Of a stretch of DNA of 64,000 nucleotides, positions 1-64,000 are shown piece by piece. The DNA comes from Sulfurimonas sp. HSL-3221 (lineage in GTDB: Bacteria; Campylobacterota; Campylobacteria; Campylobacterales; Sulfurimonadaceae): contig NZ_CP087998.1 in NCBI RefSeq assembly GCF_021044585.1, forward strand, positions 1,488,001 through 1,552,000, written 5' to 3'. The number at the start of each line of letters is the position of its first letter. The first letter of the stretch is position 1. Below the pieces are notes generated by a model. The model did not search any database, had not been told where the DNA came from, and worked only from the letters and a program-made list of their open reading frames with translations. The translations under genes and the position numbers were made by a program.

Positions 1-382
1 GCTTGTTGATCCACTCGTAAGGATCCGGGAAAGGGAAATCCAGGGGGATAAATCCCGCCTTGGAGGTGATAAACAGTTGTTCGCGGGTCGCTTTGCCCTC
101 TGCAAAAAGCTCGGCCAATGCCTCGCCGATCTCACGCTCGCTCATCTGGTAGCGGTAGTTGATCGCCGTATCGATGACGTTGATGCCGTTTTGCACCGCC
201 GTCTTCACCGCGTCTTTATAGTTGAGAACATAGTTCTCTTCGCGGTAGGGCTCTTTGCGGAAGGTCCCGAGCCCCATCGACGAGAGGAAAGCCTCGCCGT
301 TGAAGCGGTAGAAGTCCCGACTGAATTTCGGGAACTGTTTCAGGTAGCCGAATGTTCCTTCTTTGGTCGCGTATGAGGCCAT
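1..382 (-). CDS. Aldo/keto reductase, N-terminal part (runs off the window)
   Basis: About 127 N-terminal residues of an aldo/keto reductase; the rest lies outside the window. The protein starts MASYATKEG and carries the family signature DTAINY about 60 residues in, where the conserved Asp and Tyr of the catalytic tetrad sit, followed by SEREIGEAL, which matches the usual SE..LG motif. Such enzymes reduce carbonyls with NADPH; the substrate cannot be told from this part. The start codon overlaps the nifU stop by one base (TAATG), so the gene is probably translationally coupled to nifU and transcribed from the nifU sigma-54 promoter. A role linked to nitrogen fixation is inference from position only. 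Confidence 0.85.
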   Translation of the reverse strand, partial: MASYATKEGTFGYLKQFPKFSRDFYRFNGEAFLSSMGLGTFRKEPYREENYVLNYKDAVKTAVQNGINVIDTAINYRYQMSEREIGEALAELFAEGKATREQLFITSKAGFIPLDFPFPDPYEWINK

Positions 383-1353
383 TAAGTAACGATTACCTTG
401 ATCGGGGCTTTGAGTTTGAAGTTGAGCATGTCTTCGATACCCGCCAGCGTCGTCGTCGTATTCATGGAGCAGCTCATACATTCGCCCTGGTACTTGATCA
501 GGACGTCCCATTTGCCTTCGTTCTCAACGATGTCGAGCAGTTCGACGTCGCCGCCGTCCGCTTTGAGGGTCGGGCGGATATACTCTTCGAGGATCGATTC
601 GACCGCTTTGATCTTCTGGACAAGGCCCATGGATTCGAAAGTACCGTCGCCTTTTGCTTCGATGATCTTGCGGCTCTTCTCTTCGGCAGCCATTTCCTCG
701 AGCGCCTGCTCGAGCAGGTCGACGAGGTAGACGTCTTTCTTCTCGTGGCCGCCCTCTTTGACACAGGATTTACAGAAACCGCCGGCCTTGGTATAATCGG
801 TAATCTCCTCGACGGATTTGAGCTTGTTGAGCTTGATGACTTCCATGATCGTATCCTGAGTGATACGGGCACATTCACAGATGATGAACTCATCCTCGAA
901 GCTCTCCATGTCGACACCCTTGTAGATGGAAGCCGCTTTTTTGATAACGTCGTAGGCCATAACGGAACAGTGCATCTTCTGTCCCGGTACCGCCGGCACG
1001 TCCGGATCGTCACGGAGCGCTTTTTCGACGTCGATGTTCGTAATTTTCAGAGCATCGTCGACGGTCTTGCCCATACAGAGTTCGGCCATCATATCAGAAC
1101 TGGCGATCGCCGTACCGCAACCGAAACTTTTGAACTTGCTGACCTTGATCGTATCCGTCGACGGATCGATCAGCCAGTAAAGGCGCACGGCGTCGCCGCA
1201 GCTCTCTGCACCGAAATCGGCGATAACGAGTTTGTCCTCGCCGGCATCGGCCTCGGTCAGCTCACCCATATTAATAGGATCGTTCATTCTACGCTGTACT
1301 TCGGTTGAGTACTCCTCCCAGAGTGCTCCGCCGATCAAATCATCTCTAGCCAT
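382..1353 (-). CDS. nifU: NifU iron-sulfur cluster scaffold
   Basis: Full-length 323-residue NifU, the scaffold on which Fe-S clusters for nitrogenase are assembled. All three modules are visible: an IscU-like N-terminus with Cys52, Cys79 and Cys129; a central [2Fe-2S] domain with Cys159, Cys161, Cys194 and Cys197; and a C-terminal Nfu-type domain with the CMSC pair (Cys292, Cys295). The 27- and 35-residue spacings between cluster Cys match classical NifU. The start has a Shine-Dalgarno AAGGGG eight bases upstream. A sigma-54 promoter lies about 40 bp upstream and a NifA-type site about 80 bp before the predicted transcript start. It is followed by a coupled aldo/keto reductase. Confidence 0.97.
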   Translation of the reverse strand: MARDDLIGGALWEEYSTEVQRRMNDPINMGELTEADAGEDKLVIADFGAESCGDAVRLYWLIDPSTDTIKVSKFKSFGCGTAIASSDMMAELCMGKTVDDALKITNIDVEKALRDDPDVPAVPGQKMHCSVMAYDVIKKAASIYKGVDMESFEDEFIICECARITQDTIMEVIKLNKLKSVEEITDYTKAGGFCKSCVKEGGHEKKDVYLVDLLEQALEEMAAEEKSRKIIEAKGDGTFESMGLVQKIKAVESILEEYIRPTLKADGGDVELLDIVENEGKWDVLIKYQGECMSCSMNTTTTLAGIEDMLNFKLKAPIKVIVT

Positions 1354-1393
1354 TTTGTGACCCCTTTTTGAAAAAGATTTCTACCGGCCATTA

Positions 1394-1409
1394 TGCAAAT
1401 GGCGTTCCA
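1394..1409 (-). promoter_or_regulatory. Sigma-54 (-24/-12) promoter of nifU
   Basis: On the minus strand the sequence TGGAACGCCATTTGCA has GG (1407-1408), exactly ten bases, then GC (1395-1396), close to the TGGCAC-N5-TTGCA consensus. The predicted transcript start is near 1383, giving a leader of about 30 nt before the nifU start. rpoN lies in the same cluster. Confidence 0.8.
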
Positions 1410-1457
1410 GTTGAGCCCCCCCGCCGAAAAACATTTTAAATGACAAAAATGTCACCC

Positions 1458-1473
1458 TGTAACATCGGGAACA
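1458..1473. promoter_or_regulatory. NifA-type upstream activator site (TGT-N10-ACA)
   Basis: TGT (1458-1460), ten bases, ACA (1471-1473): an exact match to the palindromic NifA enhancer consensus. Its centre is about 82 bp upstream of the nifU start predicted from the -24/-12 site, the usual enhancer distance. No nifA gene is in the window, so the binding protein is inferred. Confidence 0.65.
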
Positions 1474-1481
1474 TCTTATGC
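1468..1481 (+). promoter_or_regulatory. Possible sigma-54 promoter of the PII gene
   Basis: GG (1468-1469), ten bases, GC (1480-1481) in the context GGGAACATCTTATGCA, pointing to the PII-like gene whose start is 35 bp downstream. The hexamers match the consensus moderately. It overlaps the TGT-N10-ACA site, which is unusual, so the match may be fortuitous or the two divergent units may compete. Confidence 0.4.
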
Positions 1482-1515
1482 AGGGTTTATAGTAATCCCC
1501 ATGAAAGGATCAGCC

Positions 1516-1911
1516 ATGTACCAACTGACTGCCATCTTCAACCGCAGTTGCCTCAGTGACGTATTACTGGAGCTCAAAGAGCGCGCCATCGAGGGCGTTA
1601 CCATCAGTGAGGTGATCGGAAAAGGCGGCGTCGCGTTCGATGACGCGGGCCCGGTCGAGCTCGATGAGAACATCCGTCTCGACATCGTCGTCTCGAACGA
1701 ACTTTTCAAAGAGGCAGCCAAAGAGGCGATCCGATGCAATACCCGCGATCTCGGCAAGGGAAGCGGCAAGATGTGGGTCACCCCGGTCCTGGAAGTCGAA
1801 CGGATCCGTACCGGCGAAACCAACGAAGCGGCCCTCCGCCACAACGACAGTGACGAGCGCGCCCTGCACTTCGACAGCTACTACACCGCCATCGATACGC
1901 CGGCGAGCTGA
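1516..1911 (+). CDS. PII-family nitrogen regulator with altered T-loop
   Basis: A 131-residue PII-like signalling protein next to nif genes. The core fits PII: N-terminal AIFNRSCLSDVLLEL strand-helix, GVTISEVIGKG before the T-loop, and GKGSGKMWVTPV...RIRTGETNEAAL, matching the ATP-binding B- and C-loop signature of GlnB/GlnK. The T-loop is shortened and lacks the uridylylated Tyr51 region, so signalling probably differs from canonical GlnK. I chose the ATG at 1516 because AAGGA lies seven bases upstream; an upstream in-frame ATG at 1501 lacks such a site. It is divergent from nifU across a NifA/sigma-54 region. A role in post-translational control of nitrogen fixation is inference. Confidence 0.85.
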   Translation: MYQLTAIFNRSCLSDVLLELKERAIEGVTISEVIGKGGVAFDDAGPVELDENIRLDIVVSNELFKEAAKEAIRCNTRDLGKGSGKMWVTPVLEVERIRTGETNEAALRHNDSDERALHFDSYYTAIDTPAS

Positions 1912-1921
1912 GCCTCAGCTC
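1905..1921. terminator. Palindrome spanning two convergent stop codons
   Basis: GAGCTGAG-C-CTCAGCTC is a perfect 8-bp stem that covers the end of the PII gene (stop 1909-1911) and the end of rpoN (stop 1915-1917). It could fold in both transcripts. It lacks a T-run, so intrinsic termination is uncertain. Confidence 0.4.
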
Positions 1922-3183
1922 TCGGCCAGCTTATAAAGAAAGCGCCGCTCTTTGAAGGGCGGTATCTCCAGCTCCTGGCGGTATTTCGCGATGGAGCGCC
2001 GCACCATTGAGATCCCGAAACGCGCCTCGATCTTCTCATGGAGGATCTTGTCGCTGAAGGGTTTGTCATGATCCTCGCTTTTGACCAGCCGCTCCAGGAA
2101 GTGTTTGATCTCCGCCGTTGAAACGTTCCCGATGGCGTTGGAGAAAAACTCTTTGAAGGCGAACACCCCCCGCTCCGTCTCCAGATACTTGTCGCTGATA
2201 GCCCGGGAGATTGTCGATTCGTTAAAGCCCAGCTCGTCCGCGACGTCCTGAAGTTTCAGCGGCTGGAGCTCCCCGCCCATGAAGAAGGCGTACTGCTTCT
2301 CCAGCAGCACCAGGGTGACGTTGTAAAGGGTCGCCTTTCGCAGGTCGAGCAGTTTGACGAGCTCGCGCGCCTCTTTGAATTTCTGTTTGGCAAAATTGTC
2401 GTATTTGTCGATCTGCGTCACTTTGAGGTCGGGGTAGAAAGCGTTGTTCATCTTGATAATGAACTCGCCCCCCTCGAAAGCGACATAAAGGTCGGGCAGT
2501 ACCGGCGGTTCGCTCTCCATATACTCCAGGGCCGGCGGATTCTTGAGGTGGCTGATCACCTCTTTCGCATCCCCCAGGCGCGGGTGGTTGACAAACTTCT
2601 CCATTGACTCGAAGCGGGTGATCATCGCACTGACAAGGATGCTCAGTTCGTCATCCATCTCGACATCGTTGAGCTGGAAAAGGAAGGACTCTTTGTAGTC
2701 CTTGGCGCCTACGCCCGACGGCTCAAGGTAGGCAAAACGCTGACGCACCTTCTCGACCTGCTGCGCGTCGGTATCGCACTGCTCCGCAATCTCCTTGATC
2801 GACCCCTCGAAGTACCCTTCGTCGCTGATATAGTAGATGATCTGGCGGGCGATTTTCTGGGAGATCGGTGTCGGAAAAAGCGGTGCGGCGATCTGCTCGT
2901 CGAGCTTTTCGTAAAGGGACTGGGCGGAGACGCTCAGCCACTCGATCTCGTCGCTGGAGGCGTTTGAGACATGGTTCTGGTACTCCATGTAGGCGCGATG
3001 CGATCGGTCCGAAGAGCTCTCAGAGACTTCGAATCCCGACGAAACTTCAAGACAGGGGTTTTCGCTAGAGATGACCTGCAGGTGTTTGTCCAGGTCCGAA
3101 AGCGAACACTGTAACAGCGGCAGCCATGTCTGCATGGAGAGGCGCGGCAGCTGTTTCTGTTTGAGGTTTAAAGCTTGTTTCAT
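1915..3183 (-). CDS. rpoN: RNA polymerase sigma-54 factor RpoN
   Basis: A 422-residue sigma-54 factor. The N-terminal activator-interacting region is seen in MKQALNLKQKQLPRLSMQTW and LPLLQCSLSDLDKHL. A helix-turn-helix for -12 recognition appears around NESTISRAISDKYLET, and the C-terminal RpoN box reads VRRSIAKYRQEL, close to the canonical ARRTVAKYRE that contacts the -24 element. It lies inside the nif cluster, convergent with the PII gene and downstream of two ferredoxin genes, from which it is separated by a hairpin. In Campylobacterota RpoN also serves flagellar genes; its location here links it to nif. Confidence 0.97.
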   Translation of the reverse strand: MKQALNLKQKQLPRLSMQTWLPLLQCSLSDLDKHLQVISSENPCLEVSSGFEVSESSSDRSHRAYMEYQNHVSNASSDEIEWLSVSAQSLYEKLDEQIAAPLFPTPISQKIARQIIYYISDEGYFEGSIKEIAEQCDTDAQQVEKVRQRFAYLEPSGVGAKDYKESFLFQLNDVEMDDELSILVSAMITRFESMEKFVNHPRLGDAKEVISHLKNPPALEYMESEPPVLPDLYVAFEGGEFIIKMNNAFYPDLKVTQIDKYDNFAKQKFKEARELVKLLDLRKATLYNVTLVLLEKQYAFFMGGELQPLKLQDVADELGFNESTISRAISDKYLETERGVFAFKEFFSNAIGNVSTAEIKHFLERLVKSEDHDKPFSDKILHEKIEARFGISMVRRSIAKYRQELEIPPFKERRFLYKLAES

Positions 3184-3304
3184 CGTCTAATCATACCTCT
3201 GCTGCTAAAAATGTGATACGAAAATGTGGCTAAAATTTGTGCATATCGCCGAAAAAATGCAATTTGCGTTCTAAGGATTTCGAAAATGTAGGAAGAGAAG
3301 GAGT

Positions 3305-3325
3305 CCGAAGGGGAAAACCCTTCGG
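3305..3325 (-). terminator. Hairpin after the ferredoxin genes
   Basis: An 8-bp stem CCGAAGGG / CCCTTCGG with a 5-nt loop, just downstream of the 3331 ferredoxin stop on the minus strand and 120 bp before rpoN. It is followed by a pyrimidine-rich stretch rather than a pure T-run. It probably ends or attenuates the nifN-to-ferredoxin transcript before rpoN. Confidence 0.5.
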
Positions 3326-3330
3326 GAGAA

Positions 3331-3621
3331 TTAGTACTTCAGGCGGACAAGACCGTTCGGCTGAGCAATTTTCATCTGGCAAGCCAGACGTGCTTTCGGG
3401 CTGGTTTCGTTCAGTGTTTTCATGACAGCTTTTTCTTTGTCAGTCATGTCGCTGAGGAAGTCCATACCGGACTCGACGAAGACCACACAGGTCCCGCATT
3501 CGCCGTCGCGGCAACCAAACGGCAGGGCAGAACCTGACGCTTCAACAATGTCCTGAATCGTTTTACCCGGCTTAACGTTGATCGCCAGGAAGTCATTCAT
3601 AATTTCTACACGTGTTGTCAT
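3331..3621 (-). CDS. [2Fe-2S] ferredoxin
   Basis: A 96-residue plant-type [2Fe-2S] ferredoxin. The cluster ligands are in GCRDGECGTCVVF (C-x4-C-x2-C) plus a distal Cys in RLACQMK. The chain starts MTTRVEIMNDFLAINVKPGKT, the expected beta-grasp beginning. It lies 14 bp downstream of a second [2Fe-2S] ferredoxin gene in the nif block, so it probably shares that transcript and supplies or relays electrons, or serves cluster biosynthesis, for nitrogenase. Which of the two ferredoxins donates to the nitrogenase reductase cannot be decided from sequence. Confidence 0.92.
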   Translation of the reverse strand: MTTRVEIMNDFLAINVKPGKTIQDIVEASGSALPFGCRDGECGTCVVFVESGMDFLSDMTDKEKAVMKTLNETSPKARLACQMKIAQPNGLVRLKY

Positions 3622-3635
3622 TCAATACTCCTTTT

Positions 3636-4016
3636 TTACTCGAACGGTTTAACAATAATGTCGCTTCTTACAATGCACTGGCATGCAAGGCGAACAGGGG
3701 TTTGACGGTTGAATTGCTGAGCAACTTCCGCCTCTTTCTTTGTGATCGCAGCCATCTCGACCAGTGTCTCGAGCTCTTTGTCTTCCATATAGTAAGACTG
3801 GGCATGCGCATCATAGTCTTCGGTCGTAGGGTTCATAGTCTCTTCGACGCTCAGATCTTCGATCTTTACCGCACAGCTTCCGCACGTCCCGTCCTTGCAC
3901 TCGGTCGGGATCTTCACGCCGTTACTTTCCGCTACACGCAGAAGCACGTCGCCCGTACGGGCTTGTACACGCTTGTCCATGCCATCGCCAAATCCGCAAA
4001 AAATGACGTTTGCCAT
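3636..4016 (-). CDS. [2Fe-2S] ferredoxin
   Basis: A 126-residue [2Fe-2S] ferredoxin with C-x4-C-x2-C in TECKDGTCGSCAVK and the fourth ligand in RLACQCIV, which has an extra Cys two residues on. It is longer than its neighbour because of a charged insert (about residues 65-100) between the third and fourth ligands. A strong ribosome site (GAAGGAG) precedes the start. It belongs to the same transcription unit as nifZ and the next ferredoxin. An electron-transfer role in nitrogen fixation is inferred from context. Confidence 0.92.
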   Translation of the reverse strand: MANVIFCGFGDGMDKRVQARTGDVLLRVAESNGVKIPTECKDGTCGSCAVKIEDLSVEETMNPTTEDYDAHAQSYYMEDKELETLVEMAAITKKEAEVAQQFNRQTPVRLACQCIVRSDIIVKPFE

Positions 4017-4084
4017 GTTGTTCTCCTTCGTTTAATCCCTCGCTACATCATGGCTGATGCATCAAGTTCGTCAATACCCAAAAT

Positions 4085-4537
4085 TCAGGCGATGTCTCCT
4101 TCATCTTGGGATTGCGCCCCTTTGGCGGCGAGTTCGGCAGCTTCTTTTTCTGCGGCAGCTTTGGCGAGTTTTTCCGCTTCGCGCTTGGCACGGTGTTCGC
4201 GGATCCAGCGCAGCTCGTCCTCCACCTCGTCGTAACCGTCTTCCTCTTCGACGGCGACCAGTTCGCCTTCGCGGCAGCCGAAGGTAGAGCCTTCCTCGAT
4301 GAACTTGACGTCATAGACGCGGATAACCTGGAGGAAATCGCCGATATTCGTGACGTAACCCTCGGCGCCAGGTTCGATCAGGATACCGTCGCGCGGGTGG
4401 AACGGGTTCGTCCCGTCGTTACGGATCGCCTTCGTGATTTTGACCCGCTGGCCGATCCGGAAAACCGGAAGAATGGCATCTTTCTTTGAAGGGGATATCA
4501 TTTTGCTGTCAGCAGTCGACATTTTATTTTCATCCAT
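4085..4537 (-). CDS. nifZ: NifZ family protein
   Basis: A 150-residue NifZ homologue, a small protein needed for maturation of the MoFe protein P-cluster. Diagnostic segments are GQRVKITKAIRNDGT, GAEGYVTNIGDFLQ, the following VYDVKFIE, and GCREGELV, all typical of NifZ. The last 45 residues form a charged, Ala/Glu/Lys-rich helical tail that goes beyond the core domain. A perfect AGGAGGT ribosome site precedes the start. It lies between nifW and a ferredoxin gene in the minus-strand nif block. Confidence 0.9.
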   Translation of the reverse strand: MDENKMSTADSKMISPSKKDAILPVFRIGQRVKITKAIRNDGTNPFHPRDGILIEPGAEGYVTNIGDFLQVIRVYDVKFIEEGSTFGCREGELVAVEEEDGYDEVEDELRWIREHRAKREAEKLAKAAAEKEAAELAAKGAQSQDEGDIA

Positions 4538-4625
4538 GGCTTACCTCCTATATTTTGAACTGTTATGACGGACCGCTTTTGGCAATTTACCCGTGGCAAT
4601 CCGGAAAAACGTGAAAATGGCTTCG

Positions 4626-5006
4626 TTAGTTGAAGCTAAGATCCGCCTGGCTTGTGCAGGCGTGAACCCCATTGCTCACTTCCTCGACGTCGCTACAGCT
4701 GTCGGACGTTGAACACGTGCCACAACCGCTCTCTTTTCCGAACATATCCCACACGTCCGCAGCGGACGGTGCATAGCCGTTCTCAAAATTCTTATACACG
4801 GTGATGAGTGCGAACTTATAGTATTCGAGCATTTTCTCATCGCCTTCGAGTTCGCTACCGATGGCGCGATCCATCATTGCTCCGAACTCTTTCAAGATAT
4901 GGAAACGTTTGACGTACACCAAACGCTCGTCATAATCAAGATCGAAAAAATCAAAGTAATCTTCGGCATCAGTCAACGATTGAAACTCTTCAAGCGTACC
5001 CATCAT
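4626..5006 (-). CDS. nifW: NifW nitrogenase-stabilising protein
   Basis: A 126-residue NifW, which helps stabilise and protect the MoFe protein, notably against oxygen. The N-terminal 90 residues match the family: LEEFQSLTDAEDYFDFFDLDY followed by VNRLHILK-like VKRFHILKEFG. The C-terminus is unusual: a Cys-rich tail with CGTC and two further Cys that is not part of the common NifW core. The tail could bind metal or form a redox switch; that is inference. It lies between the flavodoxin gene and nifZ. Confidence 0.9.
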   Translation of the reverse strand: MMGTLEEFQSLTDAEDYFDFFDLDYDERLVYVKRFHILKEFGAMMDRAIGSELEGDEKMLEYYKFALITVYKNFENGYAPSAADVWDMFGKESGCGTCSTSDSCSDVEEVSNGVHACTSQADLSFN

Positions 5007-5093
5007 TCATCCTTTCTAAGTGATTTGCAATTTTGATTCTTTAGTTTTTAGACAACAGAATCGTTTAAGAGAGCCTGCAGGGACAACTTTGTC

Positions 5094-5612
5094 CTACAGA
5101 CCCATCTCCTGTTTGAGCTGAGAGGCCCAGCTGCTGACACGATCTTCGGTCAGGTCTTCCTGGTTGATCTTGTCGATCGCAAGTCCGACGAACTTACCGT
5201 CTTTCTCGGCAGCGGAAAACTTATAGGTATAACCTTCCGTCGGCCAGTATCCGAATTCGGTATCGGCACCGAGCTGGGCGAAAAGGGTTTTGAACTTCAC
5301 CAGGGCGCTGACAAACTCCTCGCCGTGGGTGTCCTGGTCGCCGGCACCGAAAAAGGCGACTTTTTTGCCGCTGAAGTCCGGCGTTTCGCTCTCGAGCTCC
5401 ATCATGGGGTCAACCCAGTCACGCTGCGGGTCACCCTGACCCCAGGTGGAAGAACCGATCAGCAGGACGTCAAAATCGTCGAACTGCTCGAGATCGTCGA
5501 AATCCTCTTCCATGTTGATGAGCTCTGCTCCCTCAAACTGCTCTTCGAGCAGTTCCGCTACTTCCTGTGTCGCACCGGTACTGCTACCGACGAAAATACC
5601 TACGTTTGCCAT
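5094..5612 (-). CDS. Flavodoxin (NifF-like)
   Basis: A 172-residue long-chain flavodoxin. The FMN phosphate loop is FVGSSTGATQEV. The 60s loop contains GSSTWGQGDPQRDW, and the 90s loop GAGDQDTHGEEF supplies the second aromatic or isoalloxazine contact region. The long-chain insertion is present (YWPTEGYTYKFSAA). In the nif context it probably acts as the electron donor to dinitrogenase reductase, as NifF does. It sits 24 bp after the DUF269 gene in the same orientation. Confidence 0.93.
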   Translation of the reverse strand: MANVGIFVGSSTGATQEVAELLEEQFEGAELINMEEDFDDLEQFDDFDVLLIGSSTWGQGDPQRDWVDPMMELESETPDFSGKKVAFFGAGDQDTHGEEFVSALVKFKTLFAQLGADTEFGYWPTEGYTYKFSAAEKDGKFVGLAIDKINQEDLTEDRVSSWASQLKQEMGL

Positions 5613-5635
5613 ATGTGTCTCTCTCCTTGTTGTAA

Positions 5636-6091
5636 TTAAGCTTTGTCTTTGCAGGGTTTGTACTGTTCAAAAATGTCGAACGCTTTGTCCAGCAGTTTCT
5701 GCCCGTCCTCGTACAGCTTGTCGAGGGTGCGGTAGCTGAAGCGGTGCGCATCTTTGAAGTACTTGTCCACCAGCACGATCTTGTCCGCGATGACGATACA
5801 GCGTCCGAAGCCCTCGTGGCTCATCTCCATAACGACATTGCACATAACACCCGTCTTGCGTTCGAACTGCAGGGCGATCGCTTTGTAGATCATCTTGATC
5901 TCACCGATGAGCATCTCGTCGATATCCGCGATGATCGGGATCTCCTTGAGCTGCTCTTTCGTCTTGACGTATTTTTTCGTCAGCAACTCTTCGTCGCTCA
6001 TTTTCGCCCAGTTACCGAACTGGTCCGTCGCGCGCAGCTGACGGATCAGCTCCTCGGTGAATGCATTGATTTCAAGTGCCGTATCGGTCAT
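5636..6091 (-). CDS. NifX-associated nitrogen fixation protein (DUF269)
   Basis: A 151-residue protein of the DUF269/NifX-associated family, which almost always follows nifX. Typical segments are FTEELIRQLRATDQFGNW, the mid-protein KKYVKTKEQLKEIPIIAD and CIVIADKIVLVDKYFKDAHRF. I start it at the ATG at 6091 (MTDTALEI); a longer open frame upstream overlaps nifX and is not supported. Its biochemical role is not firmly known; genetics in other diazotrophs links it to cofactor synthesis. Confidence 0.9.
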   Translation of the reverse strand: MTDTALEINAFTEELIRQLRATDQFGNWAKMSDEELLTKKYVKTKEQLKEIPIIADIDEMLIGEIKMIYKAIALQFERKTGVMCNVVMEMSHEGFGRCIVIADKIVLVDKYFKDAHRFSYRTLDKLYEDGQKLLDKAFDIFEQYKPCKDKA

Positions 6092-6135
6092 AGTTTTCCT
6101 TCGTTTAGATTGAAATTTTTTGGTATTGGTGCCGT

Positions 6136-6594
6136 TTACTCGACGGCCCAGCGCGCCAGGCGCGGGTCCTCGACGGTTTCCATGTTGATGATCCGCTTGA
6201 CCCACGGCGGTGGGTTGCCGTTGATCATCTTGACAAGTTCGTCCAGGATCTCCTCGATAGCGCGGGGGTCCGGGACCTTCATCGGGTTGATGCCTGCGCG
6301 GATCACCTTCGCCGCCGCCGTACCGCCGATGGATTCGACGTACATGATGTTGATCCCCGCAAGGCACTGCACCTTGAAGTCGGTCTTATCGTCGCCCGTC
6401 AGCCCGCTGGTATCTGATTTGATCACCCCGTTGAGCTCATAGCCGTCCTTGGAAACGTTGTAGACGACAAACTCCTTCGCTCCGCCGAAGTGCGCGTTGA
6501 CCGTCTCCATATCCTTCGACGCAAAGGCGACTTTCATCGCGTTTTCAAGTGTGCCGGTGCTCTCGACGCTGATCTTCGTACTTTCACCCATCAT
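6136..6594 (-). CDS. nifX: NifX, FeMo-cofactor carrier protein
   Basis: A 152-residue NifX. The dinitrogenase iron-molybdenum cofactor-binding domain is plain: MKVAFASKDMETVNAHFGGA near the start, then QCLAGINIMYVESIGGTAA. NifX binds NifB-co and the NifEN precursor during FeMo-co assembly. It lies between nifN (17-bp gap) and the DUF269 gene, the standard order, and surely shares their transcript. The tail from about residue 120 (NGNPPPWVKRI) is typical of full-length NifX. Confidence 0.95.
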   Translation of the reverse strand: MMGESTKISVESTGTLENAMKVAFASKDMETVNAHFGGAKEFVVYNVSKDGYELNGVIKSDTSGLTGDDKTDFKVQCLAGINIMYVESIGGTAAAKVIRAGINPMKVPDPRAIEEILDELVKMINGNPPPWVKRIINMETVEDPRLARWAVE

Positions 6595-6611
6595 GACCCC
6601 TTCAATTCAGT

Positions 6612-7928
6612 TTAGTGTTCGCCGTGCCGGACATGACGCAGCGTGTTCGCCGCTTCGAAAAGAAAGAAACAGCTTCCTTCGTAAAGCTGATCGTTCTTGA
6701 GCTGATTGCCGAGTTCCTCGTAATTCGGGAAGCCCCGCAGCATCAACCCGGCATGGCTTTTGTCATCCATATGCAATAATCGTTCCGCATGGAAATTGCT
6801 GATGACGAGATCGGCGTTTTTAAAGTGCTGCGCCGCGTCTTCAAGGTCCCCGACGAAGATGTGTTCGGCCTCGATTTTCTCGAGAATCGGACTGTATGTC
6901 GTTGCGACAACGGTATCGATAATACCGCCGACGCTCTGCAGCAGTTCGCAGATGCCGATGCACGCATCGGGCTCCCCGGTCACGATGAAACGGGCGCCGC
7001 CGACCAGGAAGTGGCTGTCGAGCATCACGTCCTGCAGGCGCCCGCGCCAGCGCTTCACGAGTGGCGGCGGATCGATCTGCCTTATCTTCATCAGTTCCGC
7101 GACAAAATTGTCATTATTTTCCAGCCCCATCAGGTGGTCGAAATGGATGTGGCAGACGGCGGGGTTCTTCTTCTGCAGCGCCTCGGCACCTATTTTCATG
7201 GAGCTGCCGATGGTGATGACCGTCTCCGTATCGCCGAGGGCCACGATATCGTCGATGCCGATGCCCCCCGTGGCCAGTTTGCCCTGCCCCTCGCTGAGGT
7301 AGCCGTCGAGGGAGGTAGAGAGATCCGGGAACGCGAGGGTCTCGAAACCGAAGTTCTCGCACATCTCCTTGATCTTCTCGATCTCACCGGGCTGGATGCC
7401 CACATGCGGCATCAGCACGAGCTTGTTGGGCTTGCACTCCGTCGCCGGTTCGGTGTGCTGGTCGACGAGCGCCTTGACCGTGAGGGCCCAGCCGCTCTCC
7501 ATCCCCCCTTCGAAGTCGGGCGTATTGACGTAGCAGTAGGGGATCTCGATATGCATCCCGACCCCGCGGACGTCGTCGCCCTTCGTCTCCGTCAGCCCCG
7601 TCGTGTGCAGGCCGATGAGTTCAGGCTTGAGCTTGCTCTTCTTGGTGATATTGTCGATGGCAAGCAGAATGGAGTAATCTCCCCCGTCAAGCACGGCGGT
7701 AATATCACTGACCGAGGTGTTGTACATCGCGATCGGCTCGTTGAAGTGCTTGGTATAAAAGACTTTGGTATAGGAGGCACACCCCTGCGAGGCGTGCATC
7801 AGCGGCAGGCAGTTGCGGATACCCATAAAGGCAAGCGCCGCCCCCATCGGCTGCGAATGCTTGATCGGATTGACCTGCAGCGGCTTGTGTTCTTTCCTAT
7901 TGAGTTCGAAGTCGGCTTCTTGAGACAT
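6612..7928 (-). CDS. nifN: NifN, FeMo-cofactor assembly scaffold beta subunit
   Basis: A 438-residue NifN, partner of NifE in the scaffold that completes FeMo-co. Conserved parts are the N-terminal PLQVNPIKHSQPMGAALAF with ALAFMGIRNCLPLMHASQGC (cluster Cys and the HGSQGC-like motif) and NTSVSDITAVLDGG. It heads the run nifN-nifX-DUF269-flavodoxin-nifW-nifZ-ferredoxins. It is divergent from yceI over 189 bp. Only a weak GG-N10-GC sequence (-12 part ACGC) is seen on the nifN side, so its promoter is unclear. nifE is 2 kb upstream rather than adjacent. Confidence 0.96.
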   Translation of the reverse strand: MSQEADFELNRKEHKPLQVNPIKHSQPMGAALAFMGIRNCLPLMHASQGCASYTKVFYTKHFNEPIAMYNTSVSDITAVLDGGDYSILLAIDNITKKSKLKPELIGLHTTGLTETKGDDVRGVGMHIEIPYCYVNTPDFEGGMESGWALTVKALVDQHTEPATECKPNKLVLMPHVGIQPGEIEKIKEMCENFGFETLAFPDLSTSLDGYLSEGQGKLATGGIGIDDIVALGDTETVITIGSSMKIGAEALQKKNPAVCHIHFDHLMGLENNDNFVAELMKIRQIDPPPLVKRWRGRLQDVMLDSHFLVGGARFIVTGEPDACIGICELLQSVGGIIDTVVATTYSPILEKIEAEHIFVGDLEDAAQHFKNADLVISNFHAERLLHMDDKSHAGLMLRGFPNYEELGNQLKNDQLYEGSCFFLFEAANTLRHVRHGEH

Positions 7929-8015
7929 GGCCCCTCCTTAATATAGGAAAGCATCTGCATTTCGCGTTCTTGCAGCCCTTTTTCGATAGAAATTATCAAG
8001 TTAGTGCAATTGCTC

Positions 8016-8044
8016 TTGACATGTTTGAAAAAAGAGAGTAAAGT
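8016..8044 (+). promoter_or_regulatory. Sigma-70-type promoter of yceI
   Basis: TTGACA (8016-8021), 17 bases, then TAAAGT (8039-8044), about 70 bp before the yceI start. The -35 is a perfect consensus. Confidence 0.6.
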
Positions 8045-8117
8045 TTTAGAGTAAATACACTAAAAGACACCTCCAAGACCCCTCTGCGGAGCCCGGAGAT
8101 GCCAAAAAGGATACGCA

Positions 8118-8693
8118 ATGAAAATCTACACTCGCATGTTGGGAGCCGCCGCGGCGCTTTCCCTCTCTACTTCCCTGCTCCTTGGCGCCGTGTACGACGT
8201 CGATCCGACCCACTCGAACGTCGGCTTCAAGATCCGCCACATGATGATCAGCAACGTCAACGGACGCTTTGCCGAATTCAGCGGGAACTACGACCTGGAA
8301 GGCAAAGTGCTCAAAGCGCTCTCCGGCACCATCAAGAGCGCCAGCGTCGATACGGACAACGCCAAACGCGACGACCATCTCCGCAGCGCCGACTTTTTCG
8401 ACGTGGCGAAGTACCCGGAGATCACCTTTACCATGACCAGCTTCGACGGCGACAGTGTGACGGGAGAGCTGACGATCCACGGTGTCACCCGTACCGTCAC
8501 CCTGGAAGCGGAAGTTTCGGGGACCATCAAGGACCCGTGGGGCATGACCCGCAGCAGTATCATTCTGGAGGGGAGCATCAAACGCAGCGACTTCGGGCTG
8601 ACCTATAACCAGGTGCTCGAAGCGGGCGGTGTGGCACTGAGCGACAAGGTGAAGATCACCATCGAGCTCGAGGGGATCGCCAAGCCGGTATAA
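8118..8693 (+). CDS. YceI-family periplasmic protein
   Basis: A 191-residue YceI protein, a lipocalin-like barrel that binds isoprenoid-type lipids. A signal peptide (about residues 1-24, ending LLLGA) is followed by YDVDPTHSNVGFKIRHMM, the standard YceI opening, and KYPEITFTMTSF and GELTIHGVTRTVTL in the core. It is followed after 7 bp by a TetR regulator on the same strand, which probably controls it. It interrupts the interval between nifE and nifN, on the opposite strand to both. Confidence 0.93.
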   Translation: MKIYTRMLGAAAALSLSTSLLLGAVYDVDPTHSNVGFKIRHMMISNVNGRFAEFSGNYDLEGKVLKALSGTIKSASVDTDNAKRDDHLRSADFFDVAKYPEITFTMTSFDGDSVTGELTIHGVTRTVTLEAEVSGTIKDPWGMTRSSIILEGSIKRSDFGLTYNQVLEAGGVALSDKVKITIELEGIAKPV

Positions 8694-8700
8694 TGCCGCC

Positions 8701-9303
8701 ATGGGAACGAAAAAGAAAATCCTTGCCGGGGCGCTGAAGCTCTTTAACGAGGGCAATACGCAGGCCGCGACGACGAACCATATCGCCGCGTCGCTCGGGA
8801 TGAGCCCCGGCAACCTCCACTACCACTTCAAAAACCGCGAAGCGATTATCCTCCGCCTTTACGAGGAGATGAAAGCCCAGACGGAACTGGCCGCGGAAGC
8901 CCTTCCCGGCTCCATCGGCGCGCTGCATGAGCACATGCTGCACCTCGGCCGGGTCTACTGGGCGTACCGCTTTTTCCACCGCGAGCTGCTTTTCCTGCTC
9001 TCGCGCGATCCGGAGCTCAAAGCCCTCTATGTCCGGGACAACCTGGCCCACCGCGAACGCATCGTGCGCGTGCTCTCCAACCTCGTGGAAAACGGCTGCC
9101 TGGAGGCGCCGTATGCCAACGTCCTCGAGCACCTCGCCGACACGACCCTGCTGGCCACGCAGTTCTGGATCCCCTTCCTCGAAACCCTCGGCACGCCGCT
9201 TGATGAACACAATGTGGAGGGAATGTTCACGCATGTTCAGGGGGCAATGCGCCCCTATCTAACCCCCAAGGGGCTCAAGGCGCTCGCCGACCTCGGCGCA
9301 TAG
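8701..9303 (+). CDS. TetR-family transcriptional regulator
   Basis: A 200-residue TetR-type regulator. The DNA-binding helix-turn-helix lies at about residues 22-45 (TTNHIAASLGMSPGNLHYHF), followed by KNREAIILRLYEE, the conserved end of the domain. The C-terminal ligand-binding part has long helices and resembles the group with a YYHFRHRELLFL-like segment (YRFFHRELLFLL). It lies immediately downstream of yceI and probably autoregulates that pair. The ligand is unknown. Confidence 0.9.
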   Translation: MGTKKKILAGALKLFNEGNTQAATTNHIAASLGMSPGNLHYHFKNREAIILRLYEEMKAQTELAAEALPGSIGALHEHMLHLGRVYWAYRFFHRELLFLLSRDPELKALYVRDNLAHRERIVRVLSNLVENGCLEAPYANVLEHLADTTLLATQFWIPFLETLGTPLDEHNVEGMFTHVQGAMRPYLTPKGLKALADLGA

Positions 9304-9355
9304 CGCACGGGCGGCGCTGATTCACTGTGACCGGAAAAAAGAGTGGAAGAACCGT

Positions 9356-9769
9356 TTAGGTACGGCCGTCGAGGATCTGTTCGTTGTCGATGCGTTTGCG
9401 GGGGGATTTTCGAATTTCGACAAGGATCTGCTGCAGGCGGCTGAGAACGATCTGGGCGTTTTTCGACGTATCGAAACTGTCCATGGCGATGTAGGTGGTG
9501 TCATTGCGGAAATGATCGTCGAGCTTGCAGAGCAGGTTCTGGCTCGCCTTGTGGGCACGGGCCGCGTCCGTAAAGTCGAAGACAATAAAGTAGTGATTGT
9601 CATCAATCTTCTCAAGGTGGTCCGAGAGCCGTAAAAAACCGCCGAGGGTCTGAAGGTCCAACGGTTCGCTGTGGTGCAGAAGCGCGAAGGTCACATCGAC
9701 GCCGTAGCGTTCATAGATATAATAGTGTTTTTTTATCAGCACTTCAAAGCGTTGAGCTGTTTCACTCAT
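9356..9769 (-). CDS. Unknown protein between nifE and nifN
   Basis: A 137-residue protein that I do not recognise with confidence. It starts MSETAQRFEVLIKKHYYIYE and contains a pattern of alternating strands and helices (YGVDVTFALLHHSEPLD, then HYFIVFDFTDAARAHK) reminiscent of a degenerate nucleotidyl-cyclase-like fold, but no GGDEF or EAL signature is present. No signal peptide or membrane segment. It is on the nif strand, 221 bp downstream of nifE with a hairpin between, so it may or may not belong to that unit. Confidence 0.65.
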   Translation of the reverse strand: MSETAQRFEVLIKKHYYIYERYGVDVTFALLHHSEPLDLQTLGGFLRLSDHLEKIDDNHYFIVFDFTDAARAHKASQNLLCKLDDHFRNDTTYIAMDSFDTSKNAQIVLSRLQQILVEIRKSPRKRIDNEQILDGRT

Positions 9770-9900
9770 TGCAGTCTTACCTTTACCAATATTGTATTTG
9801 TGTCATTCATTATAACGACAAACATACAACTTTTATCAGAGTTTCTTCAATATATTTTGTGAATAAAGGATTATAGCAAAAAAATGTGATAGCAACTTAA

Positions 9901-9930
9901 TCTCCCGGGAAACGTTATGCTTCCCGGAGA
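9901..9930 (-). terminator. Hairpin downstream of nifE
   Basis: Arms TCTCC(C)GGGAA and TTCCCGGAGA form a 10-bp stem with one bulged C and a 9-nt loop, 60 bp after the nifE stop on the minus strand. A T-rich stretch follows only 20 or more bases later. It probably ends the nifE message. Confidence 0.45.
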
Positions 9931-9990
9931 ACCTTTGCCGAAAATCGTGACACGGATCGGAAGCGTAAAGGCTGTCTCGCTAATGACGGA

Positions 9991-11358
9991 TCAGCCGACT
10001 TCCCAGGGCGCTTTGGCCGATACATTGGCGAACACCGGGTTCGCGAAGGCGGACTTCAGATCCTCGGCGAGATTGATGAGGCCGTTGTAGCCGCCGTAGG
10101 AGGTCTTCTTCTCCTGGTTGACGTCGATGAAGGAGATCTTCTTCTTGATCGCCGTATAGAGGCTCCGCCCCCCGGCGAGGAGGATATGGGCACCCCGTTC
10201 GTCGATGACCTTGGACTGTTGCGCGGCGGGTTTGTCCATCAGCACGCCGTCCTCACCGAGGTATTCGCGCGCCTTTTCGATATCGTCCGCCGTCGACTTC
10301 TTGATGGAGGTCGCCACGACCTCGATACCGAGATCCTGCAGGCCCGACGCGATGGACCACGCCTTGTTCCCCCCCGTGTTGAGGACGGCTTTTTTGCCTT
10401 TGAACAAGCGACGGTAAGGCTCGAGGGCGAGGTCGAGTTTCGCCTCCTCCTCGTCGATCAGGCGTTCGGCCTTCTCCATCAGCTCCGGGTCGCCGAGCCC
10501 CTTGACGATCTCGCGGATGGCGAAGGTCGTGTCGCGTTTGCCGTAGAAGGAGACGGAGACCCAGGGGATGTCCCACTTCTCGTTCATCTTGCGCACCAGC
10601 GTCACGAGCGACTTGGCGCAGACGATGACGTTGAGCTTCGCGCGGTGGGCCGTGCGGATGTCGCCGACCCGGCCGTCGCCGCTCATAGAGGCGAGCACGC
10701 GGATGCCGAGCTTTTCGAACATCGGCATGTACTGCCACATATCGCCGGTAACGTTATAGTCGCCGATCAGGTTGATGTCGTACTTCGTCGTGTATTCCGG
10801 CTCCTTGGTGCCGATCAGGTGCTCCAGCACCGCCTCGCCCGCCAGACGCGAACCGAGGTTCTTGCCCCCGACAAAGCCCGGCGCATGTACCGGGACGACC
10901 GGCACGCCGTGCTTCTCGCTGCCGAGTTTGCAGGTCATGTCGATGTCGTCGCCCACCAGCGCCGTGACACAGGTGGAGTAGACGAAGATCGCCTCGGGTT
11001 TGTAGTGTTCGACAACGTAGTCGATGGAGTCTTCCAGGCGCTTGTCCCCGCCGAAGATAACGTCGTTCGTCGTGATCCCCGTCGTGAAGCCCATAAAGGT
11101 GTGGTTGCGCCCGTTGTAGGAACTCAGGCTCTCGCGGGTCTCCCAGGAGGCCCCGAGACAGGTCTGCGGGCCGTGCACGAGGTGGACGGCGTCCGCATAG
11201 GGAAAGAGCGAGATCTGCGCGCCGTCAAAGGCGCACCCTCCTGCCGCAAGGCCCGGTTTGGGCTTGTCGCACCCCTCGCCGGGTTTTTTGTCTTTGCTGT
11301 GCGAACAGGCACTCTCGTTCAACAACTCTTTGATCTTTGCGCGGTTTACCATTGCCAT
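9991..11358 (-). CDS. nifE: NifE, FeMo-cofactor assembly scaffold alpha subunit
   Basis: A 455-residue NifE, which with NifN forms the scaffold that matures FeMo-cofactor. Recognisable parts are the Cys-rich N-terminus (CSHSKDKKPGEGC, then GGCAFDGA), HGPQTCLGASWETRE, and YSTCVTALVGDDI, which hold the P-cluster-like cluster ligands. The C-terminal KKTSYGGYNGLINLAEDL is typical of NifE. The start has a GGAAGGA ribosome site, with a second Met two codons on. A consensus sigma-54 promoter lies about 90 bp upstream. nifN is not adjacent: an unknown gene plus yceI and tetR intervene. Confidence 0.97.
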   Translation of the reverse strand: MAMVNRAKIKELLNESACSHSKDKKPGEGCDKPKPGLAAGGCAFDGAQISLFPYADAVHLVHGPQTCLGASWETRESLSSYNGRNHTFMGFTTGITTNDVIFGGDKRLEDSIDYVVEHYKPEAIFVYSTCVTALVGDDIDMTCKLGSEKHGVPVVPVHAPGFVGGKNLGSRLAGEAVLEHLIGTKEPEYTTKYDINLIGDYNVTGDMWQYMPMFEKLGIRVLASMSGDGRVGDIRTAHRAKLNVIVCAKSLVTLVRKMNEKWDIPWVSVSFYGKRDTTFAIREIVKGLGDPELMEKAERLIDEEEAKLDLALEPYRRLFKGKKAVLNTGGNKAWSIASGLQDLGIEVVATSIKKSTADDIEKAREYLGEDGVLMDKPAAQQSKVIDERGAHILLAGGRSLYTAIKKKISFIDVNQEKKTSYGGYNGLINLAEDLKSAFANPVFANVSAKAPWEVG

Positions 11359-11444
11359 AATGTCATCCTTCCTATGGAATTTTCATAGTCAGAAAGCTGC
11401 TCATCCGCTTGCTTTTCGCTATAGATTTTCTTGTCAAAGCGATA

Positions 11445-11460
11445 TGCAATATATGTGCCT
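11445..11460 (-). promoter_or_regulatory. Sigma-54 (-24/-12) promoter of nifE
   Basis: The minus strand reads AGGCACATATATTGCA: GG (11458-11459), exactly ten bases, GC (11446-11447), nearly perfect for TGGCAC-N5-TTGCA. It is about 87 bp upstream of the nifE start. I saw no exact TGT-N10-ACA site within the next 200 bp upstream. Confidence 0.85.
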
Positions 11461-11516
11461 GTAGCGGTTTTTTGGGAGGGGTTATCAGTTAGAGGGGTGG
11501 CCGTAGCCGTAGCAAT

Positions 11517-11532
11517 GCCGGGCGCGCCCGGC
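11517..11532 (-). terminator. 16-bp GC palindrome
   Basis: GCCGGGCG CGCCCGGC is a perfect palindrome 15 bp after the stop of the Met/Gln-rich secreted protein on the minus strand. It probably acts as its terminator and insulates it from nifE. There is no T-run. Confidence 0.4.
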
Positions 11533-11546
11533 GGGATGCCGGCGAA

Positions 11547-11828
11547 TTACTCCGCGTCGGCGACGGGATCGGTCGTTTCAACAACTTCCGTCTCGGTGAC
11601 CGTCTCTTCGATGCCGTTTTGGTGCGCGTACTGGTGCTGCGCCTGCGTCATATTGCGGACCTGGTACTGGTAGCGCATCTGGCTCTGCATCTGCTGCTGC
11701 ATCATCGCCGCACCGCGCTGCATCGTTGCCGTGCCCGCACCTGCACCCGCACCCGGGCCCTGCTGCGCCATTGCCGCCGTGGAAGCGACCAGTGCCGCCG
11801 CTGTCAATGCCATGATTGTCTTTTTCAT
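11547..11828 (-). CDS. Secreted Met/Gln-rich small protein
   Basis: A 93-residue protein with a clear signal peptide (MKKTIMALTAAALVASTAAMA, cleavage near AMA-QQ), then a Gly/Ala stretch and a Met/Gln-rich segment (MMQQQMQSQM). The C-terminus is acidic. No known domain. I start at 11828, where AAAGGA precedes the ATG, rather than at an upstream Met with no ribosome site. Its head (signal, QGPG, then TMQ and MQ repeats) resembles that of the Asp-rich repeat protein at 16.0-16.5 kb, so the two are probably related. Function unknown; Met-rich periplasmic proteins sometimes bind copper, which is only a guess here. Confidence 0.75.
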   Translation of the reverse strand: MKKTIMALTAAALVASTAAMAQQGPGAGAGAGTATMQRGAAMMQQQMQSQMRYQYQVRNMTQAQHQYAHQNGIEETVTETEVVETTDPVADAE

Positions 11829-11938
11829 CCTATGTCCTTTTTCTGTTGGAATGCGGAAATTGTAAAGCAGGAGAGTGAGCGGAGTGTGAGAGATCATGCA
11901 CAGTTTCGCTAAGATATGGCAAGACCCAAGGAGCCCCC

Positions 11939-12745
11939 ATGCCCGAATCCGAAACGCCCGCCCCCTTCCTGCGCCGCCGCCGGAATCAACTGCTTATCGT
12001 CGCGCTGTCGCTGCTGGTGCTGCTGCTCTCCTTCGCCGGCACCTTTGATAGGCCCGGCCGCGCGATCGTCGACAGCTCCTTTAAACAGGCCCTTGTCGTC
12101 TTCGGCACGGCCAAGTCCCTCAACGCCGTCATCTCCGTCATACAGGGCACCGAAGTCGGACCGCCCGGCGTCACCCTCGCCGTGGGGGAGGTGCTCGACC
12201 CCGTCAACGACCTCATCGAACGCTTCTCCTGGATCATGCTGGCTTCCATCACCTCCCTGGGAATCCAGACGATCTTTATGAACATCGTCACGGACACCCT
12301 TTTCAACTACCTGCTGCTCGCGCTCGTGCTCGCCTACAACCTCTGTCTCTTTGTCCGTTTTGCCCGCGACGAAAAACCCCGTACACTCCTGTTCAAGATC
12401 ACAGTGATCATGGTCTTTCTGCGTTTCAGCGTGCCGCTGATGGCCCTCGCCAACGACCTCGTCTACGCCCATTTTGTCCAACCCGAATACAATATTGTCG
12501 AACTCGACCGCGGGGTCACGGCGATCTCGGACGACATCGAGGGGTTCAAAAAAAGTTCGCACAGCCTCTTCAGCACCAGCTACTACACGGAGCAGGTCGA
12601 GCACTACAAAGCCGAGGCCAACGCCGCCGGCGACCAGATCGTCCGGCTGATCATCGCCTTCGTTTTCCAGACCGTCGTCTTTCCGCTGCTGTTTTTGTTC
12701 CTGCTCTACAAGTTCGTGCTGAGGGTGTTCGATATCGGCAGGTAA
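11939..12745 (+). CDS. Unknown multi-pass membrane protein
   Basis: A 268-residue membrane protein with an N-terminal segment (about residues 18-34, LLIVALSLLVLLLSF), a central cluster around residues 95-150 (including IVTDTLFNYLLLALVLAYNL) and a C-terminal segment (about 237-258, VFPLLFLFLLYKF). Between them is a soluble stretch with VVFGTAKSLNAVISVIQGTEV and a helical linker near residues 180-225. It resembles conserved hypothetical proteins of gammaproteobacteria and Campylobacterota, with no assigned function that I know of. It stands 50 bp before a diguanylate cyclase gene on the same strand. Confidence 0.8.
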   Translation: MPESETPAPFLRRRRNQLLIVALSLLVLLLSFAGTFDRPGRAIVDSSFKQALVVFGTAKSLNAVISVIQGTEVGPPGVTLAVGEVLDPVNDLIERFSWIMLASITSLGIQTIFMNIVTDTLFNYLLLALVLAYNLCLFVRFARDEKPRTLLFKITVIMVFLRFSVPLMALANDLVYAHFVQPEYNIVELDRGVTAISDDIEGFKKSSHSLFSTSYYTEQVEHYKAEANAAGDQIVRLIIAFVFQTVVFPLLFLFLLYKFVLRVFDIGR

Positions 12746-12795
12746 AGTCCGTCCTCAAGGGAATAAATTAATCATCCCTTCTATATACTGTAAAT

Positions 12796-14742
12796 ATGAA
12801 CATTTACCACAAGAAACTACATCTTGCACCGGCGTTGACCTACCTGGTATTTTTTGTGTTAAGTGCCCTGCTGATCCTCCTCTTCAGCCACGACATTCTG
12901 TCCGACCGCGTGAAGGGGCATCTCTCCGCCGAAAAAGAGCTGACGGAGTCGACCTACCAGAGCATCATCGGCGGGTTCAAATCCCAGGCCGACATCATCT
13001 TCTACAACCGCATCAACGTCAAAGACGTCATCGATCTCTACAAGCAGGTGCCGACGGCATCGGAGACGCAACGCGCCGCGATCCGCGAACGGCTCTACGA
13101 GCTCCTGCTTCCCGTCTACCGCAATATCAGCCTCTACCACCTCAAGCAGATGCATTTCCATCTCAGCAACAACGAGAGTTTTCTGCGCTTTCACCGCCCC
13201 GGGCGGTTCGGGGACGACCTGACCGGCGTACGCGACAGCGTCGCCTATGTCAACAAGACGCACAAGCCCGTCAGCGGCTTCGAGGAGGGGCGCATCTTCA
13301 ACGGCTACCGTTTCGTCTATCCTCTCTTTGACGGGAACGACTACCTCGGCAGCGTCGAACTCTCCATCTCGATGCAGACCATCCTCGAAAGAATCCGCCA
13401 CGCCATCCATGCCGAGACCGGTTTTATCATTCTCGCCGACACGGTAAAATCGAAAGTCTTTCCCGAAGAACAAAGCTATTATGTGCCCTCGCAACTGTTT
13501 GAGAACTACATGACCGAAAAGGTACTGGCCCCGCGGCACGCTTCGAAAACGACGGCGCTGATCCGCGCGTACATCCGGCAGAACGGCTCCCTGGACGCGA
13601 TGCTCGCCCGGGGGCGCACCTTCAACTTCTTCGAAACCAACGACGGCAATCTCTACGCAATCACCTTCGTCCCCGTCGTCAATGCCATCTCCCGCAAAAC
13701 CGTTGCCTACATCATCATCGACCGCAGGCATGGCGACCTCCAGGCCCGCTTCTTTCAGTACAAGGTCATGGCAGGCGTCGTCGTGGCCCTCCTGGCCCTG
13801 CTCTTTTACCTCCTCTACCGCGCCAACCTGCAGCGCAGTGCCATCGAAATCGACAAGCGCCAGCTGCAGTCGCTTATCGACCTGCAAAAAAACGTCGTCA
13901 TCCTCACTGACGGCCATAAACTGAAGTTCGCCAACCGCTTTTTCTTCGAGTCGTTCGGCTACGACTCCCTCGAGGATTTCCTCAAGGAGCACGAGTGCAT
14001 CTGCGAGCTCTTTATCGCCGACGAACGCTTTTTCCACCTCGGCAAGGTCCCCGACGGCAAACAGTGGGTCAAAACGCTGATGGAGACCCCCGCGACGCGG
14101 CGGATCGTCAAGATGCTCGACCGCGAGGGGACCCCCCGCGTCTACACCGTCACGATCAACCCCATCCCCGGGCAGCGCTACATTGTCGTCTTCACCGACA
14201 TTAGTCTGACCATCCTCAACCAGCGGGAGCTCGAACGACGTGCCTCGCGGGACAAGCTGACCCACGCCTACAACCGCGAATTCCTCGACAGCTCCTTCCA
14301 CAAGCTCTGCCACTCATCCAACGCACAGCAGAAACTGCTGGGGGTCATCATGGTGGACCTGGACCACTTCAAGCGCGTCAACGACACCTACGGCCACAAC
14401 CGCGGCGACGAAGTGCTCAAAACCTTCGTCGACGTTATCCGCCGCGCCATCCGTCAGGAGGACTTTATCATCCGCTGGGGCGGCGAGGAGTTCCTGTTGC
14501 TGATGATGGTCGACAGCCTCCACAGCCTGACCGCCATTGCGGAGGGAGTCCGCGAACGTATCGAAACCGCGGCGTTCGCGGAGGTCGGGCAGATCACCGC
14601 GAGCTTCGGCGTCACCATCTACCACGAGGGGGACGACCTCAAAACCACCATCGCACGCAGCGACAAAGCCCTCTACGAGGCCAAGGCGTCCGGGAGAAAC
14701 ATCGTCGTCGTGGACGAGGCCATCACCGAGACCGCCCTCTAG
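12796..14742 (+). CDS. Membrane diguanylate cyclase with periplasmic sensor and PAS
   Basis: A 648-residue sensor protein that makes cyclic di-GMP. Membrane segments lie near residues 14-34 and 329-349 (VMAGVVVALLALLFYLLYRA) and bracket a roughly 290-residue periplasmic sensor of double-Cache type. A PAS-like region follows (about 365-470), then a GGDEF domain (about 485-640). The active-site loop is GGEEF in FIIRWGGEEFLLL, and the inhibitory RxxD site (RQED) sits five residues before it, so both catalysis and product inhibition look intact. VDLDHFKRVNDTYGH holds the metal-binding Asp. The signal sensed is unknown. Confidence 0.93.
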   Translation: MNIYHKKLHLAPALTYLVFFVLSALLILLFSHDILSDRVKGHLSAEKELTESTYQSIIGGFKSQADIIFYNRINVKDVIDLYKQVPTASETQRAAIRERLYELLLPVYRNISLYHLKQMHFHLSNNESFLRFHRPGRFGDDLTGVRDSVAYVNKTHKPVSGFEEGRIFNGYRFVYPLFDGNDYLGSVELSISMQTILERIRHAIHAETGFIILADTVKSKVFPEEQSYYVPSQLFENYMTEKVLAPRHASKTTALIRAYIRQNGSLDAMLARGRTFNFFETNDGNLYAITFVPVVNAISRKTVAYIIIDRRHGDLQARFFQYKVMAGVVVALLALLFYLLYRANLQRSAIEIDKRQLQSLIDLQKNVVILTDGHKLKFANRFFFESFGYDSLEDFLKEHECICELFIADERFFHLGKVPDGKQWVKTLMETPATRRIVKMLDREGTPRVYTVTINPIPGQRYIVVFTDISLTILNQRELERRASRDKLTHAYNREFLDSSFHKLCHSSNAQQKLLGVIMVDLDHFKRVNDTYGHNRGDEVLKTFVDVIRRAIRQEDFIIRWGGEEFLLLMMVDSLHSLTAIAEGVRERIETAAFAEVGQITASFGVTIYHEGDDLKTTIARSDKALYEAKASGRNIVVVDEAITETAL

Positions 14743-14752
14743 CCGCGGCGCA

Positions 14753-15805
14753 TCACCCCTCGTTGCCCTCACTCGCTGCCGTCACGTCGATCTTCTTCTT
14801 CTCCTTCGTCGCATAGGTCTCGACCTTGGTGATCATTTTTTCAAAGAGACCGGCCGAGTAGCCGAAGACCAGGGCGATGATCATCAACGCGGCGGAGGGG
14901 CACCCCTGCGATCCGCTTAGGATCTCCGTAAACAGAGGCCCGAAGATATCCACCTCGATCAGCACGATCACCAGATAGAGCCCGGCCCACCCCGTCAGCA
15001 CCCCGATCATCGGCGTCAGGAAGAGCGTGGACCATGAGAAGCCGTAATCATTCGGGATATCGGGTTTCTGGATAACGCTTCTGAGCTTGCTGAGCAGACC
15101 GCCTATTCCCCCTGCCACGAGCAGCAGTGCATTTTGCTCGACCCAGAGCAGCATCGCGATGAACAGGAGGGTAATATAGGTCAGCCACATCGTCTTGTTC
15201 TGCCAGTCGGCGAGCATTTCGAAATAGTCGTCGCGGTAGCTGTAATAGACGCGCCGTCCCTCCACCAGGAGCTGCTTCCGGCTCTTCTCCGTCGCCTCCT
15301 CTTTTTTGAGGTTCAGTTCGATGCGTTTGGCCAGGTTCTTCGCCTCCGCCGAATCCAGTTCGGCAAGGCGCAGGCGAGTGACCTCCAGCTCTTCGTTGAT
15401 GTCACCAATCTCGTCGATGATGATGTTTTTTGCATTATGCAGCATGCGCCAGCCCGAGATGATCCGGCCCGAACTGATAAAGCATTTATCCAGGGCGTTC
15501 ACCCCCACGACCTTCTGTTCGATCATCTCAAGGATGCGCTTCTGCTCCGCGACCAATTTGCTCTGCGCGGGGGTGTCGGGGTAAGCGAGGGCCTGGGCCC
15601 GGAGCGACTGCAGTTCGGACTCGAGGCGCATCATCGACGGCGAGATGATCGCCCGGTACCTGAACACAAGCATGCCGATAAAGAAGAGCAGCAAACCTAC
15701 TCCGACAATCATATTGTCCAGATCGGACGTTCCCATCGTTTGAAGGGTACAGTACAGACTCGTATTGATGTCCTGGGTGGCATTCACATCGGTAGGCAAT
15801 GGCAT
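14753..15805 (-). CDS. Unknown membrane protein with coiled coil
   Basis: A 350-residue protein with a membrane segment near residues 34-52 (VGVGLLLFFIGMLVF), a long helical, probably coiled-coil cytoplasmic region (about 60-205, rich in Glu, Lys and Leu), and a hydrophobic cluster (about 217-325, with TYITLLFIAMLLWV and LYLVIVLIEV). I start at 15805 because AGGAGG lies seven bases upstream. No catalytic motif is seen. Function unknown. It is convergent with the diguanylate cyclase gene, 10 bp between stops. Confidence 0.75.
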   Translation of the reverse strand: MPLPTDVNATQDINTSLYCTLQTMGTSDLDNMIVGVGLLLFFIGMLVFRYRAIISPSMMRLESELQSLRAQALAYPDTPAQSKLVAEQKRILEMIEQKVVGVNALDKCFISSGRIISGWRMLHNAKNIIIDEIGDINEELEVTRLRLAELDSAEAKNLAKRIELNLKKEEATEKSRKQLLVEGRRVYYSYRDDYFEMLADWQNKTMWLTYITLLFIAMLLWVEQNALLLVAGGIGGLLSKLRSVIQKPDIPNDYGFSWSTLFLTPMIGVLTGWAGLYLVIVLIEVDIFGPLFTEILSGSQGCPSAALMIIALVFGYSAGLFEKMITKVETYATKEKKKIDVTAASEGNEG

Positions 15806-16000
15806 CGTGTTTCCTCCTGTCGGTTTGTCCGCGCCGAGCAGCGTGCCGGATACGCCGGGGAGCTTCGACACTCCGCCGCCGCTTACAGCGCAATAATGTA
15901 TTGTATCCATTGTTTAATGTGTTTTATGATGAAGCGGTGGTTTGGCGGAGGGGAAGAAAGAGAGGCGGCAGTCCGGGAAGTCCCGTCTGCCCTGTGAACG

Positions 16001-16462
16001 TTAGTCGCTCTCGACGTGGATGCGGTCTCTGTCGCGATCCTGATCCGGCTCGTCGATCTGATCTTTCAGGCGATCACGTATCTGGTCCTGGTCGGGTTCG
16101 TCGATCTGATCCTTCAGGCGGTCACGCGTCTGGTCCTTGTCCTGGTCCGGCACATCGACCCGGTCGTGCAGTCTGTCCTGCAGGCGGTCCTGATCCGGCT
16201 CATCGATCTGATCTTTCAGGCGATCGCGCGTCTGGTCCTTGTCCTGGTCCTTCGTCGCGTCGAGAAGCTGGTCTTTCGTCCGGTCCCGCGTCTGCAGATA
16301 GGTCTGGTTCTGGATCATCATACCGCTCTGCTTCATCTGCATCTGCTGCGTCTGCATCTGCGACTGGGACTTCTGCATCGTCCCGCCGCCCGGGCCCTGC
16401 GCCAACAGTGCCGTCGCCGCCAGCAGCGATAGTGCTGCCGCTAATGTCATTACCCTTTTCAT
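16001..16462 (-). CDS. Secreted Asp/Gln-rich tandem-repeat protein
   Basis: A 153-residue protein with a signal peptide (MKRVMTLAAALSLLAATALLA), a Met/Gln-rich section, and then about 95 residues of highly charged repeats. The unit DRLKDQIDEPDQD occurs three times, with related forms DRLQDRLHDRVDVPDQD between. The pattern is that of a disordered or extended acidic protein that could bind cations such as calcium; this is inference. The DNA repeats as well, so copy number may vary between strains. It is related at its N-terminus to the Met/Gln-rich protein at 11.5-11.8 kb. Confidence 0.75.
   Translation of the reverse strand: MKRVMTLAAALSLLAATALLAQGPGGGTMQKSQSQMQTQQMQMKQSGMMIQNQTYLQTRDRTKDQLLDATKDQDKDQTRDRLKDQIDEPDQDRLQDRLHDRVDVPDQDKDQTRDRLKDQIDEPDQDQIRDRLKDQIDEPDQDRDRDRIHVESD
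16030..16220 (-). repeat. Tandem coding repeat, ~42-bp periods
   Basis: The segments starting near 16044, 16095 and 16197 each read CTCGTCGATCTGATC or a one- or two-base variant, and each is followed by a TTCAGGCG(A/G)TC block. They encode the repeated DRLKDQIDEPDQD unit. Confidence 0.7.
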
Positions 16463-16535
16463 GACGTGCTCCTTTTACAGGTGGGATACTCAAATGGTAC
16501 GCCCGCACTATGAGCGAAGTATGAGTATCGTACGA

Positions 16536-17270
16536 TTATACCTCGTACGGCGTCGGGAGCGGCGGATTTGTGTCGAAGGCCCGGGCCAGCGCCTCGGTCA
16601 CCTTCGTTTTAAGTTTCCCGGCTGCGACGGGGTGGAGGAACCGCGCCCCCTCCTCGCTCATCTGCTGCCGCAGCCCCGGGTCGTAGATGTAGGCGCGCTC
16701 CTTGCCGATCTTCGCGCTCTGATCGAAAATGGACTTGGCGTAAGCGAGGATATTGGGGTGGTGGCGGTCGAAGCGGTTGCCCCAGGCAAAAAAGACGAAC
16801 TTGCCGCTGAGACGGATGTTCCTGACGTCGTGGTAGTTGAGCTCGCGGCTGAAACGGGTCAGCTGGAACGAGGGGAGCTTTTCGATGTCCTCGTTGAAGG
16901 TCTCCAGCACCGAGGTCGGTTCGATGTCGGGGCGGTTGTAGTTGAAGAGGTACTTCACCTCGATCAGTTTCCCCTCGAAACCGTGGATGCGCGACTGGAA
17001 GATGTCCATCAGCTTGTTGAACTGCAGCGGCGTATAGCTGCCGTCAAAGGCGTACCCCTGCTCCGCCAACGGCGAATCGACGTTGTACCCCTCCGGCGCC
17101 ATGGCGGGATTGTAGAGGAAGATCGTCCCCGCGACGGTTTTGTTCTTTTTCTTGAGCAGGCGCGGCAGGTCCTCCGCGGTGATCGCCTCGTCCGGGGCAT
17201 TAAAGTAGAGGTAGTGTTCGACGAGGTACTCCAGGTCGTACTCGGTTGCGAATTTTCCGAAAGCTTGCAT
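16536..17270 (-). CDS. Unknown soluble protein
   Basis: A 244-residue soluble protein, not recognised. It starts MQAFGKFATEYDLEYLVEHY, has no signal peptide, and includes VAGTIFLYNPAMAPEGY and KFVFFAWGNRFDRHHPNILA. The latter is reminiscent of the DUF1643 family (proteins that give NP...GNP/WG signatures), but the match is not strong enough to claim. A Tyr/Phe-rich composition and the RHHP motif may help a profile search. Confidence 0.7.
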   Translation of the reverse strand: MQAFGKFATEYDLEYLVEHYLYFNAPDEAITAEDLPRLLKKKNKTVAGTIFLYNPAMAPEGYNVDSPLAEQGYAFDGSYTPLQFNKLMDIFQSRIHGFEGKLIEVKYLFNYNRPDIEPTSVLETFNEDIEKLPSFQLTRFSRELNYHDVRNIRLSGKFVFFAWGNRFDRHHPNILAYAKSIFDQSAKIGKERAYIYDPGLRQQMSEEGARFLHPVAAGKLKTKVTEALARAFDTNPPLPTPYEV

Positions 17271-17437
17271 GGTATTGGGCCTTTAGAGCATTTAGCGGAT
17301 TTTACAGTAATTCGCCGCGAATGGAAAACCCCCGTTTTGCCCAGCCCGCCCCGGCGTTGGAGCGTAAAGTGCAATACACCCCAAAACGCGCAGGCGATCG
17401 GCGTGGCCGAACTCCATCCTAACACCAAAGGAAACCA

Positions 17438-17833
17438 ATGAAAGCATTGACACAAAACATGATGACGAGCGGGGCACGCTTTGTCGAGTTGCTCGACAAG
17501 AGCGGTCTCAAGCCCAAAGCGGCGTTCTGGATCTACAACCCGGAACAAGATGCATGGCAGCTGCTGGTCGGGCACGTCGACACCATCGATGACGCCGCAT
17601 TCGATGCGGCGGTCGCGGAGCTCATGGCCCTGCACGATACGGAACTTCCCGAACTTGCCCTCACCGACATCGGCCTCGCCTTCGACGACGCGCCGATCCT
17701 CGAACTGCTCAACTCCGTCGTCAATACCGGCGACGAGATCCTGGGCATCAACTTCTCCCGCGAAGAGATCAACGGCGTCGTCATCGACGGCGTCTTCCTC
17801 TACCGCATGAACATCACCGAACCGGTTTTCTAA
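17438..17833 (+). CDS. Unknown soluble protein
   Basis: A 131-residue acidic protein with AAAGGA five bases before its start. It contains AAFWIYNPEQDAWQLLVGHVD and an Asp/Ala-rich helical middle. No signal peptide, membrane segment or known motif. The first half looks like a small alpha/beta sensor or effector domain found in phage- or toxin-linked proteins, but this is only an impression. Neighbours (an unknown gene and an AMMECR1 fusion) do not indicate a role. Confidence 0.7.
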   Translation: MKALTQNMMTSGARFVELLDKSGLKPKAAFWIYNPEQDAWQLLVGHVDTIDDAAFDAAVAELMALHDTELPELALTDIGLAFDDAPILELLNSVVNTGDEILGINFSREEINGVVIDGVFLYRMNITEPVF

Positions 17834-17854
17834 CCGTTCCCGCGCCGGCGGAGG

Positions 17855-18853
17855 CTAGCGCATCACCACCGGATCGGGGGAGGCGTGGTGCATGAGCATC
17901 CGCCATCCCCCCTCTTCCTGCTTATAGACGTTCGTCGTCAGCGCCACCCCGGCCAGCTGGCTGCCGACGAAGATGCGTTCGCGCAGCGTATGGACGCTGA
18001 GCTGCGCGTCCCCCGTACGCTGGACCTCTTCAAGTTCAAAACGCATGATGGGCTGCCCCGAGAGCATCTCGCGCCAGCTCCGGTTGACCGCGGCGCTCCC
18101 CTGGATGCGCTCCCCGCCGGGGTGAATGCAGACGACGGCATCGTCATCGGCCCATACGCCCAGCATCGCGTCCAGGTCCCCGTACTCCAACGCCCGGTAG
18201 AAGCCCGCCTCAGCGTCCTGGGCGGTCGCATAGGAGGCCGCGGGTGCCGGTTCGGCAGCCGCCGCATCCTCGGGAAGCGCCTCCTCGTCGTCCAGCGCCC
18301 TGTCCTCGAAACGCTCGACCTGATAGATATAGATCCGGGGATGATGGTCGAGCGCGAAGCCTCTGATGCCCGCCTTGACGCCCAGCTGACCGAAGAAGTG
18401 GTCAAAGCTCGGGAACTCCTCCCACACCTGGGGCAGGAAGGTCGCGCTGCGGTCTTCCTGCTGCAAGATCACCCCGTCTATTCCGGGTCGTATTTTCGTT
18501 TTAAGATCCTCCGCGTCGCTGTACTCCAGCTCTTCGGGAAGGCCCAGCAGCGAGATCTCGATGCTGCAATAGGGGTACTCGCTCTCGCTCAGCGGGAAAA
18601 AACGTTTGTCACTGAAGGCCGCGGCCTTGGCATTGTAAATGACGTCGTCGAAGAGGGTGGCGTGGGGCAGAAGCGAGCCGATACAGCCGCGCAGCGAATC
18701 GCCGTCGATGTTGATCGTCACGAACGTCGCGCGCTGCTCGGAGAGCTGCGGAAACTGCTCCATCAGTATCTCTTTTGAAAAACTGAACGGTTTTCCGAAT
18801 CTCTCCTCGATCGCCGCGCGGGCGAGTTTGAGTAGTATGTCTTGCAAGGTCAT
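17855..18853 (-). CDS. AMMECR1 domain fused to a SnoaL/NTF2-like domain
   Basis: A 332-residue two-domain protein. Residues 1-185 are an AMMECR1 domain, with the hallmark LRGCIGSL, then AFSDKRFFPLSESEYPYCSIEISLL and DGVILQQEDRSATFLPQVWEE. AMMECR1 proteins (the A protein of the AmmeMemoRadiSam set) have no firmly known reaction. An Ala/Glu/Pro linker (about 190-210) leads to a SnoaL/NTF2-like domain (about 212-332) with AGFYRALEYGDLDAMLGVWADD and HPGG. No Memo or radical-SAM partner is in the window. The fusion is the unusual point. Confidence 0.88.
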   Translation of the reverse strand: MTLQDILLKLARAAIEERFGKPFSFSKEILMEQFPQLSEQRATFVTINIDGDSLRGCIGSLLPHATLFDDVIYNAKAAAFSDKRFFPLSESEYPYCSIEISLLGLPEELEYSDAEDLKTKIRPGIDGVILQQEDRSATFLPQVWEEFPSFDHFFGQLGVKAGIRGFALDHHPRIYIYQVERFEDRALDDEEALPEDAAAAEPAPAASYATAQDAEAGFYRALEYGDLDAMLGVWADDDAVVCIHPGGERIQGSAAVNRSWREMLSGQPIMRFELEEVQRTGDAQLSVHTLRERIFVGSQLAGVALTTNVYKQEEGGWRMLMHHASPDPVVMR

Positions 18854-19030
18854 GATATCTTTTCCTTTAGGCGATTATTTCTCCCTTACAATTTCTGTTC
18901 CTCCCGGAGCAAACGGAGGGTTTCGAAAAACGGCAGAGGTCAGCATGAACGGGCATTGCATTACAATGGGTGAGTAGGTCTGCGACACGCACCGGAGGCC
19001 GCACCATCTTTACATATGACAGGAGGACAG

Positions 19031-19621
19031 ATGCGCGTAAAAATCACCGGCATCACCAATCTCGAGGATGCGCTCGCCGCCGTGGACGAAGGCGCCGACG
19101 CCATCGACTTTATCTTTTTCCAGGGCTCCCGGCGCTTCATCACTCCCGAGGCGGCCTTCAAGATCGTCGAACAGCTGCCCCCCTTCGTCGAGAAGGTCGG
19201 CATCTTCGTCGACAGCGATGCCAAGTTCATCAACAAGGCGATCGCGCTGAGCGGCATTACCCTCGCCCAGATCCACTTCGAGGCGACGGACGCCCTGTAC
19301 GGCTCCCTTGTCGCGCCGCACCTGCGCGTCGTGCGCGCGCAGCGCGAGACCGATATCGACTACCTCGCCGACCGCTACCGCATCGTCGACGTTTTCGGCG
19401 CGAACACGCTCAAAGCGGACGGCAGCCTGGATCTCAGTTGGTTTGATGGAAAAGAGTGCTCGAAGATCATCCTCTCGGGCAATCTGACGCCCGAAAACGT
19501 CGAGCAGGCCCTCCCCTACGGTTTTTACGGCGTCGACGTCAGCACCGCGGTCGAGAGCGAACCGGGCAAAAAGGACCGCGAAAAGATGCGGGCCTTTATC
19601 CGCGCCGCCAAGCAGTGCTAA
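19031..19621 (+). CDS. trpF: TrpF-like phosphoribosylanthranilate isomerase, catalytic Cys missing
   Basis: A 196-residue (beta/alpha)8 protein clearly of the TrpF family: ITNLEDALAAVDEGADAI, QLPPFVEKVGIFVDS, SKIILSGNLTPENVEQAL and GVDVSTAVESEPGKKD. However, the N-terminal KICGIT is KITGIT, so the Cys that serves as general base is Thr. The GFVFY..SPRYI motif has become DFIFFQGSRRFI, and the glycine-rich GG.GK loop is lost (VFGANTLKADG). The phosphate-binding C-terminal part is kept. It may be a duplicate that has lost or changed activity rather than the pathway enzyme. ATG 19031 follows AGGAGG by four bases. Confidence 0.85.
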   Translation: MRVKITGITNLEDALAAVDEGADAIDFIFFQGSRRFITPEAAFKIVEQLPPFVEKVGIFVDSDAKFINKAIALSGITLAQIHFEATDALYGSLVAPHLRVVRAQRETDIDYLADRYRIVDVFGANTLKADGSLDLSWFDGKECSKIILSGNLTPENVEQALPYGFYGVDVSTAVESEPGKKDREKMRAFIRAAKQC

Positions 19622-19631
19622 GCGGGCGCGT

Positions 19632-20207
19632 TTACGCCTGCAGCAGCCACTCTTTGCGCGCGGGGGCGAGCTCCTCGAGCGTGTGCCAGACGGTGGGGTA
19701 GTCGCCGATCTGCGCGATCATCCCGTTGAAGATGTGGTAGGCCATGCCGTCTCCGGCTTCATTTTGCGCCTCGCTCCTTGCCTTCTGCAGTACTTCCTGG
19801 GGATCGAACGTTCTGACAAAGCGCGTCTCTACCGGCATCCCCGTATGGTTCGCGACGGTGGCGATGATGACGTTGTACTTGTCCATTTTCAGCAATGCAT
19901 TCAGGGATTCGTACATTTTTGGGTCAGTAATGTCGTAGTGTGTCGTAAAGATGTAGTTGTCGTCTTTGTTCAGACGGAACTGGACAATACAGACCCCGAT
20001 GGTCTTGCCGTCATAGGGCATCAGCAGAAATGTCGGTTTGAAGTCGCACTCCAGCTCGGGGGCGTCTAGCAGCGCCTCCGCCCCGTCGCTGAGACGCAGC
20101 AGGATCATGGGCTCGTCGTTTTCGATTCCCAGAGGGAGGGCATCGCCCGGGTCCATGGCGAGGATGGCTTGTTGTACTTCTGCTGGCAGTTCATGGTTGA
20201 AAATCAT
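19632..20207 (-). CDS. Unknown soluble protein
   Basis: A 191-residue protein with AAAGGA eight bases before its start. It contains KPTFLLMPYDGKTIGVCIVQF and NYIFTTHYDITDPKMYESLNAL, an alpha/beta pattern, and ends with WHTLEELAPARKEWLLQA. No signal peptide, membrane helix or motif that I recognise. It is convergent with the TrpF-like gene. Confidence 0.7.
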   Translation of the reverse strand: MIFNHELPAEVQQAILAMDPGDALPLGIENDEPMILLRLSDGAEALLDAPELECDFKPTFLLMPYDGKTIGVCIVQFRLNKDDNYIFTTHYDITDPKMYESLNALLKMDKYNVIIATVANHTGMPVETRFVRTFDPQEVLQKARSEAQNEAGDGMAYHIFNGMIAQIGDYPTVWHTLEELAPARKEWLLQA

Positions 20208-20332
20208 AGGTCGGTTCCTTTGTGGTTTTCCCCGGACCTACATTTTTTGTTCTTCCACGCACAAAACGGCGCCGAATGTCGCGCCCGTTTCCTGCATTTC
20301 GACACGGATGAAAGCACGCAAAAGGAGTCCAT

Positions 20333-20692
20333 GTGCCAAGAGGGACGATCATAACGCTGCAGGAAGTGCAGAACGTTTTTTTCGAAAGAGACATCCATGA
20401 GTTCGACACGGAGAAGATCGCCGAACTCTACTACCTCATCGACGATCACGGCTACGTCTGCCTGCGCGACCCGGAGCGTGTGTGGGCGCCCAACATGGAT
20501 GAGGACGACGAACGGATGGCCTGCAACGAGATCGCCGACATCCTGGAGCTGGACCACTCCATCATCGAGGAGTACTACATGGTCATCGTGGCCGCCGTCC
20601 AGGCCGCCTGCGAGCGGTTCACCGACATGACGATGAGGGAGAAGGTCCCCTTTTACATCGTGGCGCTGCACGCGCTGCTGCCGGAAGCGTAA
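20333..20692 (+). CDS. Unknown small acidic protein
   Basis: A 119-residue protein rich in Asp and Glu. The start is GTG at 20333, five bases after AAAGGAG; an ATG two bases earlier is in another frame and stops at once. Sequence includes EKIAELYYLIDDHGYVCLRD and WAPNMDEDDERMACNEIADI. No membrane or export signal. Function unknown. Confidence 0.7.
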   Translation: MPRGTIITLQEVQNVFFERDIHEFDTEKIAELYYLIDDHGYVCLRDPERVWAPNMDEDDERMACNEIADILELDHSIIEEYYMVIVAAVQAACERFTDMTMREKVPFYIVALHALLPEA

Positions 20693-20695
20693 TAC

Positions 20696-20716
20696 CCTCC
20701 CCGGCAGTCGGGGAGG
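20696..20716 (+). terminator. Hairpin after the 20.3-kb gene
   Basis: A perfect 8-bp stem CCTCCCCG / CGGGGAGG with a 5-nt loop begins three bases after the stop codon. It is followed by G-rich sequence, not T's, so its termination strength is uncertain. Confidence 0.45.
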
Positions 20717-20766
20717 CGGGGGGCTTGGTCAGAGGGGTGTAGAGGTTGCGGGCTTCGGCGCGCTTG

Positions 20767-20952
20767 TCAGTGCTGCAGGTTCTGCCAGGAGACGGGGTTG
20801 TGGAAATCCAGCCCGCTGCGTTGCCACTGGGCGCGTTCGCTGTTTCTGGAGTGGAGGAGCCCCTCGATGAGTTTGTATTTCAGACCGGTGACGGTGCTGG
20901 TCAGTTCTTTGCCTTCACTCAATGCCTTGAGTGTCTCTTCTTTCGTGTCCAT
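20767..20952 (-). CDS. Small conserved-looking protein, 61 residues
   Basis: A 61-residue protein, MDTKEETLKALSEGKELTST then a Trp/His-rich end (AQWQRSGLDFHNPVSWQNLQ). AAAGGA is placed five bases before the ATG, supporting translation. It contains no signal peptide. It lies downstream of the cold-shock gene on the same strand. The function is unknown. Confidence 0.55.
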   Translation of the reverse strand: MDTKEETLKALSEGKELTSTVTGLKYKLIEGLLHSRNSERAQWQRSGLDFHNPVSWQNLQH

Positions 20953-21010
20953 CAGGGTCCTTTAGTCGCTCTATAAAAGAGCAGTGCTCTCTTAATCAAA
21001 CGCCTGGAAC

Positions 21011-21026
21011 GGCGGAAAGCTCCGCC
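21011..21026 (-). terminator. Hairpin after the cold-shock gene
   Basis: A 6-bp stem GGCGGA / TCCGCC with a 4-nt loop, 9 bp after the cold-shock gene stop on the minus strand. No strong T-run follows. Confidence 0.45.
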
Positions 21027-21034
21027 GCTCGGAA

Positions 21035-21253
21035 TTACAGGGCGGTAACGTTCTCCGCCTGCGGGCCTTTCTGCCCCTGGCCGATCTCAAAGGTCACTTC
21101 CTGACCCTCGTTGAGCTCGACACGGCCGTAGCCGCTTCTGTTGACCTGGCGGAAGTGTACAAATACGTCGTCGCCGCCTTCATTCGGGGCGATAAACCCA
21201 AAGCCTTTTTCGCTGTTGAACCATTTAACGGTTCCGTGTTTAAGATCTGCCAT
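21035..21253 (-). CDS. Cold-shock domain protein
   Basis: A 72-residue CspA-type single-strand nucleic-acid binder. RNP1 is seen as KGFGFIAP and RNP2 as VFVHF, in the order [20 protein letters not shown]. The middle loop ([19 protein letters not shown]) differs somewhat from the typical HFSAI..GFKTL. AAGAAGG precedes the ATG at 21253; upstream in-frame Met are not supported. The leader of such genes often folds, but I saw no certain structure. Confidence 0.95.
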
Positions 21254-21556
21254 TGCAAAACCTTCTTGTTGGAGTGTTGTCAAAATATAATGCGGAGTAA
21301 AACGAGGAATAGAAAATACTGAGGAACGCTTCAATAATCACAAACCAAGATGAAACTCTAGATCATCTTTCAATGCCTTAATTATACCTGAAACATTCAA
21401 AAGTAGCAAGCGAATGCCAAAGGAATTTCCGCGGGTATGGCGGCGGTCTCATTGGGTTGCAAGGCGCCCGGCCGTGCGATGAGATTCATTTTTGCACATT
21501 AAAAGAGCTTATGCAACAAAAACAGAAGAACACCAATGCAACAAGGAGCAAAAGTA

Positions 21557-22162
21557 ATGGCATTCGAACTGATGAAACTGCCTTTTGAAGAGGCGGCACT
21601 GGAACCGATGATCTCCGCGGAGACGATTCAGTACCACTACGGCAAGCACCACCAGGGCTACGTGAACAATCTCAACAAGCTGATCGAAGGCGGCAAATAC
21701 GCGGACGCGTCGCTGCTCGACATTATCCGCAAATCCAAGGGCCCCACGTTCAACAATGCCGCGCAGGTCTTCAACCACGACTTCTACTGGTACGGCCTGA
21801 GCACGGAGAAGACTTCTCCTTCCACGGTGCTCATGGACAAGATCGAGCACGACCATGGCTCCATGGAGGATTTCAAAGACGCCTTCCTCAACGCCGCCGC
21901 AAGCCTCTTCGGCTCCGGCTGGGTCTGGCTCGTCAACCAAAACGGCAGCCTCGCCATCAAGAAGTACAGCAATGCCGAAACACCGATCAAAGACGGCCTG
22001 CGCCCCCTGCTCGTCTGCGACGTCTGGGAACACGCCTACTACATCGACCAGCGCAACAACCGCGCGGCCTACCTGGAAAACTGGTGGAAGCTCATCAACT
22101 GGAAGTTCGTCTCCGACAACTGGGCAGCCAAAGAAGACGACCCGATTATCGGGTACAACTAA
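21557..22162 (+). CDS. sodB: Superoxide dismutase (Fe/Mn type)
   Basis: A 201-residue iron-type superoxide dismutase. Metal ligands are seen in YHYGKHHQGYVNNL (first His), FNHDFYWYGLS (second His), and DVWEHAYYIDQ (Asp and His). The GSGWVWLV segment and the FNNAAQVFNHDFYW residues are typical of FeSOD. I start at 21557 because AAGGAG lies eight bases upstream. It probably protects nitrogenase and other oxygen-labile enzymes in a microaerobe. A degenerate fragment of a second sod-like sequence occurs at 33.4 kb. Confidence 0.96.
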   Translation: MAFELMKLPFEEAALEPMISAETIQYHYGKHHQGYVNNLNKLIEGGKYADASLLDIIRKSKGPTFNNAAQVFNHDFYWYGLSTEKTSPSTVLMDKIEHDHGSMEDFKDAFLNAAASLFGSGWVWLVNQNGSLAIKKYSNAETPIKDGLRPLLVCDVWEHAYYIDQRNNRAAYLENWWKLINWKFVSDNWAAKEDDPIIGYN

Positions 22163-22246
22163 GCAGCCTTCATTTTTTCCGGGCCTCTGCAGTGTGCAGA
22201 GGTCAAATAGTCCACACCCCTCCCCTCTGACTCCGTACCGATTACA

Positions 22247-22900
22247 CTATTCCGTTTCCTGACCTTCAAGCCACGTTTCGACCTCGTCGACAAAGAACCC
22301 CTCAGCGCCGTCGAGCACATGGTTCGCGCCGTCGATGCCGTACTGTTTATAGTTCGGTCCGACAAGTTTTCTTCGCGTCGCGGCGAACCCTTCGTCCTCC
22401 CCGTTCGCCCTGCCCCAGACGTCCAGCACGCTCACGTTGATCTTCGGCATGTTGTCGTTGCAGGAGATCACTTTGCTGCCGTTGCCCCGGCACCCCACGG
22501 CGATGTAGCCGTCAACGGATGTATCGGGGTGCGAAACAAGGTAGCTCGAGGTCATCCCCGCCCCCAGCGAGTGCCCCATGAGGTAGATCGTCTTCACCCC
22601 ATGCTCTTTCAAATAGACGATGGCCTGGTCGATCATGGCGTTTACACGCGGCTGCTCCGCCTCGTACCCTTCGTAGTCCTCGTGGTTCGTCGGCATCTGC
22701 AAGGAGAGGGTATGGAAATCCAGGTCTTCGTTCAGCGCCTTTCGCAACGGCCCGACGACTTTGAAATCGGGATGCATCCCCTTGCCGTGCGCGAGAATAA
22801 TGCCTTTGTCGCTACTGCCTTCGAGGTAGAGTGCTTTTTCGGGCAGGGTGACGGCCAGTAGTGAAATGGGAACAAGTGCGGTCAGCAGCAGTCGATGCAT
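22247..22900 (-). CDS. Exported alpha/beta-hydrolase (DUF3530-like)
   Basis: A 217-residue alpha/beta-hydrolase with an N-terminal signal (MHRLLLTALVPISLLAV). The nucleophile elbow is GHSLGAGM, and the early GIILAHGKGMHPDF loop can form the oxyanion hole. A late Asp and the His of GANHVLDG complete a plausible triad. It resembles the DUF3530 group of periplasmic hydrolases. The substrate is unknown. The 700-bp region upstream of its start holds copies of the dispersed repeat element. Confidence 0.85.
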   Translation of the reverse strand: MHRLLLTALVPISLLAVTLPEKALYLEGSSDKGIILAHGKGMHPDFKVVGPLRKALNEDLDFHTLSLQMPTNHEDYEGYEAEQPRVNAMIDQAIVYLKEHGVKTIYLMGHSLGAGMTSSYLVSHPDTSVDGYIAVGCRGNGSKVISCNDNMPKINVSVLDVWGRANGEDEGFAATRRKLVGPNYKQYGIDGANHVLDGAEGFFVDEVETWLEGQETE

Positions 22901-22986
22901 GAATGTATCCTTTTTTCAGACAAGGATAAACCATGAGTATAAATTCTGCGTAAAAATCGTCAATATACGCTTTACGAAATCCATAG

Positions 22987-23186
22987 AGCTTCGACACGTC
23001 GAAGCGCATCAATCAAATCAGGAATTGGCCTGTTCCATTCTTTTCTTTTTCATAAGAAAAGAACCAAAAGAAAATCGTCGTTGCGCGAATCGCTCGCTGC
23101 TCCCGGCTTTGGGCCTCCACAGCGGCTTTCAAGGCACGCTTAACGACACTTAGCCTATCGATTTATGCGCTTCGGAAACCGACGCT
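22987..23186 (+). repeat. Dispersed element copy A1 (internal deletion)
   Basis: Starts with the hairpin end AGCTTCGACACGTCGAAGC and ends with the partner end. Module 1 and the first A/T hairpin are missing between TTGGCC (near 23030) and the second A/T hairpin; module 2 is intact (about 23078-23147). It lies in the divergent region between the hydrolase and ABC-F genes. Open frames across it are short and follow the repeat, so I do not annotate them as genes. Confidence 0.9.
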
Positions 23187-23200
23187 AATGTGAAAAAAAG

Positions 23201-23514
23201 AGCTTCGACATGTCGAAGCGCATTCAATCAAATTAGAGTTGGCCTTGAGCGCTCCTTGAAAGCCACCCTGAAGGCATAAAGCCGAGAAAGGGTGAGCGAT
23301 TCGCGAAAGGCCGCTTTTTGTGCTACTTTTTCTAAAAAAGTGGCAAAGAGAAGACATGTCTTCTTTCCTTTCTTTTTACAAAGAAACGAAACCAAAGAAA
23401 ATCGTCGTCGCGCGAATCGCTCGCTGCTCCCGGCTTTTGGCCTCCGCAGCGGCTTTCAAGGCACGCGCGCCGACCAACTGCCGATTGATTTGATGCGCTT
23501 CGATCATCGAAGCT
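23201..23514 (+). repeat. Dispersed element copy A2 (full length)
   Basis: A 314-bp copy with both modules. Module 1 inner stem is ACCCT / AGGGT, different from ATCCC / GGGAT in other copies but still paired. Module 2 has GCTGC / GCAGC. Its outer stem is partly degenerate (GTCGG.. / ..GACGAC). It stands 14 bp after A1 in the same orientation. Confidence 0.92.
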
Positions 23515-23526
23515 AATTGAGAAAAG

Positions 23527-23540
23527 AGCTTCGACAAGTC
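23527..23540 (+). repeat. Start of a third element copy (remnant)
   Basis: AGCTTCGACAAGTCG matches the first 14-15 bases of the element end and stops abruptly before the ABC-F promoter region, 12 bp after copy A2. It suggests a third tandem copy lost or never completed. Confidence 0.6.
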
Positions 23541-23603
23541 GTTTTCCCCAGCGGTAGCAACCTGTTATAATACGCGAAATTCTTCACCCGTCCAAAGAGT
23601 CCC

Positions 23604-25439
23604 ATGATACAGTTTTCAAACCTCTCCAAAAGCTTCGGCAGCCAGGAGCTTTTCAGTAACCTCAATTTCCAGCTCAACCCGGGCAACAAGGTCGGGCTCG
23701 TCGGCCGCAACGGCAGCGGCAAGTCCACGCTCTTCAAGATCATCCTCGGCGAGGAGAGCCCTGACACCGGCGAAGTCATCACCCCCAAGGGCTACCGCAT
23801 CGGCGCGCTCAAGCAGTACCTCCACTTCACCGAACCGACCCTTCGCGAAGAGGCGGCGCTGGCCCTCAGCGAGGAGATGCAGTACGACTTCTACCGGGTC
23901 GAGAAGATCCTCTTCGGCCTCGGTTTCGACCAGGAGGACCTCGACAAGGCCCCCGGCTCCTTCTCCGGCGGCTACCAGATCCGCATCAACCTCGCCAAGC
24001 TGCTGGTGACCGAACCGAACCTGCTGCTGCTCGACGAACCGACCAACTACCTCGACATCCTTTCCCTGCGCTGGCTCAAGGCTTTCTTGCGCAACTTCAA
24101 GGGCGAGGTGATCCTCATCACCCACGACCGCGACTTCATGGACTCCATCGTCACCCACACCATGGGCCTCGTGCGCCGCAGCCTCTTTGTCATCCCCGGC
24201 GACACGCACAAGTTCTACGACCAGCTCAAGGCCAACGACGAGCTCTACGAGAAGCAGAAGGCCGCCGACGACAAGAAGCGCAAGGAGCTCGAGGACTTCA
24301 TCGCCCGCAACAAGGCGCGCGCCTCCACCGCGGCGCTGGCCCAGTCCAAGGTCAAACAGCTTGAGAAGATGGGGGAGATGGACGACCTCGGCTTCGACGC
24401 GACGCTGACGTTCGACTTCAACTTCAAGGAGACCCCGGCCAAGGTGCTCCTCGACGTCAAGGACCTCAGCTTCGGCTATACGCCGGAGCACCTCCTTTTC
24501 AAGGACGTCTCCTTCACACTGGAGAGGGGGCAGTGCCTCGCCATCATCGGGAAGAACGGCTCGGGTAAATCGACCCTCCTCAACAACATCGCCGGCGAAC
24601 TCACCCCTCTCAGCGGCGAAGTGGCGTTTCACCCATCAACCTCGTTCGGCCACTTCGGGCAGACGAACATCTCGCGCCTCAACCCGGACCAGACCATCAT
24701 GGAGGAGATCTACGAGGCCAACCCGAAACTCTCCGCCGCCGTCGTGCGCGGCATCTGCGGCGGCATGATGTTCAGCGGCGACCTCGCCGAGAAGAAGGTC
24801 TCCCTGCTCTCGGGCGGTGAGAAGAGCCGCGTCATGCTCGGCCAGATCCTCGCGCGCCCGGCGAACCTGCTCTTCCTCGACGAACCGACCCACCACCTCG
24901 ACATCGACTCCATCGAGGCGCTGATGGTCGCCATCGAGAATTTCCAGGGCTCCTGCATCATCGTCACCCACTCCGAGGAGATGCTCCGCCGCGTCGCCGA
25001 CCGGCTCATCATCTTCTCCAAAAACGGGGCCGAGTACTTCGACGGCGGCTATGACGACTTTTTGGCGAAGATCGGCTGGGGCGAGGAGGACCAGGTAGAA
25101 AAGGTCAAAACCGCCCCCAAGAACAACTACAAGGCGAACAAAAAAGAGATCAACGCGCTCACCCGCGAACGCTCCAAGGCGACCGCGCCGCTGCGCAAAG
25201 CGGTGGAGAAGCTGGAGAAAGCGATCATGGAGGGTGAAGCGCGCATCAAAACGCTCCACGCGGAGCTTGTAAGCGCTTCGAACAGCGGGGACAACTCCAG
25301 GGTGATGGAACTCCACCAGACCGTCGCCAAAGAGGAAAAAGCGGTCGAGGCTGATTTCGAACGCCTCGCAGAAGCGCAGGAAGAACTCGACGAGCTCATG
25401 GAAAGCTACGAGAAGCGCTTCGCGGAGCTGGAGGGGTGA
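23604..25439 (+). CDS. ABC-F family ATPase
   Basis: A 611-residue protein with two fused ATP-binding domains and no membrane part, as in ABC-F translation factors (Uup/EttA/YheS type). Domain 1: Walker A GRNGSGKST (about 35-43), signature SFSGGYQIRINLA, Walker B LLLLDEPTNYLD. Domain 2: GKNGSGKST, LLSGGEKSRVMLG, LLFLDEPTHHLD. The P-site-interaction linker lies near 215-285, and a C-terminal charged coiled coil (about 520-611) is Uup-like. Members act on stalled ribosomes or bind DNA junctions; the exact one is not certain. The next gene overlaps it. Confidence 0.95.
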   Translation: MIQFSNLSKSFGSQELFSNLNFQLNPGNKVGLVGRNGSGKSTLFKIILGEESPDTGEVITPKGYRIGALKQYLHFTEPTLREEAALALSEEMQYDFYRVEKILFGLGFDQEDLDKAPGSFSGGYQIRINLAKLLVTEPNLLLLDEPTNYLDILSLRWLKAFLRNFKGEVILITHDRDFMDSIVTHTMGLVRRSLFVIPGDTHKFYDQLKANDELYEKQKAADDKKRKELEDFIARNKARASTAALAQSKVKQLEKMGEMDDLGFDATLTFDFNFKETPAKVLLDVKDLSFGYTPEHLLFKDVSFTLERGQCLAIIGKNGSGKSTLLNNIAGELTPLSGEVAFHPSTSFGHFGQTNISRLNPDQTIMEEIYEANPKLSAAVVRGICGGMMFSGDLAEKKVSLLSGGEKSRVMLGQILARPANLLFLDEPTHHLDIDSIEALMVAIENFQGSCIIVTHSEEMLRRVADRLIIFSKNGAEYFDGGYDDFLAKIGWGEEDQVEKVKTAPKNNYKANKKEINALTRERSKATAPLRKAVEKLEKAIMEGEARIKTLHAELVSASNSGDNSRVMELHQTVAKEEKAVEADFERLAEAQEELDELMESYEKRFAELEG

Positions 25440-25963
25440 TATTCCTCGACTTCGAGACGAACTCGCACAACGTCCACGACGTCGTCGAAGTCGCCGCGCT
25501 GCGCGTCTCTAAAACTGCGGCGGGCTACATTGTTACCGAAACCTTCCACCGCTACTACCTTTCACGCTACCCGGTCAATCCGCACTCCCTCGCCGTCCAT
25601 AAGCTCTCCCCCTCGCGCCTGATCGCGCTTCGGGGAGAAGCATCGTACCCGGAGCATTTCGACGAGGATCGGGAGTTCGCCGATTTCTGCAATGGCGCGA
25701 CGACGCTGGTCGCACACAACATCGCTTTCGAACTGCGCCATCTCGGCGACCTTGTCGCTTTTGAGAAGCACTTCTGCACCATGCAGGCAAACAAGCGCAT
25801 CGTCAACGCCAAAAACGTCAGGGGCGGGCTGAAAAACCCGAAGCTCGCAGAGACCTGCGCCTTTTACGGCATCGACTTCGACGAGGAGCAGTACCACAGC
25901 GCCATCTACGACGTCACGAAGACGCTGGAAATTTTGAACCGCATGGACGGTGCGCCGCGGTGA
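25436..25963 (+). CDS. DEDDh 3'-5' exonuclease (DnaQ-like)
   Basis: A 175-residue exonuclease of the DnaQ/RNase-T class. Exo I is DFETN (Asp and Glu), Exo II is VAHNIAFELRHL, and Exo III is HSAIYDVTKTLEI with the His-x5-Asp of the DEDDh subgroup. Exo II shows Glu where Asp is usual (AFE). The start is GTG at 25436, overlapping the ABC-F stop (GTGA), so the two genes are coupled. Role: DNA or RNA trimming or repair; the exact substrate is unknown. Downstream lies a copy of the dispersed element. Confidence 0.88.
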   Translation: MIFLDFETNSHNVHDVVEVAALRVSKTAAGYIVTETFHRYYLSRYPVNPHSLAVHKLSPSRLIALRGEASYPEHFDEDREFADFCNGATTLVAHNIAFELRHLGDLVAFEKHFCTMQANKRIVNAKNVRGGLKNPKLAETCAFYGIDFDEEQYHSAIYDVTKTLEILNRMDGAPR

Positions 25964-26010
25964 GCGCAATGCTCGTAGGAAGGTAAGTCGACGATAGTGG
26001 GAAACGATAG

Positions 26011-26320
26011 AGCTTCGACACGTCGAAGCGCATTAAATCAATAGGCAGAGTGTCGTTAAGCGTGCCTTGAAAGCCGCTGCGGAGGCCCAAAGCCGGGAGC
26101 AGCGTGCGATTCGCGCAACGACGATTTTCTTTTGTTTCTTTTCTTTGTAAAAAGAAAAGATAGAGAAGTATGTTTATGCCACTTTTTTAGAAAAAGTAGC
26201 ACAAAAAGCGGCCTTTCGCGAATCGCTCGCCCTTCCCGGCTTTATGCCTCCAGGGCGGCTTTCAAGGAGCGCTCAAGGCCAATTTTCAATTCAATTGAAT
26301 GCGCTTCGGGAACCGAAGCT
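26011..26320 (-). repeat. Dispersed element copy B (inverted)
   Basis: A 310-bp full copy in the opposite orientation: module 2 on the left (GTCGTT...AACGAC with GCTGC / GCAGC), module 1 on the right (inner stem GCCCT / AGGGC when read on the minus strand). Hairpin ends are intact. It lies between the convergent exonuclease and thioredoxin-like genes. Confidence 0.92.
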
Positions 26321-26348
26321 TGTGTGAGAGTGGAATTTTGGGACGCAG

Positions 26349-26732
26349 CTATTTTTGCTGGCGTGCCGCCCTTCTCGCTGCTTTTTCCGCCGCTTTTGCA
26401 GCACGGAACTCTTCCATATCCATCGCTTTTATCTTGTCGATAATCTCGACAAGCTCCTCCTCCGAAAATACGCCCGGTTTTTTGAAAACGACTGTTTTCT
26501 CCTTCATAATCACCGTTGTCGGCGTGCTTGAGATAAAGAAATGATCCGAAATACTCGTTTCCACCTGGGAATTGAGCTTAGTGAAGGTGATCTCGGGGTA
26601 TTTTTCAGACGTCTTTTTAAAGATAGGGGCAAACTGTGCGCACGGTGCACAGAATTGTTGCCAGCAATCTATGATCACAATCTCACTGCCGTCAACGGTA
26701 ATATCATAATTCTCTTTTGTCAGTTCGAGCAT
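26349..26732 (-). CDS. Thioredoxin-fold protein with CAPC active site
   Basis: A 127-residue thioredoxin-like protein. Active site CAPC in WQQFCAPCAQFAPIF replaces the canonical WCGPC, and the cis-Pro region is TPTTVIMK. The C-terminus ends in a charged Ala/Arg/Lys helix (EEFRAAKAAEKAARRAARQQ) also found, with changes, in the other thioredoxin-like genes of this region. It lies 28 bp downstream of a rhodanese gene, so a joint role in thiol or sulfur transfer is plausible but inferred. No signal peptide, so probably cytoplasmic. Confidence 0.9.
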   Translation of the reverse strand: MLELTKENYDITVDGSEIVIIDCWQQFCAPCAQFAPIFKKTSEKYPEITFTKLNSQVETSISDHFFISSTPTTVIMKEKTVVFKKPGVFSEEELVEIIDKIKAMDMEEFRAAKAAEKAARRAARQQK

Positions 26733-26760
26733 CTATTTTTTCTCCTGCTTTTGCTTTTAC

Positions 26761-27126
26761 TTACTTCACCGTCTCCAGACCCTTGTCGATCCAACCCCAG
26801 TTGATCCCGCCGTCGAGTTCGTAGACATTTTTGTAGCCCAGTTTCGAACCCATGATCTCGCACGCCTGCTTTGTCCTGCTGGCATGCGCGCAGACCATGA
26901 TAAAAGGCTGCTCTTTGTCAGTGACGACCTTCGAAAATGACTCCAGGAAGGTGTCGATGTCGAAGCCCCCCATCGCGTCGAAAAAGGTGATCTTATGGCT
27001 TCCTTCGATGATGCCGTCGTACTCCCACTCGTCAGCTCTTCTAATGTCGATGACGGTGAAGCCTTCCTCCAGCTTCTGCTGGAACTCCTTCGTCGAAAGC
27101 GACTTGAACGGTCCGAAATTTAACAT
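26761..27126 (-). CDS. Single-domain rhodanese
   Basis: A 121-residue rhodanese-like sulfurtransferase. The active-site Cys is in VCAHASRTKQA, at the expected place before the alpha helix. VIDIRRADEWEYDGIIEGSH is the CH2-A/B motif, and YELDGGINWGW is the late motif. Rhodaneses carry a Cys persulfide. It is followed by the CAPC thioredoxin-like gene, which could reduce it or accept sulfur. No signal peptide. Confidence 0.92.
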   Translation of the reverse strand: MLNFGPFKSLSTKEFQQKLEEGFTVIDIRRADEWEYDGIIEGSHKITFFDAMGGFDIDTFLESFSKVVTDKEQPFIMVCAHASRTKQACEIMGSKLGYKNVYELDGGINWGWIDKGLETVK

Positions 27127-27265
27127 TGATTTCCCTCTTTACTGCGCAGACACGCGTGTCCGCCTGGTATTTCGTTGTCTATATACAAAAATCATGCCTG
27201 AACAGATAAATGTAACCTGCTTGAACCCAATATGAGTAGCCCCGTGAAACAGACAAGGACAACAC

Positions 27266-27469
27266 ATGGCACTATTGGCGCTGACAGATGAGAACTTTCA
27301 GCAGGTCATCGCGGACAATGAGGTCGTCATTATCGACTTCTGGGCTACATGGTGTGGCCCCTGCAAACAGTACGGTCCCATCTTTGAAAAGGTGGCGGAG
27401 GAGACGAGCGGCGTCACATTCGCCAAAATCAACACGGACGACCAGCAGCAGCTGGCCGCGCAGCAGTAG
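27266..27469 (+). pseudogene. Thioredoxin truncated by an internal deletion
   Basis: 67 residues, nearly identical in design to the first 66 residues of the full thioredoxin at 34.8 kb: ALTDENFQQVIADNE, then IDFWATWCGPCKQYGP with the WCGPC site, then FAKINTDDQQQLAAQ. It then ends Gln-stop. In the full gene the same block GCCGCGCAG occurs both after this point and at the stop. A deletion between those short repeats would give exactly this product. The strand, ribosome site and first 200 bp are intact, so a truncated protein may still be made, but it lacks the cis-Pro half and cannot fold as a thioredoxin. Confidence 0.85.
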
Positions 27470-27701
27470 TAGCGAGGCGCAGCAAGCGGCAGGTTTTGTA
27501 AGCGTATTCGAGCGAAGCTCTGTGCTGCTTATTTTCGGTTATTCCCACTGCCGCATTATCATTTCTATCTACACTTATTGGGATCTATCGCAGCTGGCGG
27601 AAGGCGACATCAAACCGTTTAGGCTGACACCTCCCGACCGCTAATTTACGATCTCTTTGGCAATCGAATTCATGATTGCAACAGACTGGAATAAAATAGA
27701 T

Positions 27702-30700
27702 TTAATTTTTTGTCAAAACAGAGCCATCTATGCCTGGTATACACCATGTCGCCCCTGTAGAATCCTGCATACAGGAAGCTGACCCATGAATACTTGTCGA
27801 TTCGGCATACTGTATTTCGGTCGTCGTCGGATAGCGGGTCACGCCGTTCTCTACGACGCAGTAATCACCCATCATCCCCTGGATCATGAAACTTCCATCG
27901 GGCAGAACCCATGTCCATTCGATCATATCCAGTCTGGTCGGACAGACATATGTTTCTACCGTACTGCCATCAAACTTGATAGCGTCATATGGGTTGTTAT
28001 AGTCGCTATTCAGAATCCAGATATTATCCTGAGCATCGATGTCCATCCAGAATGGATAGAAACCGGGAGCATTCGGGAAATAGCTTGCGTAGTCGAGCAC
28101 GGCACCCGTGGGAATCTCGCAGTAACCGCTGCCGTCGGCGTTGTACATCAGCACTTCAAAGCTGCTGCACGTCGGACAGTTGTAGCCGTCCATTTGACAG
28201 GTCATCGGCACACAGACTCCGCCGTCAACCTTTTCACCTTCAGCGCAGAGAATATCCTCACAGCTCCCGCTTCCATCAGGGTTATACACAAGCAGCTGTG
28301 TATCGGTACATACTGGACAGTTGTAACCGTCCGCTTGGCAGGTCATCGGGACACACTGCCCGTCCACGAGTTTTTCCGAATCGGCACAGACGATGTCTTC
28401 ACAATAGCCACTGCCGTCGGGATAATAGCGCAACACCTGGTTGACGGTACAGCTCGGACAGTTATAGGCATCCGCTTCACAGGTCAGCGGAACACAGGTA
28501 TTGTTTACCAGTTTTTCACTCTCTGTACAGACAGCAACGGCAACACAGGTGCCATTGTCATCCATGTAATACCCCGAGGTACAATACGTCATCTCGCTCA
28601 CGAGAACATCGGCCGCCCATACGCGTTCCAAGTATAATTCGCCATCTGTATTAAAGAACCGTTGCGTTCCGTCAAGCTTGCCATAACTGTAAGGCGTTTC
28701 GTTCAAGATGATGCCCGTTGACGAGTACGTTTTGCTAAGCCCATGCTTCTGGCCGTCCGTGTACGGCGTCTCGGAAGCGAGCTGCGTCGTATAGTCGAAA
28801 TAGACCTTCTCCACCCCATTCAGCTTGCCGGCAACATAGGGGCGCAAACCCCTTACCGTCGTGCCGTCTTCGCAGTATTCAGTCTCTATCCCCTCCTGCT
28901 GCCCTGCGACCCATGGCGTTTCGATATGCAGCATACGATTGTCATAGTAGCGCTTTTCCATCCCCTGAAGCAGACCGTTGTCATAGGGCCGTTCCAGTGA
29001 AAGGTTCCCGTCTGCCAGGTACCATTTTTCGACACCGTGACGCGTACCATCCGTATACGGCATCTCGTACTCCAGGATTTCCCCCGGATGGTAGGTCTTC
29101 AGCACACCGTCATTGCGTCCCGAAGCGTTATAGGGGTACTCAAAACGCAGTTCACCCGCCGTATAGAGATAACGTACATATGAGCCGTCTTCATGATAGA
29201 CGATTTTCTCGGCCAAAAGACCGTTTTGATCATAGACCATGTACAGGCTGAGCTCACCTGCACTGTTGTAGATTTTTTGCTCCATGACGTGATTGTCGGC
29301 TGTATCATAAAGGGTCCACGTCGCCGGTTTGTAATCACTGTCAAAGCGCGGCGCCACCGTTTCGGACTGATAAATGGTCTCACTGTAGGTCGTCGCACCG
29401 TAGTAGGTCTGCGCCTGCATAATACCGTTTGAATAGGTAACAGCCCTGGTACCGCCATAATCTACCGTCCCATCCACAATGCCGTTAACGAACGGGATGG
29501 AAGCAGCCCGCCAATACTGAGTTCCCCAAGACGTGTAGCCGCAGATGCGCTGCACCGGTTCCATGAGTGTGCGCAGATCTTCGTTGACATACTCCAGACT
29601 GAATTGGCCCTCTTTGACTGTCACCGTTCCGTTCCACAACCCGTTTTGCAGCGTTCCATCCAGCAACAATGCGCCATTGCGCAGAAGCTGTACCGTCCCG
29701 TGCAGTGTACCGTTTTGGTAGTTGGCTGTGAACTCGTAGACATCCCCATTCGTATCCGTGCGTTTCGTATAGTAAACGCCGTTGCGTACACCGGCGGCAT
29801 ACTCCTCGATGTTCGTCGTATTGTTGTCATAGAGATCGAGCGTGTATTGACGCCCGTCCAGCTGACCGTTAAGCGTATTGTACTCTTCGGTCACGACACC
29901 GTTGATGGCAACAGTGCGCTGCACCAGGTTTCCGTTGTCCCATACGGCATCGGTAACTCTATCCGCATACACAAGATTATATTGTGAGCTTTCCGGAGCA
30001 AACACACTATCGACGCTGTGCCATGCACCGTGTTGCAGACCATTCAGATGATAGCCCCACTCGCTCTCTGTGAACCAGGGACCGTGTTCAACACCATTGG
30101 CATATGAGTACAGTGCACGGACGTTCTCCAAGGCATCAAAATAGATTTGCGCCCCGTCAGGCTCGCCGTTACTGAAACTCTCGACATGACTGATCCTGAA
30201 ATCGTTTCCAAAATGCAGCGTCAGCCCGTTTGGAACATCGTTAATGTGTTGCTGCGATGTGATGAGTTTGTCATATTGATAGGAACATCTGTAAGCCCCG
30301 ACATAAAAAGTATCCACATTATCTGCGTATGCCGGTGAGTCAACCAGTTCCGCTCTGTATTTAGGACAAAGCGTTGTATACGAAGCTGCGTTGAGAGAGA
30401 TTTCGCCCTGATACTCCGCCGGAAGCGTCGCCATGGAAGGCAGTTCCCCCGCCGTCGGCAGCACGACATCCTTGACCGAGACCAGGATTTCCGTCTCGCC
30501 AGTCGCATTCTTGTCGTCCGTCACCACCAGTCTAACCGTATGATCCCCCGGGGCGAAGATGTAGTCGTAGCTCTTCGCCGTACTCTCGTTGATCAGGGTT
30601 CCGTTGTCATACCAACTGTATTTGACGATCTTGCCGTCGCTGTCAACGCTGTTCCATCCGGGCAGCGTCACCGTCTCGCCCGCCATGACCAGCTGGTTGG

Positions 30701-33035
30701 CACCGGCAATGGCGACCGGCGCGATGTTGGCCGGTACTGCCGTCTTGATATCGGTCACACTCACGTTTGCAGTCGCGTACTGACGACCGAAACTCTGACT
30801 CAGCTTCTGGCTGCCGCCGATAAAGTAGACCGTATAGTCACCCGGCTGGGTGAACTGGAGTTTCGCGATTTCCCGATTGTTGACATCGGGATAGGTGATA
30901 TACACCCCCTCTTCGGGTAAGACTTTCCAGTCGACATACTTTTGTTCAAACGGGTTATTGATCCCGTCTTCGACAAGCCCGACCACTGTCACCTCGCCGT
31001 AATCAGAAGGCGTAGTGGCTTTCACGCCAAGCTTTGGTAACGAAAAAATGCCGTCATGGTACATCGACCAATTCTTCGTCCAGCCCATATGTAAGTATTC
31101 CATGGAATCCAAGCCCAATTCCGCTTTTAACGTGACATCCACCCCAAGCGTTGCGCCCAAATCCGTCAGGCGATAATCGGCAGATGCATTTTGGATGCTG
31201 CCCTCGGTAGCGATGGCCGCCTGGGCCCAAAGCGGCACGGCCACGCTGCCTTTAATGATTTTCCATGTCTTCGATTGTACACTCGGTATGATTTTGAAGG
31301 TGACATCCGCCTTGCCTTCAACGCTGATCGATGCCGTATAGGTGGGAGTGGGCTCCTCCTTGCTACCGATGGCTTCCCAGCTGTCATTCTCATAACGGAA
31401 ACCCGATTTGATCGGGATGACATTGTTCATTTTGGTGGACGCCTTGATGGCCCCGGCAGCGTTTGCTGTCAGCTCCGCATCCAACCTGAGCGTAATCTCT
31501 TCTAGCACCGGTACGCCCGCCACTAAAAACACCCGAGTAAAGTTACGTTGCCACAGGGGGGCAACGCCGTCGTCAGTGGTACGGACACCTATGGTTTTTG
31601 CCGCTTCGAAGTTCAGCAGTACTTCGGTATCAAAGTGCACGTCACCTTCCAAATACATTTCGGCTTTATCGATCGAGAAGGTGCCTGTTTTTACAACCTG
31701 CGATGTCAGATGAGGGGCGAACTCCACTTTCATCCCTGCAGAGAGCACCCCATCTGGCGTCGAGAGGCTGGCATTGATTGTTCCAAAGCTGATCTCTTGA
31801 CTCTTGGGTACGACATGGATCTCCAGTTCGACCGTTTCCGTTGCCGTTGCACAGGGGTCTGCAGCATTGTCACAGATCACTTCGTCCGCACGCAGTTCAA
31901 ACGTGACCATATAAGGATCCTCGCTCACCATCTGGCTGGTAGCCAGCATCTTGAGCTCGGCGCTGATAAACGTGGGGTCTGTACCGTTTCTGGTCAGTGT
32001 CATTCCCAGGGTTGCAGGGTCAACGACCGTACCGCCATGTGTAACCTTCTCAATGCGGATACCGTTGAATTCATACTCCGGATCGGTTCGATTCGCAATA
32101 ATCGTAGCAGTAAGGGTCTCTCCCTCGTTAACCGCAATCTGGTTTGTCGGCATCGTGACATTAAAGGCGCCAAATGAAGCGCTATACGCCACGGATCGTG
32201 CCGTAGCGGAAGCAGGCGTCGCATGAGACGTTACCGTTTGAGTCGCCTTGAAGCGCCCCGATGCCCAGGTCGTTTCCCGTGTATTTGAGGCGCCTTTGAA
32301 TGCCGTAGTACGCTGCAATGTGCTGCTCATGACTGCCGGGACCTCAGCAGCGTCAAACAAGACGGTGTTTGAAATGAACTGCGTCTGTACAAAGATATCA
32401 TCGACGCTGGCCTCGATCGTCTGCAACTCAATGGTCGTACCAGTTTTGCCGAGCCCCACAACCTTGCGGTAAAAGATATGCTCCAAATCTCCGACGATGA
32501 CATCTCCATAGGCTGGATAAAGTGTCGTGTTCGTCTCGGTGAATGTGATGTTCGTATCGTTGACGACTACATTCACACCGTGAAGATCTGCGACCGGGAT
32601 GATCTTGTAAGCTGATGAGACTGTCGTGCCAAATTCGAGGGTCGTGATCTGTTCCTCTTTGGAAATCACCGAGTTGCCGGCTTTGTCGATGGCTTTGATT
32701 TTGACATGGTAAAGCGTGTTGGGGAGCAGCCCATCTATATCGGCCTCCGCGACACCCGTGACTGTCTTTTTAAGCGAGGCTGTCGTAGGGGTAAAGCCTT
32801 CGGCGGTGTCCATGTGGACTTCATAGACAATCTCGTCGGCAGCCGTGCCGTCGTCGGTAGCCGGAAGCCAAAACAGCGTCACGCCGACCTGTGACGGCGA
32901 GTTCAACGAGACCAGAACCGGTGTTGACGGCGCCAGAGCATCCGCTGATGCTCCCGAGTTACTTCCGCCTCCTCCGCAGGCAGAAAACAGTAGTGCATAG
33001 ATGACAAGTATTACACTTGTTAATGCATATTTCAT
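27702..33035 (-). CDS. 1777-residue surface lipoprotein: FN3, PKD, MORN-2-like repeats, Cys-rich repeats
   Basis: A very large exported protein. The lipoprotein signal (LLFSACGGGG, lipid Cys20) is followed by a fibronectin-III domain (about 35-135), a long beta-rich middle (about 140-760) that I cannot assign, and a PKD domain (about 775-860, DSDGKIVKYSWYDNG). Next come many MORN-2/YwqK-type repeats (about 1000-1490, each with a G..HG or GKLNG core), then three Cys-rich repeats of roughly 50 residues (about 1500-1640, each with VPMTCQ and NCP.C). The tail (about 1645-1777) looks like a propeller-type repeat. It is probably an outer-membrane-anchored adhesion or surface protein. Coding is lower in GC than its flanks. 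Confidence 0.85.
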   Translation of the reverse strand: MKYALTSVILVIYALLFSACGGGGSNSGASADALAPSTPVLVSLNSPSQVGVTLFWLPATDDGTAADEIVYEVHMDTAEGFTPTTASLKKTVTGVAEADIDGLLPNTLYHVKIKAIDKAGNSVISKEEQITTLEFGTTVSSAYKIIPVADLHGVNVVVNDTNITFTETNTTLYPAYGDVIVGDLEHIFYRKVVGLGKTGTTIELQTIEASVDDIFVQTQFISNTVLFDAAEVPAVMSSTLQRTTAFKGASNTRETTWASGRFKATQTVTSHATPASATARSVAYSASFGAFNVTMPTNQIAVNEGETLTATIIANRTDPEYEFNGIRIEKVTHGGTVVDPATLGMTLTRNGTDPTFISAELKMLATSQMVSEDPYMVTFELRADEVICDNAADPCATATETVELEIHVVPKSQEISFGTINASLSTPDGVLSAGMKVEFAPHLTSQVVKTGTFSIDKAEMYLEGDVHFDTEVLLNFEAAKTIGVRTTDDGVAPLWQRNFTRVFLVAGVPVLEEITLRLDAELTANAAGAIKASTKMNNVIPIKSGFRYENDSWEAIGSKEEPTPTYTASISVEGKADVTFKIIPSVQSKTWKIIKGSVAVPLWAQAAIATEGSIQNASADYRLTDLGATLGVDVTLKAELGLDSMEYLHMGWTKNWSMYHDGIFSLPKLGVKATTPSDYGEVTVVGLVEDGINNPFEQKYVDWKVLPEEGVYITYPDVNNREIAKLQFTQPGDYTVYFIGGSQKLSQSFGRQYATANVSVTDIKTAVPANIAPVAIAGANQLVMAGETVTLPGWNSVDSDGKIVKYSWYDNGTLINESTAKSYDYIFAPGDHTVRLVVTDDKNATGETEILVSVKDVVLPTAGELPSMATLPAEYQGEISLNAASYTTLCPKYRAELVDSPAYADNVDTFYVGAYRCSYQYDKLITSQQHINDVPNGLTLHFGNDFRISHVESFSNGEPDGAQIYFDALENVRALYSYANGVEHGPWFTESEWGYHLNGLQHGAWHSVDSVFAPESSQYNLVYADRVTDAVWDNGNLVQRTVAINGVVTEEYNTLNGQLDGRQYTLDLYDNNTTNIEEYAAGVRNGVYYTKRTDTNGDVYEFTANYQNGTLHGTVQLLRNGALLLDGTLQNGLWNGTVTVKEGQFSLEYVNEDLRTLMEPVQRICGYTSWGTQYWRAASIPFVNGIVDGTVDYGGTRAVTYSNGIMQAQTYYGATTYSETIYQSETVAPRFDSDYKPATWTLYDTADNHVMEQKIYNSAGELSLYMVYDQNGLLAEKIVYHEDGSYVRYLYTAGELRFEYPYNASGRNDGVLKTYHPGEILEYEMPYTDGTRHGVEKWYLADGNLSLERPYDNGLLQGMEKRYYDNRMLHIETPWVAGQQEGIETEYCEDGTTVRGLRPYVAGKLNGVEKVYFDYTTQLASETPYTDGQKHGLSKTYSSTGIILNETPYSYGKLDGTQRFFNTDGELYLERVWAADVLVSEMTYCTSGYYMDDNGTCVAVAVCTESEKLVNNTCVPLTCEADAYNCPSCTVNQVLRYYPDGSGYCEDIVCADSEKLVDGQCVPMTCQADGYNCPVCTDTQLLVYNPDGSGSCEDILCAEGEKVDGGVCVPMTCQMDGYNCPTCSSFEVLMYNADGSGYCEIPTGAVLDYASYFPNAPGFYPFWMDIDAQDNIWILNSDYNNPYDAIKFDGSTVETYVCPTRLDMIEWTWVLPDGSFMIQGMMGDYCVVENGVTRYPTTTEIQYAESTSIHGSASCMQDSTGATWCIPGIDGSVLTKN

Positions 33036-33394
33036 TTTAATCCTTTCCAGTTGACGATAAAAGATAATTTTTTATCACACCGTTACTTCAATACAAGCCA
33101 TAACAGTATTTTTTTTTGTTATAGGGACATAAAATATAAGAATATGTAACATTTGGTAATACTGACAAAGATTAGAAAATCTGTTCCTGCACGCATCTGA
33201 AGGCCTCTGTACACCGTCTTGCAGAGAGAATAGCGTTGTCGGGCTCAAGGGAGAAGTTGCTTTTTATTGGAAACCTTATTCTGCTTGACGCGTCACTCCG
33301 TATTGACCCCTTCACGCTTCAACGGGCTTCCAAGGCTTTTGCAGGTTCGATGAGATTCGTTCAAGCGAGGATGGCACCAAGGGGTCCGGCACAC

Positions 33395-33559
33395 TTTAAA
33401 AGCGCACTAATGCCTATGCTCTATGCAAAAACGGTTCCGTACTATTACGGAAAACATCCACAGGGGCATGTGAACATACAAGACGAGTGGATCACGGTTC
33501 CAGATATGGAGAAGGTACGCAAAAAGCTTGCGGAGCGGGAAGCGGCAGCCCAGCAATAA
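33395..33559 (+). pseudogene. Relic: SOD-like fragment joined to a thioredoxin tail
   Basis: The frame ending at 33559 first reads ALMPMLYAKTVPYYYGKH then PQGHVN, aligning with sodB residues ALEPMISAETIQYHYGKH and HQGYVN. It then runs into DMEKVRKKLAEREAAAQQ-stop, aligning with the end of the 34.8-kb thioredoxin (DMDMVRETIAKQEAAAQQ-stop). Nothing between these parts matches. Upstream sequence to 33236 is open but unlike any gene I know. I read it as a mosaic of gene remnants, not a functional protein. The dispersed element C1 begins 26 bp later. Confidence 0.6.
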
Positions 33560-33585
33560 ACTTCGCGGCGCCCACTAAACAAATT

Positions 33586-33897
33586 AGCTTCGATACATCG
33601 AAGCGCATTCAATCAAATCAGGAATTGGCCTTGAGCGCTCTTTGTAAGCCATCCCGGAGGCATAAAGCCGGGAGGGATGAGCGATTCGCGAAAGGCCGCT
33701 TTTTGTGCTACTTTTTCTAAAAAAGTGGCAAAGAGATAGGCCCCTCATTCTTTTCTTTTTCATAAGAAAAGAACCAAAAGAAAATCGTCGTTGCGCGAAT
33801 CGCACGCTGCTCCCGGCTTTGTGCCTCCGCAGCGGCTTTCAAGGCACGCTTAACGACAGGTCGCCTATTGATTTATGCGCTTCGATGGATCGAAGCT
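33586..33897 (+). repeat. Dispersed element copy C1 (full length)
   Basis: A 312-bp full copy. Module 1 has ATCCC / GGGAT; module 2 has GCTGC / GCAGC with the outer GTCGTT / AACGAC stem. The end hairpins are AGCTTCGATACATCGAAGC (left) and GCTTCGATGGATCGAAGC (right). It is followed after 14 bp by a second copy. Confidence 0.93.
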
Positions 33898-33911
33898 AGT
33901 AAAAGAAAGAG

Positions 33912-34219
33912 AGCTTCGACACGTCGAAGCGCATTCAATCAATTGAAGGTTGGCCTTGAGCGCTCTTTGTAAGCCATCCCGGAGGCATAAAGCCGGGAGG
34001 GATGAGCGATTCGCGAAAGGCCGCTTTTTGCGCTACTTTTTCTAAAAAAGTGGCATAAACATTCTTCTCTATCTTTTCTTTTTACAAAGAAAAGAACCAA
34101 AAGAAAATCGTCGTTGCGCGAATCGCTCGCTGCTCCCGGCTTTGGGCCTCCGCAGCGGCTTTCAAGGCACGCTTAACGACAGGTCGCCTATTGATTTATG
34201 CGCTTCGGGAACCGAAGCT
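33912..34219 (+). repeat. Dispersed element copy C2 (full length, cleanest)
   Basis: A 308-bp copy. Module 1 spans 33952-34022: outer stem GGCCTT / AAGGCC (33952-33957 with 34017-34022), inner stem ATCCC / GGGAT (33976-33980 with 33999-34003). Hairpins in the centre: ACTTTTT / AAAAAGT (34035-34051) and TCTTTTCTTT / AAAGAAAAGA (34072-34095). Module 2, inverted, spans 34110-34180: GTCGTT / AACGAC outer, GCTGC / GCAGC inner. C1 and C2 are joined by AGTAAAAGAAAGAG. Confidence 0.94.
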
Positions 34220-34279
34220 AATCTGAGAGTATAAAGAGCCTGGTCGCAACAGAAGGTACGCATCAAATGAGCATACCCA

Positions 34280-34588
34280 CTACTCCTCTTCATCAACCTC
34301 GTAATCGACAACATGCATCTCTTCTGTGTTGTCTTTTATGAAGTTAAGCACTTCCAGGCTCTCCGGTTCGACCTTGTACCACATCAGGTGCTCCTTCGTC
34401 TTAAAGGTCGCGTAGAGGCACAGGTCATACGAGTGCGCCCCGTGGTTAAAGTCCAGCCCCACCTGCATCGTCTGCAGCCACTCCACCTTTTCGGGCAGCC
34501 CTTCAAGCATCTCTTTGGCTTTGACCATGTTGGCCATCTTGCTCAGTTCGTGTTTGAACTTATACATTTCAACGTGTACTATCATCAT
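34280..34588 (-). CDS. Dabb-type stress-responsive A/B barrel protein
   Basis: A 102-residue ferredoxin-fold dimeric alpha/beta-barrel protein (Dabb, stress-responsive A/B barrel). It shows VHVEMYKFKHE at the start, VEWLQTMQVGLDFNHGAHSYDL in the middle and ATFKTKEHLMWYKVEPESL near the end, all typical of this fold. No cofactor can be assigned. It is convergent with the relic and the repeat pair. Confidence 0.85.
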   Translation of the reverse strand: MMIVHVEMYKFKHELSKMANMVKAKEMLEGLPEKVEWLQTMQVGLDFNHGAHSYDLCLYATFKTKEHLMWYKVEPESLEVLNFIKDNTEEMHVVDYEVDEEE

Positions 34589-34763
34589 TCACCTCGCTTA
34601 GAAAAAATCTGCTATCAACACAATGAACAGTCTGCATCATCCATTAGCTGCCGGCCGAGTTGCAAAATTTATACATGCAGGGGGTATTTCACCACAAAAA
34701 CTCCCCTAAAATCACCCCTTGAATCTAATTTGCATAGCAGCGTAAAACAACCAAGGAGAAAGA

Positions 34764-35138
34764 ATGGCACTAATGGCACTAACAGAGGAGAACTTTGAGA
34801 AGACAATCGCGGACAATGAAATCGTTATCATCGATTTCTGGGCAACATGGTGCGGCCCCTGCAAGCAGTACGGACCCATATTTGAACGCATCGCGGAGAA
34901 CGTGACCGACATCACCTTCGCCAAGATCAACACGGACGAGCAGCAGCAACTCGCCGCGCAGTTCCAGATCCGCTCTATCCCGACAACGGTGGTCATGAAA
35001 GACGAAATTGTCGTGTTCCAGCAGGAGGGGGTTCTCTTCCACGAGAAGCTGCTGGATATCGCGGAGAAGGCGCAGGCGCTCGACATGGACATGGTCCGTG
35101 AAACAATTGCAAAGCAGGAAGCGGCCGCGCAGCAATAA
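34764..35138 (+). CDS. Thioredoxin-like protein (WCGPC)
   Basis: A 124-residue thioredoxin. Active site WCGPC in DFWATWCGPCKQYG, cis-Pro in RSIPTTVVMKDE. Its C-terminus carries an extra helix ending AKQEAAAQQ. AAGGAGA is eight bases before the ATG. It is the intact relative of the truncated gene at 27.3 kb; both start MAL(M/L)ALT(D/E)ENF. It serves as a thiol reductant in the cytoplasm. The main trxA may be elsewhere. Confidence 0.95.
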   Translation: MALMALTEENFEKTIADNEIVIIDFWATWCGPCKQYGPIFERIAENVTDITFAKINTDEQQQLAAQFQIRSIPTTVVMKDEIVVFQQEGVLFHEKLLDIAEKAQALDMDMVRETIAKQEAAAQQ

Positions 35139-35164
35139 GCCTCAAGGCTCCCATATCACATATC

Positions 35165-35473
35165 AGCTTCGACTCGTCGAAGCGCATAAATCAATAGGCG
35201 ACCTGTCGTTAAGCGTGCCTTGAAAGCCGCCCTGAAGGCATAAAGCCGAGAAAGGGCGAGCGATTCGCGCAACGACGATTTTCTTTTGTTTCTTTTCTTT
35301 GTAAAAAGAAAAGATAGAGAAGAATGTTTATGCCACTTTTTTAGAAAAAGTAGCGCAAAAAGCGGCCTTTCGCGAATCGCTCACCCCTCCCGGCTTTATG
35401 CCTCCGGGATGGCTTTCAAAGAGCGCTCAAGGCCAATTGCCAATTTATTGAATGCGCTTCGGGGACCGAAGCT
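35165..35473 (-). repeat. Dispersed element copy D (inverted)
   Basis: A 309-bp full copy in the inverted orientation, between the thioredoxin and clpS genes. Module 2 here has an inner stem GCCCT / AGGGC (not GCTGC / GCAGC) under the module-2 outer stem GTCGTT / AACGAC, a mix that still pairs. Module 1 has ATCCC / GGGGT (one wobble pair). Confidence 0.92.
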
Positions 35474-35525
35474 AATTTAGGGGGATGAAATCCCTTTGCA
35501 TCTTTTAATATGCTAGACTTCCGCC

Positions 35526-35819
35526 ATGTCAACACAACTCGAAAGCAAGACCGAACTCGCCACCAGCGAACCGAAAATGTTCGCCGTTTTCATGCTCAAT
35601 GACGACTATACGACCTGGGAGTTCTGCATCAAGATCATCAACGCCGTGTTCCACAAAACCATCGCGGAAGCGGACGCCATCACCCACGACATCCACACCA
35701 AGGGCAAGGGCCTGTGCGGCATCTACACATACGAAATCGCAGAGACAAAGGCGTTTATGGTTCGGGAGCAGGCCCGCAAAGAGGGATTTCCCATGCGCTG
35801 TTCGGTTGAAGAACAATAA
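35526..35819 (+). CDS. clpS: ClpS adaptor protein
   Basis: A 97-residue ClpS, the adaptor that hands N-end-rule substrates to ClpAP. The conserved core is MLNDDYTTWEFCIKIINAVF (LNDDYT with the Asn/Asp pair for N-degron binding), then the IHTKGKGLCGIYTYEIAETK region with HxxG-like contacts. The usual M/Thr-rich loop is present. A short N-terminal tail of about 17 residues precedes the core. It is not adjacent to clpA here. Confidence 0.93.
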   Translation: MSTQLESKTELATSEPKMFAVFMLNDDYTTWEFCIKIINAVFHKTIAEADAITHDIHTKGKGLCGIYTYEIAETKAFMVREQARKEGFPMRCSVEEQ

Positions 35820-35894
35820 GGGCTTTTATTTAATCTATGTTCTGAGCAAAGCTAAACTTGTTAGCGAATTGAGAAATGTTATGTCAATCTAATT

Positions 35895-35993
35895 GGAGCA
35901 TTTTTTCCAAACTTAAAATAGAGAGTTTTCTCTACCAGATTATGATATTTATTTTCCACTATATACTAGATCTGCTATTTCGAAAAATGCTCC
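35895..35993. repeat. Inverted repeat at the left edge of the AT-rich island
   Basis: GGAGCATTTTT (35895-35905) and AAAAATGCTCC (35983-35993) are perfect 11-bp inverted arms with 77 bp between. They lie in the AT-rich gap between clpS and the methyltransferase gene. The 297-bp gap has no gene that I can support; the arms may be a protein-binding site or a mobile-element edge. Confidence 0.5.
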
Positions 35994-36116
35994 GTTGATT
36001 CTCACCTACCCAATAACCTTCATAAAATCATTCAATGTCAACACTCCCTTTCTCCCTAATAAAGTTGTCATAGTGTAATATTGAATTTCAACAATAATAG
36101 TTTTCAAGGTTAATGA

Positions 36117-36968
36117 TTGTTTTATTCACCTCTTAGATATCCTGGTGGGAAAGGAAAGCTTTCCAATTGGGTAGCTAATTTCATGCGTCATAATAATATC
36201 AGTGGAGGTGTATATATAGAACCTTACGCTGGAGGGGCAGCAGTAGCACTATATTTATTATTACAAGAGTATGTTGATCATATCGTCATCAATGATGCAG
36301 ATCCAGTGATTTATAGTTTTTGGTGGTCAGTCATCAATGAAACAGATGCTTTAACTACTTTAATTAGGGATACACCAGTGACCATAAAAGAACGGGAAAA
36401 GCAACTCAAAATCATAAATAATACAGACGAACATTCACTTCTTGAAGTTGGTTTCGCAACATTTTTTCTCAATAGAACAAACCGTTCAGGTATTTTAAAA
36501 GCAGGTGTAATTGGTGGTAATCAACAAGATGGAAAATACAAAATCGATGCACGATACAATAAAGAGAATTTAATTGCTCGCATTCAATTAATTGCAAAAT
36601 ACAAAAACAGAATTACATTATTCAATCTTGATGCAATTGAACTACTTAAAGAACCACCAATTAGAGGTTTTAAAAATTCTCTAATTTATTTAGATCCTCC
36701 ATATTTTAAAAAAGGATCACAACTTTATAGAAACTTTTATAATCCAAGTGACCATGCAGCCATTAGAGATTCAATTAAAAAGTTAACCTCACCTTGGATC
36801 ATAACCTATGATAATTGCGATGAGATCAATCAATTATATTCAGATTTTCCGCAAGAAACTTTTTCTATAACCTACTCTACACATATGTCAAGAAACAAAG
36901 GCTCTGAAGTTCTTATTTATAATCCCAATTTACAACTTCAAAATATCCCTTTAAAACAAACGGCTTGA
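36117..36968 (+). CDS. Adenine-specific DNA methyltransferase (Dam/D12 class)
   Basis: A 283-residue N6-adenine methyltransferase of the D12/Dam family. SAM motif I is EPYAGGAAVALYLL, catalytic motif IV is DPPYF in IYLDPPYFKKG, and the start SPLRYPGGKGKL is the family N-terminus. The start is TTG at 36117, preceded by AAGG; the ATG at 36113 is out of frame. Base composition is AT-rich, unlike the flanks, a sign of recent transfer. It converges on the ParB-domain gene with 2 bp between stops. No recognisable restriction nuclease is adjacent, so it is either an orphan methylase or part of a pair with the next gene. Confidence 0.93.
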   Translation: MFYSPLRYPGGKGKLSNWVANFMRHNNISGGVYIEPYAGGAAVALYLLLQEYVDHIVINDADPVIYSFWWSVINETDALTTLIRDTPVTIKEREKQLKIINNTDEHSLLEVGFATFFLNRTNRSGILKAGVIGGNQQDGKYKIDARYNKENLIARIQLIAKYKNRITLFNLDAIELLKEPPIRGFKNSLIYLDPPYFKKGSQLYRNFYNPSDHAAIRDSIKKLTSPWIITYDNCDEINQLYSDFPQETFSITYSTHMSRNKGSEVLIYNPNLQLQNIPLKQTA

Positions 36969-36970
36969 AT

Positions 36971-38371
36971 TCAACCTTCTAAACATACTTTTAAAAACGG
37001 GTAAAGTTCATCCCATAAAGTATTAATAGATTGTTTGGAAGGATGAAAGTTTTTTGAGTGCAAATATTTTTGCAGAGATGTAAATGATAAAAATTGGTCG
37101 TCATTTGCCAAGTGTGTAATTCTCTTTTCCAATTCAGCATCAATCTTATTACGTTGGTGCATGTGTTCCGCAGCTTTAGTACATTTCACAGCTAAACCAC
37201 CACCACCTGAAGAATTCTTGCTACGGTATTCTTCTACAGCCATTTCGGTGAAAGCACGGATTAAAAATGTGGCGGCTATTGGAGTCCCTTTGCTGCCATC
37301 AAGTTGAATTTTCTTCAATTCTACATATATATTATTTAGCTTGTCAGAATGTCCATCAAAATTAAATCGGTGTCTGACAGCATTTACAACTGTTTTTCTA
37401 TCCCATGTAGGTTTAGTTGGTGAGCTTGATTTTGACAAGATTTTCGCACTAGAAGGAGTGCTGTCGTCATCTAGTTTTTCCTGAGGAAATGTCGTTTGGG
37501 TCAATTTATTTTCGTTTTCGCTAGATAGAGAAGCCTTATCATCTTTTGCTCTGAAAGAACGTGGTAGAGTTGATGGAAGCAAATTATATAACTCAAAAAG
37601 CTTCTTTAAATATGTTTCTTGCTGAGATGGATCAAACACGTCTTTGGTTTTAATCTCTTGATCTCGTATTTCCGACAATATGGTATCTAGCATCTTCACA
37701 CGACCATCTGATTTATTAGTCCAAGCGATTTTTCCATCATCAAAGGTAATACCAATTTTCATTAGTCTATCTTTATTTATTAACCTAGTTAAAACAGTTA
37801 TTGGATACTCGTCATTAAAAATAAAACCATGATTTTTTTGGGCAAAAACAACAAGTTGTGCGGCCAGTAGATTGTCATCAGAGATTTTCCGGTCTATTGC
37901 AAACATTGCCTGAGCCATTGCAGTCCAACTTTTTTGACCAATACCTTCATTTTCACCAGTATGAGTTAATTTCATGTGATCATAAATGGCATCTAAATCA
38001 TTAGATTTAAACACAGATACAGTCTCAAATATATCGCCATTATCTGAAGTTTTTTTCGCCAATACATCTATTTTTGCAGCCAATGAATGTTGTTTTGCCA
38101 ATGAAGGATTGGATAATAACTTCAAAGCAGTAGTACGACGGTTTCCATCCATCACAGTTAACCGATTTTCATCATCCTGATAAACAACAATTGGTGAAAT
38201 ACCAAGTCCATTTATTGCAATATCCTCAACCAGATTTATAAAATTTTTGCTATTCAATATTGCTTCAATACATTCACTCTGATCGTTTTTATGTCCAATT
38301 CTTGGGTTTGCCAAATCAAGTTTTAAATCACTAAGGTCTTCTAAACTTGACTTAAAAGATTCGTATCTCAT
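36971..38371 (-). CDS. ParB-like domain protein, unknown
   Basis: A 466-residue protein. Residues about 14-110 form a ParB/Srx-type fold: LDLANPRIGH near the start, NGLGISPIVVYQDDENRLTV, and the box DGNRRTTALKLL, the ParB box II. The rest (about 110-466) is helical with a Ser/Thr/Lys-rich linker (about 285-325) and no motif that I recognise. It is AT-rich like the convergent methyltransferase gene. It could be a DNA-modification-associated factor or defence component; ParB-fold domains are also nuclease or CTP-binding. That is inference. Confidence 0.8.
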   Translation of the reverse strand: MRYESFKSSLEDLSDLKLDLANPRIGHKNDQSECIEAILNSKNFINLVEDIAINGLGISPIVVYQDDENRLTVMDGNRRTTALKLLSNPSLAKQHSLAAKIDVLAKKTSDNGDIFETVSVFKSNDLDAIYDHMKLTHTGENEGIGQKSWTAMAQAMFAIDRKISDDNLLAAQLVVFAQKNHGFIFNDEYPITVLTRLINKDRLMKIGITFDDGKIAWTNKSDGRVKMLDTILSEIRDQEIKTKDVFDPSQQETYLKKLFELYNLLPSTLPRSFRAKDDKASLSSENENKLTQTTFPQEKLDDDSTPSSAKILSKSSSPTKPTWDRKTVVNAVRHRFNFDGHSDKLNNIYVELKKIQLDGSKGTPIAATFLIRAFTEMAVEEYRSKNSSGGGGLAVKCTKAAEHMHQRNKIDAELEKRITHLANDDQFLSFTSLQKYLHSKNFHPSKQSINTLWDELYPFLKVCLEG

Positions 38372-38541
38372 CGCATTATTCCCTTCTGAATAAATATTGA
38401 TTTGTGAATTTTAGTTTTAATGTGTATTTGTATTCTTATTATAATGTTTGAAGATTAAATTTGAATCCAGACACAAAAAAACAAAGCCAAACTATTAATA
38501 AGATTGAAAAAATGAGAATGAGGATAGTGTTCTATTACTAA

Positions 38542-38556
38542 CCGAATAATATTCGG
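38542..38556. promoter_or_regulatory. 15-bp palindrome CCGAATA-A-TATTCGG
   Basis: A perfect palindrome in the 300-bp AT-rich gap between the ParB-domain and TauE genes. A/T-rich sequence on both sides. It could be a repressor operator for the ParB-domain gene (170 bp from its start) or TauE (130 bp). No other features seen in this gap. Confidence 0.45.
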
Positions 38557-38671
38557 ATATATACATAAAATATATTTTGAATAAATACTATCTCATTCAT
38601 AAAAGCTAGTGAAAAAAAAATTGATCATAGCGCTTCAGCTAGATGAAACAAAAAAGGCATCGCATACGCTC

Positions 38672-39424
38672 ATGGAAATCTCGATCGAAATGCTCATGTT
38701 CCTATTTGCCGCATCCATCGTCGCCGGCACGATGGACACGATGGTCGGGGGCGGCGGGCTCATTACCCTGCCCTCGCTGATGCTCACGGGCCTGTCGCCC
38801 ATCAACGCGCTGGGCACGAACAAGCTGCAGGGGTGCATCGGCACGGGGACGGCCACCTTTCTGCTGCTCAAGCGATCCAAAATAAGGTGGCGGCACATTA
38901 GGCCCCTCTTTATTGCCGCCTTTGTCGGTTCGGTCATAGGCACCGTAGCCGTGCAGTTTATCAGCCAGCACTCTTTGTCGCTGGTCATCCCCGTCGTGCT
39001 CGTGCTGATCATCGGCTATTTTCTGCTCTACAATCCCAGCAAAGCAAAAAATTTCAGCATCAAGGTAGGTGCGAAAAAGTTCACCTGGCTCGTCATTCCC
39101 GGCATCGGTTTTTACGACGGCATGTTCGGCCCCGGGACGGGCTCCTTCTTCAGCTTTGCGAACGTGCTGCTGCGGCGCGCGAAACTGGTGGCAGCAACCG
39201 CCACGGCCAAGCCGCTCAACTTTGCCACCAACGTTTCGTCCCTCTTGGTCTTCATCCTCTTCGGCAACGTCGTCTGGCACGTGGGACTGATTATGATGCT
39301 GGGCCAGGCCATCGGCGCCTGGCTGGGGGTGCATTTGCTTTACAAGATCAACCCGCAGTACCTGCGCGCCTTCGTCATCGCCGTCTGTCTGCTGATGCTC
39401 GCTAAGTACATCGCTTCCTCTTGA
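38672..39424 (+). CDS. TauE/SafE-family sulfite or anion exporter
   Basis: A 250-residue membrane protein of the TauE/SafE (DUF81) family, which moves sulfite or organosulfur anions. Two repeat halves are visible, with GGGGLITLPSLMLTGLSPI and PLNFATNVSSLLVF at the typical places, and GFYDGMFGPGTGSFFSF as the second signature. At least seven hydrophobic segments. I start at ATG 38672, where homologous proteins begin; a GTG at 38609 would add 21 AT-rich-coded residues unlike the family. The GC content rises sharply here, so this marks the right edge of the AT-rich island. Confidence 0.88.
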   Translation: MEISIEMLMFLFAASIVAGTMDTMVGGGGLITLPSLMLTGLSPINALGTNKLQGCIGTGTATFLLLKRSKIRWRHIRPLFIAAFVGSVIGTVAVQFISQHSLSLVIPVVLVLIIGYFLLYNPSKAKNFSIKVGAKKFTWLVIPGIGFYDGMFGPGTGSFFSFANVLLRRAKLVAATATAKPLNFATNVSSLLVFILFGNVVWHVGLIMMLGQAIGAWLGVHLLYKINPQYLRAFVIAVCLLMLAKYIASS

Positions 39425-39583
39425 TGTTCTGACCCTCACTGGCAGCATTACTTTCAAACCCTTTCGTTCCCCATTGTCACTTTTTGCTACAATCAGTGAA
39501 GGAGTAAAAAACATTGTCGTCCGGATGCAATACCCCTCCGGATTAATCGCAGCATATCTGCATTAGCAAGCAAGGAGAGCGCG

Positions 39584-39934
39584 ATGGAACATGTTCAAGA
39601 AGTTTTGAAAACCTCCCTGGAGGAGCTTGAAAGGGTGCTGAGCACCAAAACGGTCGTCGGGGAGCCCTTCGTCATCGAAGGCAACACCCTCATCCCCCTT
39701 ATCAGCATCGGGTTCGGGTTCGGTGCCGGCGGCAACATCAGCGGCAAAAAAAGCGGTGACGGACAGGGCGCCGGCACGGGCGGCGGTGGCGGCATCCGGC
39801 CGGTGGCCCTCGTCATCATCAACAAGGAGGGCGTCAGGGTCGAACCCATCAAGAGCGGGATGGCCGGCGTCTTCGAACACCTCGGCGACACCCTCGCCAA
39901 GGCGATGAAGGAGAAAGAGGACGACGACGAGTAG
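39584..39934 (+). CDS. GerW/YtfJ-family protein
   Basis: A 116-residue protein of the GerW (YtfJ) family. Conserved features are VVGEPFVIEGNTLIPLISIGF, the Gly-rich GFGFGAGGN and GTGGGGGIRPVALVIIN, and a C-terminal amphipathic helix. GerW is known as a spore germination or sporulation protein in Bacillus, but the family is widespread in non-sporulating bacteria and its role there is unclear. It precedes the DUF2953 gene by 10 bp, the partner order known from Bacillus (ytfI-ytfJ). Confidence 0.9.
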   Translation: MEHVQEVLKTSLEELERVLSTKTVVGEPFVIEGNTLIPLISIGFGFGAGGNISGKKSGDGQGAGTGGGGGIRPVALVIINKEGVRVEPIKSGMAGVFEHLGDTLAKAMKEKEDDDE

Positions 39935-39944
39935 CAGCTGAACC

Positions 39945-40466
39945 ATGCTAGTAGTTCTCTATCTCATCGCCTTTCTGCTCCTGTTCCTGCTCGCGTTGCT
40001 CGCCACTCCCGTCGAGCTGAGCCTGCAGCTGGAAAAGGAGGAGACCTTCGACTACAGGGCCCGGCTGCACTGGTGTTTCGGGCTGGTCTCCGTAGACCTT
40101 ACCGGGCTGGCAAAGAAGGCGGCCACAGTGAAAAAAGCAAAACGCAAAAAGCGCAAAACGCAACCCTCGAAGTTCCCGGGCGGGAGTGTGTCAGCTCAGA
40201 GCGTCACCCGGCTTCTGCGGGGGCTGCGGCGCAGCCTGCAGGTCAGGGAGCTCAGCCTTCACGGCCGTATCGGCCTGGGCGACCCGGCCTGTACCGGGAT
40301 GCTGATGGGTCTCTTGCAACCGCTCCTGCTGCCCGCGCGGCAGATGAGCCTCGTCGCGGATTACGAGGAGGCCGTCTTCGAAGGGCGCTTCAGCGCAAGG
40401 GTCCGCCTTGTCCCGCTGCGAATCTTCGGCGTTTTGCTGCGCTTTTTCTTTGCGGGAAGGCGCTAG
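39945..40466 (+). CDS. DUF2953-family protein
   Basis: A 173-residue protein with one N-terminal membrane anchor (LVVLYLIAFLLLFLLALLA), a Lys/Arg-rich linker (about 63-75, AKRKKRKT) and a C-terminal DUF2953-type domain with SLHGRIGLGDPACTGMLMGLL, a recognised signature, and MSLVADYEEAVFEGRFSARV. Its gene always tends to sit beside gerW/ytfJ. Function unknown; it probably anchors or assists the GerW protein at the inner membrane. Confidence 0.85.
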   Translation: MLVVLYLIAFLLLFLLALLATPVELSLQLEKEETFDYRARLHWCFGLVSVDLTGLAKKAATVKKAKRKKRKTQPSKFPGGSVSAQSVTRLLRGLRRSLQVRELSLHGRIGLGDPACTGMLMGLLQPLLLPARQMSLVADYEEAVFEGRFSARVRLVPLRIFGVLLRFFFAGRR

Positions 40467-40523
40467 GATGATCACTGCGGCAGGGTGACCGTCCGCGACA
40501 CCGACAGACGAAAGGAGAATCCA

Positions 40524-41246
40524 ATGCCCGCCGAACGCACCGCTTCATCGCACCCCCTCTACCTCTGCGCCCCCGTCAACGCCCTCGTGGAGGGGATCTA
40601 CGAGGAGAACATCCCCCTGGCCGAGATCAAGCGCCACGGCGACTTCGGCCTGGGCACCTTCGACGACCTGGACGGGGAGATGGTGATGCTGGACGGCGAC
40701 GTCTACCAGATCACCGCCGACGGGGAGGCCCACGGCGTCGCCGACACCAAACACACCCCCTTTGCCGTCGTTACCTTTTTCGAACCGACCTTCAGGGTGA
40801 CGTTCGAAGAGGCGATGGAGTACGATGCCTTCCTCGCGCGCCTCGATGACCTGCTGCCTTCGCCCAACCTCTTCTACGCCCTCCGCATCCGCGGCCGCTT
40901 CGACCTGGTCCGGGCGCGCTCCGTCCCCAAGCAGCACAACTACCGGCCGCTCAGTGAAGCGGCCGCCGAACAGCACGAATTCCGCTTCGAGGACGCGGAA
41001 GGGTGCCTCGCCGGCTTTTACACGCCCGCGTTCATGGCGTCGCTCAACGTGCCCGGCCTGCACCTGCACTTTCTTACACAGGATCGCCGCCGCGGCGGCC
41101 ACCTACTGGAGTGCCGCACCCGCGGCGTTACCGTCGAGGTGCAGATGCTCCACACCCTCGAACTCTCCCTCCCCATGACGCACGACTACCTGACCCGCGA
41201 TTTCAGGCGCGACACGGCCGCAGACCTCGAGGCGGCGGAGAAGTAG
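40524..41246 (+). CDS. budA: Alpha-acetolactate decarboxylase
   Basis: A 240-residue acetolactate decarboxylase, which makes acetoin from acetolactate. The family pattern is visible: GDFGLGTFDDLDGEMVMLDG then VYQI near the start, and zinc-ligand His in GLHLHFL and RRRGGHLLEC. It starts at ATG 40524 (AAAGGAG six bases upstream). Cytoplasmic, no signal. It follows the gerW/DUF2953 pair after a 57-bp gap. An acetolactate synthase is not in the window. Confidence 0.93.
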   Translation: MPAERTASSHPLYLCAPVNALVEGIYEENIPLAEIKRHGDFGLGTFDDLDGEMVMLDGDVYQITADGEAHGVADTKHTPFAVVTFFEPTFRVTFEEAMEYDAFLARLDDLLPSPNLFYALRIRGRFDLVRARSVPKQHNYRPLSEAAAEQHEFRFEDAEGCLAGFYTPAFMASLNVPGLHLHFLTQDRRRGGHLLECRTRGVTVEVQMLHTLELSLPMTHDYLTRDFRRDTAADLEAAEK

Positions 41247-41479
41247 CGCCCGGGAGAGATGCGATTTTCCGCCTGCATCTACCGTAACCATCCCTCCGAC
41301 CGCACTGGACAAATATAGAGCATCCTGCCGTGGCGCAGCATGCGGACTCCCGGAGAAACGGCCTTTTCACAGCCACTTTTCTTAAAATACAAAGAGTATA
41401 ATATTCCACAAATATTTTTAAGGAAACCAATGACCCTCCGCACCGCCGCGCCCCTCCTCCCTTCCGAAAAGCACGCCCA

Positions 41480-41791
41480 ATGAACAATGAAATCCGCATC
41501 GACGAACGCTACGTCTCCTTTGCGAACATCGACTGCTTCGAGAACGCATGCCTTGTCATCGACCGCCTCCTTTATGTCACCGGCCAGGCCGAGCACGTCA
41601 ACCTCTACTGGAAAAAGATCATCCCGACGATCCCCCAGGCCTACTACGACCGCGACCCGAAAGCCGACGAGAAAGAGGCCCTGCTCTACCTTGTCTGCTC
41701 CAACGTCTTCTACCTCGAAGAGCTCTTTGAGAACGAAGAGGACGAGGAGGGGCTCAATGCCCTGAAGCGCGCCGAACTGGAGTGCTGCTAA
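41480..41791 (+). CDS. cowN: CowN, CO-protection protein for nitrogenase
   Basis: A 103-residue CowN, which lets nitrogenase work in the presence of carbon monoxide. Family motifs are RYVSFANIDCFENA near the start, YWKKIIPTIP in the middle, and NVFYLEELFENEEDEEGL then LKRAELECC at the end; these match the RYVSF..IDC, NV.YIEELFE and EECC pattern of CowN. It lies about 30 kb from the nif block, alone. CowN is best known from Alpha- and Gammaproteobacteria and Azotobacter, so its presence here is notable. Confidence 0.88.
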   Translation: MNNEIRIDERYVSFANIDCFENACLVIDRLLYVTGQAEHVNLYWKKIIPTIPQAYYDRDPKADEKEALLYLVCSNVFYLEELFENEEDEEGLNALKRAELECC

Positions 41792-41807
41792 GCAGCACCG
41801 CCCGCGC

Positions 41808-41898
41808 ACCCACTACCCACTACCCACTACCCACTACCCACTACCCACTACCCACTACCCACTACCCACTACCCACTACCCACTACCTAATACCTAAT
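41808..41898 (+). repeat. Heptanucleotide tandem repeat (ACCCACT)x11 plus two variants
   Basis: Eleven perfect copies of ACCCACT run from 41808 to 41884, then two ACCTAAT copies (41885-41898). It lies after cowN and immediately upstream of the MarR-gene promoter. No spacers between units, so it is not a CRISPR array. The length could change by slippage and affect the neighbouring promoter. Confidence 0.95.
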
Positions 41899-41907
41899 AC
41901 TCATCCC

Positions 41908-41936
41908 TTGACTATCACAGATATTTGCAATATACT
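41908..41936 (+). promoter_or_regulatory. Sigma-70-type promoter of the MarR operon
   Basis: TTGACT (41908-41913), 17 bases, TATACT (41931-41936). It lies 10 bp after the heptanucleotide repeat and 30 bp before the MarR start. It overlaps the operator. Confidence 0.65.
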
Positions 41937-41958
41937 TGTGTACTCAAATATATTGCAA
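41925..41958. promoter_or_regulatory. Inverted-repeat operator of the MarR gene
   Basis: TTGCAATATA (41925-41934) and TATATTGCAA (41949-41958) are perfect 10-bp inverted arms with a 14-bp spacer TTGTGTACTCAA-like near-palindrome. The left arm covers the -10 box, so binding would block transcription. The MarR protein itself is the likely ligand-responsive binder. Confidence 0.65.
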
Positions 41959-41967
41959 GGATATTTC

Positions 41968-42381
41968 ATGGCTTCAAAACTGGAATGGCTCTTCGCCTTC
42001 TCCTCCGCGCATGCGAAACTCTTCAAGCAGGTCGACCGGGCGCTCAGCGTCCACGGCATCAGCTTTTCGGAGTTTTACATTTTGCACCGGCTCCAAAATG
42101 AGCCCGGACGGGCCATGCGGCGCATCGACCTGGCCGAAGAGGTCGGGATGAGCGCCTCGGGGATCACCCGGGCGCTGAACCCGCTGGAGAAGCTGGGGCT
42201 GGTGCAGAAAGAGAAAAACCCCAGGGACGCGCGGGTGAGCCTCGTCAAGCTCTCCGACACCGGGGTACAGCAGTCCACCGACGCCCTGGCAACGGTGCAG
42301 TCAACCCTCGACACCCTGTTCTCGCCGCTGGAAACGGGCGATATCGACGCCTGCATGGCGATCGCGGCAAAACTAAACTAA
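41968..42381 (+). CDS. MarR-family transcriptional regulator
   Basis: A 137-residue MarR regulator. The winged helix is plain: RIDLAEEVGMSASGITRALNPLEKLGLV with the wing KEKNPRDARVSLVKLS. I start at 41968, five bases after AAGGAT; the frame extends upstream into the heptanucleotide repeat but that part is not coding. An inverted-repeat operator overlaps its promoter, so it is probably autorepressed. The acetyltransferase gene is 10 bp downstream in the same operon and is the likely second target. Confidence 0.93.
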   Translation: MASKLEWLFAFSSAHAKLFKQVDRALSVHGISFSEFYILHRLQNEPGRAMRRIDLAEEVGMSASGITRALNPLEKLGLVQKEKNPRDARVSLVKLSDTGVQQSTDALATVQSTLDTLFSPLETGDIDACMAIAAKLN

Positions 42382-42391
42382 GGAGAGCACT

Positions 42392-43048
42392 ATGCTGGAC
42401 CCGGCAAAAAAACACCCCATGGTGATGCCCGACGGCACCGCCGTCCCGCAGGTCGTCCACCTGAGGGCGGTCATAGACCACCCCCGCATCGAGGTGGGCG
42501 AATTCAGCTACTACCACAACTTCGAAAAGCTGGAAGATTACGCGGGCTATCTTGCCCCCTACCTCTTCCCCCTCAGCCTCGACAGGCTCATCATCGGCAA
42601 GTTCGTCCAGATCGCCCACGGGGTGCGCTTTATTACCAGTTCGGCCAACCACGCCATGGGCGGGTTCTCCACCTACCCCTTCGACAACTTCACGATGAGC
42701 GCGGAGACAACAGGCGCGGACATTGTCGCCATGTTCGAAAAGTCCGGCAACCGCGGCGACACCGTCGTCGGCAACGACGTCTGGATCGGGCTGGGAGCCA
42801 CGATCATGCCGGGGGTGACCATCGGCGACGGCGCGATCATCGGCAGCCATGCCGTTGTCGCGGCAGACGTGGCGCCCTACACCGTCGTGGCGGGCAACCC
42901 GGCGCGCCCCGTCCGCAAGCGCTTCGACGACGAGGTGACGGCGGCGCTGCTTGCCATCCGCTGGTGGGAGTGGCCGTTAGAGAAGATCGAGAAACACATC
43001 GACGTCATTACCGGCGGCGACATCGACGCGCTGAAAGCCCTAGCTTAG
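42392..43048 (+). CDS. Left-handed beta-helix acetyltransferase (CatB/Vat-type)
   Basis: A 218-residue acetyltransferase of the xenobiotic acetyltransferase group (CatB, Vat). The hexapeptide repeats show as IGLGATIMPGVTIGDGAIIGSHAV and VVGNDVWIG. The catalytic His is probably that of SANHAMGGFSTYPF, the usual motif. The C-terminus ends in a helical tail. It is co-transcribed with the MarR gene. The acceptor substrate is unknown; drug or metabolite detoxification is inference. Confidence 0.9.
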   Translation: MLDPAKKHPMVMPDGTAVPQVVHLRAVIDHPRIEVGEFSYYHNFEKLEDYAGYLAPYLFPLSLDRLIIGKFVQIAHGVRFITSSANHAMGGFSTYPFDNFTMSAETTGADIVAMFEKSGNRGDTVVGNDVWIGLGATIMPGVTIGDGAIIGSHAVVAADVAPYTVVAGNPARPVRKRFDDEVTAALLAIRWWEWPLEKIEKHIDVITGGDIDALKALA

Positions 43049-43069
43049 GGCAGCGGCGCACGGAAAAAG

Positions 43070-43609
43070 CTACTTTACAGAAGTAACCATCTTCTCAAAA
43101 TCGTCGAACTTTTCCAGTGCACCTTCCGCCGCAGACCACTTGCGCACGTTTTCAAGATCAAAAGCGTTTTGCTGTGCTACCCAGACCGCCTGCTGTAAGG
43201 ACTGCTCATCCTTCCAGTGATAATATGCCGCTAGCCTGTCTTTGATGCAATCCGTCGGGGTCAGCAGGCGCAAAACGCCGGCATCGGTATCGAGTTCCGC
43301 AATCTCTTCCACCGGGGCATCGCCTACGCCGAGAGGCCCGGAGGGAAATTCGATGAAAAAATGACTGTCGGGATGAACGAAATAGCGTTCCTTCTCACTG
43401 AAACCGAGCGCCTCCATTACCCTCTTGATCTTCTTGAACTGTTCGTTATAGCGATTGATCAGGTCAATATCATACGAAGTATATTCGCCCCGGCTGTAGA
43501 TCTCGACACAGGAACCGCCGGAGAGCACGACGGGGATGTTTTCTGCCTCCAATGCTTCACACAGGAATCCCGCAAGTTCCGGCATGCTCATTGCCGCTAT
43601 CGTTTTCAC
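43070..43609 (-). CDS. Nucleotidyltransferase-fold protein (AbiEii/DUF6036-like)
   Basis: A 179-residue protein with the nucleotidyltransferase signature: VLSGGSCVEIYS gives the G-G/S helix and YTSYDIDL the DxD metal site. A C-terminal helical part follows. It resembles AbiEii/DUF6036 proteins, many of which are toxins. It overlaps the winged-helix gene upstream by four bases, an arrangement typical of AbiE-type toxin-antitoxin systems. The toxin role is inferred from order and fold. Confidence 0.8.
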   Translation of the reverse strand: MKTIAAMSMPELAGFLCEALEAENIPVVLSGGSCVEIYSRGEYTSYDIDLINRYNEQFKKIKRVMEALGFSEKERYFVHPDSHFFIEFPSGPLGVGDAPVEEIAELDTDAGVLRLLTPTDCIKDRLAAYYHWKDEQSLQQAVWVAQQNAFDLENVRKWSAAEGALEKFDDFEKMVTSVK

Positions 43610-43935
43610 AGCGGTTTCGCCGGGCGGCGGGGGCGCTTGCGCTGCATCACCAGCTTCTCCCGCAATTCGGGTCGGTAATAGGTACGCGCCTTTTCAAGTA
43701 AGCCCGTCAGTTCCGGCAAAAAGGCGTATCGCGGGTTAAAGAAATAGACCCTTGTCCGCCCGGACATCTTGCTCAGCAGTACCCCGCCCTCTTCCAGATT
43801 GGCAAGCTGTTGCTGGACGGAGGTCAGCGTCACGTCGAGATAGCGGGAAATCTCCCTGGCATACCCCTCATCGAAAGCCAACAGGTACTGTAAAACCATT
43901 TCGCGGCTTCTTGTTCCAAACAGTGCTTCCAGCAT
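43606..43935 (-). CDS. Winged-helix regulator (putative antitoxin)
   Basis: A 109-residue winged-helix protein: FDEGYAREISRYLDVTLTSVQQQLANLEEGGVL is a clear helix-turn-helix with wing following (SGRTRVYFFNPRY). The C-terminus is basic. It overlaps the nucleotidyltransferase gene by 4 bp and precedes it, so the two are co-translated. Either antitoxin/autorepressor of that gene or a general regulator; the first fits the arrangement. Confidence 0.82.
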   Translation of the reverse strand: MLEALFGTRSREMVLQYLLAFDEGYAREISRYLDVTLTSVQQQLANLEEGGVLLSKMSGRTRVYFFNPRYAFLPELTGLLEKARTYYRPELREKLVMQRKRPRRPAKPL

Positions 43936-44061
43936 ACCGGCTCCTTTGATTTATAATATTGTTTATTTGATACAATAATTATATCATATAACACAACTAT
44001 TAGTTCATAGGGAAATCGACACCACTATTAATGCGCTGAAACGCTGCAGCCGGGAGAGCTT

Positions 44062-44313
44062 CTAATCCTTCAGGCGCTTCTCCAGCAGCTCGCGCTTAAA
44101 CTTCTCCTGCGCCTCTTTTGCTCTCTCGCGCTCCGCGTCACGCTGCCGCAGCCGCTCTTTGAAAACCGCTTCCTGCTTCTTCTGCTCGGCGGTCAGCTCC
44201 TTTTTCGGGGCGGGCTTCTCCTCCTCTTCATAGGGGACGATAACGCCGACGCTGACGGCGGAAGCCATGCTGCCATAGAGCAGGAAAGCCGCTGCAAATA
44301 TGCTCTTTTTCAT
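44062..44313 (-). CDS. Small exported charged protein
   Basis: An 83-residue protein with a signal peptide (MKKSIFAAAFLLYGSMASA), then a short acidic stretch, a Pro/Lys linker and a strongly charged helical region rich in Glu, Lys and Arg (KERLRQRDAERERAKEAQE). It may form a coiled coil in the periplasm. No family recognised. Confidence 0.7.
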   Translation of the reverse strand: MKKSIFAAAFLLYGSMASAVSVGVIVPYEEEEKPAPKKELTAEQKKQEAVFKERLRQRDAERERAKEAQEKFKRELLEKRLKD

Positions 44314-44383
44314 ACGCTGATCCTTTTGACACTATGCACCTGCACATTATGAAATATTGTAGCCAACATCTTTTCATCTCATC

Positions 44384-44593
44384 AGCTTCGACACGTCGAA
44401 ACACATAAAATCAAATCCATACTTGGCATGAGTACTTTTCTCTATCTTTTCTTTTTACAAAGAAAAGAAACAAAAGAAAATCGTCGTTGCGCGAATCGCA
44501 CGCTGCTCCCGGCTTTATGCCTCCGCAGCGGCTTTCAAGGCACGCTTAACGACAGGTCGCCTATTGATCAATGCGCTTCGATGAATCGAAGCT
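44384..44593 (+). repeat. Dispersed element copy E1 (internal deletion)
   Basis: A 210-bp derivative lacking module 1 and the first A/T hairpin, as in A1, though its junction sequence differs (TTGGCATGAG...). Module 2 is complete, with GCTGC / GCAGC. It is joined to E2 by the same AGTAAAAGAAAGAG linker found between C1 and C2. Confidence 0.88.
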
Positions 44594-44607
44594 AGTAAAA
44601 GAAAGAG

Positions 44608-44760
44608 AGCTTCGACACGTCGAAGCGCATCAATAAAATAGACCCTTGGGCCTTGAGCGCGATCCTTATAAGCCATCCCGGAGGCACAAAGCCGGGAGGG
44701 ATGAGCGATTCGCGAAAGGCCGCTTTTTGTGCTACTTTTTCTAAAAAAGTGGCAAAGAGA
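44608..44760 (+). repeat. Dispersed element copy E2 (5' half only)
   Basis: The left end and module 1 (ATCCC / GGGAT, outer GGCCTT / AAGGCC) are present, then the first A/T hairpin (AAAAAAGTGGC), after which the copy stops. Module 2 and the right end are missing. It ends 40 bp before the MATE gene stop. Confidence 0.88.
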
Positions 44761-44800
44761 CTACTGTTAAATTGTCAGTCTAAATAATGAGAGGAATAGA

Positions 44801-46153
44801 TCATATTTTCGTCTTCAACCACTTGCGCCGGGCAAAGATCTTCCAGAAGATGAACCCTTTGATGAAGGTTTCCACCGTCATGATGATGTAGACGGCAATG
44901 ATGCCGAAGCCCAGTTTCATGGCGATGTAGGAGGGAATGACCCGCAGCAGCCAGAGCGCGGCGATGTTGATCTTCAGCGGCGTGCGGGTGTCCCCCGCGC
45001 CGCGCAGGACGTTGCTGAGCACGAAAAGCACGGCCAGCGGCACCTGGGAGAGGCCGACGAGGCGCAGGTAGAGCGACGCCTGCTGTACGGTCGCGGGATC
45101 GTGGGTGAACATCCGCACAAAGAGCTCCGGCCAGATGACCATGACAAGCCCGAATACTCCCATGAATGTCGCGGCGACTTTGAGGCTGTAAAGCCCTCCC
45201 TCGTAGGCCTCCTCGGGGCGCTTCGCCCCCAGCTGCTGCCCGACGATGGCCATCGCCGCGACGGCGAAGCCGAAGCCCGGCATAAAGGCGAGTCCCTCCA
45301 CGCGCAGCCCCACCTGGTAGCCCGCCAGGGCCGCCGTGCCATAGGAGGCGATGACCCAGATGAAGAGCAGGAAGGAGCTGACGGTGATGAGGCGCTCCAG
45401 CGCCGCGTGGCTGCCGACCTTGACGGCGCGCTTCAGGTCCGGCAGGTTCCACAGCGGCAGAAAATGCAGCCGCGCGTCGCGGCGCCGCAGCAGCAATAGG
45501 TAGAGCACGATGTTGAGGCCGTAGGAGGCCACCGTCGCATAGGCCGCCCCGGCGACGCCCATCGCGGGCAGTCCCCAGTGGCCGAAGATGAGCAGGTAGT
45601 CCAGCAGGGCGTTGACCCCGGCGGAGGCGAGCTTGATGTACAAAGAGCTCTTCGTATCGCCCGCCGCGCTGAGCTGGTTGTAAAAGAGCGCGTCGAGGAA
45701 GATGAGAGGGAAGCCGATAGAGAGCGCGCCGAAATAGACGCCGCCGTAGTGCACGACGTCCTCCCCCGTGCCCAGCAGGCGGTAAAACTCGTCGGCAAAG
45801 AGGGTGCCCGCCGCGGTAAAGGGGAGCGAGAGCAGCAGCGCAAAAGCGCCCAGGGTAAAGAGCAGCGCATTGGCCCTTTTGCGGCGCCGCGCACCGATGA
45901 GCCGCGCCGTCACGGCGTTGCCCCCGACGACGTAAAGGGTGATGACGACGTTGACGACCATGATGAACTGCATGCTCGTCCCGACCGCCGCCAGGGCGGA
46001 GACGCTCAGCAGTCCTACCATCAGCATGTCGACGAGGATCTGCAGGACGTCGAGGAGGTGTTTGAAAGCCGCGGGCAGCGCCAGCCGCAGCACCTCGCGC
46101 AGGCGCGCGTTTGGCCGCAGAGACGTCAATATGGAGCGGGACGGTTGGTTCAT
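44801..46153 (-). CDS. MATE-family efflux transporter
   Basis: A 450-residue MATE transporter with about 12 hydrophobic segments. Family features are LALPAAFKHLLDVLQILVDM near the start, SALAAVGTSMQFIMVVNVVI, GGNAVTARLIGA and the second-half counterpart GFGFAVAAMAIVGQQLGAKRPEEA. It exports cationic compounds by H+ or Na+ antiport. I start at ATG 46153, with AGGAAG upstream; an in-frame ATG at 46183 lacks a ribosome site. The 3' end lies next to element copy E2. Confidence 0.92.
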   Translation of the reverse strand: MNQPSRSILTSLRPNARLREVLRLALPAAFKHLLDVLQILVDMLMVGLLSVSALAAVGTSMQFIMVVNVVITLYVVGGNAVTARLIGARRRKRANALLFTLGAFALLLSLPFTAAGTLFADEFYRLLGTGEDVVHYGGVYFGALSIGFPLIFLDALFYNQLSAAGDTKSSLYIKLASAGVNALLDYLLIFGHWGLPAMGVAGAAYATVASYGLNIVLYLLLLRRRDARLHFLPLWNLPDLKRAVKVGSHAALERLITVSSFLLFIWVIASYGTAALAGYQVGLRVEGLAFMPGFGFAVAAMAIVGQQLGAKRPEEAYEGGLYSLKVAATFMGVFGLVMVIWPELFVRMFTHDPATVQQASLYLRLVGLSQVPLAVLFVLSNVLRGAGDTRTPLKINIAALWLLRVIPSYIAMKLGFGIIAVYIIMTVETFIKGFIFWKIFARRKWLKTKI

Positions 46154-46208
46154 TAATAGTTGCTTCCTGCCTGCACCCGCCATCGGTGCGGCAATGGTTA
46201 AGATGGTG

Positions 46209-46982
46209 TTAACGCGGCGGGAGGGCCGAGACGTGCAGGACGACGGAGCGCCTGCTGGAGCGTCTGTTCTCGATGACGCTGCCGCCGTGGGGGAAAAGCG
46301 GGTGCCAGATAAGGGCGTCGCCGCTGCGGAAGGCGAACGCCTCCTCGCTCAGACCGGCCGCTTCGTACTGCCGCTTCAGCGTCTCCTGGTACCGGCGCCA
46401 TGCGTCGGGATCCTGTGGCGGCATTGTATCGAAACGTTCGTAGAATCGGTGCGGCAGCCCGTAGCGCTCCGCCGCGACCCGGTGGGCGCCTTTGACCCCC
46501 GTCAGCGTGCCGTTCTGCGGCGTCGTGTCTTCCAGGGCGATCCAGATCCTGAAATAGGGTTCCCCAGGCATCACGTGAAAGACGGGGATGTCCCGGTGCA
46601 GCGGCTGCTGGCTCCCCTGCAAAAAGGTGATCGAAGTCCGCAGCGACGGCCCCAGGCCGAACAGCAGCTCCTGCAATTTTACAATGGTGCGCTCCGCGAA
46701 GAGGGCATTGATCTCGGGAATTTCATCGTGCAGACCGATCAGGCGCGGGTAGGTGCCGTCGGCTTTTTTGTTCGCCGCCAGGGCTTTGACGTTGGCAACT
46801 GTCCAGTCGTCCAGCGCGTCGTTGACCTTCTCGACCGTGTTGTCGCCGATTGCTCCCCTGTAGAGGTAGCAGCCGTCCGCGTTGAACTGGTCGACTATGG
46901 CCCTCTCCTCCCCGGAGAGACCGAGGTAGCGGGGATGCTTTCGGTAGTTTTCATACTCGAACCAATGTTTTTCCGTCGGCAT
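46209..46982 (-). CDS. Phytanoyl-CoA dioxygenase (PhyH) family protein
   Basis: A 257-residue Fe(II)/2-oxoglutarate dioxygenase. Iron ligands: HRDIPVFHV (His-x-Asp) and the distal His of HPLFPHGGS; the Arg of SRRSVVLHV probably binds 2-oxoglutarate. The jelly-roll core includes FRIWIALEDTTPQNGTL and TGVKGAHRV. The start is not firm: ATG 46982, or GTG 46997 which has GGGGAG seven bases upstream. The substrate is unknown. It overlaps or nearly abuts the PD-(D/E)XK gene upstream. Confidence 0.88.
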   Translation of the reverse strand: MPTEKHWFEYENYRKHPRYLGLSGEERAIVDQFNADGCYLYRGAIGDNTVEKVNDALDDWTVANVKALAANKKADGTYPRLIGLHDEIPEINALFAERTIVKLQELLFGLGPSLRTSITFLQGSQQPLHRDIPVFHVMPGEPYFRIWIALEDTTPQNGTLTGVKGAHRVAAERYGLPHRFYERFDTMPPQDPDAWRRYQETLKRQYEAAGLSEEAFAFRSGDALIWHPLFPHGGSVIENRRSSRRSVVLHVSALPPR

Positions 46983-47062
46983 CGGCCCTACTTTCACTGC
47001 ACTGCTCCCCTCTCCATTGTCACGCTTTTTAGACGATAAAGCAATTTCTGTTCGACCCCGCG

Positions 47063-48043
47063 TCAAAAGAGCGTCGGCTGCCGCAGCTGCCGGTAGAGCT
47101 CCAGCACGCCCGGAAGCCTTACCGCCCTGCCCAGCCGCCCCGCTTCCCAGTAGGAGGGTTTCAGCAGTTCATCAAAGAGCAGCTGCTTCTCCAGCGGGTC
47201 GACGTAGTTCACCATCTTAACATCATCGGGCCTGCCGCCGCGCAGACGGGTGACGAAGAGCTGCCGGGCGACCAGTTCCCGTTCGCGCTGGGTGTAGACG
47301 GCGTCGATGACATCGCGGTAGGTGTTGTAGTCGTTGGCGGGAAGACGGCTGCGGTTGTTCAGCATGGAGAGGTAGTGCTTCAGCTCCGGGGCACGGAGCA
47401 TGGCGACGAACGCATCGGGCAGGAGTGGTTCGGGCTCCTTGTAAAGCCCCAGGCCCGCTTCGCCGTAGAGCAGAATGCCTACATGCTCGAAGCGGTTGCC
47501 GAACGTCTGCAAATACTTGGTGAGAAACCGCTCGTCAAGGGCGACGTAGACGTGGTTGCTGAAACGGGAGTAGCCGTCAAGCTGGCGGTAGAGGCGGTCG
47601 AGGTTGTCCTTGTCGCTCTTGATCTCGACGGCAACGAGCGTTTCGTTTTCCGAGAGAGCGTAGAGGTCCGGACGGACACTTACATTCCACTGCGTAAACT
47701 CGTGGATGATGGTTGTCCCCTCCCCGTAGCGTTCGCGCAGGAAGGTTTCGGCGGCCTCGCGCAATTCCGCCTCGTTCGACGCCGGGGCGGGCCGCAGCTT
47801 GCGGTACTTGGCGAGGAAGCTTTTGTTGTCCCGGTCGCGGCGTTGGCGCGGGGTCATCTCCGCGTAGGCCTGCCGCACATAGCCTTCGTCCTCCCCGCTG
47901 CTGCAGTAATCAGACAACTGCTTGCGGCGCCGCGTCAGGCGGCGGGGGAGAAAGGGGTTGTCGCGCTGCGTTTCGAGCAGGGCTTCGTCGGCGGTGATGG
48001 CATTGAGAAGCGCGAGGACTTCATTGGCGTTGACGGCATCCAT
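47063..48043 (-). CDS. PD-(D/E)XK nuclease-fold protein (Sce7726-like)
   Basis: A 326-residue protein with a restriction-endonuclease-like core: RPDLYALSENETLVAVEIKSDKDNLDRL shows the Asp, then the E-x-K of the active site, and DGYSRFSNHVYVALDE follows as in the Sce7726 family. The flanking parts are helical. Such proteins are often DNA-acting and tied to mobile elements or defence, but no partner gene is apparent here. It is followed by the PhyH gene on the same strand. Confidence 0.8.
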   Translation of the reverse strand: MDAVNANEVLALLNAITADEALLETQRDNPFLPRRLTRRRKQLSDYCSSGEDEGYVRQAYAEMTPRQRRDRDNKSFLAKYRKLRPAPASNEAELREAAETFLRERYGEGTTIIHEFTQWNVSVRPDLYALSENETLVAVEIKSDKDNLDRLYRQLDGYSRFSNHVYVALDERFLTKYLQTFGNRFEHVGILLYGEAGLGLYKEPEPLLPDAFVAMLRAPELKHYLSMLNNRSRLPANDYNTYRDVIDAVYTQRERELVARQLFVTRLRGGRPDDVKMVNYVDPLEKQLLFDELLKPSYWEAGRLGRAVRLPGVLELYRQLRQPTLF

Positions 48044-48119
48044 GGCGCGATTATAGCGCGTAGCCGGGTGCGGCGGCGAAAAGATGGCAGCAAATACTAT
48101 GTGACGGATGCGGTGCCGT

Positions 48120-48668
48120 TCAGAGCTTCGCGAGCCCGGTTCTTTGCAATACCTTCAGTACGCCGATGACGGCCATCACCGCCAATATCTCCCACTGCCA
48201 GTAGGCGAGCGCCTTCTGCGCCATGACGAAGTGGACCGTTACCAGCAGCAGGGCAACGTAGATGAGCCGGTGGTACCTGTAAAACCTGGCAAAGAGCTTC
48301 GGCAAGGAGGTGACGGCCATAAAAAGCAAAATGGCGAAGGCGCTCACCCCGAGATAGATGAAGGGCCGCTTCAGCGTCTCATCAAAGGCAACGGCAGGAT
48401 CGAGCTCCATGTCGAGGATGACGAAATTGGAAAAGTGCAGCAGGGCGTAGAAGAAGGCGAAGAGCCCCACCATGCGCCGGTAGCGCAGCAGCCGGATCTT
48501 CTTCTTTACCAGGGAGATGGTCGTCGCCGCGTAGAGCAGCGTCAAAGCGCTGTAACCGGTCACGGTGTAGATCGTCTTGACGGGGTCTTCCGCCCCGCCG
48601 GCGAAGAGGCGGTAGAGCAGGAAGAGCAGCGGGGAGAGACAGAGGAGGAAAAGGAGCGTTCTTTTCAA
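48120..48668 (-). CDS. msrQ: MsrQ, heme-binding membrane subunit of MsrPQ
   Basis: A 182-residue MsrQ (YedZ), with about five or six membrane segments, that passes electrons from the quinone pool to MsrP. His residues suited to heme binding lie in the ALLHFSNFV and [19 protein letters not shown] segments. It starts four bases inside the msrP stop (ATGA overlap), so the two are coupled. Together they repair oxidised periplasmic Met, useful in a microaerobe. Confidence 0.95.
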
Positions 48669-49624
48669 AACTGTTTCCTCAGGTCCATGCCCTTGTAGAG
48701 GTGGGCAACCTCTTTCCCGTAGCCGTTGAACATCAGTGTGGGCTGTTTGAAGAAGTGCCCCAGCACCCGTTCGCGCGCCTGGGACCAGCGGGGATGGTCA
48801 ACGTCGGGGTTGACGTTGGCATAGAAGCCGAATTCGTGAGGGGCGTAGACGTTCCAGGTGTTTCGCGGCTGCGTGTCGGTAAAGGTGATCCTCACGACCG
48901 ACTTGATGCTTTTGAAGCCGTACTTCCACGGCACGACAAGGCGGATCGGCGCGCCGTTCTGCGGCGGGAGGGTGTGGCCGTAGAGGCCGACGGCCATCAG
49001 GGTTAGCGGGTGCATCGCCTCGTCCATGCGCAGCCCCTCGACATAGGGGTAGTCCAGGGTCGCCAGGAGGCCGCGGTCCTGGTCGGGGAACTGCTCGGGG
49101 TCGTACAATGTCTCGAAACGGACGTACTTCGCCGACGCAAGAGGCCTGGCTATGGCGATGAGCCTGGAGAGTTCGAACCCGATCCACGGCACGACCATCG
49201 ACCACCCCTCCACGCAGCGGAAACGGTAGATCCGCTCCTCCAGAGGCATTTGCTTCATCAGCTTCCAGACGTCCAGCTCGAGCGGCTGCTCGACCATCCC
49301 GTCAATGGTCAGCTTCCACGGCGCGCTTTTGAAGTGCTTTGAGAGGGGCTTGACCCCCTCCTTGCTCGTCGTGAACTCGTAGAAGTTGTTGTAGGAGGTG
49401 ATCTGCTCGTAGGTGTTGAGTTCGAGTCCTCCCGCGTTGGGGTCTTTGGCATAGTCGAGGTTTGCGGCGGGCAGCTGCTCTTTCGCGGCCAGTTCCAGCA
49501 CCGCCGCCGTGCTCACCAGGGTCGCCGCCCCCAGCTTCAGAAATTTCCGGCGTTCGTCGAAGAGCGCCTCGTCCGTCACGTCGGCTTCGCGCAGCGGCCG
49601 GTTTTCGTATCGTGTGCGTTGCAT
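48665..49624 (-). CDS. msrP: MsrP, periplasmic methionine sulfoxide reductase
   Basis: A 319-residue molybdopterin enzyme (YedY). A twin-arginine signal is visible ([13 protein letters not shown]). The catalytic Cys of the family is in [14 protein letters not shown], and [25 protein letters not shown] and [17 protein letters not shown] are typical. AAGGAG is five bases before the ATG at 49624. A longer open frame upstream (to 50254) is not coding. It is followed by msrQ, overlapping by four bases. Confidence 0.97.
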
Positions 49625-49738
49625 CGTCGCTCCTTTTCGGGCGCTTTTGCCTTTTCTAACACTATACGCCCGGCGCATAAATAGTTCAAAAACGGCCGCT
49701 ACAGATGCTACAATGGCGCAAACATCTTCGGAGAGAGC

Positions 49739-50242
49739 ATGACGGAACTGCGCTATCTTGCCCACTACCCCGAGACGCTCCAGGCACAGGTGCGGCGCCT
49801 CATCGAGGGCGGGAAGCTCGGCGATTTTTTGCTGCAGAAGTACCCCGAGGCGCATGCCCTCTCCACCGACGGCGCGCTCTACGACTACGCCGACGCCATG
49901 CGCAGTGCGTATATGCGCAACTCCCAGCCCCTGCACAAGGTCGTCTATGACACGAAGATCAGTGTCATAAACGACGCCCTGGGGATGCACACCCGCATCT
50001 CGAAGGTGCACGGCGGCCGGGTGCGCTCCCGGCGGGAGATCCGCATCGCCTCTCTTTTTAAAAAGGTCCCCGAACCCTTTTTGCAGATGATCGTCGCCCA
50101 CGAACTGGCCCACCTCAAAGAGCGCGATCACAACAAGGCCTTTTACAGCCTCTGCGAGCACATGGCCCCCGGCTACCACCAGCTGGAGTTCGACCTGCGC
50201 CTCTACCTGACCTACATGGAACGCTTCGGGAAACTCTACTGA
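49739..50242 (+). CDS. YgjP-like zinc metallopeptidase
   Basis: A 167-residue protein of the M48-like YgjP/WLM (DUF45) family. The zinc site is [16 protein letters not shown] (HExxH plus a third His), in [10 protein letters not shown] near residue 122. [18 protein letters not shown] and [11 protein letters not shown] precede it. Probably cytoplasmic, as no signal peptide is seen. It is divergent from msrP. Confidence 0.9.
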
Positions 50243-50359
50243 CCGCCGCCACATTACAAATGTGATACCGGAATATGTTCAATCCTGCAACCCTGCGGTA
50301 ATGGCGGTGTAATACTGCTTCCCTACCATCTGCGGAATTTTTTCATTCCGGAGTCTCAC

Positions 50360-53203
50360 ATGATCGGCAACCTCTACCCCCTTCTCCTCTCCACCGTTAC
50401 GGCGGCGCTCCTGCTGAGCGCCTGCGGCGAGAGCGGCAACAGCAGCGCGGAGAACGTTGGCGCCGTCCCCGACGCCGGTACGCTGCTGCCCTACAGTGTC
50501 CTGATGGACAACCTCGCAGACGGCGCGAACCCCGGCGAGACCTTCGGGATCCGCAACGGCGGCTTCGGGTCGGCGGCCGCCGCCGACCCGACGGACAAAA
50601 ACCGCTTCTACGCCATGACCGACCGGGGTCCCAACGCCACCTACAGCGGTGCCGAAGGCAAGGGCAAGATCTTCCCGACGCCGGATTACACCCCGCGCAT
50701 CGGTCTTTTCGAGGTCGGCGCGGACGGCAACGTCACGATGGTCAAGGAGATCCTGTTCAAAGACACCGCGGGGCAGCCGATCTCCGGCCTCCCCAACAGC
50801 GCGGCGCTCGGCGGCACGGGCGAGATCCCCTACGATACCGACGGCAACGCCATCCGGGATGAAAACGGCAGCATCAAAACCGACGACTTCGGCCTGGACA
50901 GCGAAGGGCTCGCCGTCATGAAAGACGGCACCTACTGGGTCAGCGACGAATACGGTCCGCACATGGTCCACTTCGACAAGAACGGCAAAGAGATCGGGCG
51001 CATCAACCCCTTTGCCGGCGACAGCCGCAACACTTACACGCTGCCCGCGGAGTTCGGCCGCCGCTGGGCCAACCGTGGCATGGAGGGGCTGACGGTCACG
51101 CCGGACCAGAAGAGCCTCGTCGGGATCATGCAGTCCACCCTGGACAACCCCAGCAGCGCCATGCGCGGCACACTGACGCGCATCGTGACCGTCAGCCTCG
51201 AAGACGGCACGGTCAAACAGTACCTCTACAAGCAGGAGAAAGCGAAAAACTCCAACTCCGAGATCACCGCACTCAGTAACGACGTCTTCCTCGTCATCGA
51301 GCGCGACGGCAGCTTCTACAAAGATACGACGGCGGGACAGAAGCACGTCTACAAGATCAAGCTCACCACCGGTACGGAACTCGAAAGCATCGCCCCCGAC
51401 GCCAACCTGACGCAGAACGCCGACGGCGGTCTGCTGCTCGACGGCAAGACCCTCGAAGAGGTTGCGATCCAGGCGGACGGCTGGGAAACACTGGCGGACA
51501 AAGGGATCGTCCCCGTCCAGAAAGAGCTCGTCGTCGACATGATCAAAGCGGTCCAGTACCCGCATGACAAGATGGAGGGGCTGATCGTCTTCGACGAGCA
51601 CACCCTCGGCATCGTCAACGACGACGACTTCGCCATGTGGGCGACCGGCGGGGTATTGGAGCAGAAGTACCTCGATGCGGCCAAGACGAAAATAGACGGC
51701 AACACCCTCTATGTCGTCCATGACCTGGAGCTGAGCGGCATGACCCTGCACAAACTCGCTTCCTATAATACAGGCAAGGAGGGGGGCAGCGAGATCTCGG
51801 CCTATGACAGCGCCTCCAAGCGGCTCTTCATCACCAACGGCGCGGACAACAAACTCGACATCGTTAGCGTCGCCGACGTTGCCGCTCCGGCGCTGGTCAC
51901 CTCCGTCGACCTCTCCGCCTACGGCGCGGGCGTGCAGAGCGTGAGCACCAAGAAGGGCAAGGTCGCCGTCGCCGTCGGCAGTGCCGACAAAGTCGGCACG
52001 GTAGGCAAAGTCCTCCTCTTCGACACCGACGGCGGTTTCCTCGCCCAGACACGCGTCGGCTACCTGCCGGACATGGTCACCTTCAGCGAGGACGGCAAAA
52101 AGATCCTCGTCGCCAACGAAGGCGAACCCGATGCCTCCGGCGGCAGCTACGCGGACGCCAAGGGCTCCGTCGGCCTCATTACCGTCGCCGATGCGACGGC
52201 GGCGGACGATGCCGCCGGCTACGCCGAGGCTGATTTCAGCGCGGCAACTCTGACCGCAGCGGCGGACGGCACGCCGGTCCGCTTGGGCGGTACGCCGAAA
52301 AACGACAAGGCGTTCGATATCGAACCCGAGTACATCACCGTCAGCGGCAGCGACGCCTACGTCACCCTGCAGGAGAACAACGCGGTGGCGAAGGTCGACA
52401 TCTCCGGTGCGACGCCGACGCTCACCTGGGTCAAATCCCTCGGGGCGAAAAGCTACGAACCCGGCAGCGGCAACACGATCGACATCGAGGAGGAAGGCAA
52501 TATCACGATGAAGTCCTACCCGGGACTCTTCGGCCTCTATATGCCCGACACCATCGCATCGTACACTGCCGGCGGGGAGACCTACTTCGTCACCGCCAAC
52601 GAAGGCGACGGCCGCGAATGGTGCAACGGTGACGAGAGCTACTGCTTCGTCGACGAGGAGAAGATCAAGAAGCTCAGCCTCGACCCGGCGATCGCCGACG
52701 CCTACGCAAACGAGAACGACCTGAAAGTCGTCACCGACATGGGCGACAGCGACAGCGACGATGTTTACGAAAAGCTCTATGCTTACGGCGCGCGCAGCTT
52801 CAGCATCTGGAGCAGCAGCGGCGACCTCGTCTTCGACAGCGGGGACGCCATCTCCAAAAAGATCGCCGAGATCGAACCGGCGCTCTTCAACCAGGACGAC
52901 GGCGAGATGGACGGCCGCAGCGGCAACAAGGGCGGCGAGCCCGAAGCGCTGGCCCTGGGCTCCATCGGCGGCAAAACCTACGCCTTCGTCGGCCTGGAGC
53001 GTCAGAGCGCCATCCTCATCTACGACATCAGCGACCCTATGCAGCCCGTGTACGTCGATTATGTCGTCACGCATACCGAGGGGGACGTCAGTCCCGAAGG
53101 GATGCTCTTCGTGCCGGCAGACCAGTCGCCCAACGGCAAAAACCTGCTGATCGTTTCCAACGAGGTCAGCGGATCGACCGTCCTCTACGAAATCACACAG
53201 TAA
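50360..53203 (+). CDS. Lipoprotein: esterase-like phytase domain fused to choice-of-anchor-I domain
   Basis: A 947-residue exported protein. Lipobox LLLSACGES marks the lipid Cys (residue 22). Residues about 40-470 form an esterase-like/phytase-like beta-propeller (FYAMTDRGPNATYSG; LDSEGLAVMKDGTYWVSDEYGPH). Residues about 475-947 form a choice-of-anchor-I domain, another propeller, with GSEISAYDSASKRLFITNG, PDMVTFSEDGKKILVANEGEP and ANEGDGREW. The two domains normally occur in separate proteins of the same group. It may be an outer-membrane lipoprotein hydrolase. No clear catalytic residue is identifiable. It ends at 53203. Confidence 0.88.
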   Translation: MIGNLYPLLLSTVTAALLLSACGESGNSSAENVGAVPDAGTLLPYSVLMDNLADGANPGETFGIRNGGFGSAAAADPTDKNRFYAMTDRGPNATYSGAEGKGKIFPTPDYTPRIGLFEVGADGNVTMVKEILFKDTAGQPISGLPNSAALGGTGEIPYDTDGNAIRDENGSIKTDDFGLDSEGLAVMKDGTYWVSDEYGPHMVHFDKNGKEIGRINPFAGDSRNTYTLPAEFGRRWANRGMEGLTVTPDQKSLVGIMQSTLDNPSSAMRGTLTRIVTVSLEDGTVKQYLYKQEKAKNSNSEITALSNDVFLVIERDGSFYKDTTAGQKHVYKIKLTTGTELESIAPDANLTQNADGGLLLDGKTLEEVAIQADGWETLADKGIVPVQKELVVDMIKAVQYPHDKMEGLIVFDEHTLGIVNDDDFAMWATGGVLEQKYLDAAKTKIDGNTLYVVHDLELSGMTLHKLASYNTGKEGGSEISAYDSASKRLFITNGADNKLDIVSVADVAAPALVTSVDLSAYGAGVQSVSTKKGKVAVAVGSADKVGTVGKVLLFDTDGGFLAQTRVGYLPDMVTFSEDGKKILVANEGEPDASGGSYADAKGSVGLITVADATAADDAAGYAEADFSAATLTAAADGTPVRLGGTPKNDKAFDIEPEYITVSGSDAYVTLQENNAVAKVDISGATPTLTWVKSLGAKSYEPGSGNTIDIEEEGNITMKSYPGLFGLYMPDTIASYTAGGETYFVTANEGDGREWCNGDESYCFVDEEKIKKLSLDPAIADAYANENDLKVVTDMGDSDSDDVYEKLYAYGARSFSIWSSSGDLVFDSGDAISKKIAEIEPALFNQDDGEMDGRSGNKGGEPEALALGSIGGKTYAFVGLERQSAILIYDISDPMQPVYVDYVVTHTEGDVSPEGMLFVPADQSPNGKNLLIVSNEVSGSTVLYEITQ

Positions 53204-53309
53204 ACTGCGGGAGCCCGATCTCCCCGGGTCTCCGGACTCCCCCAGCCGTCCCGTTTTTCCCTGCACGCTATAATGGCAACCATTTATCCCGCTATAAAAG
53301 GTTCCCTGG

Positions 53310-54191
53310 ATGCAAACATTTTTTCTCCGGCTTTCACTCTCTATCGCCACGCTTTTCGTCTTCACGGCCTGTTTCGAACCCGAAACCCCGCAGGAGGCGG
53401 CAGCGGCGTTCTGGAGCGCCGTGGAGCGCAGCGATGCGGGCGATGCGGTCCAATACTCCACCCTGGAGGAGAAGGCGGCGTTCGACGCCTTCGGACGCTC
53501 CTGGCAGGGGGCCGATGCGACGGTTGAAAAGGTCGTCATCGAGGGGAGAGAGGCGCAGATCGTCTCGAAGATCACCGCGCCGGAGGGGAGCGATCTGCCC
53601 GCCACTGTGACGACCTACCTCGTCCAGCGCGACGAGGCGTGGCTCGTCGACTACGCGCGCACGGCGGAGGGGATGCGCGGCAACACCCTCACCGCCCTCT
53701 TTGCCGAGCTCACCAAGATCACTCAGGACCTGGTCGGACGGCTGAACAGCACCTCCGGCGACCTGCAGCGCCAGCTGGAGACGATGCGCGGGCAGATGGA
53801 CGCCTATGCCGAGACGCTCAACCGGCAGATGTCCGAATCCATCGGCCGTTACGGCGGCGTCCTGCGCGAACGCATCGACGAACTGGCCGCGTCGGCCCGT
53901 GAAGCGCTCGATGCGAACGGGAAGCGGCTTACACCGCAGGAGCAGCAGACGCTGGACGACGTCGCCGGGGAGATGGAGCGCCAAAGCGACACGCTCTCCG
54001 AACCGGACGCGGATAACGTCACCGAAGGGACGGAAAAAGCCCTCGAGGCCCAGCAGAAACTGCTGATGCTCGACGAAGAGACCCTCGAAAGCTATCAACG
54101 GCAGTGGATCGAGTGGCGCGACCGGTTCGAACAGGAGGCCAAAGCCTTCTTCGACGCCCTGAATGCCGAACTCCGGAAGCAGGAGGAGTGA
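53310..54191 (+). CDS. Lipoprotein with NTF2-like head and coiled coil
   Basis: A 293-residue protein with a lipobox (VFTACFEP). Residues about 23-115 look like a DUF4878/NTF2-like domain (ETPQEAAAAFWSAVERSDAGDA, YLVQRDEAWLVDYA), then a long coiled coil (about 125-290, with RQLETMRGQMDAYAETLNRQM). Envelope-associated. No family function known. Confidence 0.78.
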   Translation: MQTFFLRLSLSIATLFVFTACFEPETPQEAAAAFWSAVERSDAGDAVQYSTLEEKAAFDAFGRSWQGADATVEKVVIEGREAQIVSKITAPEGSDLPATVTTYLVQRDEAWLVDYARTAEGMRGNTLTALFAELTKITQDLVGRLNSTSGDLQRQLETMRGQMDAYAETLNRQMSESIGRYGGVLRERIDELAASAREALDANGKRLTPQEQQTLDDVAGEMERQSDTLSEPDADNVTEGTEKALEAQQKLLMLDEETLESYQRQWIEWRDRFEQEAKAFFDALNAELRKQEE

Positions 54192-54305
54192 AACGCATCC
54201 TCCGCCTCCCGCTTCCGAACTATCTCCCCTTCCCCGACTAAAAACCTTTTAAATTTTTTTAAAAAAATGTTTAATAAAGTTATTAATGCTAAAATTATTT
54301 TCAGG

Positions 54306-54320
54306 CACCGACCCTCGGTG
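54306..54320 (+). promoter_or_regulatory. Leader hairpin of SPOR-like gene 1
   Basis: CACCGA-CCC-TCGGTG is a perfect 6-bp stem in the leader, between an extended -10 (TGCTAAAAT, 54286-54294 region) and the ribosome site of the 54339 gene. The paralogue at 55.5 kb has a different hairpin in the same place. Confidence 0.5.
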
Positions 54321-54338
54321 TCGTCGAGAAGGAGAACC

Positions 54339-54962
54339 ATGCGACCGATCATCGCGACACTACTACTGTTAATCACGGCGGCGTCCCTCGCGGCCGCCAC
54401 CACCAAGGTCATCGTCGTCGGGGCGTTTCATACCCCCGAAGGGGCGCAGCAGCGCGTCGATACGCTCAAAGGGTATCTGCGCTACGAGCCGGAGAGCTAC
54501 GCCCTGCAGCGCGCCGGCCACTACACCTACGGCGTGCGCAGCGCGGCCCCCTATTACGTTGCCGTGCTCTACCGTTTCCGCAATTTCGACGAACTGCTGA
54601 CGGTACGCAACAGCATCAAGAAGATCTATCCCGACGCCTACGTCAAAAACAACATGAACTTTACACGGCCCCTCGGCGCTGCCGCTCCGGCAGCGCGCAC
54701 GGCGGCCTCGGAAGCGGCTGTATTCGAACCGGCAGCCGCTCCGGCATCGCAAAGCGTCATGACAGAGACGGATACAACCGTCGTGGAGACGGTACCGGGC
54801 ACGGAGGTCACGGCGATAACAACCCCAGGGTCGCTTTCGGCGGCCTCCATCACCCCGGAAACGACGGGGCCGTCCTTTCTGCCGCTGCTGATCGCGGAGC
54901 TCCTGGGCGGCGCGGCGTTCATTTTGCTCTTTGCGGGCAGACGCCAGCCGGTACAGGGGTGA
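54339..54962 (+). CDS. Exported SPOR-like protein with C-terminal membrane anchor (paralogue 1)
   Basis: A 207-residue protein. A signal peptide (MRPIIATLLLLITAASLAAA) leads to one SPOR-like unit (about 23-110): KVIVVGAFHTPEGAQQRVDTL and YYVAVLYRFRNFDELLTVRNSIKKIYPDAY. A low-complexity Ala/Thr/Pro stretch leads to a C-terminal hydrophobic segment (FLPLLIAELLGGAAFILLFA) ending in a basic tail. I start at 54339, four bases after GAAGGAG. It has a larger paralogue at 55.5 kb with two such units. Probably peptidoglycan-linked; that is inferred from the fold. Confidence 0.78.
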   Translation: MRPIIATLLLLITAASLAAATTKVIVVGAFHTPEGAQQRVDTLKGYLRYEPESYALQRAGHYTYGVRSAAPYYVAVLYRFRNFDELLTVRNSIKKIYPDAYVKNNMNFTRPLGAAAPAARTAASEAAVFEPAAAPASQSVMTETDTTVVETVPGTEVTAITTPGSLSAASITPETTGPSFLPLLIAELLGGAAFILLFAGRRQPVQG

Positions 54963-54963
54963 T

Positions 54964-55302
54964 TCAGAGCTGTTTGACGCTGAGGAGCGCACCGCCCGGT
55001 GCGATCAGGGCGGAGAGGTGCACGGTACAGGACTCCCCCCGGTAGTTCAGCGCCGAGAAAGTCGTCATGACGCCCAGGTTCTGCCCGACGGCATAGGCGA
55101 GCGTCCCGATATGCGCGTAGCTTTCGGGCACCCGCAGCCGTTGGCGGATAAAACGGGCCAGCACCGGGTGGATGCCGTCGTGCGTCACGGTGAGCCGCGG
55201 TGCATCCGGCGTCTCATCTCTTCGCGGCAGCGCCGCCGCTTTCAATGCCGTTACGGGTGTTCTACGCAGCACTGCGTCTCGATATGCCGGGGTCATTGTC
55301 AT
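54964..55302 (-). CDS. Unknown small protein
   Basis: A 112-residue basic protein with GGAGGA seven bases before ATG 55302. Segments include PVLARFIRQRLRVPESYAHIG and SCTVHLSALIAPGGALLSVK. No signal peptide or motif recognised. It lies between the SPOR-like paralogues on the opposite strand. Confidence 0.55.
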   Translation of the reverse strand: MTMTPAYRDAVLRRTPVTALKAAALPRRDETPDAPRLTVTHDGIHPVLARFIRQRLRVPESYAHIGTLAYAVGQNLGVMTTFSALNYRGESCTVHLSALIAPGGALLSVKQL

Positions 55303-55483
55303 CACATTTTCCTCCCGAAAGCGTCAATAAAAGCACACTATACACCCCGAGTATCACAGCCGTGTTACAACCGAATCCGATGGTTTTTATCCTCCAAACA
55401 TGTGAAAAAACGGCAAAGCACAGTATTTTTACCGCAAAAAAAAGTTAGACAAAGTTCCGAATGCTAAAATAACCTTCTCTCAT

Positions 55484-55501
55484 TGGCGCTAGCGGGCGCC
55501 A
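55484..55501 (+). promoter_or_regulatory. Leader hairpin of SPOR-like gene 2
   Basis: TGGCGC-TAGCGG-GCGCCA is a perfect 6-bp stem after an extended -10 (TGCTAAAAT near 55462-55470) and before AAAGGAG. It corresponds in position, not in sequence, to the hairpin before paralogue 1. Confidence 0.5.
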
Positions 55502-55520
55502 TATTCATTAAAGGAGTTGC

Positions 55521-56471
55521 ATGCGTCTGGCCACCCTATCGTTTTTACTGTTTCTGTCGGCGGTCTCGCTTGCGGCCGCGACAACAGAAACTATCATTGC
55601 GGGGGCGTTCCAGACGGAACAGGATGCGGCACAGCGTATCGAGGCCCTGCAGTGGTACCTGCAGCAGGACCCCGACGTCGGTCCCCTGCAGCAAACGGGT
55701 GCCTTTAGCTACAACGTACGCAACGCCGCGCCGGGCTACCTGGCCGTGCTGTATCATTTCCGCAGCAGCGCGGAGCGCAAGATCGTCCTCGATACGATCC
55801 GGAAACTGCATCCCAAGGCCTACATGAGCGACGGCGGTGAAATCGTTGCCGGCGTTTTCCAAAGCCACGTAGAAGCGCAGCAGCGCAACGAGGCACTCCA
55901 CTGGTACCTGCAGCACAACCCCGACACCGGCAGCCTGCAGAACGAACACGCCTTCGCCTATGCCGTCAGCGGCGGAGCGCAGAACTTTCTTGCCGTCCTG
56001 GAGCAGTTCCGCAGCAGCGCCGAGGCCAACACTGTCCTCAAAAGCATCCGGAAGCTGCATCCCAACGCCTACATCGCGAAGGACCTCAATGCCCTGCAGC
56101 CGGTCATTACCGAACCGCTCGAACCGCAGGTCATGGCGGCCGCCAAAACGCCGGCCGAGACACCGGCCAAGGTAACGGAAGCGCCGAAAGCCGAAGCGGC
56201 GGTACCTGCCCCCGATACGAAGCCCCGGGTCGTGGAAGAACCCGCGAGTAACAACGCCACCACCCCGGCGGAAACAGCTGTGACGAATCAGGCCGCCGCC
56301 AAGCATATCCCGACGACTCAGTCCTTCCACCGTACCACCCCTTTCGAGGTGACCGGTGACACCGAAGCATCGGACGAGTCCATGCTCTCCTCCATCGTCA
56401 CGCTGCTCCTCGCCGAACTGCTGCTCGGCGGCGCGGCGCTGATGCTCTTCTTCCGCAAACGCACCCACTGA
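55521..56471 (+). CDS. Exported SPOR-like protein with two repeat units (paralogue 2)
   Basis: A 316-residue protein: signal peptide (about 1-20), two tandem SPOR-like units (about 22-108 and 109-195, each with GAF/GVFQ..., a WYLQ..P segment and IRKLHP(K/N)AY), a long low-complexity Ala/Pro/Thr/Glu stretch (about 205-285), and a C-terminal membrane segment (about 290-310). The two units are close to each other, so they result from a duplication. Same plan as the paralogue at 54.3 kb. AAAGGAG precedes the start. Confidence 0.8.
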   Translation: MRLATLSFLLFLSAVSLAAATTETIIAGAFQTEQDAAQRIEALQWYLQQDPDVGPLQQTGAFSYNVRNAAPGYLAVLYHFRSSAERKIVLDTIRKLHPKAYMSDGGEIVAGVFQSHVEAQQRNEALHWYLQHNPDTGSLQNEHAFAYAVSGGAQNFLAVLEQFRSSAEANTVLKSIRKLHPNAYIAKDLNALQPVITEPLEPQVMAAAKTPAETPAKVTEAPKAEAAVPAPDTKPRVVEEPASNNATTPAETAVTNQAAAKHIPTTQSFHRTTPFEVTGDTEASDESMLSSIVTLLLAELLLGGAALMLFFRKRTH

Positions 56472-56523
56472 CCTTATTCCCCGGCGGGAACCAGAAAGTT
56501 CGACGAAACGTTCCGCTATCCTC

Positions 56524-58584
56524 CTACGGCGTATAAAGCTCCGCCGTACAGGGGTCGTAACATCCTCCGACGACCAGAATCCTTCCGTCGTCAAGCAGGG
56601 TCGCACTCGCCTCCGTATGCGCCTCGCGCAGTCCTCCGGTCAGGCTGAAACCGTCCACAGTCGCGTCATAGATCTCCGCCCAGGGCAGCCCGCCGTCAAC
56701 GACGAGGATGCGGTGATCGTCCAGCGTCACGGCGCGGGGGAAATAGGTATTGTATAGGGTCGTATTCGAATCGCGGTAGGTCCCCGACGAGGGATCATAG
56801 ACCTCGGCGGGATCATCGCCGCCGACAAGGAGGACCCGGCCGTCGGGCAGTGCCGCCGTTGCGAAGTAGCAGCGGTAATAGGAGGTGGCCCCGGTCAGCG
56901 TGAAAGTGTCGCTCTTCGGCGAGAAAAGCGACGATGCATTCGTGTAATAGCCGTCGACGAGCAGAATCGTACCGTTGCCGTCATTGAGCGGCTGCAGGGA
57001 AATGCAGCCATGGCTGATCAGCATCGGACCGACCGCGCTGAAGGTTTCGGTTACGGGATCGAAGACTTCGCTCCCCTGTCCCAAAGAGGTGTGGACGATG
57101 AGAACCCGCCCGTCATCTAGGGTGACCGACTCCGGTGCAACCATGTCACTGACGTTAAGATCGCCCAGGAACGCCGTCGTCCCGGCGGCGGGATCGTAAA
57201 GCTCGGCACTGAATAGCCGGTGCGACAGCGAGGTATACCCTCCGACGATAAGCACCCGTCCGTCCTGCAGCAGCGCCGCGGTATGGTTGCGGCGCGCGAC
57301 ATGCATGTCCGGCCCGGCGGTGAAGGTCTCGGTCACCGGGTCGAAAAGCTCCGTCGATACCGTGGAGTTGCCGTCGATGCGTCCCCCGGCGATAAAGACC
57401 CGCCCGTCCTGCAGTTTCGTGGCCGTATGCGCACTGCGCGTCGGGTTTAGGGGCTGGTGCAGCGCCGGCTGGAAAGTCGCCGGACCGGTAATGGGTACCA
57501 GCAGGGTCTGCACCGCGACGGCACCGGCATCATTGGTCACCTTAAGCCGGAAGGTCGTCGTGCGCATCAGGACGCCCGAATCGACGCTCCCTCCCGATGC
57601 GATCGCCCCGACGGAGTAGAAGCCGCCGCCGTCACTGCGCTCGATCACGCCGCTGCCGTCGGTAAAGCTCCCCGTCAACGTCACGGAACCGCCAAGGGTC
57701 GCTGACGTCGGCGATGCCGTCAATGCCGTCACGGAAGGCGGCGGCACGACCGACACCGTGAGCGAGCTGCTCGTCGAATTGCCGGTGTCATTGGAGAGTG
57801 TCAGGGTGTAGAGCGTCGAGGCGGCCGGTGTCACCGTGTATTGATAGACGTTCGTCGGGATGGCAATAGCGCCCGGATCAAGCTGAATGGAGGTGACGGT
57901 GCCTGACCTGCTCCAGGAGAGCAGCGACGAACCGCCCGTCGTCACGATGGCCGGGGAGGCGCTGAAACTGTCAATGACCGGCGGCGCCTGCACCTCTACG
58001 GTCACTGTGCCCGTCTTCACGGCACCGACGTCGTTCGCAACCGTCAGGGTAAACGTCGTCGTCGCCGTCAGAGGGTCCGACACAACAGGGACGCCGCTGC
58101 TCACGGGGCCGATCCCCTCGATGCTTCCGCTGCCCGTAAAGGTCGCAACAAGCTCGACGCTTTCACCGGGGCCGACGGCCGTACGGTTCGCCGAGAAACT
58201 CGCAATGGCCGGCGCTGCATAGACGGTGACGTACCACGCCTGGGCAGTACGCCGATCGCAGCTGTCGGGTTCCGTTGCGATCTTGAAGTAGACTTTCTTC
58301 CCGATCAGATCCGACGACGGTGTCCAGGAGACCGAATCGGCGTAGTCGTCAACCGTAGCCCCCTCCGGCAGCTTCACCCCGTCGATGCTGTTGCAGTGGA
58401 AAGGAAAGCAGGTATACAGCGCATCCACATAGTAAACGTATCTGTACCCCGCCGTCGCCGTCGTCGGCGGCACAGAGTAGATCGTCGGCGACATATCGGT
58501 GGTACACTCGATTCCCCCCGTATTGCAGGCCGTGAAGGAGAGGAGACTCAGCAGCGCGATAAAGCCCTGGATGATCTTGTGCAT
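56524..58584 (-). CDS. Lipoprotein with Ig-like domains and kelch-type repeats
   Basis: A 686-residue exported protein. Lipobox LSFTACNT gives Cys20. Residues about 40-380 hold several PKD/Ig-like beta domains, each opening SFSANRT, SFSASPA or ALTASPT. Residues about 390-680 hold kelch-like repeats: RSAHTATKLQDGRVFIAGGR, RNHTAALLQDGRVLIVGGY and ATAALPDGRVLLVGGDDP, with ATLLDDGRILVVGG near the end. Probably an outer-membrane surface propeller. ATG 58584 is preceded by AAGGGGG. Confidence 0.85.
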   Translation of the reverse strand: MHKIIQGFIALLSLLSFTACNTGGIECTTDMSPTIYSVPPTTATAGYRYVYYVDALYTCFPFHCNSIDGVKLPEGATVDDYADSVSWTPSSDLIGKKVYFKIATEPDSCDRRTAQAWYVTVYAAPAIASFSANRTAVGPGESVELVATFTGSGSIEGIGPVSSGVPVVSDPLTATTTFTLTVANDVGAVKTGTVTVEVQAPPVIDSFSASPAIVTTGGSSLLSWSRSGTVTSIQLDPGAIAIPTNVYQYTVTPAASTLYTLTLSNDTGNSTSSSLTVSVVPPPSVTALTASPTSATLGGSVTLTGSFTDGSGVIERSDGGGFYSVGAIASGGSVDSGVLMRTTTFRLKVTNDAGAVAVQTLLVPITGPATFQPALHQPLNPTRSAHTATKLQDGRVFIAGGRIDGNSTVSTELFDPVTETFTAGPDMHVARRNHTAALLQDGRVLIVGGYTSLSHRLFSAELYDPAAGTTAFLGDLNVSDMVAPESVTLDDGRVLIVHTSLGQGSEVFDPVTETFSAVGPMLISHGCISLQPLNDGNGTILLVDGYYTNASSLFSPKSDTFTLTGATSYYRCYFATAALPDGRVLLVGGDDPAEVYDPSSGTYRDSNTTLYNTYFPRAVTLDDHRILVVDGGLPWAEIYDATVDGFSLTGGLREAHTEASATLLDDGRILVVGGCYDPCTAELYTP

Positions 58585-58672
58585 GTACGCCCCCTTTCTT
58601 TTTATTTTACCACAAAAAAAAACATCCTGGTTTTTCGCCACGTCGTGAACGCCGCTTGCATATCTATCGGTA

Positions 58673-58849
58673 ATGGAAACCCTTTACTGCGAACACTGTG
58701 CCAAGAGCTACCGGGTCAGACCCGAAGACATCCGCCTCGTCCTCCAGCAGGGCCGCGGACTCAAAAAAGATGAAACGCAGTACCGTTTCACCCAGGGCTG
58801 TTTTTTCAAAACGCTGACAACCCTGAAACGCGAACATTCCCGCCGCTGA
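58673..58849 (+). CDS. Small zinc-ribbon-like protein (58 residues)
   Basis: A 58-residue frame too small for ordinary prediction. It starts METLYCEHCAKSYRV, with a CxxC pair, and has a later Cys in FTQGCFFKTL; the C-terminus is basic. Codon choice matches the neighbours. The ribosome site is weak. It is divergent from the kelch-type lipoprotein gene, 90 bp away. A zinc-binding role is inferred. Confidence 0.5.
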   Translation: METLYCEHCAKSYRVRPEDIRLVLQQGRGLKKDETQYRFTQGCFFKTLTTLKREHSRR

Positions 58850-58916
58850 GCGCACACCTCTCACGATTATTTAACGATTTCCCGTTATACTGGACCTATC
58901 AATCAAGGAGGATGCC

Positions 58917-59837
58917 ATGCGATACAGCAACTTCATCTCAATGACAGCGGCACTGCTCATCGGTTCGGCCGGGCTGCATGCGGCCCCCGACCATGACGGC
59001 CGGAAGGATAACGACAGAGGCGGTTCGAAACAGGAGCGTTCCTATGATAAGCAGGACCGTTCCTACAGCCAGGAGCGTTCAAGCAGCCGAAGCAACACCC
59101 TGGGGCAGGAGATACGCCGCGACCGTACCCAGCCCTCGAAGGGTGAGATCCGCCGTGAAGAGGTTCGCCGTTCCGAACCCCAGAAATACACCCCGCACCC
59201 GGTAAGACCCGCGCCGGTCGTCCGGCCCAACCAGCGCGAGGAGAACCGCTACACCGAACAGCGTACGGTACGCCCGCAGAAAGGGGACCAGCGCTACGAC
59301 GGCAAACGGGTCGCTCCGCCCGCCAAAGGGAGTGTCGTCCATATCGACAAGCATAAGCACTATTACCGCCCGCCGGGCGCGCGTCCTTTGACCTATTACC
59401 AGCGCCCGGGCTACGTCGTCCGCAGCCTGCCGCGCGTGGCCATCTCGCTGAGCCTCGGCGGCCTCGTCTTCTACTATGCCGACGGCCTCTACTACCGCCA
59501 CCACGACCGGGGCTTCATCGTCGCCGCACCGCCGATTGGGCTGGTCGTCCGTACCCTCCCGGTGGGCTACACCGTCTTTGTGCACAGCGGGCTTACCTAC
59601 TACTATTACGCGGACGTCTACTATACCTGGGACACCTACCGCAACGCCTACCGCGTCGTCAGACCGCCGGTGACCTACTATGACGTCGAGTTTGCCCCCG
59701 GCCAGGTCCTGGATTACCTCCCCGACGGCGCCTACAGCGTTACGATCAACGGGGCGCAGTACTACCGCTATGCGAATACCTACTTCATGCAGGCCATCCA
59801 GGGCGACCGTGTTGTCTATATCGTCGTGACGCCGTAA
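58917..59837 (+). CDS. DUF6515-family exported protein
   Basis: A 306-residue protein. Signal peptide (MRYSNFISMTAALLIGSAGLHA), then a long Arg/Ser/Glu/Gln-rich disordered region (about 25-150), then a Tyr-rich C-terminal domain (about 160-306) with GLVFYYADGLYYRHHDRGF, GLTYYYYADVYYTWDTY and GAQYYRYANTYFMQAI. That pattern matches DUF6515. Probably an outer-envelope protein. AAGGAGG precedes the start. Confidence 0.85.
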   Translation: MRYSNFISMTAALLIGSAGLHAAPDHDGRKDNDRGGSKQERSYDKQDRSYSQERSSSRSNTLGQEIRRDRTQPSKGEIRREEVRRSEPQKYTPHPVRPAPVVRPNQREENRYTEQRTVRPQKGDQRYDGKRVAPPAKGSVVHIDKHKHYYRPPGARPLTYYQRPGYVVRSLPRVAISLSLGGLVFYYADGLYYRHHDRGFIVAAPPIGLVVRTLPVGYTVFVHSGLTYYYYADVYYTWDTYRNAYRVVRPPVTYYDVEFAPGQVLDYLPDGAYSVTINGAQYYRYANTYFMQAIQGDRVVYIVVTP

Positions 59838-59847
59838 AGCGGGGCGC

Positions 59848-60423
59848 ATGATCCCCTTCAACCATCTCGGTTGGGTCTTCAGCCGATTCGGCTCGGCGGT
59901 CTACCCCGCGGCCGCCGTCTCCCACCTCTGTGCCTCCCTTCGATCCCTTCCTCCCGGCGCCGATCTCCTCGACCTCGGCGCGGGAACAGGGACCCTGGGC
60001 AACTATGCGCTTGGCTGCCGGGACGATCTCCGTCCCATCGCCGCCGACCCCGCCGAGGGGATGCTGCGCTACCTTCCCGACAGTGTCGAACGCTTTACGG
60101 CCCGGGCCGAGGCCCTCCCCTTCGAGGCGGACCGTTTCGACGCCGTCGTGGTGGGCGAGGCGCTGCACCATTTTGACGTCCCCGAAGCGGCCCTCGACGA
60201 GATCGTCCGCGTGCTCAGACCCGGCGGGCTTCTCTTCATCTACGACTTCGATCCCTCTACCCTGTTGGGCGGCGCCCTGAAGCGGGCAGAAAGGCTGCTG
60301 GGCGAACCGGGCCACTTCTATCCGCCGGAAACCCTCTCCGCGCTGCTGCGTCAGCGGGGGTTTTCCGACACCGACATCCGTCACGGCTGGCGCTATACCC
60401 TCGCCGCAACGCTCGGGGACTAA
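59848..60423 (+). CDS. Class I SAM-dependent methyltransferase
   Basis: A 191-residue methyltransferase. Motif I is LLDLGAGTGTLG, motif II/III AADPAEGMLRYL and AEALPFEADRFDAVVVGEALHHF, then LRPGGLLFIYDF. The fold is complete but the substrate-binding part is short. It lies 10 bp downstream of the DUF6515 gene. A small-molecule substrate is likely but cannot be named. Confidence 0.92.
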   Translation: MIPFNHLGWVFSRFGSAVYPAAAVSHLCASLRSLPPGADLLDLGAGTGTLGNYALGCRDDLRPIAADPAEGMLRYLPDSVERFTARAEALPFEADRFDAVVVGEALHHFDVPEAALDEIVRVLRPGGLLFIYDFDPSTLLGGALKRAERLLGEPGHFYPPETLSALLRQRGFSDTDIRHGWRYTLAATLGD

Positions 60424-60491
60424 GAGCGGCGCGTTTGCCTATTCCCCCGTTTCGTTGTAAAATTTCCCTATCCCACCGCTAAGGCCGCACC

Positions 60492-60968
60492 ATGCAGATC
60501 ACGAAGAACACCCTTGTTACCCTCAACTATGAACTCACGACCGCCGACGGCACGCTGCTGAACCCCGACGACACGGAACTGATGTATCTGCACGGCGGCT
60601 ACGGCCAGATCTTCCCCAAGCTGGAAGAGGCGCTCGAAGGCAAGCAGGTCGGAGACGACGTCTACGTCGTCCTCTCCCCCGCCGAATCCTTCGGGGAGTA
60701 TGACGGCTCCCTCCTTGTCGAGGAGGCCCTCTCCGAACTTCCCGACGATCTCGAGGTCGGCATGGAAATAGAGGGGCACCTCGAGTCCAATCCCGACGAC
60801 ATCATTATCTACACCGTCAAGGAGATCCGCGGCGACGAAGCGGTCCTCGACGGCAATCACCCCCTCGCCGGCAGCAGCCTCGTCTTCGACGGAACGGTCA
60901 AGGAGATTCAGCCCCTGGATGAAGCGGCCGTCCGTGAACTCCTCGAGCACGAGCACCATCACCACTGA
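60492..60968 (+). CDS. slyD: SlyD-like FKBP peptidyl-prolyl isomerase
   Basis: A 158-residue SlyD. The FKBP part is split by an IF chaperone insert: VTLNYELTTADGTLL and YLHGGYGQIFPKLEEAL, then the insert around AESFGEYDGSLLVEEALSELP and GNHPLAGSSLVFDGTVKEI. The C-terminus ends HEHHHH, a nickel-binding tail shorter than in E. coli. It folds proteins and may deliver Ni. Its stop overlaps the dtd start by one base. Confidence 0.95.
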   Translation: MQITKNTLVTLNYELTTADGTLLNPDDTELMYLHGGYGQIFPKLEEALEGKQVGDDVYVVLSPAESFGEYDGSLLVEEALSELPDDLEVGMEIEGHLESNPDDIIIYTVKEIRGDEAVLDGNHPLAGSSLVFDGTVKEIQPLDEAAVRELLEHEHHHH

Positions 60969-61411
60969 TGCTGGCCGTCGTGCAGCGGGTGACGGCCTCC
61001 TCCGTCAGCGTGGAGGGCCGCGAAGTCGCCGCGATCGGGCAGGGGCTCACTCTCCTGCTGGGTGTGCTTGAGGGCGATACGGAGGCGGACGCGGAGAAGC
61101 TGCTGGCCAAGATCCTCCATCTGCGTATCTTCGCCGACGAGGCGGGAAAGATGAACCGCTCCCTGCTTGACGTCGGGGGCGAGCTGCTCATCGTCTCCCA
61201 GTTTACCCTGGCCGCCGACGTCAAAAAAGGGCGGCGCCCCTCCTTCGACGCCGCCGCACGGCCGGCGGAAGCCGAACGGCTCTACCGCCACTTCATTATC
61301 CAGGCGTCCCGGAACGTCCCGGTCCGGCACGGCGTCTTTGGCGCCCACATGGATGTGCGCATCGCGAACGACGGGCCTGTGACCCTCATGATCGATTCGA
61401 AAACCCTCTGA
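60968..61411 (+). CDS. dtd: D-aminoacyl-tRNA deacylase
   Basis: A 147-residue DTD, which removes D-amino acids from tRNA. Conserved SQFTLAADVKKGRRPSFDAA and GVFGAHMDVRIANDGPVTL (the Gly-cisPro region near NDGPVT) are in place, along with QRVTASSVSV at the start. It overlaps slyD (TGATG) and the DUF6498 gene (TGATG) on both sides, so the three are one operon. Confidence 0.97.
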   Translation: MLAVVQRVTASSVSVEGREVAAIGQGLTLLLGVLEGDTEADAEKLLAKILHLRIFADEAGKMNRSLLDVGGELLIVSQFTLAADVKKGRRPSFDAAARPAEAERLYRHFIIQASRNVPVRHGVFGAHMDVRIANDGPVTLMIDSKTL

Positions 61412-62073
61412 TGGCTGTACTGTTTACCGTGCTTCGGCGCTACGCCTCCCTGCCCCTTTTTGTCCTGCTCGCAGCGAACCTCTACCCGCTTTATGGCGTC
61501 CTGGAACTGGGTTGGGGAGTCTTTGAGCTGATCTTTCTGTACTGGATGGAGAACGTCGTCATCGGCGTTTTCAATGTGCTCAAGATGATCGCCAACCGTC
61601 CCGAGGAGCTGGCCGGCAATCTCGGCAAGCTCTTCCTCGTCCCTTTTTTCATCTTCCACTACGGCATGTTCGCTTACGCCCACGGCATCTTCGTTATCGC
61701 GCTCTTTGCGCCGGACTCCCTGCACCTGAACGTCTTCGGCCTCGCCGATTACATCTACCACCGCGATGTGCTGTTCGGCAACGGCATTCTCACCGCCCTG
61801 ACGCTGCTCATCGTCAGCCACGCCGTCTCCTTCTACGTCGATTATGTCCGCAGCGGCGAATACGAACGCACCACCCTCTCGGACTGGATGGGCGCCCCCT
61901 ACGGCCGGGTTGCCGTCCTGCACATCGGACTGATCGGCGGCGGCTTTCTCGTCGCGGCACTGGGCCAGCCCCTCGCCGCTCTCATCGTCCTGCTCTTTTT
62001 GAAGGTCGGAATGGACGCACGCTCCCTGGCACTGCGCCACGCTTCCGTGCGGCGGAAGCATCCGGTGGATTAA
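61411..62073 (+). CDS. DUF6498-type membrane protein
   Basis: A 220-residue membrane protein with about six hydrophobic segments. The signature EWGVFELIFLYWMENVVIG-like segment (GVFELIFLYWMENVVIGVFN) is typical of DUF6498, as is PFFIFHYGMFAYAHGIFV. It is translationally coupled to dtd. Function unknown. Confidence 0.85.
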   Translation: MAVLFTVLRRYASLPLFVLLAANLYPLYGVLELGWGVFELIFLYWMENVVIGVFNVLKMIANRPEELAGNLGKLFLVPFFIFHYGMFAYAHGIFVIALFAPDSLHLNVFGLADYIYHRDVLFGNGILTALTLLIVSHAVSFYVDYVRSGEYERTTLSDWMGAPYGRVAVLHIGLIGGGFLVAALGQPLAALIVLLFLKVGMDARSLALRHASVRRKHPVD

Positions 62074-62186
62074 TATGATTTTTTGATAATCACCTATCTG
62101 CATCGAGTGATTATTTTTTATCCATAGAACCGTCAACATTTCCCTCTGCCTTGTCGTACACTTCCGTATCTTATGCGGAGGTCATT

Positions 62187-62735
62187 ATGGCATCAAAAGA
62201 GAATTACATCCAAAACATCCGAAATGCACGGACCCATCAGCTGAAATGGGTCAACCAGATCAAGCTGATAGTCTCCGGGGTCAGCAGTGAAAAGGATGCG
62301 GTGCCCGTCAACCAGTCCGACAGTGACTTCAGCCGATGGCTCTACGACGATGCGATGGTGTTTTCGACGTCCAACGCCAAAAGCGTCATTGACGAAATGA
62401 TCGAGCTCCATACCAACTGCTACGACATCTATCTCAAGATCTATGCCACGCTCTTCGCCGGGAAATCGGGGGGATTGATGGGGGTGTTCGGTTCAAAAAA
62501 AGCGAGTGCCAGTGACCTGAAACTCGCCCAGAACTACTACGAAGAGCTTCTGGCCGCCTCTGACAGCCTGCTCAAGCGGCTGCGGGCCTTCGAGAGCGTC
62601 ATGCTCGCCACCCCGCAGACCAAGTTTGACGAACTGATCGTCGCCCCGACGCCTGAAGCACCCGCCGCGCCGAAACCCGAAACGACCGGGACAAAGCAGA
62701 AACTCTACTTCCGCGGACAGCTTATCGAGGGGTAA
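62187..62735 (+). CDS. CZB-like helical protein
   Basis: A 182-residue, mostly helical protein. The region 12-90 resembles the chemoreceptor zinc-binding (CZB) domain: HQLKWVNQIKLIV, then SDSDFSRWLYDDAM where CZB normally has a Cys, and MIELHTNCYDIYLK with His and Cys. The expected Cys of the third site is replaced, so zinc binding is uncertain. ATG 62187 follows GGAGG by five bases. An Ala/Pro linker (about 150-165) precedes the end. Cytoplasmic. Confidence 0.7.
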   Translation: MASKENYIQNIRNARTHQLKWVNQIKLIVSGVSSEKDAVPVNQSDSDFSRWLYDDAMVFSTSNAKSVIDEMIELHTNCYDIYLKIYATLFAGKSGGLMGVFGSKKASASDLKLAQNYYEELLAASDSLLKRLRAFESVMLATPQTKFDELIVAPTPEAPAAPKPETTGTKQKLYFRGQLIEG

Positions 62736-62743
62736 GCCCCCGC

Positions 62744-63121
62744 CTAGTAATCCGTAAAAATGGTGTAGGTCGTCATGTCGCACGGCACCCATACACCCGT
62801 TCGCTCGACGACGTACCCGTCCTCATACTCCACCCGAATATCGTAATTCTGGTCGCATTCGTAGATATCCACGACAAGATCGTCCCCCGGGTAAAGCACA
62901 TCGGCGCCCAGCAGCTCCTCGCCCCAGCTCGAAGCCAGGGAGGGAGCGGCATAGGCATACCAGATGCTGCCCCAGGAGCTCTCATCGTTGTGGATCACGA
63001 GCGTCGCCGGCACATAGGGAAGATGGGAAGGGTTGTCCTCGACATAGATGAAACAGCCCGACAACAGCCACAGGGGCATCGCCAGTACCGCCAAGCGGAG
63101 CATCAGCTTACTGCGCTTCAT
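62744..63121 (-). CDS. Small lipoprotein
   Basis: A 125-residue lipoprotein with lipobox LLSGCFIY (Cys23). The mature part has an Asp/Tyr-rich beta-sandwich pattern (YVPATLVIHNDESSWGSIWY, GDDLVVDIYECDQNYDIRVE) and two Cys (CDQN, VPCDM) that could form a disulfide. It resembles small surface lipoproteins. It is co-transcribed with the next gene (14-bp overlap). Confidence 0.78.
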   Translation of the reverse strand: MKRSKLMLRLAVLAMPLWLLSGCFIYVEDNPSHLPYVPATLVIHNDESSWGSIWYAYAAPSLASSWGEELLGADVLYPGDDLVVDIYECDQNYDIRVEYEDGYVVERTGVWVPCDMTTYTIFTDY

Positions 63122-63359
63122 CGGACACCTCCGGCTTTGGGAGATAGAAGATGTTGGGCAGTTCGCGGTCATGCAGCTTGCCGAAATCTTTCGCCGGTTT
63201 GACACCCGCCGGGACGGCTTCGGGCTTCGCCACGGCCTCGGGGTGGGCGTGAAGCCGGACGATCTCGCGCACCTGGGGCGGCTGCGGCGCCAGCGGCGCG
63301 GCGGCATAAAGGGTCGCCGCAGCGAGGGCCGCAGCGCTCCATGGAATAAATTGTTTCAT
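63108..63359 (-). CDS. Small exported protein
   Basis: An 83-residue protein with a signal peptide (MKQFIPWSAAALAAATLYAA), then a Pro/Glu/His-rich chain ending PNIFYLPKPEVSDEAQ. AAAGGAG is seven bases before the ATG. It overlaps the small lipoprotein gene by 14 bp. No family recognised. Confidence 0.65.
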   Translation of the reverse strand: MKQFIPWSAAALAAATLYAAAPLAPQPPQVREIVRLHAHPEAVAKPEAVPAGVKPAKDFGKLHDRELPNIFYLPKPEVSDEAQ

Positions 63360-63474
63360 AATCGCTCCTTTATCTTTTTGAGAGTATCTCATACAATCAT
63401 GAAGCGAATGTGAAGCCCGCAGGAACGGCAGATGCATCCGTTCAGGCACTATATCTACGTGTAAGGAATCCGCT

Positions 63475-63711
63475 ATGGAATACCATGTCATCATCGAAAA
63501 ACTTTGCAGTTGCGCCAAGAAAAAAGGGCTGGACCAGATCGTCACCTACGACAATAAAGAGAGCGCAAAAAGCGCGGCGGACGCCCAGCTGTCGCTCATG
63601 AAAAACAGCTTCTGCGGCAAGCACCACTTCGACGTGACCGAAGTGGATGACCACTTTGTCATCGGGATGCTTCAGGGCGGCTGCGGCTGCGGCACCCACG
63701 AGCACCACTAA
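63475..63711 (+). CDS. Small Cys/His-rich protein
   Basis: A 78-residue protein: KLCSCAKKKGLDQIVTYDNK then MLQGGCGCGTHEHH at the end. Two CxC pairs plus a C-terminal His cluster suggest metal binding. No signal peptide. It is probably cytoplasmic; it looks like a small conserved protein of sulfur-oxidising Campylobacterota, but I cannot name a family. Confidence 0.65.
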   Translation: MEYHVIIEKLCSCAKKKGLDQIVTYDNKESAKSAADAQLSLMKNSFCGKHHFDVTEVDDHFVIGMLQGGCGCGTHEHH

Positions 63712-63723
63712 GGCGTCTGTGCC

Positions 63724-64000
63724 TCAGTGCTGCACGCGCAGGAACACCTGAAAAAAGGGTAAAACCTCCAGATCCTCCGGATCGATACTGACCCTGCCGT
63801 CATCAGCGACGCTGGCGATGATCTCCACCATCTTATCCTCGCTGTGAAAACTGAGCAGTGCCGCATCCTCGCTCTTCTCCTCCAACAGTCCCAGTCCCGT
63901 ACTTCGTACCAGATCGCGCAGCGCCTCCGCCGAATCGAAAACGGCGGCGGTAATCGCCGTCAGAAAGGCGGCAAAGGGTTCGCAGCGTACTTCGCAAAGC
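63724..64000 (-). CDS. C-terminal part of an unknown protein (runs off the window)
   Basis: About 91 C-terminal residues ending VFLRVQH-stop. The frame stays open to the window end. It includes LRDLVRSTGLGLLEEKSEDAALLSF and SIDPEDLEVLPFFQVF, an alpha/beta pattern. No domain can be named from this part. It converges on the 63475 gene, 12 bp between stops. Confidence 0.6.
   Translation of the reverse strand, partial: LCEVRCEPFAAFLTAITAAVFDSAEALRDLVRSTGLGLLEEKSEDAALLSFHSEDKMVEIIASVADDGRVSIDPEDLEVLPFFQVFLRVQH

Follow-up and report, generated by a model that had tools for sequence, protein, structure and literature searches.

A gene pair matching the PD-Lambda-5 anti-phage system occupies a species-variable chromosomal site in Sulfurimonas and encodes a protein with predicted ParB-like and HEPN folds

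Two AT-rich genes lying tail to tail in the GC-rich chromosome of Sulfurimonas sp. HSL-3221 raise the question of whether they form a functional unit and, if so, what that unit does. They were found in a stretch of 64,000 nucleotides, termed the window herein, and a first-pass annotation had proposed them as a defence or modification island, of a kind for which it knew no described counterpart. The proposal was borne out, as both genes match PADLOC models for PD-Lambda-5: protein A aligned to PDLC03998 (PD-Lambda-5_A) over residues 13-462, nearly its full length (244 bits, E = 7e-73), and protein B to PDLC04018 (PD-Lambda-5_B; 392 bits, E = 3.2e-118). The PD-Lambda-5_A family (PDLC03998) had no matches in 14 control genomes. 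It is almost certain that the locus is a PD-Lambda-5 anti-phage system, and the supposed novelty of the pair falls away with its earlier description under that name (PMC9519451).

A functional selection in E. coli uncovered PD-Lambda-5 (Vassallo et al. 2022, PMC9519451); its discoverers, who termed it a compacted RM+Abi system, published plaque protection for it. Cloning of the E. coli system required an mrr-deletion host, and protection was stronger against T-even phages, which have modified DNA, than against lambda (PMC9519451). No later mechanistic study of PD-Lambda-5 was found in the open literature. Plaque reduction has been shown for the E. coli copy only (PMC9519451).

The layout and composition reported for the pair were both confirmed (Table 1). 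ORF coordinates and strands agree on a convergent arrangement with 2 bp between the stops, and the 466-residue ORF carries the ParB-type box DGNRRTTALKLL. G+C content was 32.3% in the methyltransferase gene, 34.5% in the ParB-box gene, and 30.4% and 25.9% in the gaps flanking them. The inserted segment, foreign in composition, has 32.5% G+C as a whole versus 57.1% in the rest of the window, which contains no other stretch of equal length so rich in AT. Chance reading frames can be dismissed, since each ORF matches database models with E < 1e-70. The TTG start of B directly follows an in-frame TGA stop, and the N-terminal sequence (M)FYSPLRYPGGK lines up with the starts of homologues. Within the insert, a promoter and terminator scan performed no better than on shuffled sequences, and no Rfam family was found.

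Table 1. Features of the inserted segment, its two genes, and the regions of protein A, in window coordinates.
Feature	Position	Strand	Context or evidence
Inserted AT-rich segment	35821-38668		Between clpS (ends 35819) and a TSUP-type transporter gene (ATG 38672)
PD-Lambda-5 B, D12-class N6-adenine DNA methyltransferase, 283 aa, TTG start	36117-36968	+	PADLOC, Pfam, motifs
PD-Lambda-5 A, 466 aa, ATG start, predicted ParB/Srx-fold N terminus and HEPN-fold C terminus	36971-38371	-	PADLOC, AlphaFold2
Predicted ParB/sulfiredoxin-fold NTP-binding-type domain of A, about residues 1-155	37907-38371	-	VIA-align, alignment columns
Low-confidence linker of A, about residues 273-318	37418-37555	-	pLDDT < 50 at residues 272-318
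Predicted HEPN-fold C-terminal domain of A, residues 322-466	36974-37408	-	Separate model, structural neighbours, alignment columns

The same site differs among sister genomes of the genus, with AT-rich inserts of 4.7 kb in G004 and 2.6 kb in G007 and just 45 bp in G005. The G004 cargo (L134:1083-5488) encodes a DUF6791-ThiF (E1-like) protein, a DUF6527 protein, and an HTH-Peptidase_M78 protein matching RmrA models, and that of G007 (L135:1007-3222) includes a SocA/Panacea-domain gene beside genes for proteins of 133 and 436 aa, neither of which matched a Pfam or PADLOC family. Every insert begins directly behind the clpS stop; its right-hand boundary coincides with the transporter start or falls a short way before it. 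PD-Lambda-5 itself was present in one of eight genomes of the genus. The clpS-transporter site is a species-variable gene-exchange hotspot that is at least partly defence-related, and a place to seek more defence genes in the genus. A tRNA-type integration site was considered and rejected, with no tRNA in the window and no att-like repeats around the insert in a repeat search.

Other features of the region were recorded. An intergenic repeat element of about 300 nt occurs at 33585-35461, with 50 BLAST pieces genome-wide, many of them counted on both strands, in a clustered distribution. Its copies near the pair form inverted 206-nt arms (96% complementary) around Dabb-like and thioredoxin genes, and part of the repeat is inverted in sister genome G005. 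At 27702-33035, a predicted lipoprotein of 1777 aa appears, from a reading of its sequence, to have a fibronectin-like start, a long MORN-type tract, and cysteine-rich repeats.

Protein B had been called a Dam-type methyltransferase, a label that holds for the D12 class and is too narrow beyond it. The D12 domain is present (Pfam PF02086, 72.9 bits, cut-off 22), and the motifs EPYAGG and DPPY are intact, with little or no variation among 15 homologues; the score against the NCBI Dam model TIGR00571 (61.3 bits) is below its cut-off of 114.85. When eight genomes of the genus were searched with the PD-Lambda-5 B model, just one besides this had a match, and a weak one (41 bits), so B is not a conserved orphan.

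Whether A and B belong together was examined by neighbourhood analysis in viral and cellular genomes. Single-sequence scans of bacterial and viral contigs with A returned no relative, the patterns being too specific, and alignment queries succeeded. Among 80 A homologues on viral contigs, one stretch ends 21 bases past A; in all of the other 79, B lies directly behind A on its 3' side, with 56 same-strand and 23 convergent arrangements. A second sample comprised 80 bacterial and archaeal homologues (Pseudomonadota, Bacteroidota, Actinomycetota, Bacillota, others, and two archaeal MAGs), three of which run off their contig. By coordinates, B is near A in all 77 loci with room, and in 72 of them it is on the 3' side (61 same-strand, 11 convergent). 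The remaining five (L264, L283, L286, L290, and L292) have a second ParB-like gene behind B; reading the sequence of the first four placed B directly behind A, and L292 was assigned from coordinates.

These counts show that A is near-obligately paired with B, the opposite of two genes that rarely co-occur. They also show that convergent order does not speak against a functional unit: with 23 of 79 viral and 11 bacterial homologues arranged in this way, it is a normal variant. A quick tree built from 67 A proteins required four changes of arrangement, at least two of them forced by well-supported branches, versus 18.8 with shuffled labels, which implies that B flips yet keeps its place behind A. 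The pairing is asymmetric. B homologues without A made up 12 of 31 at ≥200 bits, 4 of 5 at 100-200 bits, and 21 of 21 below 100 bits, as expected if A is dangerous without B. A without B was seen on two Azospirillum plasmids (L033 and L035) and in a gut phage clone (L031).

Several individual loci depart from the common pattern. In L033, A is broken by an IS5-like element, and in L005:631-1498 (G431) B is frameshifted near its C terminus beside an intact, convergent A. Vibrio phage ValB1MD-2 (L032:3132-5571) seemingly carries A as two genes, one for the ParB half and one for the C-terminal half, with B next in the same orientation. L283:4959-9498, L286, L290, and L264 encode A, B, the second ParB-like gene (about 350 aa), and another gene of 330-365 aa, which in L283 had no Pfam or PADLOC match. 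Similar pairs of ParB and partner genes without B occur in L003 and L012. The convergent Gallionellaceae/Pseudomonadota loci L218, L220, and L221 have the B match starting about 0.9 kb behind A, with space for a gene between them.

Protein A was modelled with AlphaFold2 from a 67-sequence alignment (pLDDT 87.6). In VIA-align, its N-terminal region resembled ParB with a CTP analogue (7bnr, Z 9.3, rmsd 3.1 over 95 residues; 7bnk, Z 9.3, rmsd 2.3 over 93 residues) and sulfiredoxin 6ky4 (Z 8.2), and we predict a ParB/sulfiredoxin fold for this half. The C-terminal half, which the first-pass annotation had left as unknown, is predicted to adopt a HEPN fold. Folded alone, residues 322-466 gave pLDDT 91.9 and pTM 0.88, with the structural neighbours 2hsb (Z 9.3, rmsd 3.1, 117 residues), HepT 6m6u (Z 9.1), the AbiA C terminus 8oz7 (Z 8.9), and Csm6 8pe3 (Z 7.3). 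Small helical bundles easily reach middling Z scores, and a Z of about 9 is not decisive alone; the assignment is persuasive because HEPN proteins make up nearly all of the best 25 structural entries. Foldseek matches were weak (E > 0.4), leaving support for the HEPN fold moderate.

Alignment of 67 A homologues shows no variation at N22, R24, G76 N77 R78 R79, A82, W149, and H438; R372 is retained in 60 of the sequences, and position 376 is always E or D. The canonical HEPN motif RX4-6H is absent from A, which has T, S, and L at residues 431-433 and no R there; column 433 of the alignment is mostly L. Because the motif is absent, the domain might be non-catalytic, and catalysis by it is something we infer. 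Searches of Pfam, PADLOC, and PDB sequences identified no known nuclease domain in A; PD-(D/E)XK, HNH, and GIY-YIG domains were not detected. The PDB sequence search gave no match with A itself and, with the A profile, nothing but matches to the low-complexity linker. HEPN domains fused to ParB-like domains have been described, as has their association with R-M genes in the role of suicide RNases (Anantharaman et al. 2013, PMC3710099), and the ParB fold uses its Box II arginine to bind CTP, ATP, or GTP (PMC12704722).

These features suggest a tentative but credible mechanism, in which a self-marking methyltransferase is coupled to a ParB-type sensor with a HEPN-type effector. B would methylate adenine at a specific site across the host DNA, creating a self mark. 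A would act as sensor-effector, its ParB/sulfiredoxin-fold N terminus binding nucleotide and engaging DNA, and the methyl mark would keep it off host DNA. Entry of unmarked phage DNA would then switch A on, and its HEPN-fold C terminus would respond, most likely by RNA cleavage, stopping phage growth and perhaps the cell. The analysis established family membership, near-obligate pairing, predicted folds, invariant residues, and mobility; nucleotide binding, methylation gating, RNase activity, and the abortive outcome we infer. Counted in its favour are the invariant GNRR and H438 and the structural similarities to ParB/Srx (Z 9.3) and HEPN proteins (Z 9.1-9.3), and counted against it are the missing RX4-6H, A without B in L031, L033, and L035, and the frameshifted B in L005. 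As a whole, the explanation that this is a PD-Lambda-5 system working by that mechanism appears rather probable. A more specific version is doubtful at present: A may be a methylation-gated, nucleotide-switched toxin, in which a ParB-type clamp would load exclusively on DNA without the B mark and then fire a HEPN-fold effector with a non-canonical active site at R372/H438. If true, this would be a two-gene unit that follows restriction-modification logic but targets RNA instead of DNA.

The missing HEPN motif also fits a classical type II-like system, in which the ParB/Srx domain of A would be the nuclease that cuts unmethylated phage DNA, with dimerisation or RNA binding left to the HEPN-fold domain. 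B scores 336 bits with a PADLOC type II methyltransferase model, and ParB/Srx proteins are reported to nick DNA in work cited in PMC12839542. However, none of the three nuclease domains named above was detected in A, and the discoverers dropped clones with the high-rate epigenetic escape typical of RM and kept PD-Lambda-5 (PMC9519451); we consider this reading somewhat improbable. Less likely again is a type IV-like or guard logic, in which A is held inactive by the B protein or its mark and released when a phage blocks B or brings its own modification, by analogy with GmrSD, which attacks modified T-even DNA. A is weakly similar to the GmrSD N-terminal domain (GmrSD_N, Pfam; 18.7 bits), and the E. 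coli system protects more against T-even phages than against lambda (PMC9519451). The similarity nevertheless remains under the Pfam cut-off of 33.2 bits, with no HNH match, and a plain type IV system would not need B.

That an orphan Dam lies beside a partition protein unrelated to it by chance alone is hardly conceivable. The convergent orientation would allow it, and a spacing of 2 bp is possible by chance, but the pairing in 79/79 and 77/77 loci and the match of both proteins to the two models of one system argue otherwise. A also scored far under the cut-offs of the ParB partition models (TIGR00180, 12.3 bits, cut-off 58.45; PF02195, 12.6 bits, cut-off 26.3). Together, model cut-offs and co-occurrence rule out an orphan Dam beside a partition protein, and the eight genus genomes contradict the idea of a widely conserved orphan.

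The analysis extends to a further bacterial genus a defence system that has been proven by experiment but not explained mechanistically, and offers a testable domain model of its effector A, with a ParB/Srx-type sensor and a HEPN-fold effector. It also shows that A and B remain linked in bacteria, phages, and a few archaea, regardless of the direction in which B points. The fold assignment, the two-way architecture, and the hotspot are modest additions to what is known of PD-Lambda-5.

Compared with known systems, B shares its D12 domain and motifs with Dam and orphan D12 methyltransferases, but it is below the curated Dam cut-off, missing from most sister genomes, and paired with A. The ParB/Srx-like N terminus of A, with its D/E-G-N-R-R box, recalls the GmrSD/SspE type (a DUF262 ParB-like domain with HNH), whereas A falls under the Pfam cut-off and its predicted effector domain is HEPN-like, not HNH. 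HEPN proteins coupled to restriction-modification (PrrC and RloC; ParB-HEPN fusions, PMC3710099) resemble A in its predicted HEPN and ParB-like domains and its methylase linkage; unlike them, A is without RX4-6H, with a conserved H only and the conserved R on another helix. The closest likeness is to PD-Lambda-5 itself, as both proteins fit its two profile families full-length and the genes are adjacent in a mobile, defence-type setting. The present locus differs in its convergent genes, a minority arrangement in the family (23 of 79 viral loci), and in its place in a chromosomal hotspot, where the insert has no prophage genes besides the pair. The pair is a further copy of a known system; its gene order, though a minority one, is itself frequent among family members.
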